From an uncultured Pelagibacteraceae bacterium (GTDB taxonomy: Bacteria > Pseudomonadota > Alphaproteobacteria > Pelagibacterales > Pelagibacteraceae): a stretch of 64,000 nucleotides of DNA. Below are positions 1 through 64,000 of this stretch, in pieces. The notes under the pieces are model-generated. The model ran no database searches. It was not told the DNA's origin and saw only the letters and a program-made list of their open reading frames with translations. Numbering within the stretch: position 1 is the stretch's first letter; the number at the start of each line of letters is the position of its first letter. A program made the translations under genes and the position numbers. The stretch is taken from positions 1 through 64,000 of the forward strand of contig CACJHW010000001.1 of assembly GCA_902593285.1 (NCBI GenBank), given 5' to 3'.

Positions 1-510
1 AATGACTTAAATTTTAATAAAATAAAAATTCAGACTAAGCTAGGGGTTGATCCTGTTAGTGGGGGCAACATAAGAAAAACTAGTGATGAATTTTTTTTTG
101 AAAATGAACTTTTTTTTGATTGTATTTTTATAGATGGCTTGCATGAATATGATCAAGTCAAAAGAGATATAAATAATTCTTTAAATTATATAAATGATGG
201 AGGAGTAATTTTTGTTCATGATTGTATGCCAAGAAGTTTCTTTGAACAGGCTGTCCCTAGATCACAACATGTTTGGACAGGAGATGTTTGGAAATCTATT
301 GTTGAGTTAAGAACTAGAGATAATCTAGATATTAGTGTAGCTAATTTAGATATGGGTCTTGGTATCATATTGAAAAGAAAAAATTCAAATAGTCTAAAAA
401 TTAATATTAAAAACTTTAAGAATTTAAAATTTAAAGAGTATTATGAAAATTATGAAAATTATTTGAACCTAATTGATCATAACAAGATTATTAATTTTAT
501 AGATAAATAA
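1..510 (+). CDS. class I SAM-dependent methyltransferase, C-terminal part (5' end outside window)
   Basis: The reading frame is open from the first base, so the gene is cut by the window edge. The visible part has the late Rossmann features of a small-molecule methyltransferase of the Methyltransf_24 type: an acidic strand ending FIDGLHEY followed by a helix (residues about 43-60), then a strand with a GGVIFVHDC turn. This segment normally lies after the SAM-binding loop, which is missing here. The gene abuts a glycosyltransferase with no spacer, so a role in modifying a surface sugar or its precursor is likely. The exact substrate cannot be read. The product after the HDC turn is lysine/asparagine rich and not informative. 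Confidence 0.75.
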   Translation, partial: NDLNFNKIKIQTKLGVDPVSGGNIRKTSDEFFFENELFFDCIFIDGLHEYDQVKRDINNSLNYINDGGVIFVHDCMPRSFFEQAVPRSQHVWTGDVWKSIVELRTRDNLDISVANLDMGLGIILKRKNSNSLKINIKNFKNLKFKEYYENYENYLNLIDHNKIINFIDK

Positions 511-1338
511 ATGGAAACAAAGGACATTACTTTTGTAATTGTTACTTTTCATAGTGAAAAGGTTATTTTTGATTGTCTAGACTTATTACCAGAAGACTCA
601 AGAAAGATAATAATAGAAAATTCAAAAAATATAAATTTAAAAGAAATATTAGAAAAAAAATACCCTAATTTGAAATGTTATTTGATGGAGGAGAATTTAG
701 GTTATGGAAAAGGAAATAACATAGGAATAAATTTTTCTCAAACAGAGTTTGTATTTATTCTTAATCCAGATGTAAGATTTAAATCCTCTGATATAAATAA
801 GTTTTTGAAAATAGTAAGCAGTGAAAAATTTGTTATAGCCGCTCCTGTTGAGAATAAGGAGTTAAAGCTTTCGTCAAATCAAAATAATTATGAGGATGCA
901 AACTCAGTAAAAGGTTTTGCAATGTTATTAAACAAAAAATCTTTAAATAACGAATATTTTGATGAAAATATTTTTTTATACTTGGAGGAGATAGATCTGT
1001 GTAAAAGAGTTAAGGATAAAAAAGGAAGAATACTCAGAGTAAATATACCTGTAATCCATTTAGGAGCCTCTTCACATGGAGATAGAGCGAATTTTGAAAT
1101 GGAAAAATCAAGAAACTGGCATTGGATGTGGTCTAGATTTTATTATAAAAAAAAACACTATAGTTACTTATCAGGTCTAGCTTCTACCCTACCAAGTTTT
1201 TTAAGTTCATTAATAAAATATTTATTTTTTAGTTTTACTTTTAATAAGATAAAAAAAAATATTTATAAAATGAGATTCCTTGGTCTTTTAAACTCATATT
1301 TGTTGAGAAAATCTTTTTATAGACCTAATATCAAATAA
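511..1338 (+). CDS. glycosyltransferase family 2 (rhamnosyltransferase-like)
   Basis: 275 residues with a GT-A fold signature: N-terminal FVIVTFHS strand, EENLGYGKGNN turn near residue 60-70, LNPDVRF as the DxD-like nucleotide-sugar/metal site near residue 85-91, and FLYLEEIDLCKRV in the second half, typical of the WbbL-like rhamnosyltransferase group. The C-terminus has a hydrophobic stretch that may associate with membrane. Start is directly after the stop of the methyltransferase, indicating co-transcription. Probably adds a sugar to an extracellular polysaccharide or O-antigen repeat at the cytoplasmic face. The sugar donor is inferred by resemblance only. Confidence 0.8.
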   Translation: METKDITFVIVTFHSEKVIFDCLDLLPEDSRKIIIENSKNINLKEILEKKYPNLKCYLMEENLGYGKGNNIGINFSQTEFVFILNPDVRFKSSDINKFLKIVSSEKFVIAAPVENKELKLSSNQNNYEDANSVKGFAMLLNKKSLNNEYFDENIFLYLEEIDLCKRVKDKKGRILRVNIPVIHLGASSHGDRANFEMEKSRNWHWMWSRFYYKKKHYSYLSGLASTLPSFLSSLIKYLFFSFTFNKIKKNIYKMRFLGLLNSYLLRKSFYRPNIK

Positions 1339-1342
1339 TTAA

Positions 1343-2344
1343 TTAAATTGTTTTTTTAGTCCATGTTTCTGGTGTGATATCTGATCTTATTTCAACAGGT
1401 AAATTATATATAAAATTTCTCGTACCTTTAGATCTTATGTAATCAGCTGTTAATTTAACTGATTCTTTTAAAGAAGTTTTTGTTTTATAATCAAGTAATT
1501 TTCTTGCTTTATTTGATGAGCATGATGCTTCTCTAACTTCTTGTGGTCTTGCAGGGACATAAATTGGCTCACCATTATAACCAGTCTCGTTTGATATTAA
1601 TTTAGAAAGTTCATTTATGGTAATAGTTTCTTCATCTGGTCCAATATTTATTATTTCCTTACTAATTTTTTTTTCTAAAGCTAATTTTTCTAAACAAAAA
1701 ATTACATCATCAATATAAGAAAAACATCTTGTTTGATTGCCATCTCCATAAATAATTGAAGGTTTATTTTGAAGATTTCTATTAATAAAAATCGACATTA
1801 CGTTTCTAAAAGGGTCATCATATTTTTGATTGGGACCAACTATGTTATGGGGTACAGCAATATTATAATCCATTGAATGAACTTCGCAAAGTAACTTTAA
1901 TGTATCTTCAACAGCAACTTTTGCAATTCCATATGGGTCCTCAGGTTTTGGGGCCATATCTTCTGTGAATGGAGATTTTTGATTTCCATATCTTGCCATA
2001 GATGAACAAAAAACAAATCTTTTTACTTTGTTAATTATACTTGCGGTGATCACCGAAATACTTGCCTGATAAATATTTTTTGTAATAAAATTAGGTGAAA
2101 AAACTGACAATCCTTCATGTGCAGTTGCTGCACAGTGGTAAACTATATCTATATCTTTTAAATTCCTGGACATTTCATCGTAATTGCAGCAGTCTATCTT
2201 GTGGAAATTAATATTTCCTGGAAGATTATCCAATTCTCCCTGTATCATACTGTCATTTCCAGATACTTCATGCCCCAAATTAATTAGTCTTTTTGCTAAA
2301 TGACTTCCCAAAAAACCAGCAATTCCAGTTATATATATTTTCAT
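1343..2344 (-). CDS. NAD-dependent sugar epimerase/dehydratase (extended SDR)
   Basis: 333 residues. The N-terminus carries the extended-SDR nucleotide-binding loop GIAGFLGSH (residues 7-15). The catalytic region has a serine pair in CSSMARYG and the YxxxK site in DPYGIAKVA. The middle has substrate-domain hallmarks (PHNIVGPNQ, IYGDGNQTRCFSYIDD) seen in UDP-glucose 4-epimerase-like enzymes. It faces the glycosyltransferase gene tail to tail with 4 nt between, and likely supplies a nucleotide sugar for the same surface polysaccharide. Whether it epimerises or dehydrates, and which sugar, cannot be told from sequence. Confidence 0.85.
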   Translation of the reverse strand: MKIYITGIAGFLGSHLAKRLINLGHEVSGNDSMIQGELDNLPGNINFHKIDCCNYDEMSRNLKDIDIVYHCAATAHEGLSVFSPNFITKNIYQASISVITASIINKVKRFVFCSSMARYGNQKSPFTEDMAPKPEDPYGIAKVAVEDTLKLLCEVHSMDYNIAVPHNIVGPNQKYDDPFRNVMSIFINRNLQNKPSIIYGDGNQTRCFSYIDDVIFCLEKLALEKKISKEIINIGPDEETITINELSKLISNETGYNGEPIYVPARPQEVREASCSSNKARKLLDYKTKTSLKESVKLTADYIRSKGTRNFIYNLPVEIRSDITPETWTKKTI

Positions 2345-2355
2345 TTATAAAAACT

Positions 2356-2385
2356 TTGATAATGGTTTATATAAAAAATTATGTT
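2356..2385 (+). promoter_or_regulatory. candidate sigma-70 promoter for tRNA-Ser
   Basis: TTGATA (2356-2361) and TATGTT (2380-2385) with an 18-bp spacer, ending 18 nt before the mature tRNA 5' end. The region is very AT rich, so chance matches are possible. The position is right for a tRNA promoter. Confidence 0.4.
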
Positions 2386-2403
2386 TAAAAAACAATTTAA
2401 TTT

Positions 2404-2493
2404 GGAGAGGTGGCCGAGTGGTTGAAGGCGCACGCTTGGAAAGCGTGTAAAGGAGCAATTCTTTCATGGGTTCGAATCCCATTCTCTCCGCCA
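2404..2493 (+). tRNA. tRNA-Ser (anticodon GGA)
   Basis: A type II tRNA with long variable arm. The acceptor GGAGAGG pairs with its 3' partner ending 2489, G is at the discriminator, and CCA is encoded (2491-2493). The anticodon loop CTTGGAAAG sits in a CACGC/GCGTG context and gives GGA. The T-loop is the normal TTCGAAT. It lies between the polysaccharide genes and gyrB, a common kind of boundary for variable regions. Confidence 0.95.
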
Positions 2494-2547
2494 TCAAATA
2501 AGCCTTATTTTTCAATGGTTATTTGATAATTTTTAGGTTTTTTTGTT
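2493..2547 (+). terminator. probable intrinsic terminator after tRNA-Ser
   Basis: Perfect 9-bp inverted repeat ATCAAATAA (2493-2501) / TTATTTGAT (2519-2527), followed by T-rich sequence including a run of seven T. The stem is AT only and the loop long (17 nt), so strength is uncertain. Confidence 0.4.
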
Positions 2548-2578
2548 AAGATAAATAAGCAATTTTTTTAAAAAATGT

Positions 2579-2584
2579 TATAAT
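2579..2584 (+). promoter_or_regulatory. candidate -10 element for gyrB
   Basis: A perfect TATAAT 24 nt before the gyrB start. No convincing -35 hexamer lies at 16-18 bp upstream. Confidence 0.35.
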
Positions 2585-2604
2585 TTTCTTTTTCCAAAAT
2601 TTAA

Positions 2605-4683
<2,079 letters not shown>

Positions 4684-4685
4684 AA

Positions 4686-5966
4686 ATGAAGTTCTTTGAA
4701 ACTTCAAAATATCATTCTTTTAAAAAATCAACTTATATAACTTTAAGATGGATCGGTATTTTAGGACAATTAATTGCAATAAATTTTGTATATTTTTTTT
4801 TAAATTCAAAGTTTGATTATTTTATATCAACTTTTATTATTTTTTTAGGCATATTAAGTAATCTTTATTTAATTTTTATTTATAAAAAAACACAACTATC
4901 AGATAGTTCAGCTTTTTTATTCTTGCTTATTGATATTTTGCAATTAGGTATACTTCTTTATTTATCTGGAGGTATAACCAATCCATTTATAATCTTTTTA
5001 TTAATACCCAGTGTTTTTTCCTCATCAAATTTAAGTTTTAGGACTAATACTATGTTAGTTATTTTAACAATAATAATAATTATATTTTTAACATTTAATT
5101 ATGCAGATTTACCTATTAATCTAAATAGTGATTTTCATAATAATCATTATTTTTATTATTCAATTCCAGCCTCTTTAATTATTGCTTTAGTTTTCTTAAA
5201 TTACTTTGCTATGACTTTTGGGTCACAATCAAGGTTAAGAAAAGAGGCATTAGCAAAAATGGAAGAAGTGATGGCTAAAGAGCATGAGCTTTTATCTTTA
5301 GGTGGTCAAGCTGCTGCTGCGGCACATTCTTTAGGTACACCACTTTCAACAATAACAATAATTACACATGATTTAATAAAGCAAGTTAAGGGACAAAAAG
5401 ATTTAGAAAAAGATATAGAATTGTTAAAAAGTCAGGTTGAGCGATGTAATGAAATTTTAAAGCGCTTAACTTTAAATCCTGTAGAGGAAGATGAATTTAT
5501 TGATAAAGATATTAATATTCGAGATTATTTACATGAAATTATCTCATCATTTAAGGAGATAAGCAAAAAAGACTTTGTTTTTAATTTTGATCAAGATTCA
5601 AACCCAAAAAAAATAAGTAAATCTATTGAAATAGTTTATGGATTAAGAAATTTCATAGGAAACGCCAATAAATTTGCCAAAAATTCTATTTTTATTAATT
5701 TAAAAAGTGATAGTGAGTTTACAGAAATTACATTAGAAGATGATGGCAATGGTTATCCACGAGATATTATATCAAAAATTGGAGAACCATATTTAAAATC
5801 AAATTATTCTTATGACAAGTCAAAGCAAGGCCTTGGTCTTGGATTATTTATTGGAAAAACTTTATTAGAGAAAAATTTTGCATCAGTAAATTGTAGAAAT
5901 TCTAAAACACGTAGTGGAGCTGAAGTTGTTATTAGATGGAAGAATAAAGAGCTATTTAATATTTAG
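4686..5966 (+). CDS. regB: redox-sensing sensor histidine kinase RegB/PrrB
   Basis: 426 residues with about six N-terminal membrane segments, then a kinase core. The quinone-binding motif GGITNPF of the RegB family is at residues 95-101. The H-box reads [11 protein letters not shown] with the phospho-accepting histidine at 214, and a cysteine in VERCNEIL is at 254. That 40-residue spacing is the same as between H225 and the redox-active C265 described for Rhodobacter RegB. The ATPase part shows an N-box ([10 protein letters not shown]) and G-boxes (DDGNGYP, GLGLGLF). It should sense the redox state of the quinone pool. The cognate RegA regulator is not in the window. The gene follows gyrB by 2 nt and ends overlapping cobT convergently. 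Confidence 0.85.
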
Positions 5967-7762
5967 TGATACTTTTTCTTTGTTTCAAATAATGAGCTTA
6001 ATTGAGATATCATTACATCTCCTAATTCATTTACGTCAGTAATTTTAATAGCCTTATTATAATACCTTGAAACATCGTGACCAATTCCTATTGCTAAAAC
6101 TTCAATATCTGATTTATTTTCAATAAATTTAACAATCCTTTTTAAATGTTTTTCCAAAAAATCACCTGAATTTACAGAGAGAGTTGAGTCATCTACAGGC
6201 GCTCCATCAGAAATTACCATCAAAATTTTTCGTTCCTCTTTTCTTTTTTTAATTCTATTGTATGCCCATGAAATTGCTTCTCCATCAATGTTCTCTTTGA
6301 GTAATCCTTCTTTAAGCATTAGTCCTAAATTATTTTTTGCCTGTCTCCAATGGGTATCTGCTCCTTTGTAAATTATATGTCTTAGGTCATTCAATCTTCC
6401 CGGTGTTTTAGGTTTAGAATTTTTGGTCCATAATTCTCTACTCTGTCCACCCTTCCAATTTTTAGTTGTGAAACCTAAAATTTCAACTTTAACAGAGCAC
6501 CTTTCTAATGTTCTGGATAAAATATCTGCACAAATGGCTGCAATAGTGATTGGTCTTCCTCTCATGGATCCAGAATTATCGATCAATAAAGTTACTACTG
6601 TATCTTTAAAATCTAAATCTTTTTCTTTTTTAAAAGATAAAGAATTATAAGGGTCCATTATAATTCTTGGAAGCTTTGAGCTGTCTAATAATCCTTCCTC
6701 TAAATCAAATTCCCATGCTCTATTTTGTTTTGCAAGTAATTGTCTTTGAAGTTTATTTGCAAGTTTTGTTATGATATCTTGAAAGCCGATTAATTGTTGA
6801 TCTAAATTCCTTCTTAGTTTTGTTGCTTCATCCGCATTTTCTAGATTTTCAGCTTTTACAACTTCATCGAATTGAGTTGTAAATACTTTATAATCTAAAT
6901 TGATATTATCTATTTTTTTTTGAGCTACTTGCTCTGAACTTTGTTCATCTGACTCTGTATCTGATAACTGTTCTTCTAAGTTAAATTCGTCAACACTATA
7001 ATCTGCATCCATCGAAGCCTCAGATACATTTTCGTCTTTTTCTTCTTTATTATCCTCTTTGTCATTATTTTCATCTTCATTTGATGGATTGTCTTTTCCT
7101 TGATCTTGATTTTCTTCTTTTCTTTCTTCTTCATCTTCACTTTGAAAAATATCCATTTCTTCTAATATTTCTGAAAATTTTGAACTATAAATATTTTGAT
7201 CCTCAAGATTTTTAAGTAAAAATTCTTTGTGTCTTTCTATGGCGTTTTCAAAGTCTTTTTCCCAAAAATTAAGCATTTTTGTTGTAAGAGAATTTAGCTT
7301 AATTTTATGAAAATTTTTTAGCATATATAGTTCAAATGCCTCTGAAACTGGCACATCCTCTTTAGTTTTTAATTGATCTTTTCTTTTTCGACTTATTAAT
7401 TGATGATAATTCTCCTGAAAATTCTTCTCGATTCCTTTGAGCATTTTTCCTCCTAAAGTCTCATATCGTATCTTTTCAGCAATATTATAAAGAGATCTCG
7501 ACGAAGTGTTTGAAGGAAGGTTTTTTTTGTAAATTGTTTCATTACAAAATTTTTTTTTTAAAGCAGAGGAATCTGTTTCTGCACGCAATCTTATAAAATC
7601 AGCAGGACTAGTTAAATTATCAATCTCTAGAAAATTAAACTCTTTTATTTTTTTTTCTTCAGAATTTTTTTTTTTTACATCAAAATCATCAGCAATTACT
7701 TTTGCTGTAGAAGTCAAAGCTATTTTGAATTTTTCTTTTAAATTATTTTCTTTAGTGCTCAT
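5963..7762 (-). CDS. cobT: CobT-like protein (VWA domain, cobaltochelatase family)
   Basis: 599 residues, near the usual CobT length. The middle (about 205-285) is extremely acidic, and the C-terminal half is a von Willebrand A domain with the MIDAS motif [13 protein letters not shown] (about residue 393). Phrases such as [26 protein letters not shown] and [15 protein letters not shown] match the CobT family closely. In cobalt chelation CobT works with the AAA+ subunit CobS and the large CobN. Here the cobS-like gene is directly upstream and overlapping, while no cobN or other corrin gene is present, so an orphan CobST role (metal insertion or protein remodelling) is equally possible. Confidence 0.85.
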
Positions 7763-8736
7763 TAGATTTGAATATTAATCAGAGATTCTGGCAACTCTTC
7801 ACCAAAACATCTTTGATAATATTCTGCGATAGTATTTTTTTCAATATCATCACATTTATTAAGAAAAGTTACTCTAAAAGCGTAACCAGTGTCTTTAAAT
7901 ATCTCTGCATTTTCTGCCCAATGTAACACCGTTCTTGGGCTCATCACTGTTGAAATATCTCCTGCAATAAATCCTTTACGTGTTAAAGATGCTACTTTTA
8001 TCATGTTAGCAACCTTTTCTTTTCCCTTTGCATTATTTAAGTTTTTATTTTTAGACAAAACAATGTCCATTTCTCTATCTAGGCTAAGATAGTTTAATGT
8101 TGTAACTATATTCCATCTATCCATCTGACCTTGGTTGATTTGCTGTGTACCATGATAAAGACCTGTCGTATCACCAAGTCCAACAGTATTTGAAGTAGCA
8201 AATAATCTAAAAAATTTATTCTGTTTAATTACTTTGTTTTTATCCAGCAATGTAAAATTTCCCTCAGCTTCTAAAACTCTTTGAATTACAAACATTACAT
8301 CTGGTCTACCAGCATCATATTCATCAAAAACAAGTGCAACTGGATTTTGAATAGACCATGGTAAAATTCCCTCATTAAATTGAGTTACTTGTTTACCATC
8401 TTTAAGAACGATTGCATCTTTTCCAATTAAATCTATTCTACTTACATGACTGTCTAAATTTACACGAATACAAGGCCAATTTAATCTTGCAGCAATCTGC
8501 TCAATGTGAGTAGATTTACCAGTGCCATGATATCCTTGAACCAAAACTCTTTTATTAAAGGCAAATCCTGAAATAATAGCTAAAGTAGTATCTCTATCGA
8601 ACTTGTAGTTTTTATCAATTTCAGGAACATATTCATTTTTTTCTGAAAATCCGTCTACTTCCATTTCTGAATCAATTCCAAAAGTTTGTTTTAACGAAAC
8701 TTTAATATCCGGTTCTGTATTAATATTTGGTGTCAA
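7762..8736 (-). CDS. cobS: CobS-like AAA+ ATPase (MoxR/cobaltochelatase family)
   Basis: 324 residues. It contains Walker [10 protein letters not shown] (about residue 69-77), Walker [11 protein letters not shown], and the sensor-1 region [11 protein letters not shown], in the arrangement of CobS. It forms the ATPase ring partner of CobT, whose gene begins at the base where this one stops. The start overlaps the J-domain gene upstream, so the three genes are translated from one message. As with cobT, the classical function is ATP-driven cobalt insertion into hydrogenobyrinate diamide, but nothing else in the window belongs to cobalamin synthesis. Confidence 0.85.
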
Positions 8737-9253
8737 TTTTTTCTCTATAGGTATTTTTTAACTGAGTGTAAGCTAATGTTATAAGTTTAAGTTTTTCCTC
8801 GTATTTTTTATTTCCAGAATTCATATCAGGGTGAAATTTTTTCACAAGTAATTTGAATTTATCTTGTATTTTCTTCCACTTTAAACCCACAGAAACCCCC
8901 AATATTCCAAAAGCTTTTATATCCTTATGATCAAATTTAAATTGACGCATATGATTATAATCTCCATTTATTTTTTCCTTATCAAGCTCATCTCTTAAAG
9001 TTGTATTCCACAATACTTTGAAAAAATTATCTGATGAGCTAAAACTTTGAGTGGGTTTGTGCCAAGTCATATCAGACTTTAAAAAATCAATTACTTGTTC
9101 ATCATTCATTCCTGAAAAATAGTTCCAATTTTTGTTAAATTCTTTAACATGCTCAAGGCATAGCATTCTATATTTTCTACTATTATCTTTTTCGACTGGT
9201 GCCTTATATTCACCTATTTCATTACAATTATTCCAGTCACAAATATTTTTCAT
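8720..9253 (-). CDS. J-domain (DnaJ-like) protein
   Basis: The C-terminal 60 residues form a J-domain: helix II, the HPD tripeptide in [18 protein letters not shown], then helix III ending QLKNTY. The N-terminal part has a possible zinc site (CDWNNC and CLEHV). An ATG at 9253 is preferred over one five codons upstream at 9268, which would leave only 2 nt to the divergent bolA. In alphaproteobacteria a gene of this type commonly sits between bolA and cobS, and the same order is kept here. It probably recruits DnaK; the client is unknown. Confidence 0.8.
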
Positions 9254-9270
9254 GATATATAATAACATAT

Positions 9271-9531
9271 ATGAACATAAATGAGTTAATTACAATTGTA
9301 AAAAATAAATTATTAAATCAGATAAATATTGAGAGTATAAATATTGAAGATAAATCTTTTCTTCATAAAAATCATAAAGGAAATCAAGAGGGAAAATATC
9401 ATTTAAAAATAATTATTGTTTCAGAAGAACTAAAAAAAATGAATAAAATTAAAAGTAATAAAAAAATTTATAAGATTTTAGATAGAGAATTAAAAGATTT
9501 CATACACTCTATTCAGATTTTAATTAATTAA
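9271..9531 (+). CDS. BolA family protein
   Basis: 86 residues with the BolA class II-type KH-like fold. The GKYHLKIIIVSEELKKMNKIKSNKKIYK region corresponds to the conserved SHF.v.IVS..F.G....R.r.iy motif, with degenerate substitutions. BolA proteins partner with monothiol glutaredoxins in iron-sulfur cluster trafficking. It is divergent from the J-domain gene, the two starts being only 17 nt apart, and its end overlaps aroB convergently. A specific paralogue assignment (BolA vs IbaG) is not safe. Confidence 0.75.
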   Translation: MNINELITIVKNKLLNQINIESINIEDKSFLHKNHKGNQEGKYHLKIIIVSEELKKMNKIKSNKKIYKILDRELKDFIHSIQILIN

Positions 9532-10626
9532 TTCTTTCTTTAAAAAGGAAATTAAATATTTTTGACTAAAATTTTTATTAATTATCGGTTTTCCAATTTT
9601 TTTTAATAGTATTAGGTTAATTTTTTTAGATTTATTCTTTTTGTCATTTACCATGAAAGAAATAATTTTTTTAATATCACTCAAATAAAAATAATTTGAT
9701 AATTTATAAGGTAAATTTTCATTCTTAATATGATTAATTATTTCATCATAGTTATTTTTATTTATTAACTTTTTTTTATAACTGAAATTTAATGCTGTAT
9801 ACATTCCTAAAATCACCGCTTCACCATGATTTAATTTTTTTGAATACCTTAAGGTTGATTCATAGGCATGTGCAAATGTGTGCCCAAAGTTTAAAGTTCT
9901 TCTTAAATTTACCTCTTTTTCATCTTTTTCAACAATATTTTTTTTAATTTTGCAACTCTCAAAAATAGAATTTTCTATATAAGGAGATCTTAAATTAAGT
10001 ATTTGATTAATATTTTTTTTTAAATAATTATAAAAATTTTTGTTAGCTATTAAAGAGTGTTTAAGAATTTCAGCATAACCACAAACTATATCTCTTTTAC
10101 TTAAGCTCTTTAAAAAATTTGTATCACTTATTACCATTTTGGGTTGATAAAAAGTACCAATTAAATTTTTTCCATTTTTAGTATTTACTCCTGTTTTACC
10201 ACCGATAGCTGAGTCTACTTGAGATAACAGTGTTGTAGGGATGTTTATAAAATTTATTCCTCTTTTAAACAAGCTAGCAGCATAGGCTGTAACATCACCT
10301 GTAATTCCTCCGCCAACTGCAACTAAACAGTCATTTCTAGTAATTTTTTTTTTTAACATTTTATCTAAAATTAAATCTACACTTTTTTGAACTTTGTTTT
10401 TTTCTGTCGCACTAAAATAATAAATTGTTATATTTTTTTTTCTTAAAGAACCAATTAAGTTTTTAACTATTTTTTTAGGAACATTTTTATCTATTACAAA
10501 AAAAAATTTTGATATTTTAAGGTTACAATCTTTTATATAATTTGAAAATTTTGAGACTATATTAGATCCAATAACTAATTTATAATTTTGATTTTTTTGG
10601 TTTATATTTATCTTAATTTTTTTCAT
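9520..10626 (-). CDS. aroB: 3-dehydroquinate synthase
   Basis: Second step of the shikimate pathway, DAHP to 3-dehydroquinate, NAD and metal dependent. Signature segments: VGGGITGDVTAYAASLFKRG, IPTTLLSQVDSAIGGKTGVN, the metal-ligand helix with GYAEILKHSL, and RTLNFGHTFAHAYE plus LNHGEAV. The ATG at 10626 is chosen over a TTG four codons upstream; either start overlaps the end of aroK. The aroK-aroB pair is a common proteobacterial operon. The protein is lysine and asparagine rich like the rest of the genome. Confidence 0.93.
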   Translation of the reverse strand: MKKIKININQKNQNYKLVIGSNIVSKFSNYIKDCNLKISKFFFVIDKNVPKKIVKNLIGSLRKKNITIYYFSATEKNKVQKSVDLILDKMLKKKITRNDCLVAVGGGITGDVTAYAASLFKRGINFINIPTTLLSQVDSAIGGKTGVNTKNGKNLIGTFYQPKMVISDTNFLKSLSKRDIVCGYAEILKHSLIANKNFYNYLKKNINQILNLRSPYIENSIFESCKIKKNIVEKDEKEVNLRRTLNFGHTFAHAYESTLRYSKKLNHGEAVILGMYTALNFSYKKKLINKNNYDEIINHIKNENLPYKLSNYFYLSDIKKIISFMVNDKKNKSKKINLILLKKIGKPIINKNFSQKYLISFLKKELIN

Positions 10627-11125
10627 AAATTTGAACAATCTTATCTACAATTTCATTTTTTGTCAGATTATCACATTTAACCTCATATAGAGCTTTTGAG
10701 TAAATGTTAGTCCGTTTTTTTATTAAATCAATTAATTCATCATCTGTTGCATTAATAGTAAGGGGTCTTTTTTTACTATTTTTTATTCTTTTTAATAATA
10801 TTTCACTTTTCCAATTGAGCCAAAAGGATAAATGATTTTTTAAAATTTCTTTTCTTATATTTTTATTGACAAAACCTCCTCCGCCAAGAGAAATTACAGC
10901 AGAACTTAATTTTAGTTTTTTTAATGTTATCTTTTCTTCAATTTTTCTAAAAAATTCCTCACCTTTTTCTTCAAATATTTTTTTAATTGTCGTGCTATTT
11001 TTTTTTTCAATTTCATTATCAATATCAACAAAATTTAATTTTAATTTTTTTGCTACTAGAAATCCTATAGAGCTCTTTCCAGATCCCATCATTCCTAAAA
11101 AAACTAGATTTTCTTTTGATTTCAT
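10613..11125 (-). CDS. aroK: shikimate kinase
   Basis: 170 residues from the ATG at 11125. The P-loop GMMGSGKSS is at residues 11-19, the shikimate-binding DIDNEIE and FR segments follow, then SLGGGGFV, and the lid arginine lies in SKKRPL. It phosphorylates shikimate using ATP. A longer frame starting at 11188 adds 21 residues ahead of the conserved N-terminus and is unlikely. It is the first gene of the aroK-aroB pair, divergent from a small membrane-protein gene with only 57 nt between. Confidence 0.92.
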   Translation of the reverse strand: MKSKENLVFLGMMGSGKSSIGFLVAKKLKLNFVDIDNEIEKKNSTTIKKIFEEKGEEFFRKIEEKITLKKLKLSSAVISLGGGGFVNKNIRKEILKNHLSFWLNWKSEILLKRIKNSKKRPLTINATDDELIDLIKKRTNIYSKALYEVKCDNLTKNEIVDKIVQIYEKN

Positions 11126-11182
11126 AATTTTCTTTATTGAAAAAACATAAATATGTCTTAATTTGAAATTAACTAAAAGTAT

Positions 11183-11365
11183 ATGCAATTCATTAAAAAT
11201 ACAAGTTCAAGCAAAACAAGTATCATAGGACTTGTAATTAAATCTATAATCGGATTAGGGATTATTTTAGGTATTATTTTTTTTCTGAGTACAATTGATT
11301 TTCCTGCACCTAAAAAAGAAATTGAAAAAATTATTCCAAATGAAAATTTTAAAATCGTTAAATAA
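11183..11365 (+). CDS. small single-pass membrane protein, unknown
   Basis: 60 residues, one clear transmembrane helix (about 13-36, rich in Ile/Leu/Gly) followed by a short charged tail. I do not recognise it. Its stop overlaps the start of the secreted protein gene downstream by 26 nt, which suggests translational coupling. The 57-nt divergent spacer with aroK would hold its promoter. An antisense frame over the same bases (11173-11379) has no domain and is judged a shadow. Confidence 0.55.
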   Translation: MQFIKNTSSSKTSIIGLVIKSIIGLGIILGIIFFLSTIDFPAPKKEIEKIIPNENFKIVK

Positions 11366-13103
11366 GAAAATTCTTTCAAGTCAATTAGTTTGTCTTATTT
11401 TTTTTATACCTGTGTTTGCTGAGGAAAAACCAATTGATATTTGGAATATAGAAAAAAAGGATAATCAAGTTATTTCAGAAACAAATATTTCAAGTGAAAA
11501 CACTGTAAACACTACTCAGAATAGTGTTTACGAATTACAAACAAATAAACAAACGGATACAATTAAACTTGATGAAGAATTTTCTTCAAAAGAAATTAAA
11601 ATTGTTGGGTTATACGATCCAAGTGAATACGGCCTGAGTATGGATATGTGGTCAAATTCAGATGGAACCAAATTAAAAAATTTATTTCAGAATATTAATA
11701 AATTTAATCTTTCAGAAGATGCATCTGACATAATGCACATATCTTTATTAACTAATGCTTATTCCCCAACCCAAAATATTACTGAGCAAGAATTTATGAG
11801 CTTTAAATCTGATTGGTTAATAAAAGATGCAAATTTAGAACTAATAGAAGAATATTTAATTAAAAATCAAATAATAAATTTACATCCAAATTTAGCAAGA
11901 TATTTAGTAGATACTTATTTATCAGAATCAAACGTAACAAAATCATGTGAGATTTTTTCTAAAAATTCTGAACCCATTCAAGATGAATATCTATCAAAAT
12001 TTAATTTATATTGTTTAATCAATTATGGAAAAAATGAAGAGGCACAACTAATCTTAGATTTAAAAAAAGAGTTAGGTTTTGAAGACAGTTATTACGAAAA
12101 CAAAATAAATTATTTATTTGGATATCTAGATGAGGCAGATAAAGAAATATCAATAAATTCAATTTTAGATTTTCATTTAGCTCATAGAACAAACCCTGAG
12201 TTTTCTTATGAACCAACAGAAGATACACCTAAAATAATTTGGAAATATCTTTCAGCTGCTAATTTACTTTTTAAAATCCAAGATATAGAGATTACTGATG
12301 TAGAAAAAATTTCTACAATAGAAAAAGCTGTTAATGATAAAAATTATTCTGAAGAGGAGTTATTCGAATTTTATAAAAAATTCCAATTTAATATAAATCA
12401 ATTTTTAAACGCAAAAGAGGCGTATAAATCTTTATCCTCAATCGAGGCACGTGCTCTTTTATATCAAAGAACTCTTTTAACAGAAGAACCAAAAATCAAA
12501 TTAGAATTTATAAAGATTTTAAAGGATCAATTTATATCTGATGATATAGGTGATGCCTTTGATTTAGAATTAAAAAAATTTTTAAGTGAAATTAATGTTG
12601 AGGATGTTCCATCAAATTTTACAACATTTTATAATAGCAATCTAAACAAGAAAGAGACAGCAGATAAAAAGATTAAATATAATAGTAAAATTTTACATCA
12701 ATCAAAACTTATAAATTATTTTAATGGAGACTATGCAAAATCTAAAATTGAAGAGGATCTAAATAAATTTTTAAAGAAAATTAAAAAAGATAAAAAATAT
12801 TTTTTATCAAAAAAAGATATAATTTTTCTAGAGGCGCTTAAATCTGATGGAGTTGAAATTTCAAAAAAATATGACAGTCTTTATGAGGTGAAGCAATCAG
12901 AAATGCCTGCTGATATTCAAACAATGATAGATAATAATGAGATAGGTGCCGCATTGCTGAGAATAATTGAGGTAATTGGACCTGACAAAATTGAAAATAT
13001 TGACGAAGATACAGTTTATTTTATTATCAATACTCTAAATCAATTAAATGTCGATTTAATTAGAAATAAACTATTACTAAAAGTTCTTCCTTTAAAAGTA
13101 TAA
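11340..13103 (+). CDS. secreted protein of unknown function
   Basis: 587 residues from the ATG at 11340. The N-terminus is a Sec signal peptide (charged KILKSLNKK, hydrophobic core SSQLVCLIFFIPVFA, likely cleavage after VFA). The rest is acidic, helical and free of recognisable catalytic motifs, and it looks like a helical-repeat periplasmic protein. A longer frame from 11295 would place 15 residues before the signal peptide. It lies between the aroK-aroB pair and def-fmt-truA, and is probably co-transcribed with the small membrane protein upstream. Function unknown. Confidence 0.75.
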   Translation: MKILKSLNKKILSSQLVCLIFFIPVFAEEKPIDIWNIEKKDNQVISETNISSENTVNTTQNSVYELQTNKQTDTIKLDEEFSSKEIKIVGLYDPSEYGLSMDMWSNSDGTKLKNLFQNINKFNLSEDASDIMHISLLTNAYSPTQNITEQEFMSFKSDWLIKDANLELIEEYLIKNQIINLHPNLARYLVDTYLSESNVTKSCEIFSKNSEPIQDEYLSKFNLYCLINYGKNEEAQLILDLKKELGFEDSYYENKINYLFGYLDEADKEISINSILDFHLAHRTNPEFSYEPTEDTPKIIWKYLSAANLLFKIQDIEITDVEKISTIEKAVNDKNYSEEELFEFYKKFQFNINQFLNAKEAYKSLSSIEARALLYQRTLLTEEPKIKLEFIKILKDQFISDDIGDAFDLELKKFLSEINVEDVPSNFTTFYNSNLNKKETADKKIKYNSKILHQSKLINYFNGDYAKSKIEEDLNKFLKKIKKDKKYFLSKKDIIFLEALKSDGVEISKKYDSLYEVKQSEMPADIQTMIDNNEIGAALLRIIEVIGPDKIENIDEDTVYFIINTLNQLNVDLIRNKLLLKVLPLKV

Positions 13104-13124
13104 AAATTATAATAAAATCAACTT

Positions 13125-13643
13125 ATGGCTATCAGAACAATTATAACAGAACCTAATAAATTACTTAGGCAAATATCCAAACCAGTCAATAGTGTTGGTA
13201 AAGAAGAACAAAAATTGATGGATGATATGCTTGAGACAATGTATGACGCAAACGGAATTGGTCTAGCAGCGATACAAGTTGGTGTACCAAAGAGAATTAT
13301 TGTAATGGATATAAGTAAAGATGAGAATAAAAAAGAGCCAAGATATTTTGTAAATCCAGTTATTAAAAATAAAGATCCAGAAAAAGCAACCTATGAGGAG
13401 GGATGTCTTTCTGTGCCAAATCAGTTTGCAGAAATAGATAGACCTAGTAAGTGTGAAGTAGAATATCTTGATTATGATGGAGAAAAGAAATTGCTAAAAG
13501 CCGATGGTCTTCTGGCAACATGTATTCAGCATGAAATGGACCATTTAGAGGGAATCCTATTTATTGATTATCTATCAAAATTAAAAAGGTCAATGATAAT
13601 TAAAAAATTATCAAAATTAAAATCTACTTCTGTAGAAGCTTAA
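13125..13643 (+). CDS. def: peptide deformylase
   Basis: Removes the N-formyl group from nascent proteins. All three family motifs are present: GIGLAAIQVG, EGCLSVP (cysteine metal ligand) and QHEMDHLEG (two histidine ligands and catalytic Glu). 172 residues is normal length. It is followed 3 nt later by fmt, the enzyme that adds the formyl group, in the classical def-fmt arrangement. Confidence 0.97.
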   Translation: MAIRTIITEPNKLLRQISKPVNSVGKEEQKLMDDMLETMYDANGIGLAAIQVGVPKRIIVMDISKDENKKEPRYFVNPVIKNKDPEKATYEEGCLSVPNQFAEIDRPSKCEVEYLDYDGEKKLLKADGLLATCIQHEMDHLEGILFIDYLSKLKRSMIIKKLSKLKSTSVEA

Positions 13644-13646
13644 TCA

Positions 13647-14570
13647 ATGCTAAAAAAAATAGTTTTTATGGGTACCCCCATGTTTGCTGTTCCAATTTTA
13701 AAATCACTTTATCAAAATGGATATCCTATTTCTTGTGTTTATACACAACCACCTAAAAAATCTAAAAGAGGTCAAAAAATTAACAAGTCACCAATTCAAT
13801 TAATTTCGGAAACTTTAAATATAGAATTTAGAACACCAAATTCATTAAAAGAAAATTTAGAGGAATTAGAATATTTTAAATCTTTAGAGGCAGATTTGGC
13901 AATAGTTGTTGCTTATGGTCAAATTATACCAAAGTCATATTTAAATTTAACTAAAAAAGGATTTATTAATATACATGCATCTATTCTTCCAAAATGGAGG
14001 GGTGCTGCCCCTATCCAAAGATCAATTATGAATTTAGATAAAGAGACAGGAATTAGTATTATGAAAATAGGAGAGGAACTAGATACAGGACCGGTATGTA
14101 ATGTTTATAAAATTAATATTAAAAATAATTTTAATACTGAAGATATTAATGAAAAGCTATCAAGTCTGGCTGCAGAGAAAATTTTAGATAATATCGATGA
14201 TATATATGAGGATAAAGCAAACTTTGTAGAACAAGATCACTCATCAGCGACATACGCATCAAAAATTCAAAAATTAGAGGGGCAGATTAATTGGAAAGAA
14301 GATGCTAAAATTATAATTGGTAAAATAAACGGACTTTATCCAGTTCCAGGTGCTTATTTCATATTTAACAGTGAGAGATATAAAATATTAAAAGCAGAAA
14401 TTGGACAAGCACAAGGAAAACCAGGAGAGGTTTTATCTGACCATTTAGAAATTTCGTGTGGAGATAAAAAATCAATAAAAATTAAAGAAATACAACGACA
14501 AGGAAAAAAGCCTCAAAGTATCGGAGAATTTGTTTTAGGAACACAAATTAAAAAAGGTTCATTTTTATAA
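13647..14570 (+). CDS. fmt: methionyl-tRNA formyltransferase
   Basis: Formylates initiator Met-tRNA using 10-formyl-THF. The N-terminal domain begins KIVFMGTPMFAVPIL and contains the signature HASILPKWRGAAPIQRSI with the catalytic Asn/His/Asp set (IN-IHAS, later LDTGPV). A C-terminal OB-like domain follows (GLYPVPGAYF). At 307 residues it is normal. Its TAA overlaps the truA ATG by one base. Confidence 0.96.
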   Translation: MLKKIVFMGTPMFAVPILKSLYQNGYPISCVYTQPPKKSKRGQKINKSPIQLISETLNIEFRTPNSLKENLEELEYFKSLEADLAIVVAYGQIIPKSYLNLTKKGFINIHASILPKWRGAAPIQRSIMNLDKETGISIMKIGEELDTGPVCNVYKINIKNNFNTEDINEKLSSLAAEKILDNIDDIYEDKANFVEQDHSSATYASKIQKLEGQINWKEDAKIIIGKINGLYPVPGAYFIFNSERYKILKAEIGQAQGKPGEVLSDHLEISCGDKKSIKIKEIQRQGKKPQSIGEFVLGTQIKKGSFL

Positions 14571-15310
14571 TGAATAGATACCAAATACTTATTGAGTATG
14601 TAGGGACAAATTTTAGAGGCTGGCAAATTCAAAAAAAAGGCCCAACAATTCAAGGATTAATTCAAGAAAAATTATCAAAATTATTAAAAGAAAAGATTAT
14701 TTTGCATGGTCAAGGAAGAACTGATGCTGGTGTTCATGCATTTGAGCAATCTGCACACTTTGATTGCAAAAATAAAATAATTGATACAATTAAATTTTTA
14801 AAATCTATAAATCATTTTTTAAATTTTAAAGATATTGCAGTTAAAAATATTAAAAAAAGAAACAATAAATTTCATGCTAGATTTTCAGCAAAACAAAGAA
14901 TTTATAAATACTTTATTTTTAATCAAATAAGCCAACCTATAATTGAAAAAAATAGAGCATGGCATGTTCGTAAGTCTTTAAATTTAGAATTAATGAAAAA
15001 GGGTGCAAAAAAGTTATTAGGAACCCATGATTATTCAACTTTTAGATCATCAAGCTGTCACGCTAAAAGTCCAATTAAAACTATAAAATCAATAAATATT
15101 AAATCATCAAAAAACAAAATTGAATTTAAATTTAGTTCTCAATCTTTTTTACAACACCAGGTCAGATCTATGGTTGGTTGTTTGAAATATTTGGGGGAAA
15201 AGAAATGGGATTTGAAAACTTTTGAAAAGAGATTTAAGTCAAAAAAAAGAACACTGTGCGCTCCTCCAGCACCACCAAGTGGTTTATTTTTATTTAGAGT
15301 TCTTTATTAA
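14570..15310 (+). CDS. truA: tRNA pseudouridine(38-40) synthase
   Basis: 246 residues. The catalytic Asp lies in GQGRTDAGVHAFEQSAHF, with downstream FRSSSC and FLQHQVRSMVGCL segments typical of TruA. It isomerises uridines in the anticodon stem-loop. The start overlaps the stop of fmt. The last 21 nt overlap the 3' end of the convergent SET-domain gene. Confidence 0.95.
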   Translation: MNRYQILIEYVGTNFRGWQIQKKGPTIQGLIQEKLSKLLKEKIILHGQGRTDAGVHAFEQSAHFDCKNKIIDTIKFLKSINHFLNFKDIAVKNIKKRNNKFHARFSAKQRIYKYFIFNQISQPIIEKNRAWHVRKSLNLELMKKGAKKLLGTHDYSTFRSSSCHAKSPIKTIKSINIKSSKNKIEFKFSSQSFLQHQVRSMVGCLKYLGEKKWDLKTFEKRFKSKKRTLCAPPAPPSGLFLFRVLY

Positions 15311-15781
15311 TTTATTTTTATTGCTCATAGCAAACTTTCTATTTATTCGCCATCTAGATTCAGCTCTTATAATATATCCACAACAGTTTTTTGATTTACA
15401 TTTACAAGGAAATTGTTTGTAGTTTTCATCATAACCAAATCCATAATCACAGGTAAACTCTTCACCTTTTTTAATATCTTTGATTGCCTTGACCCAAATT
15501 TTCAATCCCTTTCCATCATAATCACAATTATTATCACAAGAATGGTTTATTAAACCTGCGGTATTCCATGGAAAATCTCCATCTAGATCGTATCTTTTGT
15601 TTATTGTGAATAAATATATTGGTTTACTATTATCGTATTTATCAGAATCTTGCGTTTGTTTTTTTGTTATAAGTTTTCCGATATAGTCAATTATTTTGGT
15701 TCCCTCTTTAATGTCACGGGTTGCATAAAGTCCTCTACCTTTATTATCAATTCCAGACTTTTTTATTTTATATAGTTTCAT
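15290..15781 (-). CDS. SET-domain protein (putative protein-lysine methyltransferase)
   Basis: 163 residues from the ATG at 15781. Conserved SET motifs appear in order: GRGLYATRDIKEG, GLINHSCDNNC (the pseudoknot NHSC), GEEFTCDYGFGYD (ELxxDY), and a post-SET cysteine cluster CKCKSKNCCGYI that would bind zinc. Such proteins transfer methyl from SAM to lysine. Bacterial members are uncommon in streamlined genomes. A TTG start at 15817 would make a 4-nt overlap with the upstream HDAC-family gene. The two form the tail of the dap operon and may act on the same protein lysines, which is inference. Confidence 0.8.
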   Translation of the reverse strand: MKLYKIKKSGIDNKGRGLYATRDIKEGTKIIDYIGKLITKKQTQDSDKYDNSKPIYLFTINKRYDLDGDFPWNTAGLINHSCDNNCDYDGKGLKIWVKAIKDIKKGEEFTCDYGFGYDENYKQFPCKCKSKNCCGYIIRAESRWRINRKFAMSNKNKLIKNSK

Positions 15782-15813
15782 GAAATTTTTATTTAGAGTT
15801 TTATTAAGATTTA

Positions 15814-16743
15814 TCAATTAAATTCTAAAAGAGCATCAACATGTCTTTTAGTGCTGTCTCGAAGTGCATTTAAGTCATAACCGCCCTCCAAAATTGAGAC
15901 AACTTTTCCATTACAAAACTTTTTAGAAGTCTCTAATACTCTTTTAGTAATAGTAAAATAATCCTCTGTATTTAAATTAAATTGAGCGAGAGGGTCATCT
16001 TCATGGGCATCAAAACCAGCGCTAATTAATATAAACTCTGGTCTAAACTCCTCTAATTTTTTTAATACACGGTCAAATACGTTTAAATATTCTTCTGAAC
16101 TAATGCCAGCTGGCAAAGGTATATTAAAGATATTGTTAAATTTACCTTTTTCTTGTTCAGAACCAGTTCCTGGGTAGTAGGGGTATTGATGAGTTGATAT
16201 AAAAAGAACATTTTCATTTTCATAAAAAATATCCTGTGTTCCATTACCGTGATGTACATCAAAATCTATTATTGCAACTTTTTTATATTTATATTTTTTC
16301 AACAAATAATTTGCACCGATACTTACTGAATTTAAAATACAAAAACCAGCTGCTTTATTTTGAGAACTATGATGTCCAGGAGGTCGAACACCACAAAATG
16401 CATTTCTAAATTCTTTTTTTTCTACTCCATCAATTGCAGCAATTATTGATCCAACTGCATCGAAAGTTGCATCTTTGCTTCCAGGTGAAATGATTGTATC
16501 ACCATCAAGTGAAGAGAAACCTTTTTTTGGAAAAGAACTTTTTACTAAATTTAAATAATTATTTTCATGTGTGGTTAATAGAATATCATCTGAAACTTTA
16601 GATGGTTTCTTCCATATAAGATTTTTATTATTAAGTTTTTTAAAATTTTCTACTATGACTGATACCCTTGCTATTTGTTCTGGATGCCCAGGACCTGTAT
16701 CATGATTTTGAGATGTATCTGATGTAATTAAGCCAGTTTTCAC
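15814..16743 (-). CDS. histone deacetylase family deacylase (AcuC/acetylpolyamine amidohydrolase type)
   Basis: 309 residues of the arginase/deacetylase fold. Motifs: RPPGHHSS (catalytic histidine pair about residues 124-125), AGFCILN, IIDFDVHHGNGTQ (zinc ligands), STHQYPYYPGTG, and ISAGFDAHEDDPL (third zinc ligand). It is most like class II bacterial HDACs, which deacetylate lysines, acetylpolyamines or acetoin-pathway enzymes. The start overlaps the dapE stop by 4 nt, so it is translationally coupled to lysine biosynthesis genes. The SET-domain gene follows. Confidence 0.88.
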   Translation of the reverse strand: MKTGLITSDTSQNHDTGPGHPEQIARVSVIVENFKKLNNKNLIWKKPSKVSDDILLTTHENNYLNLVKSSFPKKGFSSLDGDTIISPGSKDATFDAVGSIIAAIDGVEKKEFRNAFCGVRPPGHHSSQNKAAGFCILNSVSIGANYLLKKYKYKKVAIIDFDVHHGNGTQDIFYENENVLFISTHQYPYYPGTGSEQEKGKFNNIFNIPLPAGISSEEYLNVFDRVLKKLEEFRPEFILISAGFDAHEDDPLAQFNLNTEDYFTITKRVLETSKKFCNGKVVSILEGGYDLNALRDSTKRHVDALLEFN

Positions 16744-17897
16744 TTAAAGTAGTTATCTAAGATTTTAGTATAAATTAAAGTTAATCTTTTTAAATCAGAT
16801 AAGGACACGCATTCCCCTACCTTATGCATAGTTTTGCCTACTAACCCAAATTCTAAACATGGAGCTATTTTTCTTATAAATCTAGCATCTGACGTACCAC
16901 CAGTTGTAGATAGTTTTGGTTTAATTTTAGTAATTTTCTTAATTGTATCTTGTATCATAAATGTGGTTTTGTTAGGCTTAGTCAAGAAAGCCTCACCAGA
17001 AACAATATATTCGATTTTATATTTTGATTTATTTTTATTACATATTTTTTTAATTATTTTACTTATTTTATTCTTTAATTTGTACGATGTGTGTTTATTA
17101 TTAAATCTAATATTAAAGGATGCACTAGCTAATCCTGGAATTATATTATCAGCTGAATTATCAATGTTAATTTTTGTTATTTCCAAATTTGTAGGTTGAA
17201 AATCTTTTGTACCGTTATCAAATTTAATTTCTTTTAATTCTTTTAGTATTCGAACTAAAGCTGTTGACGGATTATTAGCTCTATTTGGGTAAGCTACATG
17301 ACCTTGAATACCAATGATAGACAATTTCCCATTCATACTACCCCTACGACCGATTTTAATCATTTCTCCTAATTTATTTGGATTAGTAGGTTCTCCAACT
17401 AAGCAAAAATTTATTTTTTCTTTTCTTTTTCTCAAATACTCAACAACTTTTTTCGTCCCATTAATTGCAATTCCTTCTTCGTCTCCAGTAACTAGAAGGC
17501 TGATGGAGCCACCAAATTTTTTGTTTTTCTTAGAAAAGTTACTTACCGCAGTAACAAATGCAGCTATTGAACTTTTCATGTCATTTGCACCTCTGCCAAT
17601 TAAGTATCCTTTCTTAACCGCAGGTTTAAAGGGATTAACAGTCCAATCATTTAAATTACCAGGTGGTACTACATCCAAATGGCCTGCATAACAAAAATTT
17701 GGACTTGTGGTACCAAGTCTTGCATAAAGATTTTTTACAGGATAACTATTTTTATCTTTGAACTCGAGTATTTTAGTTTTAAAGCCAAGTTTTTTTAATT
17801 TTTTTTCTAAAAATTTAATTACACCAGCATCAGTTTTTGTAACAGATGGAAACCTAATTAGCTCTTTAGCTAATTGTAATTCATTTATTGTTGGCAT
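16740..17897 (-). CDS. dapE: succinyl-diaminopimelate desuccinylase
   Basis: 385-residue M20 family dizinc hydrolase. It contains AGHLDVVPPG (first metal His), GRGANDMKSSIAAF, VTGDEEGIAINGT (catalytic Glu), and VGEPTNPNKLGEMIKIGRRGS, with a late HKVGECV segment. It removes succinate from N-succinyl-LL-diaminopimelate in lysine/peptidoglycan synthesis. It lies directly downstream of dapD, the preceding succinylase-branch enzyme, with 2 nt between. Confidence 0.95.
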   Translation of the reverse strand: MPTINELQLAKELIRFPSVTKTDAGVIKFLEKKLKKLGFKTKILEFKDKNSYPVKNLYARLGTTSPNFCYAGHLDVVPPGNLNDWTVNPFKPAVKKGYLIGRGANDMKSSIAAFVTAVSNFSKKNKKFGGSISLLVTGDEEGIAINGTKKVVEYLRKRKEKINFCLVGEPTNPNKLGEMIKIGRRGSMNGKLSIIGIQGHVAYPNRANNPSTALVRILKELKEIKFDNGTKDFQPTNLEITKINIDNSADNIIPGLASASFNIRFNNKHTSYKLKNKISKIIKKICNKNKSKYKIEYIVSGEAFLTKPNKTTFMIQDTIKKITKIKPKLSTTGGTSDARFIRKIAPCLEFGLVGKTMHKVGECVSLSDLKRLTLIYTKILDNYFK

Positions 17898-17899
17898 GT

Positions 17900-18727
17900 T
17901 TAATCTCTTAAAAGATCGTTAACTGATGTTTTTGATCTTGTTTTTTCATCAACTTGTTTAATTATTACCGCACAATACAAAGATGGCGCTTGTGGATTGT
18001 TTTTATCCGGCAAGGATCCTGGAACTACCACTGAATAGGGTGGGATTTTTCCATAAGTTATTTCACCAGTTTTTCTATTAACAATTTTTGTTGATTGTCC
18101 AATATACATTCCCATACTCAGGACAGAGCCTTCTCCAACTATTACACCTTCTACTACTTCTGACATTGCTCCTAAGAAAACATTGTCTTCAATAATTGTA
18201 GGTAATGCTTGAGCAGGTTCTAATACTCCTCCAACTCCAGTACCAGCTGAGATATGACAATTTTTTCCAATCTGACAACAACTTCCTGCACGACTAAATG
18301 TATCCATCATTGTTCCTTCATCAATATAAGCACCAATATTTACATAACATGGCATTAAAACCGCATTTTTTCCTACAAATGATCCTTTTCTTACTGGTGA
18401 ATTAGGCACCATTCGAAAACCAGCTTTTTCATGATCTTCTTTTGTCCATCCAGCTGTTTTTCCTTTAAGCAAATGAGATTTGTCATACCAGCTACTGTAT
18501 GGACCATTTAAATTTTCCATTGGATACATTCTAAAGCTTAACATTATAGCTTTTTTCAGATGTTGATGAGTAACCCATTCACCATTGATTTTCTCAGCCA
18601 CTCTTGCTTTTCCACTGTCTAAATCATCAATAATTTGATTCACAGCATCCTTTAAAGATTTATCTGAATTTTGGCTTACCTGGTCTTTATTTTCCCAAGC
18701 TTCATTTATAATTTTCTCAATACTCAT
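17900..18727 (-). CDS. dapD: 2,3,4,5-tetrahydropyridine-2,6-dicarboxylate N-succinyltransferase
   Basis: 275 residues, left-handed beta-helix acyltransferase. Hexapeptide-like repeats run through the middle (VNIGAYIDEGTMMDTFSRAGSCCQIGKNCHISAGTGVGGVLEP). Together with the N-terminal AWENKDQVS start these are characteristic of DapD. It succinylates tetrahydrodipicolinate with succinyl-CoA. Part of the yidC-argB-HAD-dapD-dapE leftward cluster. Confidence 0.96.
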   Translation of the reverse strand: MSIEKIINEAWENKDQVSQNSDKSLKDAVNQIIDDLDSGKARVAEKINGEWVTHQHLKKAIMLSFRMYPMENLNGPYSSWYDKSHLLKGKTAGWTKEDHEKAGFRMVPNSPVRKGSFVGKNAVLMPCYVNIGAYIDEGTMMDTFSRAGSCCQIGKNCHISAGTGVGGVLEPAQALPTIIEDNVFLGAMSEVVEGVIVGEGSVLSMGMYIGQSTKIVNRKTGEITYGKIPPYSVVVPGSLPDKNNPQAPSLYCAVIIKQVDEKTRSKTSVNDLLRD

Positions 18728-18731
18728 AGTT

Positions 18732-19403
18732 TTATGAGTTTTTTAATAACCTTATTTCTTTTAAAAATAAAGAAAGATTTTCAATTTTGTAATCAATATA
18801 CTCTTCATTAGACTCTTTTTTCCCCCAGTATTCATCATTGATTAACCAAACTGTTTTTGCTCCTCTTTCTTTTCCAATAGATAAGTTTTTTGCGATATCT
18901 TCAATGTAAAGTGTCTCAGTTGGATCAATTTGAAATTTTTTGACCATCAGATCAAATGCTTTTGCCTCAGGTTTTGGACTGTACTCAGCATCAACAATGT
19001 CAAATACACCGTCAAATTGATCATCAATTCCTAAGTGAGTAGTAATATTTTTAACATGTTCTTTACTACCATTTGTAAACACAAATTTGTTTAGATTAAT
19101 ATTTTCAAGCTCATTCCTTAAAGCAGTATCTTTTTCTAAAAAATCTAAATTAATATCATGCACGTAGTCTAAAAATTCTCTTGGAGGTATATCGTGATGT
19201 ATCATTAAACCATTAAGACTAGTGTTATATTTATGAAAATAATTTGTTTGTAATTCTTTTGCGTCTTTTAAATCTACATTTAATTTATTCGAAATATATT
19301 GAGTCATTTTTTTACTTACTTGACCAAATACTCCTTCAAGATCACTATAGAGTACCCCATCACAATCAAATAATATGTTTTTAATATTCTTTAATTCTTT
19401 CAT
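18732..19403 (-). CDS. HAD-superfamily hydrolase, pyrimidine 5'-nucleotidase-like
   Basis: 223 residues. Motif I is LFDCDGVLYSD (nucleophile Asp), motif II FVFTNGS, and motif III/IV KPEAKAFD plus YIEDIAKN. This matches the pyrimidine 5'-nucleotidase subgroup found in alphaproteobacteria between argB and dapD. Substrate is likely a nucleoside monophosphate or other small phosphate ester. The start overlaps the end of argB by 4 nt. Confidence 0.82.
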   Translation of the reverse strand: MKELKNIKNILFDCDGVLYSDLEGVFGQVSKKMTQYISNKLNVDLKDAKELQTNYFHKYNTSLNGLMIHHDIPPREFLDYVHDINLDFLEKDTALRNELENINLNKFVFTNGSKEHVKNITTHLGIDDQFDGVFDIVDAEYSPKPEAKAFDLMVKKFQIDPTETLYIEDIAKNLSIGKERGAKTVWLINDEYWGKKESNEEYIDYKIENLSLFLKEIRLLKNS

Positions 19404-20248
19404 TGTCTTATTAGGGTCCCAGAGCCCTTGTCAGAGAATATTTCCCATAAACACGAATGTGGCTTTGTGCCATTGATTATTCCAACTGCTGTTACACCAT
19501 TATTTACTGCGTCTAAGCATGCGTTTATTTTAGGTATCATACCTTCTGTAATAGTTTCATCTTTAATCATTTCAAGAACCTCAGATGAAGTAATTTCCTC
19601 TATTAATTTCTTATTTTTATCTAAAACACCATCAACATTCGTCATTAACAATAGTCTTCTAGATTTTAAAGATTTTGCTATAGCCATCGCAGCTGTATCT
19701 CCATTAATATTATATGTTTGGTTTTCTTTACCTAATCCTAAAGGAGAAATTATAGGAATTTTATTTTGATTAATTATATTTAATATTTGTTCATTATTAA
19801 TTTCATTTGGTATTCCTACAAATCCTAGCTCTTCTGCTTCTGGTATAGTTTTTATAACATTATTATTTTTTGTGTGAATAGAGATTGCCTCTGTGCCTTT
19901 GTCTTTTAAAGAATTAATAATGTCATTATTAAAATCAATCAAAACAGATTCAACAATATCAATTATATTTTTATCAGTTACTCTTAGTCCTCTTATAAAT
20001 TTTGATTGAATATTTGATTTTTCTAGCTCTCTTTTAATTCTAGGTCCACCACCATGAATTACCACAGTTGCAAGGCCTAATTTATTTAAAATACTAAGAT
20101 CAGTTATAAAATTATTAAATACGTTTCTATCAATTAAAACGTTTCCTCCGTATTTAATTACTATTAAATCATTTTTATATTTTTCAATATATTTTACTAC
20201 TTCATTAATTGGTGGCCCATCTTTAGGTAATATCTTTTCAAGGTCCAT
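19400..20248 (-). CDS. argB: N-acetylglutamate kinase
   Basis: 282 residues of the amino-acid kinase fold. KYGGNVL and VIHGGGPRIKRELEK are the ATP/substrate loops, then RGLRVTD (arginine-site and NAG region), INGDTAAMAIA, TNVDGVLD, and EGMIPKINAC. Second step of arginine biosynthesis. argD and argF are elsewhere in the window (52942-55039). It lies downstream of yidC; in many alphaproteobacteria engB sits between them but it is absent here. Confidence 0.96.
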   Translation of the reverse strand: MDLEKILPKDGPPINEVVKYIEKYKNDLIVIKYGGNVLIDRNVFNNFITDLSILNKLGLATVVIHGGGPRIKRELEKSNIQSKFIRGLRVTDKNIIDIVESVLIDFNNDIINSLKDKGTEAISIHTKNNNVIKTIPEAEELGFVGIPNEINNEQILNIINQNKIPIISPLGLGKENQTYNINGDTAAMAIAKSLKSRRLLLMTNVDGVLDKNKKLIEEITSSEVLEMIKDETITEGMIPKINACLDAVNNGVTAVGIINGTKPHSCLWEIFSDKGSGTLIRQ

Positions 20249-20262
20249 TTATTATTTTTTAA

Positions 20263-21942
20263 TTAGGTTACAGTTTTAACTGTTGTACGTTTCATTATTA
20301 CAACCTGCTGAGCCATTGTTAAAATGTTATTAACTGTCCAATAAATTACTAACCCACTTGGGAATGGTGCAAGAATTACTGTTAAAAATAAAGGGAAGAA
20401 CATAAATATTTTTGCTTGCATTGGATCTGTTGGAGCGGGATTTAACTTTTGTTGAACCCACATTGATACTCCCATAGCAACTGGCCATGCCCCAATTACA
20501 AGGAAAGAAGGTACATCATAAGGAAACAATCCAAATAAATTAAATATTGAAGTAGGATCCTTAGCACTTAAATCTTGGATCCAACCATAAAAAGGCATAT
20601 GACGCATTTCTATCGTTACAAATAAAACCTTATAAAGAGCAAAGAATACTGGAATTTGAATCAAAATGGGAAAACAACCACTCATAGGATTTACCTTCTC
20701 TTTTTTATAAAGAGCCATCATTGCTTGTTGCAATTTCATCTTGTCATCTTTGTGTACTTCCTTAAGTCTTGCCATCTCAGGCTGTAGAGCTTTCATCTTA
20801 GCCATGCTTCTGAATGAAAAATTAGCAAGTGGAAAAAATGCTACACGAATACAAACAGTAACAGCAATAATTGCCAATCCATAATTACCAAATATTTTAA
20901 AGAAATACTCTAAGGCAGTGAACAAAGGTCGAGTCAAAAAGTACAGAAAGCCCCAATCAATTGTTAAATCAAATTTATCTATTTTTAAAGACTCTGCGTA
21001 TCCATCAATAACATCAACTCGTTTTGCAGCTACAATTACTTGTAAATTTTCTTCTATAGAAGAATTACCAGTTAACTCTAATGGTTCTGTTGTAACAAAG
21101 TTTATTCTGTACTTATTCTTATAATCCATTGTAGTTTTGAATTCTTTTTCTCTTGGTGGAATAAGCGTTGATATGTAGTACTTATCTCCAATTCCTAACC
21201 ATCCTTTTTGAGCTGTTCTTGAAAATTTTTTCTCTTCAATATCGTCATAATCTTCCTCAATTAATTCTTCATCTAACGTAGCAATAGGACCCTCATGAAG
21301 AATGTAAAAATCAGTTATACCTTCTGGGATCTGATTTCTTATAATTTGTCCATAAGAATAGAAGTCATAGTTTTTATCTGTAGAATTTATAACTCTTTGT
21401 TTTATCGTGAATAAAAACTTATCATCTAAAGCAATTTCTTTTTCAAAAGTGATCCCTTGATCATTTGTCCAACTAAGTTTTATAGGAGATTGATCAGTTA
21501 ATTTATTATTTCCAGAAACAGACCAAATTGAATCTGAGTTTGGAATTTCAATATTTTTATCAGTAGTTATAAAGCCACTTTCTATTATATAGCCATCTTT
21601 AGAACTACGTGGTGCTAGAAATTTTACTTTTTCATCGCTTTCTAAACTCACATTGTATTCTTTGAATGTTAGATCGTCTATTGCAGCTCCCTTTAATGAA
21701 ATAGATCCAACAATACTTTGATTCTCAAATTGAATTCTTTCACTTTGTTGTAACGCTTCTTCTCGTGAAATTTCAGTTACATTTTCTTTTTGATCAAGAC
21801 TGGGTGCATCTGAATTCTGTTCACTCTTAGTTTTTTCAGTTAAATTTTCTTTTGTTACAGGAGGTGGTGCAAAAAATAGCGAATATAATATTATCACTGC
21901 AGCTGATAAACTTATGGCAGCAATTATATTTCGAGTTTCCAT
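20263..21942 (-). CDS. yidC: membrane protein insertase YidC
   Basis: 559 residues, Gram-negative type. It has an N-terminal membrane anchor (residues about 6-26), a large periplasmic beta domain, then the conserved insertase core of five transmembrane helices with FFPLANFSFRSMAKMK, GCFPILIQIPVFFALYKVL and FPSGLVIYWTVNN. It inserts and folds inner-membrane proteins alone or with SecYEG. The gene order rpmH-rnpA-yidD-yidC is the standard bacterial arrangement; yidD stops one base into it. Confidence 0.97.
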   Translation of the reverse strand: METRNIIAAISLSAAVIILYSLFFAPPPVTKENLTEKTKSEQNSDAPSLDQKENVTEISREEALQQSERIQFENQSIVGSISLKGAAIDDLTFKEYNVSLESDEKVKFLAPRSSKDGYIIESGFITTDKNIEIPNSDSIWSVSGNNKLTDQSPIKLSWTNDQGITFEKEIALDDKFLFTIKQRVINSTDKNYDFYSYGQIIRNQIPEGITDFYILHEGPIATLDEELIEEDYDDIEEKKFSRTAQKGWLGIGDKYYISTLIPPREKEFKTTMDYKNKYRINFVTTEPLELTGNSSIEENLQVIVAAKRVDVIDGYAESLKIDKFDLTIDWGFLYFLTRPLFTALEYFFKIFGNYGLAIIAVTVCIRVAFFPLANFSFRSMAKMKALQPEMARLKEVHKDDKMKLQQAMMALYKKEKVNPMSGCFPILIQIPVFFALYKVLFVTIEMRHMPFYGWIQDLSAKDPTSIFNLFGLFPYDVPSFLVIGAWPVAMGVSMWVQQKLNPAPTDPMQAKIFMFFPLFLTVILAPFPSGLVIYWTVNNILTMAQQVVIMKRTTVKTVT

Positions 21943-22193
21943 TATTTATTATCCTTTATTTCTTTTTTAACTGGATCAAACCCTTCTCCACCCCCTAAAA
22001 ATTTTATTGGATGGCAGGATAAAATTCTTTTTATACTCATAAATAAACCTTTAAAAAAACCATACTCTTTTAAAGCATCTATGCTGTATTCAGAACATGT
22101 TGGCAAATATCTACAAGAATGACCTAATAATGGACTAATCAAATATTTATAGGCTTTGATAAATTTAATTAAAATTAGAGTAAATATATTCAT
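21942..22193 (-). CDS. yidD: membrane protein insertion efficiency factor YidD
   Basis: 83 residues of the DUF37 family. The signature [25 protein letters not shown] is intact, followed by [20 protein letters not shown]. It is believed to assist YidC-dependent insertion. Overlaps yidC and rnpA by single bases. Confidence 0.95.
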
Positions 22194-22534
22194 TATTTTA
22201 TTTTTGCAAAATCCTGAAAAAGAGTTTTTTTTATTATTTTGTATTCATTATTTAGCATAGAAGACTTGGCGATAACAAGAAATGAATAATCAAAGTTTAT
22301 CTTTATTTTTTTAACAGCTTCATTCATAATATTTCTTAATCTTCTTTTAATTTTATTTCTCTTTACCGCGTTACCAATTTTTTTTTTAGTCACAAAACTG
22401 ATATTTAGTCTTTTTTTATCTTTATTAAGTAATTTTCCAAAAAAAATACTTACGTATTTATTTGTAATTTTTTTTTGTTTAAGTAAATTTTTAAATTCTT
22501 CGTTTTTTGAAAGAGCAAGTATTTTGCTTTTCAT
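22193..22534 (-). CDS. rnpA: ribonuclease P protein component
   Basis: 113 residues, very basic. It contains the RNase P protein signature [15 protein letters not shown]. It is the protein cofactor for 5' maturation of tRNAs. The start lies 4 nt after the rpmH stop. Confidence 0.95.
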
Positions 22535-22538
22535 TATT

Positions 22539-22679
22539 TTATACAGAAACAGTTAGTGATTTTCTACCTCTTGCTCTTCTTCTAGCCAAAAGTTTTTTAC
22601 CACCTTTAGTTTTCATTTTTGAACGAAAGCCATGTTTTCGAGCTCTTTTTTTATTTGAGGGTTGATAAGTTCTTTTCAT
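22539..22679 (-). CDS. rpmH: 50S ribosomal protein L34
   Basis: A 46-residue ORF read directly from the sequence: it begins [18 protein letters not shown], continues [21 protein letters not shown], and ends KSLTVSV with TAA at 22539-22541. This is an unmistakable L34. First gene of the leftward rpmH-rnpA-yidD-yidC cluster, preceded by a good promoter. Confidence 0.97.
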
Positions 22680-22715
22680 AATTAGATTTGATATAGTTTT
22701 TATAATTTTTGCCCC

Positions 22716-22743
22716 TTTATATTAGTAATAATTAAAATAGCAA
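22716..22743 (-). promoter_or_regulatory. promoter for rpmH operon
   Basis: On the minus strand, TTGCTA (22743-22738) and TATAAA (22721-22716) are spaced by 16 bp, about 37 nt upstream of the rpmH start. This is a good sigma-70-like match at the head of a long operon. Confidence 0.55.
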
Positions 22744-22775
22744 ATAGAAGATTAAGCATTAAAATAAGAAGAATC

Positions 22776-23498
22776 ATGGAAAATACAAAAAAAATTAAAT
22801 TATTTATTGGTTTGTCTTATTTATTAATTGTTTGCCTATTTTTGTATTTCTTTTTTTCAAAATTTAGTCTTTCAGAAATTACATCCTATGATTTTCTAAG
22901 AGATAACCAATCTTATTTTTTTGAACTTAAAAAATCTAACTTATTTTTAATTTCAATTATTTTTTTAGCATTAACTATTCTTTGGGTTTTCCCTTTTTTA
23001 GGGTTTGGATCTCCAGTTGCTTTAATGGGTGGTTTTATATTTGGAAAATGGATAGGGACACTTGTTGTGGTTTTAGGCTTGAGTATTGGTGCCACTTTTT
23101 TATATATTTTTGGAAATTATTTTTTAAAACAGCTCATTAGAGAAAAGTTCTTAAACAAGTTTCAAAACTTAGAAATCAAATTTAAACAATCGGAATTTAA
23201 TTATTTATTAATTTATCGTTTTATAGGTGGTATACCTTGGCAGCTTAGCTGTGTGTTACCAACTTTATTTAATGTTAAGGTTATAAACTTTTTTTTTGCT
23301 ACATTGATTGGAATAATTCCTCAAATTTTTTTAGCAGTTTCTATTGGGAGTGGATTAGAAAAAATTATAGACCAAAATTCCGAAGTGCCTGGAATAACTG
23401 ATATAATATTTTCACCTGATATATATATTCCTATAACAGCTTTCTTTATTTTAATTCTGATTACGATATTTTTGAGAAAGTTTTTTTATAGAAATTAG
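22776..23498 (+). CDS. TVP38/TMEM64 family membrane protein
   Basis: 240 residues with five to six hydrophobic helices. The DedA/VTT-type core GFGSPVALMGGFIFGKWIGT and the YRFIGGIPWQLSCVLPTLFNV segment (usual form R..P..P....N...G) place it in the SNARE-associated/TVP38 family. These are poorly characterised inner-membrane proteins, some implicated in lipid scrambling. It ends exactly one base before the 3' end of the convergent tRNA-Thr gene. Confidence 0.8.
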   Translation: MENTKKIKLFIGLSYLLIVCLFLYFFFSKFSLSEITSYDFLRDNQSYFFELKKSNLFLISIIFLALTILWVFPFLGFGSPVALMGGFIFGKWIGTLVVVLGLSIGATFLYIFGNYFLKQLIREKFLNKFQNLEIKFKQSEFNYLLIYRFIGGIPWQLSCVLPTLFNVKVINFFFATLIGIIPQIFLAVSIGSGLEKIIDQNSEVPGITDIIFSPDIYIPITAFFILILITIFLRKFFYRN

Positions 23499-23572
23499 TG
23501 GTGCTCCCACCCTGTACTGACCAGGGAACTAGTCATTACCAATGACTTGTTATACCATTTAACTACAGGAGC
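23499..23572 (-). tRNA. tRNA-Thr (anticodon GGT), unusual T-loop
   Basis: Minus strand. The acceptor GCTCCTG pairs with TGGGAGC (two wobble pairs at the inner end), A is at the discriminator, and CCA is encoded. D-arm GTTA/TAAC, anticodon stem AGTCA/TGACT with loop TTGGTAA giving GGT, 4-nt variable region, T-stem CCCTG/CAGGG. The T-loop reads GTCAGTA instead of the usual TTCRANY, so U54 and A58 are both lost. The rest of the cloverleaf is sound. Its 3' end abuts the stop codon of the TVP38 gene. Confidence 0.85.
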
Positions 23573-23582
23573 TTAGAGACAA

Positions 23583-23588
23583 ATTGTA
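23583..23588 (-). promoter_or_regulatory. candidate -10 element for tRNA-Thr
   Basis: Minus-strand TACAAT lies 11 nt upstream of the tRNA 5' end, a fitting distance. No strong -35 hexamer. Confidence 0.3.
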
Positions 23589-23717
23589 TTTTATTGATAA
23601 TAAAGCATTTTTTTCAAATTATTGCCTTAATTTTTTGATGAATATGATTTATATCTATTTTAGGAAAATGTTATGGGAATTCATTACGATTATAAATCAA
23701 CCAAAGGTAATAAGCTT

Positions 23718-23873
23718 ATGGAAAAGCAAGCTAAAAGAGAGAAAAAGCTTGCTGAAAAAAAAGCTAAACGTTTAGCTAAAGAAGGCACAAAAAAAGAAGA
23801 GGAAAAAACACCTGCATTAGATCCTAACAAGCCGATTTCTTTAGATTTCTTGACTAACCCAAATAAAGAATGA
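23718..23873 (+). CDS. small lysine-rich conserved-looking protein, unknown
   Basis: 51 residues from the ATG at 23718, which has an AAAGG sequence about 11 nt upstream. An ATG at 23673 would add 15 residues. The sequence is a charged helix rich in Lys/Ala/Glu (KREKKLAEKKAKRLAK) with a less charged tail (LDPNKPISLDFLTNP). Its stop overlaps the start of the next tiny ORF (ATGA), which argues that it is translated. I do not recognise a family. Confidence 0.5.
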   Translation: MEKQAKREKKLAEKKAKRLAKEGTKKEEEKTPALDPNKPISLDFLTNPNKE

Positions 23874-23971
23874 GTTCAAAAGAAAAAAATGAGCGTTTAA
23901 GCTTGGCGCTTAGAAAAAATTTGAAGAAAAGAAAAATTTTCCAAAAAAAAAATAGAAAAAAAAATAAATAA
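23870..23971 (+). CDS. tiny basic protein (33 aa) between overlapping genes
   Basis: ATG at 23870 overlaps the TGA of the upstream small gene, and its TAA shares a base with the dcd ATG at 23971. The product starts [21 protein letters not shown] and is strongly basic, with little sequence besides Lys/Arg/Asn after residue 20. The double ATGA/TAATG overlap and the non-random [15 protein letters not shown] segment suggest a real gene. Possible nucleic-acid or ribosome binding is a guess from charge only. Confidence 0.5.
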
Positions 23972-24531
23972 TGTCGATTCAACCTGATTCCTGGATTAAA
24001 AAAATGTGCAGAGAGCACAATATGATAGAGCCGTTTTTGGATCATCAAGTTTCCGAAGGAAAAATTTCTTATGGGTTAAGTAGTATGGGATATGATGTAA
24101 GAATCTCCGATGAATATAGAATTTTTACTAATGTAAATAATTCTTTGGTTGATCCAAAAAATTTTTCTGATGATAACTTCATACAAAGAAAAGGACCACA
24201 CTGTATTATCCCGCCAAATTCATTCGTTTTAGCTAAAACAGTAGAATATTTTAGAATACCAAAAGATGTTTTATGTATTTGTGTAGGAAAAAGTACTTAT
24301 GCAAGGACAGGAATTATTTGTAATGTTACTCCAATTGAAAATGAATTTGAGGGCAATATTGTAATTGAGCTAAGTAATACAACACCTAATCCTGCAAAAA
24401 TTTATTCTAACGAGGGGATAGCACAATTTTTATTTTTCAAATCAGATACTCAGCCAGAAACAACTTATAAATCAAAGAACGGAAAATATCAGGGCCAAAC
24501 TACAATTCAAGTTGCTAAGATTAAAAAGTAA
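23971..24531 (+). CDS. dcd: dCTP deaminase
   Basis: 186 residues. Signature segments: [45 protein letters not shown] with the catalytic Ser/Arg, and [27 protein letters not shown] (catalytic Glu). It converts dCTP to dUTP for thymidylate synthesis. In the C-terminus YQGQTTIQ matches the family. It is followed by murA after 3 nt. Confidence 0.96.
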
Positions 24532-24534
24532 TTT

Positions 24535-25794
24535 ATGGATAAATTTCTGATTAATGGCCCTTGTAAAATCAAGGGTAACGTTTCAATCTCAGGTTCGAAG
24601 AATGCATCTCTACCTATATTAGCTGCAACATTATTATTTGATAAACCTGTAGTTATCAAAAATTTACCAAGAGTTAGAGATATTAATACAATGTTAAATT
24701 TATTAAAGTCTCTTGGTTCTAAAATAATTTTATCAAGAGATAAAAAAACAGCAAAAATTATAAATAAAAAAAATATGAAAACTTTTGCTAGTTATTCTTT
24801 AGTCAAAACAATGCGTGGTTCTATTTTAGTTTTAGGTCCACTTATTTCAAAATACCATAAATCTCAAATCTCTTTACCCGGCGGATGTTTAATTGGTGCT
24901 AGACCAATTAATTATCATCTAACAGCATTAAAAAAACTTGGTATGAAATATGAATTAAAAGATGGATATATTCTTGCTAAATCCAAAGGAAAACTTATCG
25001 GAACAACTATAAATTTTCCCAAGATAAGTGTTGGTGCAACTGAAAATTCTATAATAGCAGCATGCTTGGCAAAAGGAAAAACAGTTTTAAAAAATTGTGC
25101 AATAGAACCTGAGATTAAAGATCTTACAAATTTTTTAAATAATGCTGGAGCGAAAATAAAATGGACAGGAAGAGTTTGTAAAATCATAGGTGTAAATTCT
25201 TTAAATGAAACTGAATATTCTGTAATGGCCGATAGAATAGAAGCAGGCACATTTTGTGTAGCTGCAACACTTGCAAAAGGTAACTTACAAATAAATAATT
25301 TAAATCCTAAAATTATTGGTACAGAAATAAAATTACTAAAAAAAGTTGGTGCTAAAATTAAAACTAGTAAAAATAAAATCTTAATTAAAGGACCTGAAAG
25401 AATAAAATCCATAAAAAGTATTAAAACTAAAGAGTTTCCAGGTATTCCAACAGACCTTCAAGCACAATTGATGGTTTTAATGTGCAAAGCAGTTGGCAAA
25501 AGTTCAATAACCGAAGGTATTTTTGAAAATAGATTTATGCATGTTGCAGAATTGCAAAGACTGGGAGCAAAAATAAATATTAAAAATAATACTGCTACCA
25601 TAGAAGGAAATACTAAATTCATTGGCGCCGAATTAATGTCTAGTGATTTAAGAGCTTCTGTTGCTTTGGTTTTAGCAGCTATAGTTTCTAATGGTAAATC
25701 ATATATTAACAGAATTTATCATTTAGATAGAGGTTATGAAAAAATAGAAAATAAATTAAAAAAAATAGGCGTTAAAATTAAAAGATTAAGATAG
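24535..25794 (+). CDS. murA: UDP-N-acetylglucosamine 1-carboxyvinyltransferase
   Basis: 419 residues, normal length. SGSKNASLPILAA is the N-terminal substrate loop. The catalytic cysteine lies in LPGGCLIGARPINYH (about residue 118), and DRIEAGTFCVAA and EFPGIPTDLQAQ match MurA. First committed step of peptidoglycan synthesis. The murA-DUF2948-hisD order is typical of alphaproteobacteria. Confidence 0.96.
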   Translation: MDKFLINGPCKIKGNVSISGSKNASLPILAATLLFDKPVVIKNLPRVRDINTMLNLLKSLGSKIILSRDKKTAKIINKKNMKTFASYSLVKTMRGSILVLGPLISKYHKSQISLPGGCLIGARPINYHLTALKKLGMKYELKDGYILAKSKGKLIGTTINFPKISVGATENSIIAACLAKGKTVLKNCAIEPEIKDLTNFLNNAGAKIKWTGRVCKIIGVNSLNETEYSVMADRIEAGTFCVAATLAKGNLQINNLNPKIIGTEIKLLKKVGAKIKTSKNKILIKGPERIKSIKSIKTKEFPGIPTDLQAQLMVLMCKAVGKSSITEGIFENRFMHVAELQRLGAKINIKNNTATIEGNTKFIGAELMSSDLRASVALVLAAIVSNGKSYINRIYHLDRGYEKIENKLKKIGVKIKRLR

Positions 25795-26186
25795 TGAATA
25801 AATATTTAGCAAAAATAATAGCAAGTGACCAAGAAGGGTTACAGATGATTTCAGCTTGTAGTTCAGGGGCTAAGGTTAAAATTGCAGATATAAAATATCT
25901 TGCATCCAATAAGGTTTTTTTATTATCAATTGAAAGAACCAAGGTTGAAAGTGATCAGGAAGATAAAAAAATCAATAGTATTTGCAGGTTTGATTTTGTT
26001 GATAAAGTAAGATCAAAGAACATTGATCAATCAAATCAAGAAACAGTTTTAGAACTAATAGGTATAGATTATTTGAAAAATAATGATGTTTATGAAATAA
26101 ATCTTATTTTTAATAACAATGCTCATATTGCTTTAACTACAGAAACTATTGAAGCAAGATTAGAGGATCAAAGTGAAATTAAATAG
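25794..26186 (+). CDS. DUF2948 family protein
   Basis: 130 residues, GTG start overlapping the murA TAG by one base. The pattern (IIASDQEGLQMISACSSGAKVKIADIKYLASNKVF near the N-terminus, CRFDFVDKVRS in the middle) and the position between murA and hisD match the alphaproteobacterial DUF2948 family. No function is known for this family; no catalytic motif is visible. Confidence 0.8.
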   Translation: MNKYLAKIIASDQEGLQMISACSSGAKVKIADIKYLASNKVFLLSIERTKVESDQEDKKINSICRFDFVDKVRSKNIDQSNQETVLELIGIDYLKNNDVYEINLIFNNNAHIALTTETIEARLEDQSEIK

Positions 26187-26188
26187 TT

Positions 26189-27472
26189 ATGAAGACACTA
26201 AATAGTAAAAGTAAAAATTTTGATAAATTATTAGAGAATTTGCTTTTACAGAGAAAAAAAAAAATTCAATCAGACTCCGTTTCTGTAACAAATATAATTA
26301 AAGATGTTAAAAAAAATGGAGATAAAGCATTATTAAAATATGAGAAAAGATTCAATCAAAACAACATAATTATTCCAAGCACAAAACAAATAAAAAAATC
26401 TATAAATTCACTTGATAAAAAAGTAAAGAAGGCAATCGATACGGCTTATAATAGAATTTATAAATTTCATTCTCTTCAAAAATTTAAAAATATTTCATAT
26501 ACAGATAAATTAAAAAATAAACTCGAATATAAATATGTACCTTTAGAGTCTGTTGCAATTTATGTTCCTGGTTCTACTGCTTCATACCCATCGAGTGTTT
26601 TGATGAATGCTATTCCAGCAATTGTTGCAGGCGTTAAAAGAATAGTTATGATTAATCCAGGCTATAAAGGAAAACAAAATCCAGCCGTATTATACGCTGC
26701 AAAAAAATGCAAAATAAAAGAAATTTATTCTATCGGGGGCCCTTCTGCTATTGCAGCTGTATCTTATGGGACTAAAAAAATTAAAAAAGTTCATAAAATA
26801 GTTGGTCCAGGAAACGCATATGTTGCGGCAGCAAAAAAAGAAGTTTTTGGTGTTGTAGGAATTGAAGGTATGACTGCAGGTCCTTCAGAAGTGACTGTCG
26901 TTTGTGACAAATTCTCAAATCCTGATTGGGTTGCAAGTGATTTAATTGGACAAGCTGAACATGATATTCTTGCACAATGTATTTTGATTTCAAAAGATAA
27001 AAATTTGCTAGAAAAGGTAAAAATTGAAATTACTAAACAATTAAAAGAAATTCCAAGAGCTTCTGTTGCAAGAAGAAGTTTAATTAATAATGGAATTCTT
27101 ATGTATATTTCTTCAGACTCTAAAATAATAAGTGTTGTAAATAAAATTGCACCAGAACATTTAGAGCTAAATATTAAAAATTATAAATCGTTAGTTCCAA
27201 AAATAAAAAATTCAGGATCAATATGCTTAGGAAAATATGCAGTGATGGCAATGACCGATTATAATGTTGGATCAAACCATGTGCTGCCAACTAATGGTTC
27301 TGCAAAATACTCAAGCGGTATAAGTGTAAATGAATTTTATAAAAGAATTTCATACATAAACTTATCAAAAAAGGGTATTGAAAGTCTTGGACCATCAGTT
27401 ATAACACTTGCAAATTACGAAGGGTTGGTTGGACACGCTCAATCTGTAGTAAAACGATTAAGGAGAAAATAA
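26189..27472 (+). CDS. hisD: histidinol dehydrogenase
   Basis: 427 residues. Contains [57 protein letters not shown] and APEHLELN, the zinc and NAD-site motifs of HisD. It oxidises histidinol to histidine in two steps. It is separated from the hisS-hisZ-hisG group by infA, tRNA-Phe and cspA. Confidence 0.97.
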
Positions 27473-27474
27473 AT

Positions 27475-27690
27475 TTGTCAAAACAAGACTTGTTGGAATT
27501 TAAAGGCGTAGTGATAGACCTACTTCCGAACGCAATGTTCAGAGTAAAATTAGAAAATGGTCATACCGTTACTGCTCATACAGCTGGTAAGTTAAGAAAA
27601 AACAGAATTAGAGTTCTCCAAGGTGATAATGTGACAGTTGAAATGACACCTTACGATCTTACTAAAGGAAGAATTATCTTTAGGGGATAA
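27475..27690 (+). CDS. infA: translation initiation factor IF-1
   Basis: 71 residues with the OB-fold sequence [21 protein letters not shown] and [17 protein letters not shown]. It starts with TTG at 27475. An AAGGAG ribosome-binding site inside the end of hisD, about 9 nt upstream, supports this start. tRNA-Phe begins 4 nt after the stop and is presumably co-transcribed. Confidence 0.96.
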
Positions 27691-27694
27691 ATAA

Positions 27695-27769
27695 GGCTGA
27701 GTAGCTCAGGAGTAGAGCAGAGCCCTGAAAAGGCTTGTGTCGGAGGTGCGAATCCTTCCTCAGCCACCA
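27695..27769 (+). tRNA. tRNA-Phe (anticodon GAA)
   Basis: 75-nt cloverleaf: acceptor GGCTGAG/CTCAGCC, A73, encoded CCA, D-stem GCTC/GAGC, anticodon stem GAGCC/GGCTT with loop CTGAAAA (GAA). The T-loop is TGCGAAT, with G at position 55 instead of the near-universal U. Confidence 0.93.
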
Positions 27770-27793
27770 CCACAAAGTTTCATCTTGAAATAA

Positions 27794-27823
27794 TTGTAAA
27801 AGAAATTAACTTTAAGAGATAAT
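27794..27823 (+). promoter_or_regulatory. candidate promoter for cspA
   Basis: TTGTAA (27794-27799) and GATAAT (27818-27823), 18-bp spacer, followed by an AAAGGA Shine-Dalgarno (27832-27837) 12 nt before the start codon. Confidence 0.45.
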
Positions 27824-27849
27824 AAATAACAAAAGGACTAAGAAATAAG

Positions 27850-28062
27850 ATGAGTACACTACAAGGAAAAATTAAATGGTATAATGGTAAAAAGGGATAT
27901 GGCTTCATTGAAAGAGATGATAAAGAAAAAGATGCCTTTGTTCACGCTTCAGCGGTAAAAGCTGCTGGTATGAGATATCTCAATGAAGGTGATAAACTTG
28001 AATTCACATTAGAAGATGGTCCCAAAGGTCCTTCTGCAGTTAATTTAAAAAAAATAGACTAA
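27850..28062 (+). CDS. cspA: cold-shock protein (CspA family)
   Basis: 70-residue CSD protein with RNP1 KGYGFIERD and RNP2-like DAFVHASA motifs in the usual order. It binds single-stranded RNA/DNA. It has its own promoter and a very strong intrinsic terminator, so it is a monocistronic unit, probably highly expressed. Confidence 0.95.
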   Translation: MSTLQGKIKWYNGKKGYGFIERDDKEKDAFVHASAVKAAGMRYLNEGDKLEFTLEDGPKGPSAVNLKKID

Positions 28063-28076
28063 TTTAGAAATTATTT

Positions 28077-28120
28077 AAAAGGGTGTTTTATCTATCAAAT
28101 AGATAAACGTCCTTTTTCTA
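28077..28120 (+). terminator. strong intrinsic terminator of cspA
   Basis: Inverted repeat AAAAGG (28077-28082) / CCTTTT (28111-28116), enclosing a second perfect stem TTTATCTAT / ATAGATAAA with loop CAA, followed by further T residues. The hairpin also has an A-rich upstream arm, so it could work in both directions. Confidence 0.8.
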
Positions 28121-28145
28121 ATTAATCCTTGAATATTAATTTTTT

Positions 28146-28174
28146 TTGTCTAAAAGGCTGCTCATGAATATAAA
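28146..28174 (+). promoter_or_regulatory. candidate promoter of an orphan small RNA
   Basis: TTGTCT (28146-28151), 17-bp spacer, TATAAA (28169-28174). It points into a stretch with no gene that ends in a terminator-like hairpin. Confidence 0.45.
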
Positions 28175-28179
28175 TATTA

Positions 28180-28245
28180 CATACAGAAAGACTTATAGAA
28201 GTACCCACAGAAACTGTTTCCATAGCCAGTAGGCTATTTATTTAT
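28180..28245 (+). ncRNA. candidate small RNA of about 65 nt
   Basis: The segment begins at the predicted start point of the TTGTCT/TATAAA promoter and ends at an intrinsic terminator (ATAGCC-AGTA-GGCTAT and U-rich tail). It contains no ORF after the predicted start. A 22-codon frame at 28164-28232 begins upstream of that start and runs into the hairpin. No known RNA family is recognised. It could also be a leader or regulator of the tRNA-His/hisS unit. Inference from signals only. Confidence 0.35.
28222..28245 (+). terminator. intrinsic terminator upstream of tRNA-His
   Basis: 6-bp stem ATAGCC (28222-28227) / GGCTAT (28232-28237) with AGTA tetraloop, followed directly by TTATTTAT. Confidence 0.55.
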
Positions 28246-28247
28246 AT

Positions 28248-28253
28248 TATAAT
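28248..28253 (+). promoter_or_regulatory. candidate -10 element for the tRNA-His/hisS unit
   Basis: Perfect TATAAT between the hairpin and the tRNA. It would give a 5' leader of about 33 nt on the pre-tRNA. No good -35. Confidence 0.3.
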
Positions 28254-28293
28254 TTTAAATCCACATAAAATAAGATAAAAACAAAGAGGATAA

Positions 28294-28368
28294 GCCCGGG
28301 TGGTGTAATGGTTAGCACGGAAGTTTGTGGAACTTTAAGTTTGAGTTCGACTCTCAGCCCGGGTACCA
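28294..28368 (+). tRNA. tRNA-His (anticodon GTG), non-canonical (no G-1)
   Basis: 75 nt: acceptor GCCCGGG/CCCGGGT (G1-U72 wobble), D-stem GTGT/GCAC, anticodon stem GAAGT/ACTTT with loop TTGTGGA (GTG), normal T-loop TTCGACT, encoded CCA. The base before position 1 is A and the discriminator is A73, so the usual G-1:C73 identity pair is absent. This is the feature described for the alphaproteobacterial clade with a divergent HisRS. It lies 4 nt upstream of hisS. Confidence 0.93.
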
Positions 28369-28372
28369 AAAA

Positions 28373-29767
28373 ATGAATAAAGAAAAAAAATTAATTCCTG
28401 GATTACCTTCAGGATTTGAAGATCGTTGGGATAAAAAACTTCTTCTCAAAAAAAAGCTTTTAAAAGCTATTGAGAATAATTTTATTAAATTTGGAGCAGA
28501 GGCTCTGGAAACCCCTTCGTTTGAGATAAGTGAAAATATAGGATCTTTTTTGGCAGAAGATGACGCTAATCCTATGTCTGATGTATTTTCATTTGAGGAT
28601 GGAGAAAAGAGTATTACTCTTAGGTATGATCTTTCAAGCCCACTAGCTAGATTTGTTGCTCAAAATAATCAAGAGCTTCCATCAATCTTTAAAAGATATG
28701 CCATTCAAAATGTCTTTAGAAATGAAAAGGCTGGTAACGGAAGGTACAGAGAATTTATGCAAGCAGATTTTGATATCGTGGGAAATGTTAATCCTGCCCA
28801 GGCAAATGCTGAGCTTTGTAATTTAATATCAAGTACTTTGATAGATTGTGGTCTAAAAAAAGATCAATTTACAATTGACATTAGTAACAGAAAAATAGTT
28901 CAAGGATTAATTGATGATTTAAAAATACCAGAAGAAAAGCAAGTAAAAGTAATTAGGGCAATTGATAAATTAGATAAACCAGGTTTTGGTTTAAAAGGTA
29001 TTGAAGATCTACTTAAAAAAGAGAGAAAAGATTTAAGTGGTGCAATCACTAAGGGTGCAGATTTAAACGATGAACAAGCGTCCGAAATACTTAATTTTCT
29101 AAAAATTAAAGATTTGAAAGAATTAAAAGAAACATTAAAAAATCCATTGTCTCAAGAAGGTATAAAGGAATTAGAACAAGTATTTGAAGTATTGGGTTAC
29201 AGTTCAAATTTAAATCAGGTCAAAACAAATTTTACAATTGTTAGGGGATTGGCTTATTATTCAGATTTCATTGTTGAAACAAACTTAAATTTCAAAGTTA
29301 CAAACAACAAAGGCAAAGAGGTCGATATAGGTAGTATTTGTTCTGGAGGAGCCTATGCAAAATTAATCTCGAGATTTAAAGGAGTGGATATTCCAGGCAC
29401 TGGAATTAGTTTTGGAGTTGATCGGTTGTTATTTGCTTTAATGCAATTAGATCAAATAAAAGTAGATAGTCAAAAACCAGTTTTAGTTTGTGTAATGGAT
29501 GAAAAATATCTTAAAAATTACTATGAAATTTTAAATCTATTAAGAAATAATAATATCAATGCTGAAATTTTTTTGGATACAAAAAAAAATTTAGGTAAGC
29601 AACTAACCCTAGCAAATAAACGCGAATTGAATGTTGCAATAATATGTGGTGAAAATGAATTTAATGAAAATACAGTCACTATAAAAAGCCTTAAAGGTGT
29701 TAAGGGTGAAAATAATAAAACATTTCCAAAAGAAAATTTAATCGATGAAGTCAAAAAACTTATCTGA
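28373..29767 (+). CDS. hisS: histidyl-tRNA synthetase, alphaproteobacterial divergent type
   Basis: 464 residues from the ATG at 28373; a longer frame would begin inside the tRNA and is rejected. The N-terminus LPSGFEDRWDKK, the class II motif 2 region NVFRNEKAGNGRYREFMQADFD, and motif 3 GISFGVDRLLFAL are those of the alphaproteobacterial HisRS that charges tRNA-His without G-1. C-terminal anticodon-binding domain follows. The start codon is only 4 nt after the tRNA CCA, leaving no room for a ribosome-binding site outside the tRNA. hisZ overlaps its end by 23 nt. Confidence 0.95.
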   Translation: MNKEKKLIPGLPSGFEDRWDKKLLLKKKLLKAIENNFIKFGAEALETPSFEISENIGSFLAEDDANPMSDVFSFEDGEKSITLRYDLSSPLARFVAQNNQELPSIFKRYAIQNVFRNEKAGNGRYREFMQADFDIVGNVNPAQANAELCNLISSTLIDCGLKKDQFTIDISNRKIVQGLIDDLKIPEEKQVKVIRAIDKLDKPGFGLKGIEDLLKKERKDLSGAITKGADLNDEQASEILNFLKIKDLKELKETLKNPLSQEGIKELEQVFEVLGYSSNLNQVKTNFTIVRGLAYYSDFIVETNLNFKVTNNKGKEVDIGSICSGGAYAKLISRFKGVDIPGTGISFGVDRLLFALMQLDQIKVDSQKPVLVCVMDEKYLKNYYEILNLLRNNNINAEIFLDTKKNLGKQLTLANKRELNVAIICGENEFNENTVTIKSLKGVKGENNKTFPKENLIDEVKKLI

Positions 29768-30797
29768 AAGTATCCTTAGGTCAGTAAAATCTAAGGGTTT
29801 TAAATATATTGATTTACCCTCAGTAATTGAGGCTAATCACATTGTTCAAAGATCAGGAGAAAACTTTAGAAAATTTATCTTCTCTTTTACGGATCAAAAT
29901 GGAAGTGAGTTGTGTCTAAGACCAGATTTAACGATTGCATCTTGTTTAAGATATTTAGAAAATAATTTAAAGGGTAAGGAAAAAATTTTTTATAGCGGTC
30001 AAGCTTATCGAAAATCACAAAATAAAAAAGATTCAATCATTAGAAATCAAATTGGATTTGAAATTTTAGGATCTAAGGATGAGAAAAATGATGATAAAGA
30101 AATTATAAATACATCTCTAAAATCACTTCAAAATATCAAATATTCCTCAGGAATACTCACTATTGGAAATGTTGAAATATTTAATTTATTAATTTCAAAA
30201 TTAGACATTCCAAAGAGATGGAAGCTAAGATTAGCCAGACATTTCTGGAGAGAAGAATATTTTAATGATTTATTAAAAAGATTAGAAACTAATTCAGATG
30301 TTGATCCAACAATTGTCGAAATAGATAAAAAGCGTTACGTGAAAATGCTCAAAGAAGATTTATCAAATATTGTGGCAGGAAGAACAATTAATGAAATATT
30401 AAAAAGGTTTGATCAGAAAATAAAAGATCCTAGAAGAGCTAGTAAAGGAAAGAATGTTTCGAAAATAATTAAAAATTTCTTAAAAATTAAATGTCCCATA
30501 AATAAAGCAGCCATAGAGTTAAACAAATTTTTTAAAAAAAACAGAATAAATTTAGCTGTAGATCAAAAATATTTTCCAATTTCTAATAACAAGGTTTCAA
30601 AATTAAATGTAGTTTTTTCTGCATCCTTTGGAAGGCAGTTAGAATATTACACCGGAATGGTCTTTAAAATTGATATTAAATCTAAAAATTCATTAAAAAA
30701 TATTATTAATGGTGGTCGTTATGATGGTCTAATTTCAGACTTAGGATCAAAAAAACAAACTCCAGCAGTAGGTGCTGCTTTAAATTTAAATTACTAA
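29745..30797 (+). CDS. hisZ: ATP phosphoribosyltransferase regulatory subunit
   Basis: 350 residues, a HisRS catalytic-domain paralogue without an anticodon-binding domain. It has RPDLTIASCLRYL, IFYSGQAYRKSQ, GFEILGS, ASFGRQLEYYTGMVF and GGRYDGLISDLG. HisZ pairs with the short HisG to make an active, histidine-regulated enzyme. The short hisG is directly downstream (stop/start overlap by one base), which supports the call. Confidence 0.9.
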   Translation: MKSKNLSESILRSVKSKGFKYIDLPSVIEANHIVQRSGENFRKFIFSFTDQNGSELCLRPDLTIASCLRYLENNLKGKEKIFYSGQAYRKSQNKKDSIIRNQIGFEILGSKDEKNDDKEIINTSLKSLQNIKYSSGILTIGNVEIFNLLISKLDIPKRWKLRLARHFWREEYFNDLLKRLETNSDVDPTIVEIDKKRYVKMLKEDLSNIVAGRTINEILKRFDQKIKDPRRASKGKNVSKIIKNFLKIKCPINKAAIELNKFFKKNRINLAVDQKYFPISNNKVSKLNVVFSASFGRQLEYYTGMVFKIDIKSKNSLKNIINGGRYDGLISDLGSKKQTPAVGAALNLNY

Positions 30798-31489
30798 TGA
30801 TAAAAAATATTTTAAATATTGGAATCCCAAGCAAAGGCAGACTTAGAAAAGATGTTTTAAATATTTTTAAAAAAAATAAATTAAATCTCATTTCTGAAAG
30901 AGGGGAAAGAGATCTTTTAGGATCTATAAAACAATATAAAAATATTAAGATTTTATATCTTCATGCAAGAGAGATCATAGAAAGACTTGGAGATGGATCT
31001 TTGGATATAGGTTTTTCTGGCTTTGATTTATTGAAAGAGAGTGAAATAAATACTCAAAAGAAAATTAATGTTTTAAAAAGATATGATTTTGGTAAGGCTA
31101 CATTAGTAGTCGCAATTCCTGATCCATGGATAGATGTACAAACAGTTGCAGATTTAGAAGAAATTGCATTTGAATTTAAAGATAAGAAAAAGAAAAGATT
31201 AAGAGTAGCAACAAAATATCCAAACTTAACAAGGGAATTCTTGTTTTCAAAGGGCGTTACCCAATTCAAATTAATTGATAGTTTGGGTGCAACCGAAGCT
31301 TATCCTTTCACAGGCTCTTCGGAGATAATTTCAGATATCACGTCTACTGGGGAAACTTTAAAAGCAAATAATCTGCGTATTTTAAAGGATGGAGAAATAT
31401 TAAGATCAGAGGCCTGCATGATGATTTCTAGGTCATCCAATAATAAAATGGGCTTTGGAAAAATAGTAAAATTACTTTCTAAAAATTAA
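30797..31489 (+). CDS. hisG: ATP phosphoribosyltransferase, short form
   Basis: 230 residues, the short form lacking the C-terminal ACT-like regulatory domain, consistent with a HisZ partner. Segments NIGIPSKGRLRKDVL, DGSLDIGFSGFDLL, RVATKYPNLTREF and SLGATEAYPFTGSSEIISDI are typical. It catalyses the first step of histidine biosynthesis, PRPP plus ATP. Confidence 0.95.
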   Translation: MIKNILNIGIPSKGRLRKDVLNIFKKNKLNLISERGERDLLGSIKQYKNIKILYLHAREIIERLGDGSLDIGFSGFDLLKESEINTQKKINVLKRYDFGKATLVVAIPDPWIDVQTVADLEEIAFEFKDKKKKRLRVATKYPNLTREFLFSKGVTQFKLIDSLGATEAYPFTGSSEIISDITSTGETLKANNLRILKDGEILRSEACMMISRSSNNKMGFGKIVKLLSKN

Positions 31490-31603
31490 GTCTTTCCAAT
31501 AAATAAGAATAATTTTAATGAGGTTTAAATTTCTGGCAATAGCGTATAGTGCTATGATTATTCCAACAGTAAAGATTATTTTTAATATCGGGACTACTTC
31601 CAT
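31472..31603 (-). CDS. small predicted membrane protein, unknown
   Basis: 43-residue ORF on the minus strand between hisG and the DNA methyltransferase. It starts MEVVPILKIIFTVGIIIALY and ends with a basic tail FRK. One transmembrane helix is evident (about residues 5-25). It overlaps the 3' end of hisG by 18 nt. No family recognised. It could be a chance AT-rich frame, though the well-formed amphipathic pattern favours a gene. Confidence 0.35.
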   Translation of the reverse strand: MEVVPILKIIFTVGIIIALYAIARNLNLIKIILIYWKDLIFRK

Positions 31604-31679
31604 AATTTAAATTTAACTCATCTTTTTTAGTTATCAATCTTATTTCTTTGATAAAATAATATATTACTTGATTCTTATT

Positions 31680-32966
31680 ATGCAAAAAAAATTCAAATTC
31701 GTTGATCTTTTTTCTGGTGTAGGTGGTTTTAGAATACCACTTGAAAAACTGGGAGGTAAATGTGTTGCTTACTCAGAGATAGATAAAAATGCTATTGATG
31801 TTTATAAAAATAATTTTAACACAAATAGCGAGGTCTTTCTTGGTGATATTACTAAAATTAAAAAAATTCCTAAAACAGACTTAGTTGTTGGAGGTGTTCC
31901 ATGTCAGGCATGGTCAGTTGCAGGTAAAAAAAAGGGCTTTAATGATCCTAGAGGAAAACTTTGGAAAGATTGTATACAATTAGTTAAAAAAAATAAGCCT
32001 AAAGCTTTTATATTTGAAAATGTAAAAGGTTTGTATGATCCAAGAAATAAAGGCTCATTAGAACTTATAATAAGTGAATTTAGAAAATCTGGATACGATG
32101 TATTTCACAAGGTTTTAAACGCTTATGATTTTGGTTTACCCCAAAATAGAGATCGTTTATTTATTGTAGGTATAAGAGCTGATATAAAATTAGATTTTAA
32201 TTTTCCTATACCCACTGATAATCACAAGCCATTAACTAAAATTATTGATAATCTGGATATTAAATCAATTCATTTAAAAAAAAAAAAATTTATTCCTAAA
32301 AATCTTTTTGGAGAAAAAATTCCTTTTTCAAGAAATCGTTTTCAAAAAGATGATGAATTAAATGATTTTTTTATATTTTGTGACACTAGGGATGGACATA
32401 CAACCATACATTCTTGGGATTTAATTAAAACCTCGCAAATTGAAAAGAAAATTTGTTTAGCTATTTTGAAGAATAGAAGAAAAAAAATTTATGGTGAATG
32501 GGATGGAAATCCACTCAGCTTTAAATCAATTAAAGATATAGTTAAAGAAACAAATATAAGGAATTTAAAAAGTCTTATAAAAAAAAATATTTTGATACAA
32601 GAAGAAGATGGTCGTTATGAATTAATGAATACTAAAAATTCTGCAGGTATAAACGGAATTTATAGAGTTTTTTTACCTCAGTCAGATATATTTGCAACTA
32701 TCACTGCAACAGAAAATAGAGATTTTATTGCAACAAAATCTATAACTGGCAAAAATCCAGAGGAATACAAAAAAAAATTTATCAAGGAGATCTACTCGAA
32801 AAATAATTACAGATTATTGTCAGGAAGAGAGTCTGGTAGACTCCAAGGATTTCCTGATGATTTTAAAATTCATCCAAACGATAAAATAGCTAAAAAGCAG
32901 TTTGGTAATGCTGTTCCTACTAATGTTGTTTACAGTTTAGCTAAAGAGTTACTTAAATATCAATAA
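31680..32966 (+). CDS. DNA (cytosine-5) methyltransferase
   Basis: 428 residues from the ATG at 31680. Ten-motif C5 methylase: motif I DLFSGVGG (9-16), motif IV GGVPCQAWS with catalytic Cys 75, motif VI ENVKGL with Glu 113, motif VIII QNRDRLFIVG, then a long target-recognition region, motif IX SGRESGRLQGFPDDF, motif X FGNAVPTNV. It methylates cytosine in a specific site, presumably protecting against the endonuclease-like gene that converges on it with only one base between. Target not readable from sequence. R-M genes are not part of the streamlined core, so this is probably an acquired unit. Confidence 0.93.
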   Translation: MQKKFKFVDLFSGVGGFRIPLEKLGGKCVAYSEIDKNAIDVYKNNFNTNSEVFLGDITKIKKIPKTDLVVGGVPCQAWSVAGKKKGFNDPRGKLWKDCIQLVKKNKPKAFIFENVKGLYDPRNKGSLELIISEFRKSGYDVFHKVLNAYDFGLPQNRDRLFIVGIRADIKLDFNFPIPTDNHKPLTKIIDNLDIKSIHLKKKKFIPKNLFGEKIPFSRNRFQKDDELNDFFIFCDTRDGHTTIHSWDLIKTSQIEKKICLAILKNRRKKIYGEWDGNPLSFKSIKDIVKETNIRNLKSLIKKNILIQEEDGRYELMNTKNSAGINGIYRVFLPQSDIFATITATENRDFIATKSITGKNPEEYKKKFIKEIYSKNNYRLLSGRESGRLQGFPDDFKIHPNDKIAKKQFGNAVPTNVVYSLAKELLKYQ

Positions 32967-32967
32967 A

Positions 32968-33768
32968 TTAATCAGTAAAAGTATTCATTTTATTTTCTAA
33001 TTTAGTTCTAATTTTCTTTCCAACATTTTCAAAAATATTAACAAGTTGGTCATATATTGGGAAGCCTGCTACTGTATCCCAAAAATCATTTTGTATCTTA
33101 ATATCATTTTTGAAATCACACGTAACGTCTCCACTGAATCTTTTATATGGTTTTGGATAACTAGGATTATAGGGCATACAAAGTATTGCATTTACACTTT
33201 TTGCTTCATAATTTGCATATCCTATAGCTGTCCATCTCATTAGTTTTAATTTCATCGCTCCAAATTCTTTAATATTTGGTTTTGGCGAAGTTATATCTAT
33301 AAAGTATATATTTTTTTCTTTATCTTGAATAAAAATATCTACTCTTTTATCTTCATCTTTGATTCCAGTTGGCCCAGGTTTAGAAAAATTTTTAATTAAT
33401 TTATTAAGTTCCAAAGTATTACACTCAATTTCTTTTCTTTTAATTTTCTTTAGGAGATTATTAATCTCTACGTCTGTATCGTTCGAAATTGAGTGTGGAA
33501 TATCGTACTGTCTTTGAACTTTCATACCCGCAGCCTCTCCTAGGCTTTCAGTAAATTGTTCCCATAAACTCATGCCAAATGTTGTAGACACAGAGTGAAC
33601 AAATGAAAAAATTCCCCTATATCTTTCTCCAACTATAGCTTTTTGAAATGGCATATAGCTTGTTTCTGGCTTGTATTTTAGAAGCTTTTTTTCCATTACT
33701 TTTTGAAGGTACTCCTCAACTTTTTTAAGTATCTTTTTTTGCTTACTAGTTAATTTTTTTTTATTCAT
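32968..33768 (-). CDS. putative type II restriction endonuclease (TdeIII-like)
   Basis: 266 residues, convergent with the methyltransferase (1-nt gap). A PD-(D/E)XK-like core is suggested by KRVDIFI (Asp 144) followed by YFIDITSPKPN (Asp 158). This resembles the TdeIII family of endonucleases as I remember it. The usual Lys two residues after the second acid is Thr160; the nearest Lys is 163. The N-terminus is helical and basic. Partnering with the methylase is inferred from position. Family assignment is moderate and activity uncertain. Confidence 0.6.
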   Translation of the reverse strand: MNKKKLTSKQKKILKKVEEYLQKVMEKKLLKYKPETSYMPFQKAIVGERYRGIFSFVHSVSTTFGMSLWEQFTESLGEAAGMKVQRQYDIPHSISNDTDVEINNLLKKIKRKEIECNTLELNKLIKNFSKPGPTGIKDEDKRVDIFIQDKEKNIYFIDITSPKPNIKEFGAMKLKLMRWTAIGYANYEAKSVNAILCMPYNPSYPKPYKRFSGDVTCDFKNDIKIQNDFWDTVAGFPIYDQLVNIFENVGKKIRTKLENKMNTFTD

Positions 33769-33838
33769 TTTTGTTATTCAAAATTTTATTATGTCTAGGA
33801 AATAGATAAACTTTAAACAGATACATCAGAAACTTTTT

Positions 33839-35068
33839 TTAGGATTTATTTTCTTTTCCAATGGTTATAATTTTTTCCTCTTCCTCTGGATCAGTTACAT
33901 TGATAATTGTTGACTGTTCTGGCGGTAATTCAGGTATTTGTTTGCCTGCTATGACCCCATGTTCATTTTCAAGTTTTTTTATTTGTTTTTCTAACCCTTG
34001 AGAACCCCAAGATTTTGTGACTATATTCTGTAATTTATTTCCGTGTGTTCTGTAAGACTCTAAGGCTCCTTTTATTGCTGTTTTTACATCTGAATATTTA
34101 TCAAAAATTTTACTAGCAGATAATATAATCTTGCTGATATTTTCTATCTGCTTTTTTTCACTTTTTATTTGTTCAAAAACTGCAATTAAATTATTTAGAT
34201 TATTTGGAGATGAAAATATAAAACCTTTTTTGAATGCATCATTTTGTAAAGTAATATCTCCTTTAAGTGTAATTGTGTAAAGTTCGTCTGCAGGAAAAAA
34301 AACAATCACATGATTTAATGAATTTATCCCATACAACTTATTGTAATTTTTTTTATCCAGTCCTTTTGGACCAAAAAGGTGTTTTCTGACAGAATCAATA
34401 TGATCCTTTAAATATTTATCTGCTAACTTTTTATCCTCTTCGGTATTTGATTTTACTGCTTCCACATATTTTGTCCAATCTGCTAAAGAAACTTTTGCAT
34501 CTATAATGTAATTCCTTTCAGGAAATTTCAAAAGAATATCTGGTATTACGTTTTTATCTTCATCATTATCAATATTATATGTTGTTTGTCTTTTTTGTGC
34601 AAAAAAGTCTCTACCTTTTACAAGATTTGCATCTACTAAAAGATTTTCTAATATTTGTTGATTAAAATTTCCTTGATATGTCACATTAGTTGTAAGTTTC
34701 TCAAACCAATTTTTTATTCTTGTACCAAATGCATCATGTTTATTTATAGCTTGTTCAGAAATCGATTTATATTCTCCAACTCCTTTAGTAATTTCATCAA
34801 CTTTTGTATAAAGAGCTTTTACTTCATCTTTTTTATCTTCAAGTTGATTAATTAATTCTTGTTTGGCATCCTCAGCTGCTTTAAGTTCTGCATCTCTTGT
34901 AGCTAAATCTATTTGTGTGTTTTTTAGTTCTTCATCTTTAGCTTTAAGCTCTTCATCTTTTAACGTTATTTCATTATTAATCTCATTATTATTCTTTGGC
35001 TTAAGTATAAAAAACCAAACTAGACCAAATGCCAAAAACCCTACGATTGTTCCTAATATTGCATCCAT
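33839..35068 (-). CDS. rmuC: DNA recombination protein RmuC
   Basis: 409 residues. N-terminal membrane anchor (about 5-22), long coiled coil rich in KDEELKAKDEEL-type repeats (about 30-100), then the RmuC nuclease-like domain with VIPDILLKFPERNYIIDAKVSLADW (PD-(D/E)XK core D..DAK), HVIVFFPADELY and RTHGNKLQNI. RmuC limits inversions at short inverted repeats and has been linked to DNA defence. It sits downstream of two small paralogous genes transcribed the same way. Confidence 0.92.
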   Translation of the reverse strand: MDAILGTIVGFLAFGLVWFFILKPKNNNEINNEITLKDEELKAKDEELKNTQIDLATRDAELKAAEDAKQELINQLEDKKDEVKALYTKVDEITKGVGEYKSISEQAINKHDAFGTRIKNWFEKLTTNVTYQGNFNQQILENLLVDANLVKGRDFFAQKRQTTYNIDNDEDKNVIPDILLKFPERNYIIDAKVSLADWTKYVEAVKSNTEEDKKLADKYLKDHIDSVRKHLFGPKGLDKKNYNKLYGINSLNHVIVFFPADELYTITLKGDITLQNDAFKKGFIFSSPNNLNNLIAVFEQIKSEKKQIENISKIILSASKIFDKYSDVKTAIKGALESYRTHGNKLQNIVTKSWGSQGLEKQIKKLENEHGVIAGKQIPELPPEQSTIINVTDPEEEEKIITIGKENKS

Positions 35069-35077
35069 AAAAAACTC

Positions 35078-35353
35078 TTAATTAAACCTTTTATCATTAG
35101 AATTATCAATAAACGACTTAAAATCGTTATTTCTCACTATATCAACTATTTCTTGTGGAATTTCCTCCTCATCAAGAACCAATTCCACATAAGTTGTATA
35201 AACTAATGCTAGAGCTATAGCATGAGCAACTTTAGCTGATAATTTAGGATTCGACATTTTAATACAGTGTGTGACCGCTTTTGGATCAATTTTTCTGAAA
35301 AAACGATCTGAATATTGAATTTTATGTTTTGGGAATTTAACTATTTTTGTCAT
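35078..35353 (-). CDS. small conserved-looking protein, paralogue of the upstream gene
   Basis: 91 residues, no recognised domain. The middle KVAHAIALALVYTTYVELVLDEEEI aligns with RVAKAITLATVYALHADLVIEECK of the gene immediately upstream, and both begin MTK followed by a basic segment. The conserved core looks like a single amphipathic or partly buried helix followed by an acidic tail. It is separated by 3 nt from its paralogue and 9 nt from rmuC, so all three are probably one transcript. Function unknown. Confidence 0.65.
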   Translation of the reverse strand: MTKIVKFPKHKIQYSDRFFRKIDPKAVTHCIKMSNPKLSAKVAHAIALALVYTTYVELVLDEEEIPQEIVDIVRNNDFKSFIDNSNDKRFN

Positions 35354-35356
35354 AAT

Positions 35357-35626
35357 TTATTGGTTTTCTTCATACAAAACATCATGATCTATAATATCTT
35401 CGAAGTGTTCTTCTTTTTTACACTCTTCTATTACAAGATCGGCATGTAATGCGTATACAGTTGCTAGAGTTATTGCTTTTGCAACTCTTAATGGCATGTC
35501 AGGGCTTTCCTTAATTAGCTTCTCAGTCATGCCATTAAAATTGATTGATGATAGGAAATATTCAGAAAAGTAGGATTTTTTCTTCTCTTTTCTAAAGAAA
35601 GGTAAAAGTTTTATTTCCTTTGTCAT
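35357..35626 (-). CDS. small protein, paralogue of the downstream gene
   Basis: 89 residues from the ATG at 35626; an alternative upstream start at 35680 adds 18 Lys-rich residues. N-terminus is basic (FFRKEKKK), middle is RVAKAITLATVYALHADLVIE, and C-terminus is acidic. It shares its central helix with the gene at 35078-35353, so the pair comes from a tandem duplication. First gene of the run leading into rmuC. No function recognised. Confidence 0.65.
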   Translation of the reverse strand: MTKEIKLLPFFRKEKKKSYFSEYFLSSINFNGMTEKLIKESPDMPLRVAKAITLATVYALHADLVIEECKKEEHFEDIIDHDVLYEENQ

Positions 35627-35674
35627 GGAAATTAACTTAATAACAAAATTTTTTTTTTCTAATTTTTTTTGATA

Positions 35675-35710
35675 CGTCAAAATGTTGACGAATAAATATT
35701 TAATTCGTCA
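35675..35710. promoter_or_regulatory. overlapping inverted repeats (mutually exclusive hairpins)
   Basis: CGTCAA-AATG-TTGACG (35675-35690) and TGACGAAT...ATTCGTCA (35686-35693 / 35703-35710) share the central TGACG, so only one hairpin can form at a time. No U-run follows in either direction, so this is not a plain terminator. It lies between the unknown gene at 35716 and the paralogue pair. Confidence 0.4.
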
Positions 35711-35715
35711 GACCT

Positions 35716-36276
35716 TTAACGAAGAGCTTTTAATAATTCTTCACCCCAAACACCATTAAAAATGTCAATTCTTTTACCGTTATTTTCTTTTCCATAAATA
35801 GCTTCTTGCATTTTAGAAAATAAATATGGATCCCAGTATTTATCCTGTCTTTTATCAGCAATTAATTTTTCGAGATTTTTTATCTCTAATCTCGAATCAA
35901 ATTTTTTATTTTTATTGAAGAATTTATATCTAATTTGGTATCTATCTGACTCTACTAGTTTTTTAATCGCATCAACTCTTTTTGGCAAATATTTTTTGAT
36001 ATTCTTGCAATATTCAAGCATATGAGCTTTGCCCATAAGCTTACTCTTATATGCAAGTTTATCGACTTTATCCAATATTTTATCATTAATTAAAGATGCC
36101 CCTCGGTATTCAATGTACAAATTAAACTTAACCATTTTCCAAATTGTTTTACTGCTTGTATTAAATTTTATTTTTTGTATTAAATTCCAAGTTTCTTGAG
36201 GACTTACCTCCCATAATTTCAATTTTTCAACCAGCTGTTCGTATGTATCAATATTTTCAATATTTATTTTTTTCAT
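35716..36276 (-). CDS. hypothetical protein
   Basis: 186 residues from the ATG at 36276. The sequence is largely helical and basic, with YLPKRVDAIKKLVESDRYQIRYKFFNKNKKF and a C-terminal GVWGEELLKALR. I recognise no family. It is divergent from the MGME1-like nuclease gene with 52 nt between starts, and upstream of the paralogue pair and rmuC. The longer frame to 36330 would overlap the divergent start and is rejected. Confidence 0.6.
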   Translation of the reverse strand: MKKINIENIDTYEQLVEKLKLWEVSPQETWNLIQKIKFNTSSKTIWKMVKFNLYIEYRGASLINDKILDKVDKLAYKSKLMGKAHMLEYCKNIKKYLPKRVDAIKKLVESDRYQIRYKFFNKNKKFDSRLEIKNLEKLIADKRQDKYWDPYLFSKMQEAIYGKENNGKRIDIFNGVWGEELLKALR

Positions 36277-36328
36277 AATAAGTAGATAATTATTAAACTT
36301 AATAGTACAAGATACCGCTTGATTCATC

Positions 36329-37015
36329 ATGAAATGGAATAAAAAATATGATTATCCAACATCTTCAAGAGCAACTGTAGATGGAATTAGGAGATATTTA
36401 TTAGGAGAAAAAAAATTACCAAGTGTTACGTCAATCCTTGATGCAACCAAATCAGAGGAAGACAAGGCTGCATTAGCTAATTGGCGCGAAAGAACAGGGA
36501 CAAAAGAGGCTGAGGCTATTACAAAAGCAGCTAGTAGCAGAGGTTCTCAGATGCATAATTATTTAGAGTCTTATCTTTTAGGTAGGGAGAATTTAAGTTT
36601 CTTTGAAGACAACGAGCAATATAAATTAATGGCAAAAGAAATAATTGATAAAGGATTAAAAAATAGATTAGAAGAAATTTGGGGCGTAGAGTGCACTCTC
36701 CATTATCCAGACAAATATGCAGGTACTGCTGACTGTGTTGGTGTTTATGAGGGAAAAGAAACAATAATTGATTTTAAACAAAGTAATAAACCAAAAAAAG
36801 CTGAGTATATAGACTCATGGCTTCTTCAAACCAGCGCATATTCATTAGCACATAACATTGTGTATAACTCTAATATCACTTCTTGTGTAATTTTAGTGTG
36901 CACTGTAGATAAATTATTTCAAGAATTTAAAATTCAAAATCATGAATTAGTGATTTATCAAAATTTGTTTTTGGGAAGATTAAAAAAATTTAATGAGCTT
37001 TTAAATTTAGTTTAA
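36329..37015 (+). CDS. PD-(D/E)XK exonuclease, MGME1-like
   Basis: 228 residues. The C-terminal half carries the nuclease core: YAGTADCVGVYEGKETIIDFKQSNKPK, giving D...(D)xK with a preceding conserved Glu/Gln region, then a helix with LLQTSAYSLAHN (QxxxY motif). This pattern is that of RecB-family single-strand exonucleases, especially the mitochondrial genome maintenance exonuclease MGME1. The N-terminus LPSVTSILDAT and RGSQMHNYLESYL fit the same group. It is followed 17 nt later by an exonuclease I homologue, suggesting joint DNA end processing. Confidence 0.8.
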   Translation: MKWNKKYDYPTSSRATVDGIRRYLLGEKKLPSVTSILDATKSEEDKAALANWRERTGTKEAEAITKAASSRGSQMHNYLESYLLGRENLSFFEDNEQYKLMAKEIIDKGLKNRLEEIWGVECTLHYPDKYAGTADCVGVYEGKETIIDFKQSNKPKKAEYIDSWLLQTSAYSLAHNIVYNSNITSCVILVCTVDKLFQEFKIQNHELVIYQNLFLGRLKKFNELLNLV

Positions 37016-37032
37016 GTACTTATATAGAAGAG

Positions 37033-38475
37033 ATGGATAAAATAGTAATATATGATACTGAAACGACTAATAGCACTATTTGGGGATCAATAATTGAAGT
37101 AGGTGCTGTTGTTGTTGATAAAAATTTAAAAGAAATTGGTAAGCTAAACATTCGTGGCAGAATGCCTGAAGGTGAGGTTCCTAGTGCAAAGGCTTTATTG
37201 GTTAATTCCACAAGTATAGATTTACTTACCAAAGGTAATTATTCCCATTATGATTTTTTAGGGGCTGTAGAAAACTTTTTTTCTAAAGCAGCTCCAGCAT
37301 TGTTTATGGGTTGGTCAAATTTAAATTTTGACAGAAGAATGTTTCATTTTAATTTTTTTAAAGGAAATAGATATCCATATATTACCCATTCATCTCCTAA
37401 CTGCGAGCATGATGGTCTGCATGTAGCAAGAGCCGCTCAAACATTAATTCCAGAAACGTTGAAAACTGAATTAACAGATGCAGGAAATGAGTCACTTGCT
37501 TTAGAAGGTTTAAGTAGAATGCAAGGCTTTGATACATCAGCTTCGCATACAGCTTATGTTGATGCGGTAAATGCCTTAAAAATTTTAAGAATAATTAAAA
37601 GTAAGCATAAAACTAATTGGGAAAATTTTTTAAAAACATCTACAAAAACAGGAACTGACACCATTTTAAATAAAGAGGGAATATTTTCTATTTTTGAAAA
37701 TGTCAAAGGTAAGAATATGACTTATCTTGTTTGCACAATGCATCCAGAATACTATTCACATTCACATCCAAAAAAATCAAATGATAAATTTGTATTTGAT
37801 TTGAGAAGAGATCCTGAACCTCTATTAAATCTATCAGTAGACCAGCTAAAAGTCACAATGAAAAGCTTTAGTCCAAAATGCATTAGAGTTTTAAAAATTA
37901 ATAAAGCTCCAATAATTTTAGATGATCAGTACGCTTTAAAAGAAAAACCTTATTCAACTTTAGATTATGAATTAATAAAAAAAAGAGCAAAAATGGTCAG
38001 AAATAGTGAAAAATTTTGTAGAAATATTCAGACAATTTATAGAGAAATTGAGGACGAAAAAGAGCAAACTAAAACTCAAGAGGACTTGTTACCAGAGGAA
38101 ACTTTATATGAAAAATTTATTCCTAATAAAGATACCCAATTATTTAAAACTTGGCATAGTTCTTCTTGGGAAGATAAATTAAGAATGTTGGATAAGTTTC
38201 AAGATAAAAGATGTAGTTGGTTTGGGCAAAAAATTATTTATCAAGAAGCACCGCATATTTTGCCACCAGATTTATACAAAAATATAAAAAGTGAAATTGC
38301 TAGACGAATTTTAAGTAAAAATAGAGAAAAATGGCAAACCATAGGAATGGCTTATCAAGAAATTGATACCTTAAGAGATCAAGCATCAAATCGAGATGAT
38401 GAAGAAGAACTAAAAAAATTAGATGAAATTAATGAATTTATTATGTCTATAGAAAAAAAATATGAAATTGCCTAG
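37033..38475 (+). CDS. sbcB: exodeoxyribonuclease I-like DEDDh exonuclease
   Basis: 480 residues. DEDDh motifs: Exo I YDTETT (Asp8, Glu10), Exo II NLNFDRRM, Exo III SHTAYVDAVNAL (His and Asp). The following region with KFVFDLRRDPEPLLNLS and KCIRVLKINKAPIIL corresponds to the SH3-like domain of ExoI, and the C-terminus is helical. This is SbcB-type, a 3'-5' single-strand DNase acting in recombination and mismatch repair. The first motif YDTETT differs slightly from the E. coli DYETFG. Confidence 0.85.
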   Translation: MDKIVIYDTETTNSTIWGSIIEVGAVVVDKNLKEIGKLNIRGRMPEGEVPSAKALLVNSTSIDLLTKGNYSHYDFLGAVENFFSKAAPALFMGWSNLNFDRRMFHFNFFKGNRYPYITHSSPNCEHDGLHVARAAQTLIPETLKTELTDAGNESLALEGLSRMQGFDTSASHTAYVDAVNALKILRIIKSKHKTNWENFLKTSTKTGTDTILNKEGIFSIFENVKGKNMTYLVCTMHPEYYSHSHPKKSNDKFVFDLRRDPEPLLNLSVDQLKVTMKSFSPKCIRVLKINKAPIILDDQYALKEKPYSTLDYELIKKRAKMVRNSEKFCRNIQTIYREIEDEKEQTKTQEDLLPEETLYEKFIPNKDTQLFKTWHSSSWEDKLRMLDKFQDKRCSWFGQKIIYQEAPHILPPDLYKNIKSEIARRILSKNREKWQTIGMAYQEIDTLRDQASNRDDEEELKKLDEINEFIMSIEKKYEIA

Positions 38476-38509
38476 TTGACTTTAAGACCCTAATTAATAG
38501 AAATGATAT

Positions 38510-38827
38510 ATGCTTACAAATTTTAAAGACGAAGATTTTGATACTAAAATTAAAAATGAAGATGTTTCAGTCATTCAGTTTTCAGCTGAATGGTGTGGTC
38601 CATGTAAGGCACTAAAGCCAGTAATGGATAAATTATCTGATGAATATAAAGATAAGGCTGGTTTTTATTATGCTGATGTTGAAGATGGTGGAATAAACAC
38701 TGGAAGTGCAGCAGGGATCAGAGGTGTTCCAACAGTTATTATTTATAAAAAAGGTGTTGAAGTAGATAGAAAAGTTGGTGGAGTACCTGAAAGTCACATG
38801 AAGGAATTTTTAGATAAAAATATCTAA
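38510..38827 (+). CDS. trxA: thioredoxin
   Basis: 105 residues with the active site WCGPCK (about 27-32) and cis-proline RGVPTVIIY. General protein disulfide reductase in the cytoplasm. Its end overlaps the convergent folC stop by 4 nt. In many alphaproteobacteria trx neighbours folC. Confidence 0.94.
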   Translation: MLTNFKDEDFDTKIKNEDVSVIQFSAEWCGPCKALKPVMDKLSDEYKDKAGFYYADVEDGGINTGSAAGIRGVPTVIIYKKGVEVDRKVGGVPESHMKEFLDKNI

Positions 38828-40092
38828 TTTAAATTTAAAACTTCACCCGCAAGATATAATGATCCAGTAATTAGTATTATATCGTTTTCTTTTACTGGGA
38901 TTGACTTTATGGCTTCCTCTATACTTTCCTTATAATTTATATTTGAAAAGCTATTTAGCTTATCTTTAAGCTCCTCTCCTTTAATTGAATTAGGTTGATT
39001 AGGTATATCTATTGTAGTCAATGTAGAAATATCCTTAAAGCAACTCATATATTCACTATGATCTTTATTAGCCATCATTCCAAGAATGATATGTTTATTA
39101 CAATCTAAATTTTCCAAGTATTCATTCAAAACTTTTGCTCCCAAAGGATTGTGAGATCCATCAACAAAAAGTTTGTGATCTTTTACAAGCTCTTTAAGTT
39201 TTCCAGATTTAATTTCTTGTAATCTTGCAATACAATTTATTTTTAAAATTCCTTTTTTAATGTGCTCATCTTTAATGTTTAAGTCTTTCAAAATTCTTAG
39301 GGTTGCAATTGCTGTTGAGACATTTTCTAATTGAAATTGACCTTTAACATTTGGAATAGGTAATTTTATTCCTCCAAATTGATCTTCATAATAAAAGAAG
39401 TCATTTTCTTGCATTGTAAAACTATAATTTTCATTATGGAAAAACTTATTTGATCTATTATTTGATATTGTTTTTTTAATATTTTCTTTGATTTTATTAG
39501 TACTTTGTTTTGCAACTATAATATTTGAGTTTAAAAGGCTTGATGTTTTTTCAAAAATAATTTTTTCAACAGTTTGTTCATTTTCTGGCAACCAATCTAA
39601 ATGATCAAGACCAATAGAAGTTACAATGCTAGCAAGGTTATTTTTTAAGATATTAGTAGCATCAAATCTAAAGAACAATCCACTTTCAATTAAATTGATA
39701 TTATCTGGGTATTGAGATGCTTTTAAAAAAAAAGCCGCAGTCAGTATTTCAAAAAAAGTAATTGGTTGACCATTGTTAGCTTCTTCAATTTCTTCAAGTA
39801 AATTTGCTAAATCTTCATCATTCAATTCTTCATTATTAAAAACAAACCTCTCATTAATACTTTTGATATGAGGACTAGTGTAGATATTACAATTGAAATT
39901 TGCTTCCTTTAAAATAGAAAACATTGCTTGGATTGTTGAGTACTTTCCATTAGTACCAACAATTGAAATTGCTTTGATTTTATCTTGAGGATTTCCTAAT
40001 TTTTTGCAGAGACTTTGAATACGATCTAGACTTAAATCTATTTCTTTAGGATGCAGCTCTTGTAAGCGACTGACTATCTTCTGAAGTTTCAT
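38824..40092 (-). CDS. folC: bifunctional folylpolyglutamate/dihydrofolate synthase
   Basis: 422 residues from the ATG at 40092 (a GTG lies four codons upstream). Mur-ligase-like. The P-loop reads SIVGTNGKYST, where the family has GTNGKGS/T, so the Gly after the lysine is Tyr. Then YTSPHIKSINERF, SIGLDHLDWL and VDGSHNPLGAKVL follow. It adds glutamate to dihydropteroate/folate. The start overlaps accD by 47 nt, the usual accD-folC coupling. Confidence 0.93.
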   Translation of the reverse strand: MKLQKIVSRLQELHPKEIDLSLDRIQSLCKKLGNPQDKIKAISIVGTNGKYSTIQAMFSILKEANFNCNIYTSPHIKSINERFVFNNEELNDEDLANLLEEIEEANNGQPITFFEILTAAFFLKASQYPDNINLIESGLFFRFDATNILKNNLASIVTSIGLDHLDWLPENEQTVEKIIFEKTSSLLNSNIIVAKQSTNKIKENIKKTISNNRSNKFFHNENYSFTMQENDFFYYEDQFGGIKLPIPNVKGQFQLENVSTAIATLRILKDLNIKDEHIKKGILKINCIARLQEIKSGKLKELVKDHKLFVDGSHNPLGAKVLNEYLENLDCNKHIILGMMANKDHSEYMSCFKDISTLTTIDIPNQPNSIKGEELKDKLNSFSNINYKESIEEAIKSIPVKENDIILITGSLYLAGEVLNLN

Positions 40093-40975
40093 TTTGTTCA
40101 GCACTTATATCAGAATTTTTCTTTAACAATATTGATAATAAGGTTCCAATTTTAGATGCTAGATCTTTACGCTCAACAATTAAATCGACAAAACCAGTTT
40201 TTTCAACATATTCACTTTTTTGGAAACCTTCTGGAAGTTCTTCTTTAACAGTTCCTTGTATTACTCTTGCACCTGCAAATGCAATTAAAGCTCCTGGTTC
40301 TGCAATATGAATATCACCTAACATAGCGTATGATGCGGTAATACCCCCTGCAGTAGGATCAGTGATACAAACTAAATAAGGAAGACCGTTTTTCTTTAAT
40401 TCATTAATTGCAAGTGTTGTTCTTGTCATTTGAGATAAAGAAATTAAACTTTCCATCATCCTCATTCCTCCACCAGCACTAATACATAAAAAAGGTGTTT
40501 GATTTTCTATCGCATGCTGTATTCCATATAAAAAAGCCTCACCTTCTGCTGCTGCCATTGAAGCTCCTAAAAAATCAAAATCAGAAGCTACAGCGGTAAT
40601 TTTAATATTGTTTATATTTCCAGATGCAACCATCATTCCACATTCTAACCCTGTTTTTTTCCGCGCAATTTTTAATCTTTCTTTGTAGGGTTTCGAGTCT
40701 GTCCAATTTAATGGGTCGTCTTTAGGAATTGGAGTTTTGAAAATTTCGTAATTGTTTTTTCCAAACAATATGTCAAATCTTTGATGTGGTTTTATTCTAT
40801 GGTGACGCTTACAATCTGGACAAACCCACAAGTTTTCCTCTAAATCTTTTTTTAAAATTGGACCCTTACAACATGATGTCCAATCACTTTTTGCAATATC
40901 CTCTTTTGTAGCTCTTTCACGTATAGCAGTTTTAATTTTTTCACCTGCTTTAATAATTTTTGTTATCCAGTTCAT
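40046..40975 (-). CDS. accD: acetyl-CoA carboxylase carboxyltransferase subunit beta
   Basis: 309 residues. N-terminal zinc-ribbon region, then the crotonase-like carboxyltransferase with SASDFDFLGASMAAAEGE-type sequence, CISAGGGMRMMESLISL, and DPTAGGITASYAMLGDIHIAEPGALIAFAG. Only three of the four zinc cysteines are in register (SCCKGPI where CxxC is expected, then CPDC). It works with AccA (62386-63480). It lies in the trpFBA-accD-folC order typical of alphaproteobacteria; trpA stops 4 nt inside. Confidence 0.95.
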   Translation of the reverse strand: MNWITKIIKAGEKIKTAIRERATKEDIAKSDWTSCCKGPILKKDLEENLWVCPDCKRHHRIKPHQRFDILFGKNNYEIFKTPIPKDDPLNWTDSKPYKERLKIARKKTGLECGMMVASGNINNIKITAVASDFDFLGASMAAAEGEAFLYGIQHAIENQTPFLCISAGGGMRMMESLISLSQMTRTTLAINELKKNGLPYLVCITDPTAGGITASYAMLGDIHIAEPGALIAFAGARVIQGTVKEELPEGFQKSEYVEKTGFVDLIVERKDLASKIGTLLSILLKKNSDISAEQNETSEDSQSLTRAAS

Positions 40976-41772
40976 AGAATTTTATTTTTTAATCTTTTTA
41001 CTATATTAGTAACATTTGTGACCGCATTTTGTCTCTTTTCAATTGATTTAGAGATTTCCTTACAAATTGCGCTTCCAACTACCAAACCATCAGCTTTTTT
41101 AAGAGATTGGATGGTTTTTTCTGTAATTCCAAAACCAATAACAACATTTTTTGATTTATTCTGTTTTTTAATTTTGTTGTATTTTTCTAATATTTTATTT
41201 GGGGATACTTTAAGTTTTCCACCTGTTGTGGATAACATACTTATATAATAAATCATGTCGTGTGAATCTTTTATGATTTTTTTTAGTCTTATTTGGGAAG
41301 TAGTTGGTGAAACCAATTGAATAAAATTAATTCTTTTTTTTTTGCATTTTGATGCAAAATTTTTATTTTCAGGATAAGGTAAATCAACAACTATTAAACC
41401 ATCAACTTTTGATTTTTTACATTTTTCTAAAAATTTATTTTCATTATATTGATAGATCATGTTGTAATAACCCATCAGTATAATTGGTTTATTTTTTTTA
41501 ATTTTTTTAAAATTTTTTACAATTGAAAATACATCATTAATTTTGATACCATTTTTAATTGCCCGATATGCACTTGTTTGTATTTGTCCTCCATCAGCAA
41601 TAGGAGTGTTGTGTGGAAAACCTAATTCACAAATATCTGCATAATTTGAGATTGACTTTAATATATCTAAAGATTTTTTTTTAGTATTATCTCCAGCTAC
41701 AGTGTATGTAAGTAAAGCTGGTCTATTCTCTTCTTTTGCAGCTGTGAAAGCTTTACTGATTAACGAATTCAT
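40972..41772 (-). CDS. trpA: tryptophan synthase alpha subunit (divergent)
   Basis: 266 residues, TIM barrel. The catalytic Glu and Asp are kept in ICELGFPHNTPIADGGQIQ (canonical ELG.PFSDP.ADGP.IQ), but the SD of loop 2 is NT. MGYYNMIYQY, VDGLIVVDLPYPE and VIGFGITEKTI follow. The active loop 6 region reads YISMLSTTGGKLKV instead of the usual Y.lSR.GVTG. It cleaves indole-glycerol phosphate to indole. It is coupled to trpB (stop/start share a base), and both proteins depart from the standard sequence together. Confidence 0.9.
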   Translation of the reverse strand: MNSLISKAFTAAKEENRPALLTYTVAGDNTKKKSLDILKSISNYADICELGFPHNTPIADGGQIQTSAYRAIKNGIKINDVFSIVKNFKKIKKNKPIILMGYYNMIYQYNENKFLEKCKKSKVDGLIVVDLPYPENKNFASKCKKKRINFIQLVSPTTSQIRLKKIIKDSHDMIYYISMLSTTGGKLKVSPNKILEKYNKIKKQNKSKNVVIGFGITEKTIQSLKKADGLVVGSAICKEISKSIEKRQNAVTNVTNIVKRLKNKIL

Positions 41773-43001
41773 TAATTTTTACCCAACCTTTCTCTTAAGA
41801 TATCTCTATCTTTTTTAGCATCACCACAAGAGTTAACGATTATAATTGTGTCATTGTTTAATTTTGGGGCAATTTTTATCGCCTCAGCAAATGCATGACT
41901 AGGTTCTAAACTTGGATTGAGCTTTTCAAATTTAGTTACCATTACATGTGCTTTTAATGCGTCTTCATCATTTGCATAAGTGTATCTAGCTCGTTTTGTA
42001 TCTTTTAAAAAACAATGTATTGGACTTACGCCTGGGTAATCTAATCCAGCACTAATTGATTCAGTGTCATTAATTTGACCTTCATTGTTTTGACAGACAT
42101 AAGAAGCTGCACCATGTAAAATTCCAATTTTGGCATTTCTACTTAAAGGAGCGGCATGGAGTTTTGATTTTTTTGGGCCTCCAGCCTCTACACCAATTAA
42201 CTCTATTTGCGATTTGTTAAAATCTATAAATTCACTCCAAAAACCATATGCTGAACTTCCACCTCCCACACAGTTAATCAATTTAATTTTTTTTGGAATT
42301 TTTTTGAATTCTTGTTTAATTTGTATTTTTAATTCTCTTGAAATTTGTGCTGTACTCCATCCACAAATTTTAACAAATATATTTGGACCGACTGTACTTC
42401 CAACACACATATGTGTAGTATCACAATTTGATACCCAATATCTCATACACTCACTGACTGCATCGACCAAGGTTTGACTACCTGAATATACAGGAACTAT
42501 TTCAGCACCATTTTTTCTCATAGCATCACAATTTGGTTTTTGTCTCTTGATGTCTTTTGCACCCATGAAAATTTTACATTTGAGACCAAATTTCTTTGCA
42601 GCCATACTTAACATTTTACCAGCATAACCAGCACCAGTGTCACCAACTATATATTTTTTTCCCATAGCCTTGCAAATCAAGGCATGAACAGTTGCATTGT
42701 ATATCTTGTGCGCACCACCATTAGCTTCCGATACAACTTTTGCCCATATTTGAGCGCCACCCAAATGATTAGATAAATTTTCTAATTTTACTAATGATGT
42801 AGGCGATCCTATATAATTCTTAAAGTAATAATCTCTCTTTTTTAAAAATTTTTTATTATTTCTTAATTTTGAAAACTCCCTTGTTAGATCTTCTACAGGT
42901 TTTTTCAAAGTTTCAGGAATAAAACTTCCTCCAAATTTACCACCCCAAAAACCGTTACGATCATGCTGGTCAATTAGAGGAATTTTTTTTTTAAGTTTCA
43001 T
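41772..43001 (-). CDS. trpB: tryptophan synthase beta subunit (divergent)
   Basis: 409 residues, PLP fold. The PLP lysine is Lys99 in GGAHKIYNA. The segment that is normally ETGAGQHG reads DTGAGYAG, so the catalytic Glu109 (Salmonella numbering) is Asp121 here. The phosphate loop is GGGSSAYG rather than GGGSNA.G, and SAGLDYPGVSPIH and ESISAG are conserved. The usual REDL.HTGAHK is SEANGGAHK. It is clearly TrpB by context (trpF upstream, trpA downstream) but far from the usual TrpB1. Confidence 0.88.
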   Translation of the reverse strand: MKLKKKIPLIDQHDRNGFWGGKFGGSFIPETLKKPVEDLTREFSKLRNNKKFLKKRDYYFKNYIGSPTSLVKLENLSNHLGGAQIWAKVVSEANGGAHKIYNATVHALICKAMGKKYIVGDTGAGYAGKMLSMAAKKFGLKCKIFMGAKDIKRQKPNCDAMRKNGAEIVPVYSGSQTLVDAVSECMRYWVSNCDTTHMCVGSTVGPNIFVKICGWSTAQISRELKIQIKQEFKKIPKKIKLINCVGGGSSAYGFWSEFIDFNKSQIELIGVEAGGPKKSKLHAAPLSRNAKIGILHGAASYVCQNNEGQINDTESISAGLDYPGVSPIHCFLKDTKRARYTYANDEDALKAHVMVTKFEKLNPSLEPSHAFAEAIKIAPKLNNDTIIIVNSCGDAKKDRDILRERLGKN

Positions 43002-43620
43002 TTTTCAATTTATTTAAGTTGTTTAAAAAAAAATTTATTTTGGATGTATCTTTTAATCCAGAAGTTTCCAAGCCTCCAGACAAATCTAAATAATTAGCAA
43101 TTTTCTCATATTTTTTTAGATTATCATCAAATTTTATATTACCAGCTAACATTAATTCCTTGTTTAATTTGATGTTTTTAATTAAGTTATGATCAAAGCT
43201 CTGACTTTTTTCATAACCTTTACTATCAAATAAATAGACATCTGTTACGTCGACAAATGATTTGTACTTAAGAACATCAGTTTCATCTTTAATTGTTAAA
43301 GCTGTAATGATCTTTTTTTGATATTTTTGTTTTATATTTCTAATTGAATCAGGAGTACAGTCATACAATTGATAATAATCAAAAGGTAAATTTTTTATTT
43401 CCTCTAAAATCTCATTGTTAGGTTTAACTAAAACAGCAACAAATTCACTTTTATTTTTTTTAACACTTAATAATTTTTTTAAAGAGTTAAATTCTATATA
43501 CCTTGAGCTTTTTGGGTAATTACAAATGAAGCCAATAAATTTTGGAGGATTGGGATGATTAATTATGTAATTTAAAGTATAAGTATCTTTTATACCACAA
43601 ATCTTACAACCTTTGATCAT
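42991..43620 (-). CDS. trpF: phosphoribosylanthranilate isomerase
   Basis: 209 residues, TIM barrel. The N-terminal KGCKICGIKD holds the catalytic Cys (KICGI); the catalytic Asp is in YLFDSKG; the phosphate-binding end is LMLAGNI and DLSGGLETSGLKDTSKI. It shows more drift than usual but keeps all key positions. The start overlaps pyrF by 4 nt and the end overlaps trpB by 11 nt. Confidence 0.88.
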   Translation of the reverse strand: MIKGCKICGIKDTYTLNYIINHPNPPKFIGFICNYPKSSRYIEFNSLKKLLSVKKNKSEFVAVLVKPNNEILEEIKNLPFDYYQLYDCTPDSIRNIKQKYQKKIITALTIKDETDVLKYKSFVDVTDVYLFDSKGYEKSQSFDHNLIKNIKLNKELMLAGNIKFDDNLKKYEKIANYLDLSGGLETSGLKDTSKINFFLNNLNKLKNET

Positions 43621-44309
43621 TTGTTTAAATGATCAATTAGTTTTATGGTGTTATTTTTTATATTACCTTTTGTAAGAGATCTTCCTATAACAATACCAGA
43701 AACCTTATTTTTAAAAGCTTGTTTAGGTGTCATAATTCTCATTTGATCATTTGAACTATCACCAGGCAATCTTATTCCTGGAGTTATGATTAATAAATTT
43801 TTGTATCTTTTACGAACCATCAAAGCTTCTTGAGCAGAACAAACTATTCCATCACATCCAGATTTTTTTATTATTGCTGCTTGTTTTAAAACAAGCTGTT
43901 TTACACTTTTTGTATGACCTATCTCTTTAAGAGACTTATCGTTAAGACTTGTCAAAATTGTAACTCCAAATATTTTAATATTTTTATTTATTTTTTTGGC
44001 CTTTTTTTTTATAGCCTTAAGCATTTCAAAACCACCGTTTGCATGTACGGTTATATATTTACAATTTTTTAAATCTTTTAAGCTTCCAATAGCAGATAAT
44101 GCTGTTTGAGGAATATCATTTATTTTTAAATCTAACCAAAAATCTTTTTTAAATTTCTCTAAAAATTTTCTTCCTTGTTTTGAGTAAAAGAATTGAATTC
44201 CAAATTTTGGAATTATATTAAGTTTGTTTGTATTAGTTTCGCTTATTATTTTCTTTATTTGATTTAAATTTGAAGTATCACAAGCAACAAAAATACTTTT
44301 ATTCTTCAT
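43617..44309 (-). CDS. pyrF: orotidine 5'-phosphate decarboxylase
   Basis: 230 residues. Catalytic Lys-Asp array in FWLDLKINDIPQTALSA (canonical DLKFHDIPNT), N-terminal VACDT, GCDGIVCSAQEA, TPGIRLPGD and GIVIGRSLTKG. It produces UMP. It is located between ihfB and trpF. Confidence 0.93.
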   Translation of the reverse strand: MKNKSIFVACDTSNLNQIKKIISETNTNKLNIIPKFGIQFFYSKQGRKFLEKFKKDFWLDLKINDIPQTALSAIGSLKDLKNCKYITVHANGGFEMLKAIKKKAKKINKNIKIFGVTILTSLNDKSLKEIGHTKSVKQLVLKQAAIIKKSGCDGIVCSAQEALMVRKRYKNLLIITPGIRLPGDSSNDQMRIMTPKQAFKNKVSGIVIGRSLTKGNIKNNTIKLIDHLNK

Positions 44310-44592
44310 TATTATTTAATTTATTAAACAAGTCTTTAGACATTTTAAAGTGAATATTTTTTTTTTCAGGAGTGTTTACTTTTTCACCTGTTTTAGGATT
44401 TCTAGATATTCTCGCTTTTTGAATATTTGTTGAAAAAACTCCAAAACCTCTCAATTCAACTCTATCTCCTCTTTTAAGCGCTCTCTTGATTTCATTTAAA
44501 ATAATATTTGTAAATTTTTCGAGATCTTTTTTGAGAAAATTTGGATAGTTATTTGAAAGTTGTTTTAAAAGCTTTGATTTTACAATAGCCAA
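44299..44592 (-). CDS. ihfB: integration host factor subunit beta (HU family)
   Basis: 97 residues of the HU/IHF fold. GDRVELRGFGVFST and the ARISRNPKTGEKVNTPEKK arm match IHF, and the position after rpsA is that of ihfB in proteobacteria. DNA-bending nucleoid protein. The alternative name HU cannot be fully excluded. Confidence 0.88.
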   Translation of the reverse strand: MAIVKSKLLKQLSNNYPNFLKKDLEKFTNIILNEIKRALKRGDRVELRGFGVFSTNIQKARISRNPKTGEKVNTPEKKNIHFKMSKDLFNKLNNNEE

Positions 44593-44609
44593 TTTAAGTC
44601 TTCTTAAAA

Positions 44610-46337
44610 TTATTCTTTTTCTTCTTCTTTTTTCTTAAGTGCATCAGATAAAGATGAAAATGGTAAGTTTTTACCAGACCCTTCTGATCCATACTTCTCT
44701 AATGCTTCTTTTTTTTCTATTTCTTCTAAAAGTTTAATGCTCAATGTGACTTTTCTTTTTGAAAGATCTAGTTCTGCTATCGCACAATCTAGTTTTTCAC
44801 CACCTGTCCATCTATTTGGACGAGCATCAGCAGCATTAATAGCTATTGCTGATTTTTTGATTTGAAAATCCATTTCACATCCTTCAGGTCTTACTATCAA
44901 GCCCTTGTTATCCGTAGTCATAACCTTAACAGTAATAGTTTGATTTTTTGATTTATCTTTAAACCAATCAAAAGGATCTGATTGTGTTTGTCTCAATCCA
45001 ACTCTAATTTTTTGCTCAGAAGTTTTAATTTCTAAAACTTTTACCTTAATTTTGTCACCTTTTTTATATTTTGCTAACTCTTCCTCTCCGTTATTTAAGT
45101 AAGTTAGATCATTACAATGTAAAAAAGCATCTATATCTAATTCTTCAATTTTTACAAAAAGAGAGTATTCATTCTTATTAACCACCTCACCCTCTACAAT
45201 TGCACCTACTGGATATTTTTTCTCGAAAGTTTCGAAAGGATTATCTTGAGTTAATCTGTGAGAGATTGCAATTCTTCTTTTATCTTTGTCTATTTCAGTT
45301 ATCACACAATTTATCTCATCGCCAACTTTAAACATTTTTTTAGCTGATATATTTTTTTTAGTCCAGCTTAGTTCGCTCGAATGCAAAAGAGTTGTCAAGC
45401 CTGGTTCTAATTCACAAAATGCTCCAAAGTCCATTATTTTTACAACTTTAACTTTATATACTTTATTCAGTTCGTAATTTTCAATATGTTCAAATGGATC
45501 TGGAGATAATTGTTTTACAGAACAACCAACTTGTAGTTTTTCTTTATCAACACTTATTACTTTTAAATCATGCTTTTCCCCAATATTAAATACTTCATCA
45601 GGATGATTAACTCTTGAGTAAGATATTTCTTGTAAATGAACAAGAACATCTAATTCACCATTAACATTAAAAAAGCATCCGAAATTACTATAACCTTTTA
45701 CTTCAGCACCTTTAATAATGTCACCAACTTTATATTTGTCTACAATTTTAGCTTTATCTTCTTTTTTAAATGATGAAATTATTTCTCTTCTAGATACACA
45801 TGCATTACCTCTTACTTTATCTAGTTTAATTAGAGCAAATTTTTGAGGTTCGTTCATTAAATGACTAATATCTTTTAAAGGTTTATCGCTTATTTGAGAT
45901 CCAGGTAAAAACATTAATGAACCAGTATCAATGTGCTCTACTATACAACCTCCCTTACACTTAGAAGTAATTTTACCCATAATAGGTTCTTTCTTTTCGT
46001 AAGCTTCAACCAATTTGTCCCAACCTTTAATTTTCTGCGCTTTGCTAGCTGAAACTAAAACGTCACCATTTCTATCTTCAATCTTTTCCAATAATACTGA
46101 AATTTTTTCTCCAACTTTAATTTTATCTGCAAGACCCATACTCTTGAGCTCATTTATATCTAGAACTGGTTCAGATTTTAATCCTTCAACAAAAAGAAAC
46201 ACAAATTTTTCTGTTATTTTATTTATTTTACCTTCTATGATTTTACCTTCTTCGATTTGAATTTTTGATAACTGGCTATTTAGTAATTTCTCGAATTCTT
46301 GAGACGCTGGGTTAGAGAGATCTTTATAAATTTCCAT
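44610..46337 (-). CDS. rpsA: 30S ribosomal protein S1
   Basis: 575 residues with six S1/OB repeats; the best are VDKYKVGDIIKGAEVKGYSNFGCFF and ELNKVYKVKVVKIMDFGAFCEL. It unfolds and recruits mRNA on the small subunit. The first repeats are degenerate as usual. It overlaps cmk by 14 nt, the classical cmk-rpsA-ihfB order. Confidence 0.96.
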   Translation of the reverse strand: MEIYKDLSNPASQEFEKLLNSQLSKIQIEEGKIIEGKINKITEKFVFLFVEGLKSEPVLDINELKSMGLADKIKVGEKISVLLEKIEDRNGDVLVSASKAQKIKGWDKLVEAYEKKEPIMGKITSKCKGGCIVEHIDTGSLMFLPGSQISDKPLKDISHLMNEPQKFALIKLDKVRGNACVSRREIISSFKKEDKAKIVDKYKVGDIIKGAEVKGYSNFGCFFNVNGELDVLVHLQEISYSRVNHPDEVFNIGEKHDLKVISVDKEKLQVGCSVKQLSPDPFEHIENYELNKVYKVKVVKIMDFGAFCELEPGLTTLLHSSELSWTKKNISAKKMFKVGDEINCVITEIDKDKRRIAISHRLTQDNPFETFEKKYPVGAIVEGEVVNKNEYSLFVKIEELDIDAFLHCNDLTYLNNGEEELAKYKKGDKIKVKVLEIKTSEQKIRVGLRQTQSDPFDWFKDKSKNQTITVKVMTTDNKGLIVRPEGCEMDFQIKKSAIAINAADARPNRWTGGEKLDCAIAELDLSKRKVTLSIKLLEEIEKKEALEKYGSEGSGKNLPFSSLSDALKKKEEEKE

Positions 46338-46992
46338 TAATAAGTAATTTTTTATCTATTATTTTTTTTATTTTTAAAAAACATGCCCTTTTATTAAGGT
46401 TTGTCGTATTAATCAATAGTGAATCTTTTGTTTTCTTTAAGGGAGAAATCTTTCTGTTAAAGTCGCTTTTATCACGGTTTTTAATGCTTTTTAGAACTTC
46501 ATTGTAAGTAATGCTTTTTTTTAATGATTTTAACTCTTTATATCTTCTTAAGGCTCTTGTTCTTAAATTTGCAGTTATATAAAATTTAAAATCTGCATCG
46601 GGAACAATTTTATAGGTTATGTCACGACCATCAAGGCATGATCCTTTGTATTTTTTTGGAGGATTGTATGCAAAGTTTAATTGAAATGAATGAACCAGGG
46701 CTCGAATTTTTTTTATTTTAGAAATCTTTGAAGCTTCTGTTCCAATATTATCAGATAATAGAATTTTACTTGATAGTGTTTTTTGTTTTAAAGTATCAAT
46801 TTTCGATTTAACAAATTTTTTACTAAATTTATTTGGATATTTTAATTTTAAATATGCGATATATCTATATATTTTTCCAGTATCTAAGTAAAAAAGATTA
46901 AAGTGTTTTGATATAGATTTTGCTATTGTCCCAGCACCTGCAGCAGCAGGTGAGTCTATTGCAACTTTTACAATATTTTTTCGTTTAATCAT
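46324..46992 (-). CDS. cmk: cytidylate kinase with degenerate P-loop
   Basis: 222 residues. LDTGKIYRYIAY, CLDGRDITYKIVPDADFKFYITA, RYKEL and KNRDKSDFNRKISPLKK match Cmk throughout. The nucleotide-binding loop at residues 13-22 reads DSPAAAGAGT where the family has DGPAASGKGT: Gly to Ser14, Ser to Ala18, and the invariant Lys to Ala20 (codon GCT). The rest of the protein shows no sign of decay. Located between aroA and rpsA in the standard order. Confidence 0.9.
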   Translation of the reverse strand: MIKRKNIVKVAIDSPAAAGAGTIAKSISKHFNLFYLDTGKIYRYIAYLKLKYPNKFSKKFVKSKIDTLKQKTLSSKILLSDNIGTEASKISKIKKIRALVHSFQLNFAYNPPKKYKGSCLDGRDITYKIVPDADFKFYITANLRTRALRRYKELKSLKKSITYNEVLKSIKNRDKSDFNRKISPLKKTKDSLLINTTNLNKRACFLKIKKIIDKKLLINGNL

Positions 46993-48319
46993 TTTTTTTA
47001 ATATTGTTAATTATTTTTAAAAAATTAGGAAAAGATGTTTTTATAGAATCTTTATCATGTATTTCCCAGTTTCCTCCAAATGATAAAGCAGCTATTGTGC
47101 TAGTCATAAATACTCTATGATCTTTCAAATAATTTTTAATAATTATTTTTTTATTTTTATTCAAATTTAAATTTGGATTACCAAATATTTTAATGGAATC
47201 TCTTGTTGATATTGTCTTTACGCCAATTTTATTTAAAATCTTTTCACCCCACATTAATCTAGGACTTTCTTTTTGATTTAATTCATCTAATTTTTTAAAA
47301 TAAGATATGCCCTTAGCTTTAGCTGCAACTAAAAAAATAACAAGAAATTCATCTATAGCCTCGCTATTGAATTCAACAGGGCAGTTTATACCTTTAAGTG
47401 TTTTAGCACTCTTAATAATTATATCAGCAATTTTTTCACCTTTATATAATTTTTGATTTTTGAAATTAATCTTTACACCCATCTTTTTTAAAATTTTTAT
47501 TACCCCTATTCTTGAAGGATTAATATTTACATTACGAATTATTAATCTTGAATTGTTTGATAATGCTGTAAGAACAATAAAAAATGCACTGGAGCTAATA
47601 TCTGAGGGAATTTTATAATTAAAATTTTTAATTTTTTTAATTTTTTTTATATTAATAATATCATATTGCTTATGTTTTTTATTTACTGATATAGGTAGTT
47701 TTAAATATTTACACATAAGTTCAGTATGGTTCCTAGATTTTTTGGCTTTAATTTTTGTTAAACCACTGGATCTTAATCCTGCAAATATTGCTGCACTTTT
47801 ACATTGAGCTGAACCTCTATTTTCAAATATATATGATCCCCTTAATTTTTTATTTCCATAAATAATAAGAGGTAAACTTTTATTATTTTTTAATTTAAAT
47901 GAGGCTCCAAATTTGCTTAGTGGTTCAGAAATTCTTTTAAAATCTCTTTTTGATAAACTTTTATCACCAATCAATTTGATTGGATAATTTGTGTTAATAA
48001 GCAAACCAAGTATAAGCCTTCCTAAAGTTCCTGAGTTTTTAGCGTCTAAAACAAGATTTTTTTTATAGTTATAACCAGCAAGACCTTTTCCATAAATTTT
48101 ACAACTATTTTTATTTAAGTTTACTTTTATACCTAGCTTCTTTATTGCCTCAATTGCAGAAATAACATCTTCTGACATTAGTAAATTTTTTGCTGTGGAT
48201 ATGCCATTTGCTAACGAGGATAATAAAATCCATCTAATACTTATACTCTTGTCACCACTCACTAAAATTTTCTTTGAAAAATTATTTATTTTTTTTTTAA
48301 TAATTATAGAATTAGCCAT
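46985..48319 (-). CDS. aroA: 3-phosphoshikimate 1-carboxyvinyltransferase (EPSP synthase)
   Basis: 444 residues. SGDKSISIRW (PEP-site Lys, Ser, Arg), AKNSGTLGRLILGLL, GSAQCKSAAIFAGL, and DHRVFMTSTIAALSFGG identify AroA. Several sub-motifs drift: KESPRL where KESDR is usual, EAIDEF where IDE..ILA. Still, the overall pattern is intact. Sixth step of the shikimate pathway; aroB and aroK are at 9520-11125. Confidence 0.93.
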   Translation of the reverse strand: MANSIIIKKKINNFSKKILVSGDKSISIRWILLSSLANGISTAKNLLMSEDVISAIEAIKKLGIKVNLNKNSCKIYGKGLAGYNYKKNLVLDAKNSGTLGRLILGLLINTNYPIKLIGDKSLSKRDFKRISEPLSKFGASFKLKNNKSLPLIIYGNKKLRGSYIFENRGSAQCKSAAIFAGLRSSGLTKIKAKKSRNHTELMCKYLKLPISVNKKHKQYDIINIKKIKKIKNFNYKIPSDISSSAFFIVLTALSNNSRLIIRNVNINPSRIGVIKILKKMGVKINFKNQKLYKGEKIADIIIKSAKTLKGINCPVEFNSEAIDEFLVIFLVAAKAKGISYFKKLDELNQKESPRLMWGEKILNKIGVKTISTRDSIKIFGNPNLNLNKNKKIIIKNYLKDHRVFMTSTIAALSFGGNWEIHDKDSIKTSFPNFLKIINNIKKND

Positions 48320-48324
48320 AAAAA

Positions 48325-49101
48325 CTAACTAATCTTAAAATTATCACCAAAATACGCATTTTTAGCATTAATATTTTTTACTAAGTTTGATGGTGTATCT
48401 TCGGCAACAATTTTACCATTACTAATGATCATTGCAGCATCAACACATGCCAACAAATCTCTTGCTTGGTGATCACATATACAAATAGTAATTCGATTTT
48501 CATTTTGTAGATTTACAATTATTTCTTGTAACATCTTTATTGTTAATACATCTAGTGCAGCAAAACATTCATCCAAAAGTAATACTTTTGGATCACTTAA
48601 AAGTGCAAGAGCAATTACTAATTTCTTTTTTTGGCCGCCTGATAGAAATTTTGCCTTTATATCTTTTAAATTATCAAGCTCAAATTTTGAGATAAGATAA
48701 TTAATTTTTTCAATTCTATAATTTTTATTTTCTATTACAATTTCACTAATTGCTTTTAAATTATCATGAAGGGTAAGGTCATTAAAGTAACCACCGTGCT
48801 GTGGAACGTAACCAACTTTAAATTTTTTTGTTCTAAGAAATGTAGGATAGTTTAAAACATTTTCACCAGCTATTTTAATTAGACCGTTTTTCGGAGAAAC
48901 TAGCCCAGTAATCAAATTGAAAATTGTAGATTTTCCAACTCCATTTGGACCTAGCATTCCAAATATTTGGCCCTCATTTATTTTAAAATTTATATTATCT
49001 AGAATTAATCTGTTTCCATAGGCAAGTGAGACATTACTGAATTCAATTATAGAATTAATATTTTTGAATGATTTTATTCTAAATTTTTTAATTATAGCCA
49101 T
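48325..49101 (-). CDS. lptB: LPS export ABC transporter ATP-binding protein
   Basis: 258 residues. Walker A GPNGVGKST, Q-loop GYVPQHGGYF, signature LSGGQKKKLVIA, Walker B LLLDECFAALD (Cys where Pro is usual), H-loop ICDHQARD. The C-terminus NAYFGDNFKIS matches LptB's yLG..F. LptB powers LPS extraction with LptFG, which are not in the window. lptC is directly upstream. Confidence 0.88.
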   Translation of the reverse strand: MAIIKKFRIKSFKNINSIIEFSNVSLAYGNRLILDNINFKINEGQIFGMLGPNGVGKSTIFNLITGLVSPKNGLIKIAGENVLNYPTFLRTKKFKVGYVPQHGGYFNDLTLHDNLKAISEIVIENKNYRIEKINYLISKFELDNLKDIKAKFLSGGQKKKLVIALALLSDPKVLLLDECFAALDVLTIKMLQEIIVNLQNENRITICICDHQARDLLACVDAAMIISNGKIVAEDTPSNLVKNINAKNAYFGDNFKIS

Positions 49102-49102
49102 T

Positions 49103-49672
49103 TTAATTAATACTTTTAATATTTACCTTTTTATTTTTCTCATACATAAAAATTTTAGTATCTTTAGTTTTTAAATCTATCTCAATATTGTCAGCCTTAA
49201 GCACATTTTTCAAATTCGAATAAGAAACATTTTTTGATATGATCATTGAATTCCTTTTTAAAGAAAAATCAAGATAATCGCTCATAATTTTGTTATCTGT
49301 ATAGGTAATTATTACATTTTTTGAAAAAATAGTATCAAAGTTTTTTGTATTATACTTTCCGTAATCAGATAAGACAATAATATTGTCTGAGTTTTGAACT
49401 TTTATTATAGCAGTAACCTTTGTTAAATAAATTATGTTTGTATTTGATTGATCAATTTCTCCAATATGAGCCTCGATAATATATTCATTACCTTTTGCAT
49501 CTTTAGAAAAATATTTAACATTTTCAATTATATTTGAGTTATTAAGAGATTTATCAGGTTTATTGTTTTCTAAAACTTCACTTTCTTTAATCGTTGAAGG
49601 TTTATCAAAAAAAAAAATGTATATAAATATAAAAAAAAATATTAAAAAAAAAATTAATATTTTTTTTTTCAT
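49103..49672 (-). CDS. lptC: LptC-like LPS export protein
   Basis: 189 residues. One N-terminal membrane helix (about 4-22), then a periplasmic beta-jellyroll domain (repeated short strands such as NIIVLSDYGKYNTKNFDTIFSKNV and NKIMSDYLDFSLKRNSM) of the LptA/LptC/OstA type. Position between kdsD and lptB supports LptC. LptA, normally between lptC and lptB, is not present here. Confidence 0.8.
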   Translation of the reverse strand: MKKKILIFFLIFFFIFIYIFFFDKPSTIKESEVLENNKPDKSLNNSNIIENVKYFSKDAKGNEYIIEAHIGEIDQSNTNIIYLTKVTAIIKVQNSDNIIVLSDYGKYNTKNFDTIFSKNVIITYTDNKIMSDYLDFSLKRNSMIISKNVSYSNLKNVLKADNIEIDLKTKDTKIFMYEKNKKVNIKSIN

Positions 49673-50641
49673 TTAATCAATACTTAAATTCAGTAAGTTA
49701 TGAATATGTACGACTCCTATTGTCTTATCATAATTTTTTTTGTCATGTACACATAATGAAGTAATTTTTTTGTTATTCATAAGTGACAATGCTTTTGCTG
49801 CAAGTGAATTTTTATCAATGCTTAAAGGTTTTTTTGTCATTACTTCTCTCACTTGTAAAGATTTAAGATCTATTTTTTTTTGATTAAATCTTCTAATTTG
49901 TCCGTCAGTAATAATTCCTATTGTTTTTTTATATTTATTTTGAACAATCAATATACCTAACTTTTTGTCAGTTAATATTTTAAATGCATTTTTCATGTTT
50001 AGATTTTCGTTTACAAAAGGTATATTTTTTCCTTCAACCATTACTTCTTCTACTGTTTTTAATTGTACACCTAAACTACCTGCAGGATGAATTTTTTTAA
50101 AATCTAATTTATCAAATTTTTTATATTTCATTGATGCAATTGACAAAGCATCACCAATTGCTAGTTGAGCAGTTGTGCTTGATGTTGGTACTATTCCCTC
50201 AGATTCTATTACCTCAGGTATTAAAAGTTTTATATCTGATGCTTTATAAAGAATTGAATCTTTTTTTGAGACAATTCCAATCAATAAAATTTTATTTCTA
50301 TTTGCAAATTTAATTATATTTTTTAATTCATTAGTTTGACCAGAATTACTTATCAAGATCAGAACATCTTTTTTTGATATACTACCCAAGTCACCATGAG
50401 ATGAGTCTCCAGCAGAAAGACTGAATGAGGGAGTCCCTACAGATGATAATGTTGCAGCAATTTTTGATGCTATCAATCCACTTTTTCCAACACCACATAA
50501 AATTACTTTAGATTGGCATTTAGCTATCTCAACCACAGCTTTATTGAAAGAAGTATTTAAATTCCTCTTTAACTTTTGGAGTGCTTTAATTTCTAAATTA
50601 ATTACTTCTTTAGCAATTGATAAGAATTTTTTTTTTTTCAT
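49673..50641 (-). CDS. kdsD: arabinose-5-phosphate isomerase (KpsF/GutQ family)
   Basis: 322 residues. N-terminal SIS domain (CGVGKSGLIASKIAATLSSVGTPSF, SSHGDLGSI, SNSGQTNE) followed by two CBS domains (about 205-320). It converts ribulose-5-P to arabinose-5-P, the first step to Kdo; kdsB for CMP-Kdo is at 55684. Upstream of lptC, typical of LPS gene clusters. Confidence 0.93.
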   Translation of the reverse strand: MKKKKFLSIAKEVINLEIKALQKLKRNLNTSFNKAVVEIAKCQSKVILCGVGKSGLIASKIAATLSSVGTPSFSLSAGDSSHGDLGSISKKDVLILISNSGQTNELKNIIKFANRNKILLIGIVSKKDSILYKASDIKLLIPEVIESEGIVPTSSTTAQLAIGDALSIASMKYKKFDKLDFKKIHPAGSLGVQLKTVEEVMVEGKNIPFVNENLNMKNAFKILTDKKLGILIVQNKYKKTIGIITDGQIRRFNQKKIDLKSLQVREVMTKKPLSIDKNSLAAKALSLMNNKKITSLCVHDKKNYDKTIGVVHIHNLLNLSID

Positions 50642-51252
50642 TAATGAGACCAGATATCGTCTTTAAATAAGGCTAAATCAAGATCGACCCTAGTTTTCAA
50701 GAATTTCAAACAATCTTGATACAGTTTTATTCTATTTTCTCTTTCTAATATTTTATTTAATTCTTCATGAATTTTGTGAAGATATATCACATCATTTGCA
50801 CAATATTTTAATTGCGCTGGAGTAAGTTGTCCTCCAAAATCTGAATTTTGAAATTGTTTGCTTATATCTATATTAATAAACTCTTTAATAAGGGTTTTAA
50901 GTGAATGATTATCCGAGTAAGACCTTGCTAGTTTTGATGCAATTTTAGTATCGAGGATATTAATTGTATCCGTATTTAAATAATATTTTATGTGCGCCAT
51001 GTCCGCTCTTCCATAATGAAATATCTTTGTAATTTTATTGTTTGCTAACAAATTCACTAGATTAGGAGCTTTATAATTATTTCTGTCGAATTGTACTATA
51101 TGAGCATCTGAGTTACCTGATGATATTTGAATTAAACATAGAGGATCTCGCCTTACATTTAGTCCCATAAATTCTCCATCCACTGCTATTATATTGCCTA
51201 AATTCAAATCATCTGGTAGATCATTTTTATGTAATTGAATATTATTACTCAT
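50641..51252 (-). CDS. ribonuclease D-like 3'-5' exonuclease (short form)
   Basis: 203 residues, a single DEDDy exonuclease domain without HRDC domains: Exo I AVDGEFMGL, Exo II FHYGRADMAHI, Exo III LKYCANDVIYLHKI. This short RNase D form is typical of alphaproteobacteria. It may trim tRNA or rRNA 3' ends. First gene of the leftward superoperon. Confidence 0.88.
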   Translation of the reverse strand: MSNNIQLHKNDLPDDLNLGNIIAVDGEFMGLNVRRDPLCLIQISSGNSDAHIVQFDRNNYKAPNLVNLLANNKITKIFHYGRADMAHIKYYLNTDTINILDTKIASKLARSYSDNHSLKTLIKEFINIDISKQFQNSDFGGQLTPAQLKYCANDVIYLHKIHEELNKILERENRIKLYQDCLKFLKTRVDLDLALFKDDIWSH

Positions 51253-51266
51253 TTAAACATATATAT

Positions 51267-52253
51267 ATGAAAGCAAAAAATTGTCTAATTTTTGGTGGCA
51301 GTGGTCAAATTGGTCGAAACTTAATAAGAAAACTTACTAAGAGTAATTATAAAGTCACTGTAGTCACAAGAAACATCCACCAAAAAAGTTATATAATTAA
51401 AACACAAGCAAATGCTGGTTATATTGACATAGTTGAGGCAAAAATTTTTGAGGAAAATAAGTTAAGAGAACTTTTTGAGAAAGCAGATATATGTATAAAT
51501 TTAATTGGTATTTTATTTGAACAAAAAAAAGGAAATACATTCAAAAATATTCACACCATTTTTCCATCTATTTTAGCAAAATTGTCTAAAGAATATAGTT
51601 TAAAACATTTTATTCATTTATCCGCTTTAGGTATCAGTGAGGCAAAAGACTCTTATTATGCAAAAAGTAAACTTGAAGGAGAAAATGAAGTTTTAAAAAA
51701 TTTTCCTTTAGCTACAATTTTGAGACCTTCAATTGTTTACTCGGTAGATGACAATTTTACGACAAACTTTATGACATTGCTGAATAGACTGCCTTTTTTT
51801 CCATTATATTATAATGGAAACACAAAATTTACCCCAATTCATTGCTCAGACTTAACAGATGTAATTTTTTATATTATTTCAGAAAATATTTATTCTAAAA
51901 TTATAGAGTGTGTTGGTCCTGAGGAAATTACATTCAAAGAAATATTGCAAAGATTGCTTAAGTTAATTAATAAAAAAAGAATTTTATTACCTTTTCCGTT
52001 ACCCATAGCAAACATGTCAGCACGCTTATTTGAAAAAATGCCTAATCCAATTTTGACAAGAGATCAATTGGTACTTTTAAAGTATAACAATGTATTGTCT
52101 GGGAAATATAAATCTAACTTTGAAATTGGAATGCCAAGTAAAAGATATTTTGATAATGAAGTTAAGAAATATTGTTATATGTGGAGAGATGGAGGTCAGT
52201 TTTCAACTGAAAAATACACATCAAATAATAGTCTAGAGAAAAAAATAGGATAA
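51267..52253 (+). CDS. NDUFA9-like atypical SDR (complex I assembly/auxiliary type)
   Basis: 328 residues. It has Rossmann loop IFGGSGQIGRNL (residues 8-19), VVTRN, INLIGILFEQ, HLSALGIS, YYAKSKLEGE (YxxxK), ILRPSIVY, and FTPIHCSDL. This is the pattern of the mitochondrial complex I 39-kDa subunit family (NDUFA9) and its alphaproteobacterial relatives. It likely binds NADP(H) and may support complex I or lipid metabolism. It is followed by an intrinsic terminator. Confidence 0.82.
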   Translation: MKAKNCLIFGGSGQIGRNLIRKLTKSNYKVTVVTRNIHQKSYIIKTQANAGYIDIVEAKIFEENKLRELFEKADICINLIGILFEQKKGNTFKNIHTIFPSILAKLSKEYSLKHFIHLSALGISEAKDSYYAKSKLEGENEVLKNFPLATILRPSIVYSVDDNFTTNFMTLLNRLPFFPLYYNGNTKFTPIHCSDLTDVIFYIISENIYSKIIECVGPEEITFKEILQRLLKLINKKRILLPFPLPIANMSARLFEKMPNPILTRDQLVLLKYNNVLSGKYKSNFEIGMPSKRYFDNEVKKYCYMWRDGGQFSTEKYTSNNSLEKKIG

Positions 52254-52264
52254 TATAAATAACA

Positions 52265-52303
52265 ACAATCTTTCTTAATATTAAGCTGATTGTATTTTTT
52301 TTT
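52265..52303 (+). terminator. intrinsic terminator after the NDUFA9-like gene
   Basis: Stem ACAATC (52265-52270) / GATTGT (52288-52293) enclosing the perfect palindrome CTTAATATTAAG, followed by nine T (52295-52303). It overlaps the 3' end of gcrA on the other strand. Confidence 0.7.
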
Positions 52304-52772
52304 CTAATAACTCTTGTTCTTGATTTTTATCACTAGTTTCTTCTTTTTTACCTTTAGGCTGGTAAGCATAGAGGAGATGTAATTTACAATATGAAAAATC
52401 TTTCAATGATGATCTTCCACAAAAATAAAATGATTTTTCGTTTGGGTGTCCAATTGGCCATTTACAAGAATTTTCATCAAGCTCTTCGAGTTGTTTAGGA
52501 TTTTCTGGTTCAAAATCTTTTTCAATTATTAATGATTTAAATTTACTCCTACGAACCCGTCTAGTTTTTGATTTTTGATCTACAGAATTTTCAAAACTTT
52601 GATTTGAGGAAGCTGCTCTAGTTTTTATTTTTGCAGATAAATTTAGTCGATGAGCTTTTCCTATTACGGCATTTCGGCTTATGCCACCAATAATTCCTGC
52701 AATTTCACTTGCAGTATTCCCTTTTCCCCAAAGTTCTTTTAATTTTGCAACTTTTTCCTCAGTCCAACTCAT
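52281..52772 (-). CDS. gcrA: GcrA cell-cycle regulator
   Basis: 163 residues from the ATG at 52772 (a TTG two codons upstream is less likely). N-terminal helix-turn-helix WTEEKVAKLKELWGKGNTASEIAGIIGG, then SRNAVIGKAHRL, a basic linker, and the C-terminal sigma-70-interacting domain SCKWPIGHP with FCGR and YCKLH. It is an alphaproteobacterial transcription regulator tied to DNA methylation by CcrM in Caulobacter. CcrM is not in the window. Confidence 0.93.
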   Translation of the reverse strand: MSWTEEKVAKLKELWGKGNTASEIAGIIGGISRNAVIGKAHRLNLSAKIKTRAASSNQSFENSVDQKSKTRRVRRSKFKSLIIEKDFEPENPKQLEELDENSCKWPIGHPNEKSFYFCGRSSLKDFSYCKLHLLYAYQPKGKKEETSDKNQEQELLEKKIQSA

Positions 52773-52941
52773 AATCAATATGTTGTATCTAGTTAATATA
52801 TAACAACAATATACTGATATAAAATTAAATTAAACAATCAAAAAATGAGACTTATCAACATTAAATTTAGTTATTAAGTATGTATATATTTTCAATCCCA
52901 ACTTGTATTAATAATTAAACTTTATAAAAGAAACTAAATTT

Positions 52942-54108
52942 ATGACTTATTTGGCTAAAAATTATAATAGAAAAAAAATTTCCTTTAAATATGGCAAAGG
53001 TAGTTATCTGTATTCCACTAATAAAAAAAAATATTTAGATTTTGTGCAGGGAATTGCAGTTAATTCTTTAGGTCATGCAAATCCTAAATTAATAAAAACT
53101 GTAAAAGATCAATCAAAAAAATTATGGCATGTATCTAATGCATTTCAAATTCCAGAGGGAGAAAAACTTGCTAAAAAGTTATGTAAAAAAACATTTGCTG
53201 ATTATGTGATGTTTCAAAATAGTGGAGCCGAAGCTACTGAAGCAGCAATTAAAGTTGCAAGAAGATATTTTTACTCAATAGGTAAACCAAATAAAAATAG
53301 GATTTTATGCATTAAAAACTCTTTTCACGGAAGAACTTTAGCAGCAATTTTTGCTAGTGGATCAAAGAAAATGACCGAGGGATTTGGTCCAAAAGTAACA
53401 GGGTTTGATCACTTCAGTTTTGGTGATCACAATTCTCTTAAAAGGAAAATTAACAAAAACACAGCTGCAATTATGGTTGAAACAATTATGGGTGAGGGTG
53501 GTATAAAAGTTATTCCTGATTGGTGCTTAAAAGAATTAAGAGCATTATGCAATAAGAAAAAAATATTATTAATTCTTGATGAAGTTCAGTGTGGAATAGG
53601 AAGATCCGGTGATTTTTTTGCTTTTGAAAAATCAAAAGTAAAACCTGATATTGTACCAATTGCAAAAGGTATAGGTGGAGGATTTCCTATTGGTGCGGTT
53701 TTAATGAATAAAAAAGTTGCTTCAGGAATGGTGCCAGGTACTCATGGATCAACATTTGGAGGAAACCCTTTAGCTATGTCCATTGGAAATACTGTAATGG
53801 ATATAGTATCAAATAAGAAATTTCTAAATAACGTAAAAAGTTTATCAAAATATTTTTTATTTAATCTTAACAAAATTAAAGAAAAATATCCAAATATTAT
53901 AAAGCAAATAAGAGGAAAGGGTTTTTTGATTGGGATACAATTATATAAAGATCAAACTAAATTTATAAAAAAATTAATGAATAATCAGTTACTAACTATT
54001 CGAGCAGCAGAAAATGTTGTTCGTATTTTACCTCCACTAAATGTAAAAAAAAATGAAATAGATTTAGCATTAAAAATTATTGAGAAGGTCTGTTCGAAAA
54101 TAAAATAA
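52942..54108 (+). CDS. argD: acetylornithine aminotransferase
   Basis: 388 residues, class III PLP aminotransferase. NSGAEATEAAIKVARRY, SFHGRTLAA, LDEVQCGIGRSG, the PLP lysine in PIAKGIGGGFPIGA, and GSTFGGNPLA. It produces N-acetylornithine (and may serve in DAP synthesis as DapC). A 169-nt spacer from gcrA holds its promoter. It is followed after 1 nt by argF. Confidence 0.94.
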   Translation: MTYLAKNYNRKKISFKYGKGSYLYSTNKKKYLDFVQGIAVNSLGHANPKLIKTVKDQSKKLWHVSNAFQIPEGEKLAKKLCKKTFADYVMFQNSGAEATEAAIKVARRYFYSIGKPNKNRILCIKNSFHGRTLAAIFASGSKKMTEGFGPKVTGFDHFSFGDHNSLKRKINKNTAAIMVETIMGEGGIKVIPDWCLKELRALCNKKKILLILDEVQCGIGRSGDFFAFEKSKVKPDIVPIAKGIGGGFPIGAVLMNKKVASGMVPGTHGSTFGGNPLAMSIGNTVMDIVSNKKFLNNVKSLSKYFLFNLNKIKEKYPNIIKQIRGKGFLIGIQLYKDQTKFIKKLMNNQLLTIRAAENVVRILPPLNVKKNEIDLALKIIEKVCSKIK

Positions 54109-54109
54109 T

Positions 54110-55039
54110 ATGAAACATTTCATTAATTTAAAGGATATACCTGCAAAAGATCTAAGAAAAATCATTATAGATGCTAAGAAAAGAAAAAGTTTAAGAAAAA
54201 AACTAAGCACTCTTGAAGTTGACAAAGGAGCACCTCTTAAGGGTAAGATTTTGATTCAAATGTTTGAAAAAGCAAGTTCGAGAACAAGAATAAGTTTTTA
54301 TTTAGCAATAAAACAGCTAGGAGGAGGTACTTTAACTTTACGTTCTAATGAACTCCATTTAGGTCAAGGTGGGGAAAGTATTGCTGACACTGCTAAAATT
54401 CTTTCTACTTATGGTGATGGTTTTATGATGAGAACTGATAGTGATAAAAAGATTAAAGATTTTAAAAAATATTTATCAGTTCCAATTATTAATGGTCTAA
54501 GCCCGTCGTCACATCCTACACAAGTTTTATCTGATATTTTTACAGTTGAAGAAATATTAAAAAAACCTATTTCAAAATTGAATATTTGTTGGATAGGTGA
54601 CTCAAACAATGTTTTGGAAAGTTTAATAGCTGCATCAGTAAAATTTTCTTTTAAACTAAGTATTGGTTGTCCAAAAAAATTTGAACCAGGAAAAGAAGTT
54701 AGAGCCTGGGTAAAAATAAATAATAAAAAAATTTATATTTATAATGATGCAAAAAAAGCAGTATCTGGTGCTGATGTAATTTTTTCAGATAAAGTTATTT
54801 CCTTAAATGACAAAGTTAATAAGAAGAAAAAAATAAAGGAGTTTAAAAATTTTAAAATTGATAAAAAATTGATGAGTTATGCAAAAAAAAGTTGTATTTT
54901 TTTACATTGTTTACCTAGAGGAGATGAGGTAAGTAATGAAGTTTTCTTAGGTAAAAAATCTCATGTGTGGCAACAAGCACTCAATAGAGTTCACGTACAA
55001 AAAAGTATTTTATTATATTGTTTTGGAAAATTAAGGTAG
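54110..55039 (+). CDS. argF: ornithine carbamoyltransferase
   Basis: 309 residues. Carbamoyl-phosphate motif EKASSRTRISF, NGLSPSSHPTQVLSD (canonical HPcQ, here HPTQ), and the ornithine-site HCLPRG. It makes citrulline. The argD-argF pair is usual in alphaproteobacteria. The last 9 nt overlap the convergent cytochrome c gene. Confidence 0.95.
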   Translation: MKHFINLKDIPAKDLRKIIIDAKKRKSLRKKLSTLEVDKGAPLKGKILIQMFEKASSRTRISFYLAIKQLGGGTLTLRSNELHLGQGGESIADTAKILSTYGDGFMMRTDSDKKIKDFKKYLSVPIINGLSPSSHPTQVLSDIFTVEEILKKPISKLNICWIGDSNNVLESLIAASVKFSFKLSIGCPKKFEPGKEVRAWVKINNKKIYIYNDAKKAVSGADVIFSDKVISLNDKVNKKKKIKEFKNFKIDKKLMSYAKKSCIFLHCLPRGDEVSNEVFLGKKSHVWQQALNRVHVQKSILLYCFGKLR

Positions 55040-55570
55040 CGGCAAAGGGCTGTCTGAGTTCTCATTTAAATATTTTATTACAGAAGCTCTATCTTTTTCT
55101 TTTCTAAGACCTGCGTACGCCATTTTTGTTCCCTTTATCCATTTAGCAGGTTTAATTAAAAATCCATTGAGTTCTTCAAAAGTCCAATTCTTATCATATG
55201 CAGCTAACGCTTTGGAATATTTATATTCTTCAATAGCTCCAACTTTTCTTCCTACAACGTTATACAGAGCTGGACCTATAGCATTTTTTCCTCCTTTAAC
55301 AATTGAATGACAAGCTGCACATTTTTTAAAAACTTTTTCACCATGCGCAATATCTCCCATTGCCATCAGTGCTGATATATCAATTTTGTCTGACGTAGTA
55401 CTTGAGCTGGTTGTGGATACAGTAGTAGCAGCTTCTACTTCAATCGAATAACCAGGTGTTTCAGGTTTCTCTACATGGAATATGACATCAGATAATTTTC
55501 CAATACCGATAACAATTAGAGCAACCATTAAAACTGCAGCAACTATTTTATTTATTTCGAAAGAATCCAT
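55031..55570 (-). CDS. cycM: membrane-anchored cytochrome c (CycM/c552 type)
   Basis: 179 residues. N-terminal uncleaved signal-anchor (about 9-28), Thr/Ser-rich linker, then a class I cytochrome c domain with heme site CAACH (84-88), GPALYNVVGRKVG and a likely Met ligand in WIKGTKMAYAGL. It carries electrons from the bc1 complex to the terminal oxidase. CycM-type alphaproteobacterial protein. Confidence 0.92.
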   Translation of the reverse strand: MDSFEINKIVAAVLMVALIVIGIGKLSDVIFHVEKPETPGYSIEVEAATTVSTTSSSTTSDKIDISALMAMGDIAHGEKVFKKCAACHSIVKGGKNAIGPALYNVVGRKVGAIEEYKYSKALAAYDKNWTFEELNGFLIKPAKWIKGTKMAYAGLRKEKDRASVIKYLNENSDSPLPLP

Positions 55571-55639
55571 TTTTTCTAAATTTTGTAGTGAACGTATAAC
55601 ATGATAAATTAAAAAAAAGATAAAATTTAATGTATAAAT

Positions 55640-55669
55640 TTGCCTCTATAGTTGTTTAATGAGTATAAT
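55640..55669 (+). promoter_or_regulatory. candidate promoter for kdsB-pheA
   Basis: TTGCCT (55640-55645) and a perfect TATAAT (55664-55669), 18-bp spacer, 14 nt before the kdsB start. Confidence 0.5.
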
Positions 55670-55683
55670 AATTTGAAAATATA

Positions 55684-56415
55684 ATGAAAACTTTAGTAAT
55701 TATACCCTCTAGAATGTCTGCTACTAGGTTGCCAGGTAAACCTTTGCTAAAAATAAATGGTTTATCAATTATTTCTCATGTATCCAAAAAAGCAGAGGAG
55801 GCTAATATTGGAGATGTGATTGTAGCTACAGAAGACCAGGAGATATTTGAGGATGTTAAAGGCAATGGTTTTAACGCTATTTTGACTAGTAATAAACACA
55901 AAACAGGTACAGATAGAATTCACGAGGCACTTAAAAAATCAAATATTAAGGATGTTGATTTTATTATGAATTTACAAGGCGATGAACCAGCAATCGACAT
56001 TCAAGATATAGTAAAATTGAATGATAAAATGCAGAAAAATTCTTTTAATATAGGAACTCTTGCTGCAAAAATAAAAGACAATAAAAACTTGAGAAATGAA
56101 AATATTGTAAAGGTCATTACTGAAAATGCTCTAGGAGAGAACAATTTTCCAAAGGGCATTTCTTTTTTAAGAATGTCTGAGAGGATAGATAATATTTATC
56201 ATCATATAGGGGTTTATTGCTATTCAAAAGATTCACTCGAAAAATTTGTTCAACTAAGTCAATCTAAAAATGAAATAAAAAATCGGTTGGAGCAATTACG
56301 AGCATTAGATAATAATATTGATATTAATGTTTCACTTGCAAAGTCATCTCCAATAGGAGTAGATACTGAGGAAGATTATCTAGCCTTAAAAAAAATAATG
56401 GAATATAAGAATTGA
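55684..56415 (+). CDS. kdsB: 3-deoxy-manno-octulosonate cytidylyltransferase
   Basis: 243 residues. IIPSRMSATRLPGKPL (CTP loop), ATEDQEI, KTGTDRIHEA, NLQGDEPAIDIQDI, HHIGVYCY, EQLRALDN. It activates Kdo as CMP-Kdo for lipid A core; kdsD is at 49673. The stop overlaps pheA by 4 nt. Confidence 0.95.
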   Translation: MKTLVIIPSRMSATRLPGKPLLKINGLSIISHVSKKAEEANIGDVIVATEDQEIFEDVKGNGFNAILTSNKHKTGTDRIHEALKKSNIKDVDFIMNLQGDEPAIDIQDIVKLNDKMQKNSFNIGTLAAKIKDNKNLRNENIVKVITENALGENNFPKGISFLRMSERIDNIYHHIGVYCYSKDSLEKFVQLSQSKNEIKNRLEQLRALDNNIDINVSLAKSSPIGVDTEEDYLALKKIMEYKN

Positions 56416-57248
56416 TGAGTAAAATTTATTTTCAAGGAACCTTTGGTGCATATTCTCATTTAGCAGCAATTTCTATTGATCCTAAAGCAGAAATATTGCC
56501 CTGTAAAACTTTTGATGATTGTTTTAACAAAGCATCTGAAGAAACAGATAGCAGAATTATAATTCCAGAGTCAAATAGAATTACTGGTAATATTGGAATT
56601 GAATATTTAATATTTAAACATAGGCTAAATATCTATAAAGAGCATTTTCAAAAAATTGAGCACAACTTATTAGGACAACCTGGTGCGAAATTAAAAGATA
56701 TTAAAGAAGTATACTCACACGCACAAGGTTTGTCTCAGTGTTCAAAATTTATAAAAGAAAATAATTTAGTAGAACATATAAGGGCAGACACTGCTGGATC
56801 TGCTGAAATGATTTCGAAAACGAAAGATGTTAAGCAATCAGCTATAGCATCCTCATTGAGTGCCGAAATTTATGGCTTGGAAGTTATTAAAAAAAATATA
56901 GAAAATGAAAGTGGAAACCTGACAAGATTTTTGGTTATGGGAAAAAATATTTCTCAACCAGAATTTAAAGATAAAACTTACATAACCTCTTTTTTATTTA
57001 AATTGAAAAGTAAGCCAGCTGCCCTTTATCAATCATTAGGAGGTTTTGCTATTAATGGTGTAAATTTAACTAAACTACAAAGTTATCCAGAAAAAAATAG
57101 TTTCGACTCTTATTTCTTCTTATGTGATTTGGATGGACACATCGAAGATCCAAAAGTTCAGAAATCTCTTGAAGAGCTAGGTCTTCATTGTGAGGATTTT
57201 CACGTTCTAGGTGTTTTCGAAGCAGATAACTTGAGACGAAAAAAATAA
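56412..57248 (+). CDS. pheA: prephenate dehydratase
   Basis: 278 residues, monofunctional (no chorismate mutase domain). FQGTFGAYSHLAA start, ESNRITGNIG, the catalytic Thr region in ADTAGSAEMIS, ENESGNLTRFLVMG, and a C-terminal ACT domain with LYQSLGGFAINGVNLTKLQSYP that would bind phenylalanine. It forms phenylpyruvate. Confidence 0.94.
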   Translation: MMSKIYFQGTFGAYSHLAAISIDPKAEILPCKTFDDCFNKASEETDSRIIIPESNRITGNIGIEYLIFKHRLNIYKEHFQKIEHNLLGQPGAKLKDIKEVYSHAQGLSQCSKFIKENNLVEHIRADTAGSAEMISKTKDVKQSAIASSLSAEIYGLEVIKKNIENESGNLTRFLVMGKNISQPEFKDKTYITSFLFKLKSKPAALYQSLGGFAINGVNLTKLQSYPEKNSFDSYFFLCDLDGHIEDPKVQKSLEELGLHCEDFHVLGVFEADNLRRKK

Positions 57249-57258
57249 GAATCTTTTC

Positions 57259-57288
57259 TTGTAGATTAGAAATTTTAACTGCTATAAT
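57259..57288 (+). promoter_or_regulatory. promoter of the SRP RNA gene
   Basis: TTGTAG (57259-57264) and TATAAT (57283-57288) with an 18-bp spacer, placing the start point near 57295, exactly where the SRP RNA stem begins. Confidence 0.6.
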
Positions 57289-57294
57289 GTTCTT

Positions 57295-57378
57295 GGAGGC
57301 TAGAGGTGGATGCTGCTTGAACCCGACCAGATCTTAACGGAAGCAGTCGTAGAGACAGTTATTCAGGTTCTAGTCTCC
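57295..57378 (+). ncRNA. ffs: signal recognition particle RNA, small bacterial type
   Basis: About 84 nt. Closing stem GGAGGCTAG (57295-57303) pairs with CTAGTCTCC (57370-57378). The internal symmetric loop and GAAGCAG of SRP domain IV (Ffh-binding) are present. The 19-nt core of domain IV aligns to the E. coli one, but the apical tetraloop is UAAC instead of GGAA. Genomic order ffs-dnaX-ybaB-recR supports the call. Confidence 0.88.
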
Positions 57379-57388
57379 TTATAGATAT

Positions 57389-59044
57389 ATGAATAATAAC
57401 TCAAAAGTATTAGCATTAAAGTACAGACCACAAACTTTTGATGATCTTATTGGTCAAGAGGTTGTTGCAGAAACTATTACAAATTCAATTAAAGCTGACA
57501 AAATACCTAATGCATATTTGTTCACTGGAATTAGAGGAATAGGAAAAACCACAACAGCACGAATTGTTGCTAAAGCACTTAATTGTTTAAATGGTATCGA
57601 TAATTTATGTAAAGAAAACTTTTGTGAAAGCTGTAAATCTATAAGCGAGTCTAATCATATAGATGTACTTGAAATGGATGCAGCAAGCAAAACAGGTGTA
57701 GATGACGTAAGAGATTTAATAGAATTTTCAAGATATGGGCCTACCTCGGCTAAATATAAAATCTTCATTATTGATGAAGTTCATATGTTAAGTAAACAAG
57801 CATTTAATGCTTTATTGAAAACTTTAGAGGAACCACCAGAATATCTAAAATTTATTTTTGCAACTACAGAAATTAAAAAAATTCCAATTACAGTAGTATC
57901 TAGATGTCAAAGATTTGATCTATCTAGAATTAAATCCTCAGAATTATTGGAGTTTATTAAAAAAATTAAGGACAAGGAAAATGGAAAAATAAGCGATGAT
58001 GCTTTAAAACTTATAATAAAAATTTCTGAGGGTTCTGTTAGAGACTCTTTATCATTGCTGGATAGAGCATTATTAAGTTTGGATGCAGGAAAAGAATTAG
58101 ACTTAAATTCAGCTCAGAAAATTTTTGGGTATTTTGATAAATCTCAATTAATCGATTTGTTTGAACTAATTTTAAAAGGTGAAGAAACAAAAGTAATAAG
58201 TATTTATAGAAAAATTTATGACCAAGGTGTTGAGCCAAAGGTTTTTATCAATGATTTCTTAGAGTTACTTTACTACTTTAAAAATATAAATTCTTTAACT
58301 TTAGAAAGTACAAACTTTTCATTAAACGATGAAGAATTTTCTAAAATTAAAAATTTATCAAATCAAATTGATTCAGAGGTATTAATATTATTTTGGCAAT
58401 TCGCTATCTCTTCTCTCGAAGAGATAGACATAGTTTCTAATCAACACCTTTCAATTGAGATGTTCTTAATAAGACTAATGTATTTAAGTTCTGTAAAATC
58501 TGAAAATAAAATTGAAAATGCTGCGGTTGACTTAAAGAGTGAAAATTTAAATAAGAATGCAGAAAATGAATTAATTTCTAAAACAATAAATCAAATTAAG
58601 AATGTTGCACAGGAAGAAAAAACTAAACCAGAAGTTCAAACAGAAATCAAAGCAGAACATAAAATTAATATAAATGCATTCGAGGATCTAATCGAAATCT
58701 GTGCAAAAAAAAAAGAGATTAAACTAAAATATGAGTTAGAAAAAAACGTTAATCTTGTAAAATTTGAAAAAAATAGAATTGAAATATCTTTTAATGAAAG
58801 TTTAGACAAAGATTTTGTAAAAGATTTATCATCAAAACTTTTTGAATGGACTGGGGAAAGATGGATTATTACATTTAGTAAATTAAAGGGGCAAATGTCA
58901 GTTAAAGACAAACAAAAGAATATTAAAAAACAATTAATTGATGAAATGAAAAATTCAGAAATATTTAAAATTGTGATGGATAGATTTCCTGACGCAGAAT
59001 TAATAGATGTAAATTCAAACAAAGATGGGGTTGATAATGACTGA
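57389..59044 (+). CDS. dnaX: DNA polymerase III subunit tau (and possibly gamma)
   Basis: 551 residues. KYRPQTFDDLIGQE, Walker A GIRGIGKTTT (47-56), four Cys zinc module (C..C..C..C about 66-87), Walker B IIDEVHML, SRCQRFDL sensor. It is the clamp-loader ATPase. A run of ten A (58705-58714) at codons 439-442 follows domain III. Gain or loss of one A leads within three codons to a stop (products of about 444-445 residues). The tau-specific C-terminus contains ELEKNVNLVKFEKNRIE. The start is 10 nt after the SRP RNA. Confidence 0.95.
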   Translation: MNNNSKVLALKYRPQTFDDLIGQEVVAETITNSIKADKIPNAYLFTGIRGIGKTTTARIVAKALNCLNGIDNLCKENFCESCKSISESNHIDVLEMDAASKTGVDDVRDLIEFSRYGPTSAKYKIFIIDEVHMLSKQAFNALLKTLEEPPEYLKFIFATTEIKKIPITVVSRCQRFDLSRIKSSELLEFIKKIKDKENGKISDDALKLIIKISEGSVRDSLSLLDRALLSLDAGKELDLNSAQKIFGYFDKSQLIDLFELILKGEETKVISIYRKIYDQGVEPKVFINDFLELLYYFKNINSLTLESTNFSLNDEEFSKIKNLSNQIDSEVLILFWQFAISSLEEIDIVSNQHLSIEMFLIRLMYLSSVKSENKIENAAVDLKSENLNKNAENELISKTINQIKNVAQEEKTKPEVQTEIKAEHKININAFEDLIEICAKKKEIKLKYELEKNVNLVKFEKNRIEISFNESLDKDFVKDLSSKLFEWTGERWIITFSKLKGQMSVKDKQKNIKKQLIDEMKNSEIFKIVMDRFPDAELIDVNSNKDGVDND

Positions 59045-59354
59045 TTTTAGTAAAATTTTAGATAAAGCAAAAGAACTTGAGGCAAAAATGAAAGAAAGCC
59101 AACAAAAAATTAAGGAAATTAGAGTTGAAGGAGTTTCGGGCTCGAATTCTGTTAAGATAACTTTGGATGGAGAGGGAGAGATGCAAACAATAAAGTTATC
59201 TGATGAAATTATGAAAGAGGACAAAACCATAATTGAAGATTTAATTGTTGCAGCACATAATAGTGCTAAATCTCAACTTAAATCAAAGACAACTGAGGAA
59301 ATTTCAAAAGCAACTGGAGGTTTTGGAATTCCTGGTTTTAAATGGCCTTTATAG
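59037..59354 (+). CDS. ybaB: YbaB/EbfC nucleoid-associated protein
   Basis: 105 residues from the ATG at 59037, overlapping the dnaX stop. LDKAKELEAKMKESQQKIKEIRVEGVSG, ITLDGEGEMQTIKLSDE and the C-terminal ATGGFGIPGFKWP are the family pattern. Dimeric DNA-binding protein. Conserved dnaX-ybaB-recR operon. Confidence 0.95.
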   Translation: MTDFSKILDKAKELEAKMKESQQKIKEIRVEGVSGSNSVKITLDGEGEMQTIKLSDEIMKEDKTIIEDLIVAAHNSAKSQLKSKTTEEISKATGGFGIPGFKWPL

Positions 59355-59357
59355 TAG

Positions 59358-59969
59358 ATGCAAAACATCAGTGAGATAGAAGAATTAATTAAATTAATTT
59401 CAAAACTTCCTGGTTTAGGGCCCAAATCAGCAAAAAGAATTGTTTTAAAATTAATAAATAATCGTGACGAACTTGTAAAACCTATGGCAAATACATTGGC
59501 GCAAGTTTATAAAAATGTAGTTAGATGCAATTCATGTGGTGCGTTAAAGTCAAATTCAAATGGATGTCTAAATTGTGAGAATACAAGAGAAAAATATAAT
59601 AAAATTTGTGTAGTAGAGGATATTGCGGACCAATGGTCGATTGAAAATTCAAATATCTTTCAGGGCTATTTTCATATTTTGGGTGGAACAATTTCTTCAG
59701 TTGGCCAAAGAAAAGAAGATTTATTAATCAATTCATTAGTAGAAAGAGTTAACAGAGATAAAATCGAGGAGGTAATTCTAGCAACTAGTGCAACTGTGGA
59801 AGGTCAAACAACCGCATACTACATTCAAGATAGTTTAAAAAATTTAGATGTTAAAATTACTAAATTAGCACAAGGTTTGCCAGTAGGAGGAGAGATTGAA
59901 AGTCTAGATGATGGGACTTTATTTTCTGCTTTTAAAAATCGATCTAATTTGGTTTCGAACTCAGATTAG
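59358..59969 (+). CDS. recR: recombination protein RecR
   Basis: 203 residues. Helix-hairpin-helix (KLPGLGPKSAKRIVLKLI), Cys4 zinc finger (CNSCGALKSNSNGCLNC), TOPRIM (ICVVEDIADQWSIENS), and the Walker-B-like LAQGLPVGGEIESLDDGTLFSA. RecFOR pathway clamp. It overlaps the glcB 3' end by 26 nt, convergently. Confidence 0.95.
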   Translation: MQNISEIEELIKLISKLPGLGPKSAKRIVLKLINNRDELVKPMANTLAQVYKNVVRCNSCGALKSNSNGCLNCENTREKYNKICVVEDIADQWSIENSNIFQGYFHILGGTISSVGQRKEDLLINSLVERVNRDKIEEVILATSATVEGQTTAYYIQDSLKNLDVKITKLAQGLPVGGEIESLDDGTLFSAFKNRSNLVSNSD

Positions 59970-62118
59970 ATTTTTTTTTCAATCTATTTAAATGAAGTAA
60001 TGGTTCTGTATAACCTGAAGGTTGTTCTTTGCCTTTAAACACTAAATCACACGCAGTTTGAAATGCTATAGAGTTTTCGTAATCACCGCTCATTTTAACA
60101 TATAGCGGATCATCTTTGTTCTGGTCGTCTACTATTTTTGCCATCTCTTTCATTATTTCAGTTACTTGTATTTTTGTTGTAATTCCATGATGTATCCAGT
60201 TTGCTATATGTTGAGATGAAATTCTAAGAGTGGCCCTGTCTTCCATCAAACCTATGTTATTAATATCTGGCACTTTTGAACAACCTATACCTTGATCAAC
60301 CCATCTAACAACATACCCTAATAAAGTTTGTGCAGAATTAGAAATTTCTTTATTTATATCTTCTACAGACCAATTAGGTCTGTCTGCTATTGGGATTGTT
60401 AGGAGATCATCAAGCTTAGCTGATTCTCTATCAGTTAATTTTTTTTGTTCGTTAAAAATATTTATTTCATGATAATGTAAAGCATGTAGCGCAGCTGCTG
60501 TTGGAGAAGGGACCCATGCGCAGTTTGCACCTGCTTTTAAGTGTCCTGTTTTTTGCTCCATCATATCTTTCATTTTATCGGGCATTGCCCACATTCCTTT
60601 TCCAATTTGAGCTTTACCAGAAAACCCACAACTTAAACCAATATCAACATTATTGTTTTCGTAAGCAGTAATCCATTTAGATGATTTCATATCACCTTTT
60701 TTAATCATAGGACCAGCTTCCATTGATGTATGCATTTCATCACCAGTTCTATCCAAGAATCCAGTATTAATAAAAAAAACTCTATTTTTAAGACTTCTAA
60801 TACATTCTTTTAAATTTGCTGATGTTCTTCTCTCTTCATCCATAATACCAATCTTACAAGTGTACTTAGGTAAATTTAGAACTTCCTCAACTTTAGAAAA
60901 AATTAAATCTGTAAATGCTGTCTCGTCTGGACCATGCATTTTAGGTTTTACAATATAAACTGATCCAGTTCTTGAATTATTTTTATTTTTAATATCATGT
61001 AGCGCGGCTGCTGTAGTTATAAATGCATCCATAATACCCTCAGGTATTTCACTTCCATCACTCAATAAAATTGAAGGATTTGTCATAAGATGACCAACGT
61101 TTCTTACAAGCAATAGACTCCTACCATGTAACTTTAAACCTTTGCCATCTTTTGAGATATAACTTCTGTTTGGATTTAATTTTCTCTCAAATAATTTTCC
61201 TTCCTTTTCAAATTTTGACTTAAGGTCTCCTTTCATTAGACCTAGCCAATTTCTATAACAAATAATTTTATCTTCCGAGTCAACTGCTGCTACACTATCT
61301 TCATTATCACAAATTGTTGAAACTGCAGATTCTAGTATAATATCACTAATACCTGCATGATCTTGTTGAGCAGCAAAAGCTCTTGAGTCCTTTAGAATTT
61401 CAATATGTAAATTATTATTTTTTAAAATAATTGCAGATGGATTATCGCTTTCGCCTCTGTGCCCAACAAATTTATTTTCATCCTCCAAATCAAAAATATC
61501 TGCACCTTTTAAAGCTTTTAATTTCCCATATTTCACTGCAAAACTTGTAATTTTATTCCAACTTAATCCTGCTAATGGAAAGTATTTATTTAAAAAATCC
61601 CTTCCATATTTTATAACCATTTCACCTCTTAAAGGGTCATACCGCTCAGATACGCTATCTTCAGACTGTTCAATTACATCTGTACCATAAAGACTATCAT
61701 ATAAACTCATCCATCTTGCATTTGCAGCATTTAATGCATACCTCGCATTCATAACAGGCACTACCAATTGAGGTCCAGCTATACTGGCAATTTCTTCATC
61801 AACCTTTTCAGTTTCTATTTTAAAATCAGGTCCTTCATTTTTTAAATAACCAATTTCTAATAAAAATTTTTTGTACTCATCTGAATTAAATTCTTTACCT
61901 TTATTTTTGATATGCCAATCATCTATTTTCTTCTGTAAATCTTCCCTTAATTTAATTAATTCTTTATTTTTTGGTGCTAAGTCATCAAGAGTTTTTTCTA
62001 AACCTAACCAAAAATTTTCTGAAGATACATTTGTATTTTTTAATAATTCATCATTTACAAAGTTTGATAGCTTTTCAGATACCTGAAGATTATTAATTTT
62101 AATGTATTTTTCTTGCAT
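59944..62118 (-). CDS. glcB: malate synthase G
   Basis: 724 residues, normal MSG length. It contains VPVMNARYALNAANARWMSLYDSLYG, RNVGHLMTNPSI, VYIVKPKMHGPDE, GIMDEERRTSANL, NTGFLDRTGDEMHTSMEAGPM, and CAWVPSPTAAALHALHYH. It condenses glyoxylate and acetyl-CoA to malate, here under control of a tandem glycine riboswitch in its 5' leader. The link between glycine and glyoxylate use is a documented SAR11 trait. Confidence 0.96.
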   Translation of the reverse strand: MQEKYIKINNLQVSEKLSNFVNDELLKNTNVSSENFWLGLEKTLDDLAPKNKELIKLREDLQKKIDDWHIKNKGKEFNSDEYKKFLLEIGYLKNEGPDFKIETEKVDEEIASIAGPQLVVPVMNARYALNAANARWMSLYDSLYGTDVIEQSEDSVSERYDPLRGEMVIKYGRDFLNKYFPLAGLSWNKITSFAVKYGKLKALKGADIFDLEDENKFVGHRGESDNPSAIILKNNNLHIEILKDSRAFAAQQDHAGISDIILESAVSTICDNEDSVAAVDSEDKIICYRNWLGLMKGDLKSKFEKEGKLFERKLNPNRSYISKDGKGLKLHGRSLLLVRNVGHLMTNPSILLSDGSEIPEGIMDAFITTAAALHDIKNKNNSRTGSVYIVKPKMHGPDETAFTDLIFSKVEEVLNLPKYTCKIGIMDEERRTSANLKECIRSLKNRVFFINTGFLDRTGDEMHTSMEAGPMIKKGDMKSSKWITAYENNNVDIGLSCGFSGKAQIGKGMWAMPDKMKDMMEQKTGHLKAGANCAWVPSPTAAALHALHYHEINIFNEQKKLTDRESAKLDDLLTIPIADRPNWSVEDINKEISNSAQTLLGYVVRWVDQGIGCSKVPDINNIGLMEDRATLRISSQHIANWIHHGITTKIQVTEIMKEMAKIVDDQNKDDPLYVKMSGDYENSIAFQTACDLVFKGKEQPSGYTEPLLHLNRLKKKSNLSSKPN

Positions 62119-62130
62119 AGCACTTAATTT

Positions 62131-62276
62131 CGTACCCCATCTGTATTTTTGCCTGAGAGCTTTACTCCTTCGGCGGAAATCAATCTCTTTCCAGAGTGTT
62201 ATGCTTTAATCGGTCCTTTTGCCTGAGAGTTTCCGGGGTGGTTGCTCCTTCGGCGCTATAAATAGTCTCTCCCGAT
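62131..62276 (-). promoter_or_regulatory. tandem glycine riboswitch upstream of glcB
   Basis: Minus strand. Aptamer 1 (62276-62209) has CGGGAGAGAC, GCCGAAGGAGCAA and CTCTCAGGCAAAAGGACCGAT. Aptamer 2 (about 62197-62131) has TGGAAAGAG, CCGCCGAAGGAGTAAAG and CTCTCAGGCAAAAATACAG. Both carry the CCGAAGGAG and CUCUCAGGCAAAA cores of the glycine aptamer. The glcB start is 13 nt downstream, so it probably acts on translation initiation. A glycine riboswitch on malate synthase is known from SAR11. Confidence 0.93.
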
Positions 62277-62282
62277 AATGGA

Positions 62283-62310
62283 TTTGTATCTGTTAAATGA
62301 TTTAAGTCAA
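62283..62310 (-). promoter_or_regulatory. promoter of glcB/glycine riboswitch
   Basis: Minus strand TTGACT (62310-62305) and TACAAA (62288-62283) with a 16-bp spacer. The expected start point lies at about 62276, at the first base of aptamer 1. Confidence 0.55.
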
Positions 62311-62373
62311 TTAATAAGAATTACACCTAATTTCATATCATTTTATTGCCTTTTTTGTATTTTAACCATTCGC

Positions 62374-62379
62374 TATAAA
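62374..62379 (+). promoter_or_regulatory. candidate -10 element for accA
   Basis: TATAAA ends 6 nt before the accA ATG; a start there would make a leaderless mRNA. The -35 is poor, so this is tentative. Confidence 0.25.
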
Positions 62380-62385
62380 TAAAGT

Positions 62386-63480
62386 ATGAAAAATTATCTA
62401 AATTTTGAAACAGAAATTAAAGATCTAGAAAACGAGCTAGAAAAATTAAAAGATCCTTACAATCAAGAAGGATTATCAGAAGTCGATACTCAAAAAATTT
62501 CAAGCACTCAAACAGAAATAGATGAAAAATTAAAAAATATTTATTCTAATCTAGATCCTTGGCAGACTACTATGGTTGCTCGCCATGAAGACAGACCAAA
62601 AGCAAAATTTTTTATTGATAATTTGTTTGACGACTTCATTACATTATCTGGCGACAGGTATTATGGAGAAGATAAATCAGTATTAACTGGATTTGCAAAG
62701 TTTAATGGAAAATCTGTTTTAGTTATAGGCCAAGAAAAAGGAGAAGATCTAGATAGCAGGATAGAAAGAAATTTTGGCATGATGAGGCCAGAGGGTTATA
62801 GAAAAACTATTAGATTAATGAACTTGGCAAACAAATTTAATATTCCCATAATCTCTTTTATTGATACTCCAGGAGCATATCCAGGTGTAGGAGCTGAAGA
62901 GCGAGGTCAAGCCGAAGCAATTGCAAAATCAATCGAATGCTGTATGGAGCTTAAGGTTCCGACTATTGCGATAATCATAGGTGAGGGTGGTTCTGGTGGA
63001 GCAATAGCATTAGCCTCATCAAACAAAGTCCTTATGCTAGAAAATGCTATTTACTCAGTAATATCCCCTGAGGGATGTGCAACTATTCTATGGAGAGATC
63101 CAAAAAAAATGCTTGATGCTGCAAAAGCCATGAAACTTTCAGCTAAAGATTTATTAAAATTAAAAGTTATTGATGAAATAATTGAAGAACCTTTAGGTGG
63201 TGCACACAGAGATAGGGATATTATATTAAATAACGTGAAAGAAACTTTAACAAAAAATTTAAATTATTTTGACGAATTATCTTCTGAAGAAATAATTAAT
63301 GAGAGAAAAAATAAATTTCTTAAAATTGGAAGAAATGATGGTTTTATGTCTAGTACCGAAGATGTAAGTACGTTAACTATTAAGAAAAATAACTTTGATA
63401 AAATTTTAAAGTCAAAAAAAGTATTATCAGCGATTGTAGGTGGATTAATTTTAATTTCTTTGATTCTTATTTTAATTTAA
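62386..63480 (+). CDS. accA: acetyl-CoA carboxylase carboxyltransferase subunit alpha, with C-terminal membrane segment
   Basis: 364 residues; the family is usually about 315-320. NFETEIKDLENELEKL start, ARHEDRPKAKFFID, GDRYYGEDKSVL, NFGMMRPEGYRKTIRLM, FIDTPGAYPGVGAEERGQ, GEGGSGGAIAL, SPEGCATILWRD. After the conserved domain ends near 320 there is an extension with a hydrophobic stretch (VLSAIVGGLILISLILILI, about 346-364) at the extreme C-terminus. It pairs with AccD (40046-40975). The first codon is read as ATG at 62386. Confidence 0.94.
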   Translation: MKNYLNFETEIKDLENELEKLKDPYNQEGLSEVDTQKISSTQTEIDEKLKNIYSNLDPWQTTMVARHEDRPKAKFFIDNLFDDFITLSGDRYYGEDKSVLTGFAKFNGKSVLVIGQEKGEDLDSRIERNFGMMRPEGYRKTIRLMNLANKFNIPIISFIDTPGAYPGVGAEERGQAEAIAKSIECCMELKVPTIAIIIGEGGSGGAIALASSNKVLMLENAIYSVISPEGCATILWRDPKKMLDAAKAMKLSAKDLLKLKVIDEIIEEPLGGAHRDRDIILNNVKETLTKNLNYFDELSSEEIINERKNKFLKIGRNDGFMSSTEDVSTLTIKKNNFDKILKSKKVLSAIVGGLILISLILILI

Positions 63481-63482
63481 AT

Positions 63483-64000
63483 TTATAAAGCACCGTGACA
63501 ATGCTTAAATTTTTTTCCAGATCCACAAAAACATGGCTCATTTCTTCCCATTTTTTTATTATTTGAAATTTGTTTAGAAATATTGCTTTGTTTTTTTTCA
63601 TTTTCTTGGATTGACTCAAGAACAACTTTTAAGTTTATAAGAATTGTTACATAATCTAATTTTAATTTTTCTAGAAGATTTGAAAATAATTCAAATGCTT
63701 CTTTTTTATATTCTACTAATGGATCTCTTTGACCATAAGATCTTAATCCTATGACCTGTCTTAATTGCTCCAAATATTGAATGTGCGATTTCCAATTTAA
63801 ATCGATTGATTGAAGAAAAATTCTTTTTTCAATTTCTTTTGCGTGATCCTCACCTAAAAGTTTAATCCGTTCGTTTCTAGTCTCTTGAAATTTATTAGAA
63901 ATCTTTTCTCTAAAATCTTTGTCTTTTGCCTCAATCAAATCTTTAAACTCAGTTTCCTCAAAACTTTTTCCAATTATTTGCTTAGTCTTATTGTTAAATT
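63483..64000 (-). CDS. secA: preprotein translocase subunit SecA, C-terminal part (5' end outside window)
   Basis: The frame stays open to the right edge of the window. The visible 172 residues hold the helical wing/scaffold end (LQSIDLNWKSHIQYLEQLRQVIGLRSYGQRDPLVEYKKEAFELF) and the C-terminal zinc-binding SEC-C motif NEPCFCGSGKKFKHCHG. SecA is the translocation ATPase of the Sec system. The gene converges on accA with 2 nt between. Confidence 0.95.
   Translation of the reverse strand, partial: FNNKTKQIIGKSFEETEFKDLIEAKDKDFREKISNKFQETRNERIKLLGEDHAKEIEKRIFLQSIDLNWKSHIQYLEQLRQVIGLRSYGQRDPLVEYKKEAFELFSNLLEKLKLDYVTILINLKVVLESIQENEKKQSNISKQISNNKKMGRNEPCFCGSGKKFKHCHGAL

Follow-up and report, generated by a model that had tools for sequence, protein, structure and literature searches.

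The Walker A lysine is a hallmark of P-loop NTPases, and an enzyme in which it has been mutated is the standard "dead" version of such a protein. In bacteria generally, the gene for cytidylate kinase (Cmk) is found in the order aroA-cmk-rpsA. Described bacterial Cmks (PF02224, TIGR00017; E. coli 2cmk, S. aureus 2h92, Thermus 3akc) share their fold, this gene order, and the Arg and Asp residues of the CMP and phosphate sites with the proteins considered here, whereas the latter form a clade that is without the Walker A lysine and has Ser in place of the first Walker A glycine. In a Thermus CMP kinase–ADP–CDP structure, Lys15 connects the two nucleotides through their terminal phosphates (PMC7259600), so it is this ADP–CDP bridge that the lysine-less Cmks lack. 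Within the open-access literature, we found no paper on a lysine-less Cmk from SAR11.

The gene that led us to this clade lies in a 64,000-nucleotide stretch of Pelagibacteraceae DNA, referred to below as the window, with the following features:

46985..48319, minus strand: aroA, presumably EPSP synthase, from homology and gene order; 8-base overlap with cmk
46324..46992, minus strand: cmk, a cytidylate kinase homologue without the P-loop lysine, 222 amino acids (PF02224, TIGR00017, AlphaFold2 model)
46927..46956, minus strand: P-loop DSPAAAGAGT, residues 13-22, with Ser14 for Gly and Ala20 for Lys
46873..46875, minus strand: Lys40 (DTGKIYR), candidate substitute positive charge
46388..46416, minus strand: promoter-like TTGATT-N17-TAAAAG within the 3' end of cmk, from alignment and a consensus match by eye
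44610..46337, minus strand: rpsA, presumably ribosomal protein S1, likewise from homology and gene order; 14-base overlap with the end of cmk

The cmk gene of the window

The original prediction described a Cmk whose P-loop reads DSPAAAGAGT at residues 13-22, with a GCT-encoded Ala for the lysine and Ser for the first Gly, in an aroA-cmk-rpsA gene order. Each of these points is borne out in the open reading frame 46992..46324 on the minus strand, with the Ala20 codon at 46935-46933 (minus strand) and all three genes on that strand. The protein scores 149.4 bits against PF02224 in a profile search (cut-off 26) and narrowly passes TIGR00017 (137.8 bits versus a cut-off of 135.55), and it is the sole PF02224 match in its 1.04-Mb, 79% complete genome. 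An AlphaFold2 model built from 46 lysine-less sequences (mean pLDDT 87; model residue numbers are the protein numbers minus one) has the CMP kinase fold: the first 21 rows returned by Foldseek are all CMP kinases, and VIA-align gives Z 22.4 to 3r20, with 17 CMP kinase rows spanning Z 16.8-22.4. The canonical Walker A pattern (GxxxxGK[ST]) is not found in the window protein, which is without both the invariant lysine and the first glycine. By homology, then, the protein is a Cmk, though not a canonical Walker A protein. An Rfam scan of positions 44300-48400 gave no match at the gathering threshold.

Judging from the conservation and gene history set out below, we consider it likely that this Cmk is an active enzyme, phosphorylating CMP/dCMP with a lysine-free P-loop.

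Spread of the lysine-less P-loop

Among the 80 Pelagibacteraceae loci fetched with the window protein, a set biased in that it consists of close relatives only, all 79 that cover the P-loop read SPAAAGAG[TS], L102 being cut before this point. A strict DNA pattern for the lysine-less motif has matches in 144 of the order's 397 genomes, every one of them in genus g1, the window's own genus. The original prediction would have been undone by a sequencing error or by close relatives with a normal lysine. The 79 relatives and 144 genomes carrying the motif rule out both an error and the oddity of a single genome, and the second objection does not apply to these 79, the lysine-bearing proteins belonging to other Cmk lineages. 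All 79 show the change, but it does not extend throughout genus g1, other species of which have lysine-bearing Cmks.

We collected 199 distinct lysine-less Cmks from Pelagibacteraceae. At residue 20, 196 of them have Ala, two Gly and one Ser; at residue 14, 198 have Ser. Left out of our counts are L102 and L231 (no P-loop), L187 (10-base placeholder), L219-L227 (partial or weak matches), duplicates in the alignment, the native copies with frame breaks in G122, G325 and G191, the disrupted gene of G263, and the gene of G201, which is truncated by a contig end; L275, L276, and L280-L282 are also outside the 199-sequence alignment. The 140 rows of this alignment that have no family tag are Pelagibacteraceae or genus g1 loci. 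From the 144 pattern-matching genomes, 30 and 80 loci were taken, and some of the remaining 34 genomes entered through other searches.

Variant lysine-less loops also occur in further g1 genomes, and of seven genus g9 Cmks whose loops were read, three are lysine-less (SPSAAGAGT, SPVAAGAGT, and ATAGSGSTS), the other four having the lysine. The most divergent loop of this kind is that of L170 (G196, genus g9), where Ser replaces the lysine in DATAGSGSTS. Genus g1 additionally holds lysine-bearing Cmks of other lineages, some with GSSASGKTT-like loops at the native locus and others, with GE[AS]ASGKST, that sit away from it. Of the g1 genomes with a Cmk match (n = 196), 126 have a close match (E 1e-40 or better), 69 a distant one and one a fragmentary one, a split made by E-value only, with close matches taken as lysine-less and distant ones as lysine-bearing. 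Genus g6 retains GPAASGK[GN]T, with the lysine. In the wider class, where 276 genomes matched, all 29 P-loops seen in the best 30 loci have the lysine, the remaining locus, L231, being without its N-terminus in the alignment.

A quick tree of 163 Cmks, midpoint-rooted and without bootstrap, with many forks left open, places all 76 lysine-less rows in one clade (SH-aLRT 98) that requires one change. Because every other row of the tree has the lysine, this change is a loss, and a single clade makes one loss the simplest history.

Two further observations concern the surroundings and relatives of these genes. In the SAR11 relatives L185, L203, L205, and L206 (genera g7, g11, and g5), a single frame of 655-669 codons apparently encodes aroA and cmk as a fusion. 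A viral origin of the lysine-less Cmk is rejected, since a profile scan and two peptide patterns yielded no confirmed relative in viral_contigs, and the Cmks in 20 phage records are only 27-35% identical.

Selection and probable gene replacement at the aroA-rpsA site

Over 205 close pairs, dN/dS of the lysine-less cmk has a median of 0.078, compared with 0.158 over 30 pairs for the lysine-bearing SAR11 group with GE[AS]ASGKST (pairs at least 86% identical, dS 0.1-1.5). The 181 identical DSPAAAGAGT loops are encoded by 178 DNA spellings, so synonymous change has been plentiful while the protein motif stayed fixed. The lysine-less cmk has been under strong purifying selection since the lysine was lost, and the earlier view that it is not a decaying pseudogene was correct: on the strength of this median, a pseudogene reading is rejected for the intact lysine-less genes. 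We likewise give very little credence to the idea that cmk is a relaxed, dispensable gene leaving streamlined genomes. The native pseudogenes of G122 and G325 and the empty sites of 15 genomes described below would fit such a departure, but the low dN/dS of the intact copies contradicts it for the clade, and both pseudogenes occur beside an intact second copy.

Fifteen genomes altogether have no native cmk between aroA and rpsA. Thirteen genomes with an ectopic GE[AS]ASGKST Cmk were tried and aroA was found in 12, in all of which it is followed by rpsA without a full cmk between them. The same empty site is present in G185, G192, and G204 (90-92% complete; sites L258, L259, and L262, which are counted among the 15), and searches of these three genomes for a Cmk found none. 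At 12 of the 15 empty sites, the DNA matches a profile of the lysine-less cmk 3' end above all 200 simple two-base shuffles, at 2.9 to 44.4 bits, with some matches of only 3-5 bits; these comprise 10 of the 12 sites in ectopic-Cmk genomes and two of the three in genomes where no Cmk was found. L259 falls short, scoring 2.0 bits at the same place with one of 200 shuffles equalling it, and at L305 and L307 this profile has no credible match. Profiles of lysine-bearing cmk 3' ends were built from 5, 15, and 6 sequences, the lysine-less profile from 128. On the empty sites the lysine-bearing profiles score no higher than 1.7 bits; they beat all 200 shuffles at L305 (1.7 and 1.4 bits), L306 (-0.8), and L308 (0.5), but at different positions in the model. 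The most distinct scar, that of G181, has 27 readable residues with 63% identity to the window protein. Given these scars of a lysine-less 3' end at emptied sites, a lysine-less-type gene probably once stood there, in genomes where an ordinary ectopic Cmk now serves.

The promoter-like TTGATT-N17-TAAAAG, roughly 50 bases before rpsA and inside coding cmk, may by eye be the rpsA promoter. The stretch around this element is the part that survives cmk loss in L258, L259, L262, and L296-L303, and because the scar overlaps this stretch, its survival may be due to rpsA.

Some genomes hold more than one Cmk. In G122 and G325 the native lysine-less copy has stops and frame breaks, and each of these genomes also carries an intact lysine-less copy at another place. 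G211 combines a native lysine-bearing Cmk with a relocated one that is lysine-less, and both copies in G271 are lysine-less. Of the 16 cases examined with a second Cmk elsewhere, 14 have a disrupted or missing native copy (the 12 empty sites, G122, and G325), and the two counter-cases, G211 and G271, make the mutual exclusion of Cmk copies incomplete. This replacement history suggests that CMP kinase function was retained, and its natural reading is that lysine-less and ordinary Cmks are redundant, serving the same function. The possibility of "another role" for the protein, raised at the outset, is disfavored by it. However, no Cmk was found in G185, G192, and G204, so cells may be able to do without the function, and a lost or replaced gene does not have to imply an equivalent one.

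A Cmk match is absent from 32 of 297 genomes. Twelve of these were searched for rpsA and nine were without it too, for which reason the absence of Cmk in the nine is read as an assembly gap; G185, G192, and G204 make up the remainder of the twelve. The nine are G029, G095, G112, G168, G194, G198, G207, G307, and G335; six of them were also searched for aroA, with no match in five and a weak partial match in G095. The aroA-cmk-rpsA region may repeatedly drop out of SAR11 assemblies. A frame break in the native lysine-less cmk of G191 (L285/L290) and of G263 (L283) could reflect either decay or assembly error.

A second CMP/UMP kinase, the search for which the original prediction had proposed, was not found in six near-complete lysine-less genomes (G012, G066, G067, G070, G072, and G083), which yielded neither a second Cmk nor a CMP kinase of the ADK type. 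Searches with the ADK family (PF00406) covered 12 genomes: 11 have a single adk each, and none was found in the 79% complete genome of the window, G000; those 11 are near-complete and include the six lysine-less ones, and the adk loop is a normal GPPGAGKGT. A second ADK-family match in G065 is its Cmk. With Cytidylate_kin2, two of the six lysine-less genomes give the Cmk itself, below cut-off, and four give nothing. The idea of a second Cmk or ADK-type kinase standing behind the lysine-less Cmk is accordingly set aside, with G000 itself only 79% complete.

Proposed phosphate transfer without the Walker A lysine

Every one of the 199 lysine-less Cmks keeps Tyr42, Arg43, Arg97, Arg123, Asp124, Arg149, Arg150, Arg173, Asp177, and Arg180, and within the P-loop Gly19 is present in 199, Gly21 in 198 and Thr or Ser22 in 199. 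By our own residue matching, Thermus counterparts of several of the ten invariant residues are among those that bind CMP or CDP and the transferred phosphate (PMC7259600). The claim that all Cmk motifs other than the lysine are intact thus holds for the catalytic Arg and Asp residues but not for the Gly14 to Ser change, nor for residue 195, which is Asn in 130 of 135 lysine-less Cmks, whereas most lysine-bearing Cmks, one group aside, have Asp there. By our count along the Thermus structure, residue 195 would lie near the adenine side.

Could the protein bind CMP and yet be catalytically dead, with some other role such as regulation or scaffolding, and with CMP recycled otherwise or not at all? 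The lysine that, in the Thermus structure, connects the phosphates of donor and acceptor is absent (PMC7259600), three genomes have no Cmk that we could find, and cmk loss is reported, with conflicting data, to be non-lethal in E. coli (PMC3603445). We nevertheless regard a dead protein as unlikely, in that the arginines matched to those binding the transferred phosphate and closing the LID show the same invariance (199/199) as the CMP-binding ones and that ordinary lysine-bearing Cmks replace the gene in related genomes. Less probable again is an active kinase that takes its phosphate from a different donor, be it pyrophosphate, polyphosphate, or a nucleotide other than ATP, and so would have no need of the Walker A lysine. 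Such a change would agree with a donor-side loop altered at Gly14 and Lys20 beside unchanged acceptor-side residues, and with the prevalence of Asn at residue 195, but Gly19, Gly21, and Thr/Ser22, which shape the loop for ATP phosphates, are retained.

We instead infer that the lysine-less Cmk still transfers phosphate from ATP to CMP. The donor phosphates would be held by the P-loop main chain, and the transition-state charge would be carried by the LID and core arginines Arg123, Arg150, and Arg173, together with Arg43. In the simplest mechanism, main chain and arginines would suffice, and help from Lys40 would constitute a stronger form of the same proposal. Going by P-loop geometry, the Gly14 to Ser change may fill the room vacated by the lysine side chain. 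Lys or Arg40, with which the NMP-binding helix begins, may provide the charge that in other enzymes comes from the Walker A lysine and sits between the donor and acceptor phosphates.

That another residue must take over for the lysine, as first proposed, is upheld to the extent that position 40 offers a candidate, with Lys or Arg in 196 of the 199 lysine-less Cmks (the exceptions are L124 and L140, with Met/Leu at this position, and L384) and in only one of 33 lysine-bearing Cmks of the same family outside g6. In g6, which has both lysines, it is present in all three. But the necessity does not follow: family f2, with a normal P-loop lysine, has Lys or Arg40 in 19 of 22, and by parsimony on the tree the class of residue 40 changes twice in 14.0 units of the lysine-less clade versus eight times in 35.2, a rate only modestly lower. 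Family f2, the three exceptions, and this tree count weaken Lys40 as a strict replacement. By motif, Lys40 aligns with the Asp of adenylate kinase STGD, which is found in nine of 11 ADK loci of the order, a position near the metal and terminal phosphates. Other lysines, considered as alternative substitutes, are fixed more sharply than Lys40: across the 76 clade rows of the tree, none of Lys187, Lys207, and Lys209 changes class, and residues 207 and 209, with 14 and nine class changes outside the clade, are lysine in 196 and 197 of 199 lysine-less Cmks. In the AlphaFold2 model, Lys207 and Lys209 belong to the C-terminal helix, and the DNA for this helix is within the stretch kept at emptied sites, so their conservation may reflect DNA upstream of rpsA. 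That Lys40 took over the Walker A charge, giving a natural lysine-relocated P-loop NMP kinase, is therefore a reading that we put forward only tentatively. Under it, Lys40 would already have been present in an ancestor beside a normal Walker A lysine, the state seen in g6; the Walker A lysine would then have been lost once, and the new active site would have spread through the genus.

In sum, a clade within SAR11, which are very abundant marine bacteria, dispenses with the Walker A lysine in a core nucleotide kinase, and the motif alone is insufficient for calling such genes pseudo-kinases. Related genomes hold many of the steps, with both lysines, one, or the other, and with the gene replaced or decayed, which makes the role of the lysine testable.

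Among known systems, the g6 Cmks (L171-L173) are the best lysine-bearing relatives by E-value (to 5.9e-50), with 44-45% identity to the window protein. In common with that protein they have Lys40, here in DSGKLYR, and the AYNPPK segment, but they differ in having GPAASGK[GN]T, with the lysine kept. A functional precedent comes from the mycobacterial dephospho-CoA kinase CoaE, a P-loop kinase with core, acceptor, and LID parts: a Lys14Ala change lowered kcat by 19% and raised the Km for ATP by about half, most of the kcat thus being kept, and the same type of lysine change is said to abolish activity in some other enzymes (PMC3019153). To state that loss of this lysine normally abolishes transfer, as the original prediction did, is accordingly too strong, though CoaE Lys14Ala is a laboratory mutant and the lysine-less Cmks are a natural family. 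Natural kinases without the textbook lysine are represented by WNK1 and POMK, whose activity has been demonstrated and in which the lysine occupies another position (PMC10211241). These have the unrelated protein-kinase fold, whereas in the lysine-less Cmk a move to Lys40 is a tentative proposal; if true, the relocated Lys40 would be the P-loop counterpart of the WNK lysine move.
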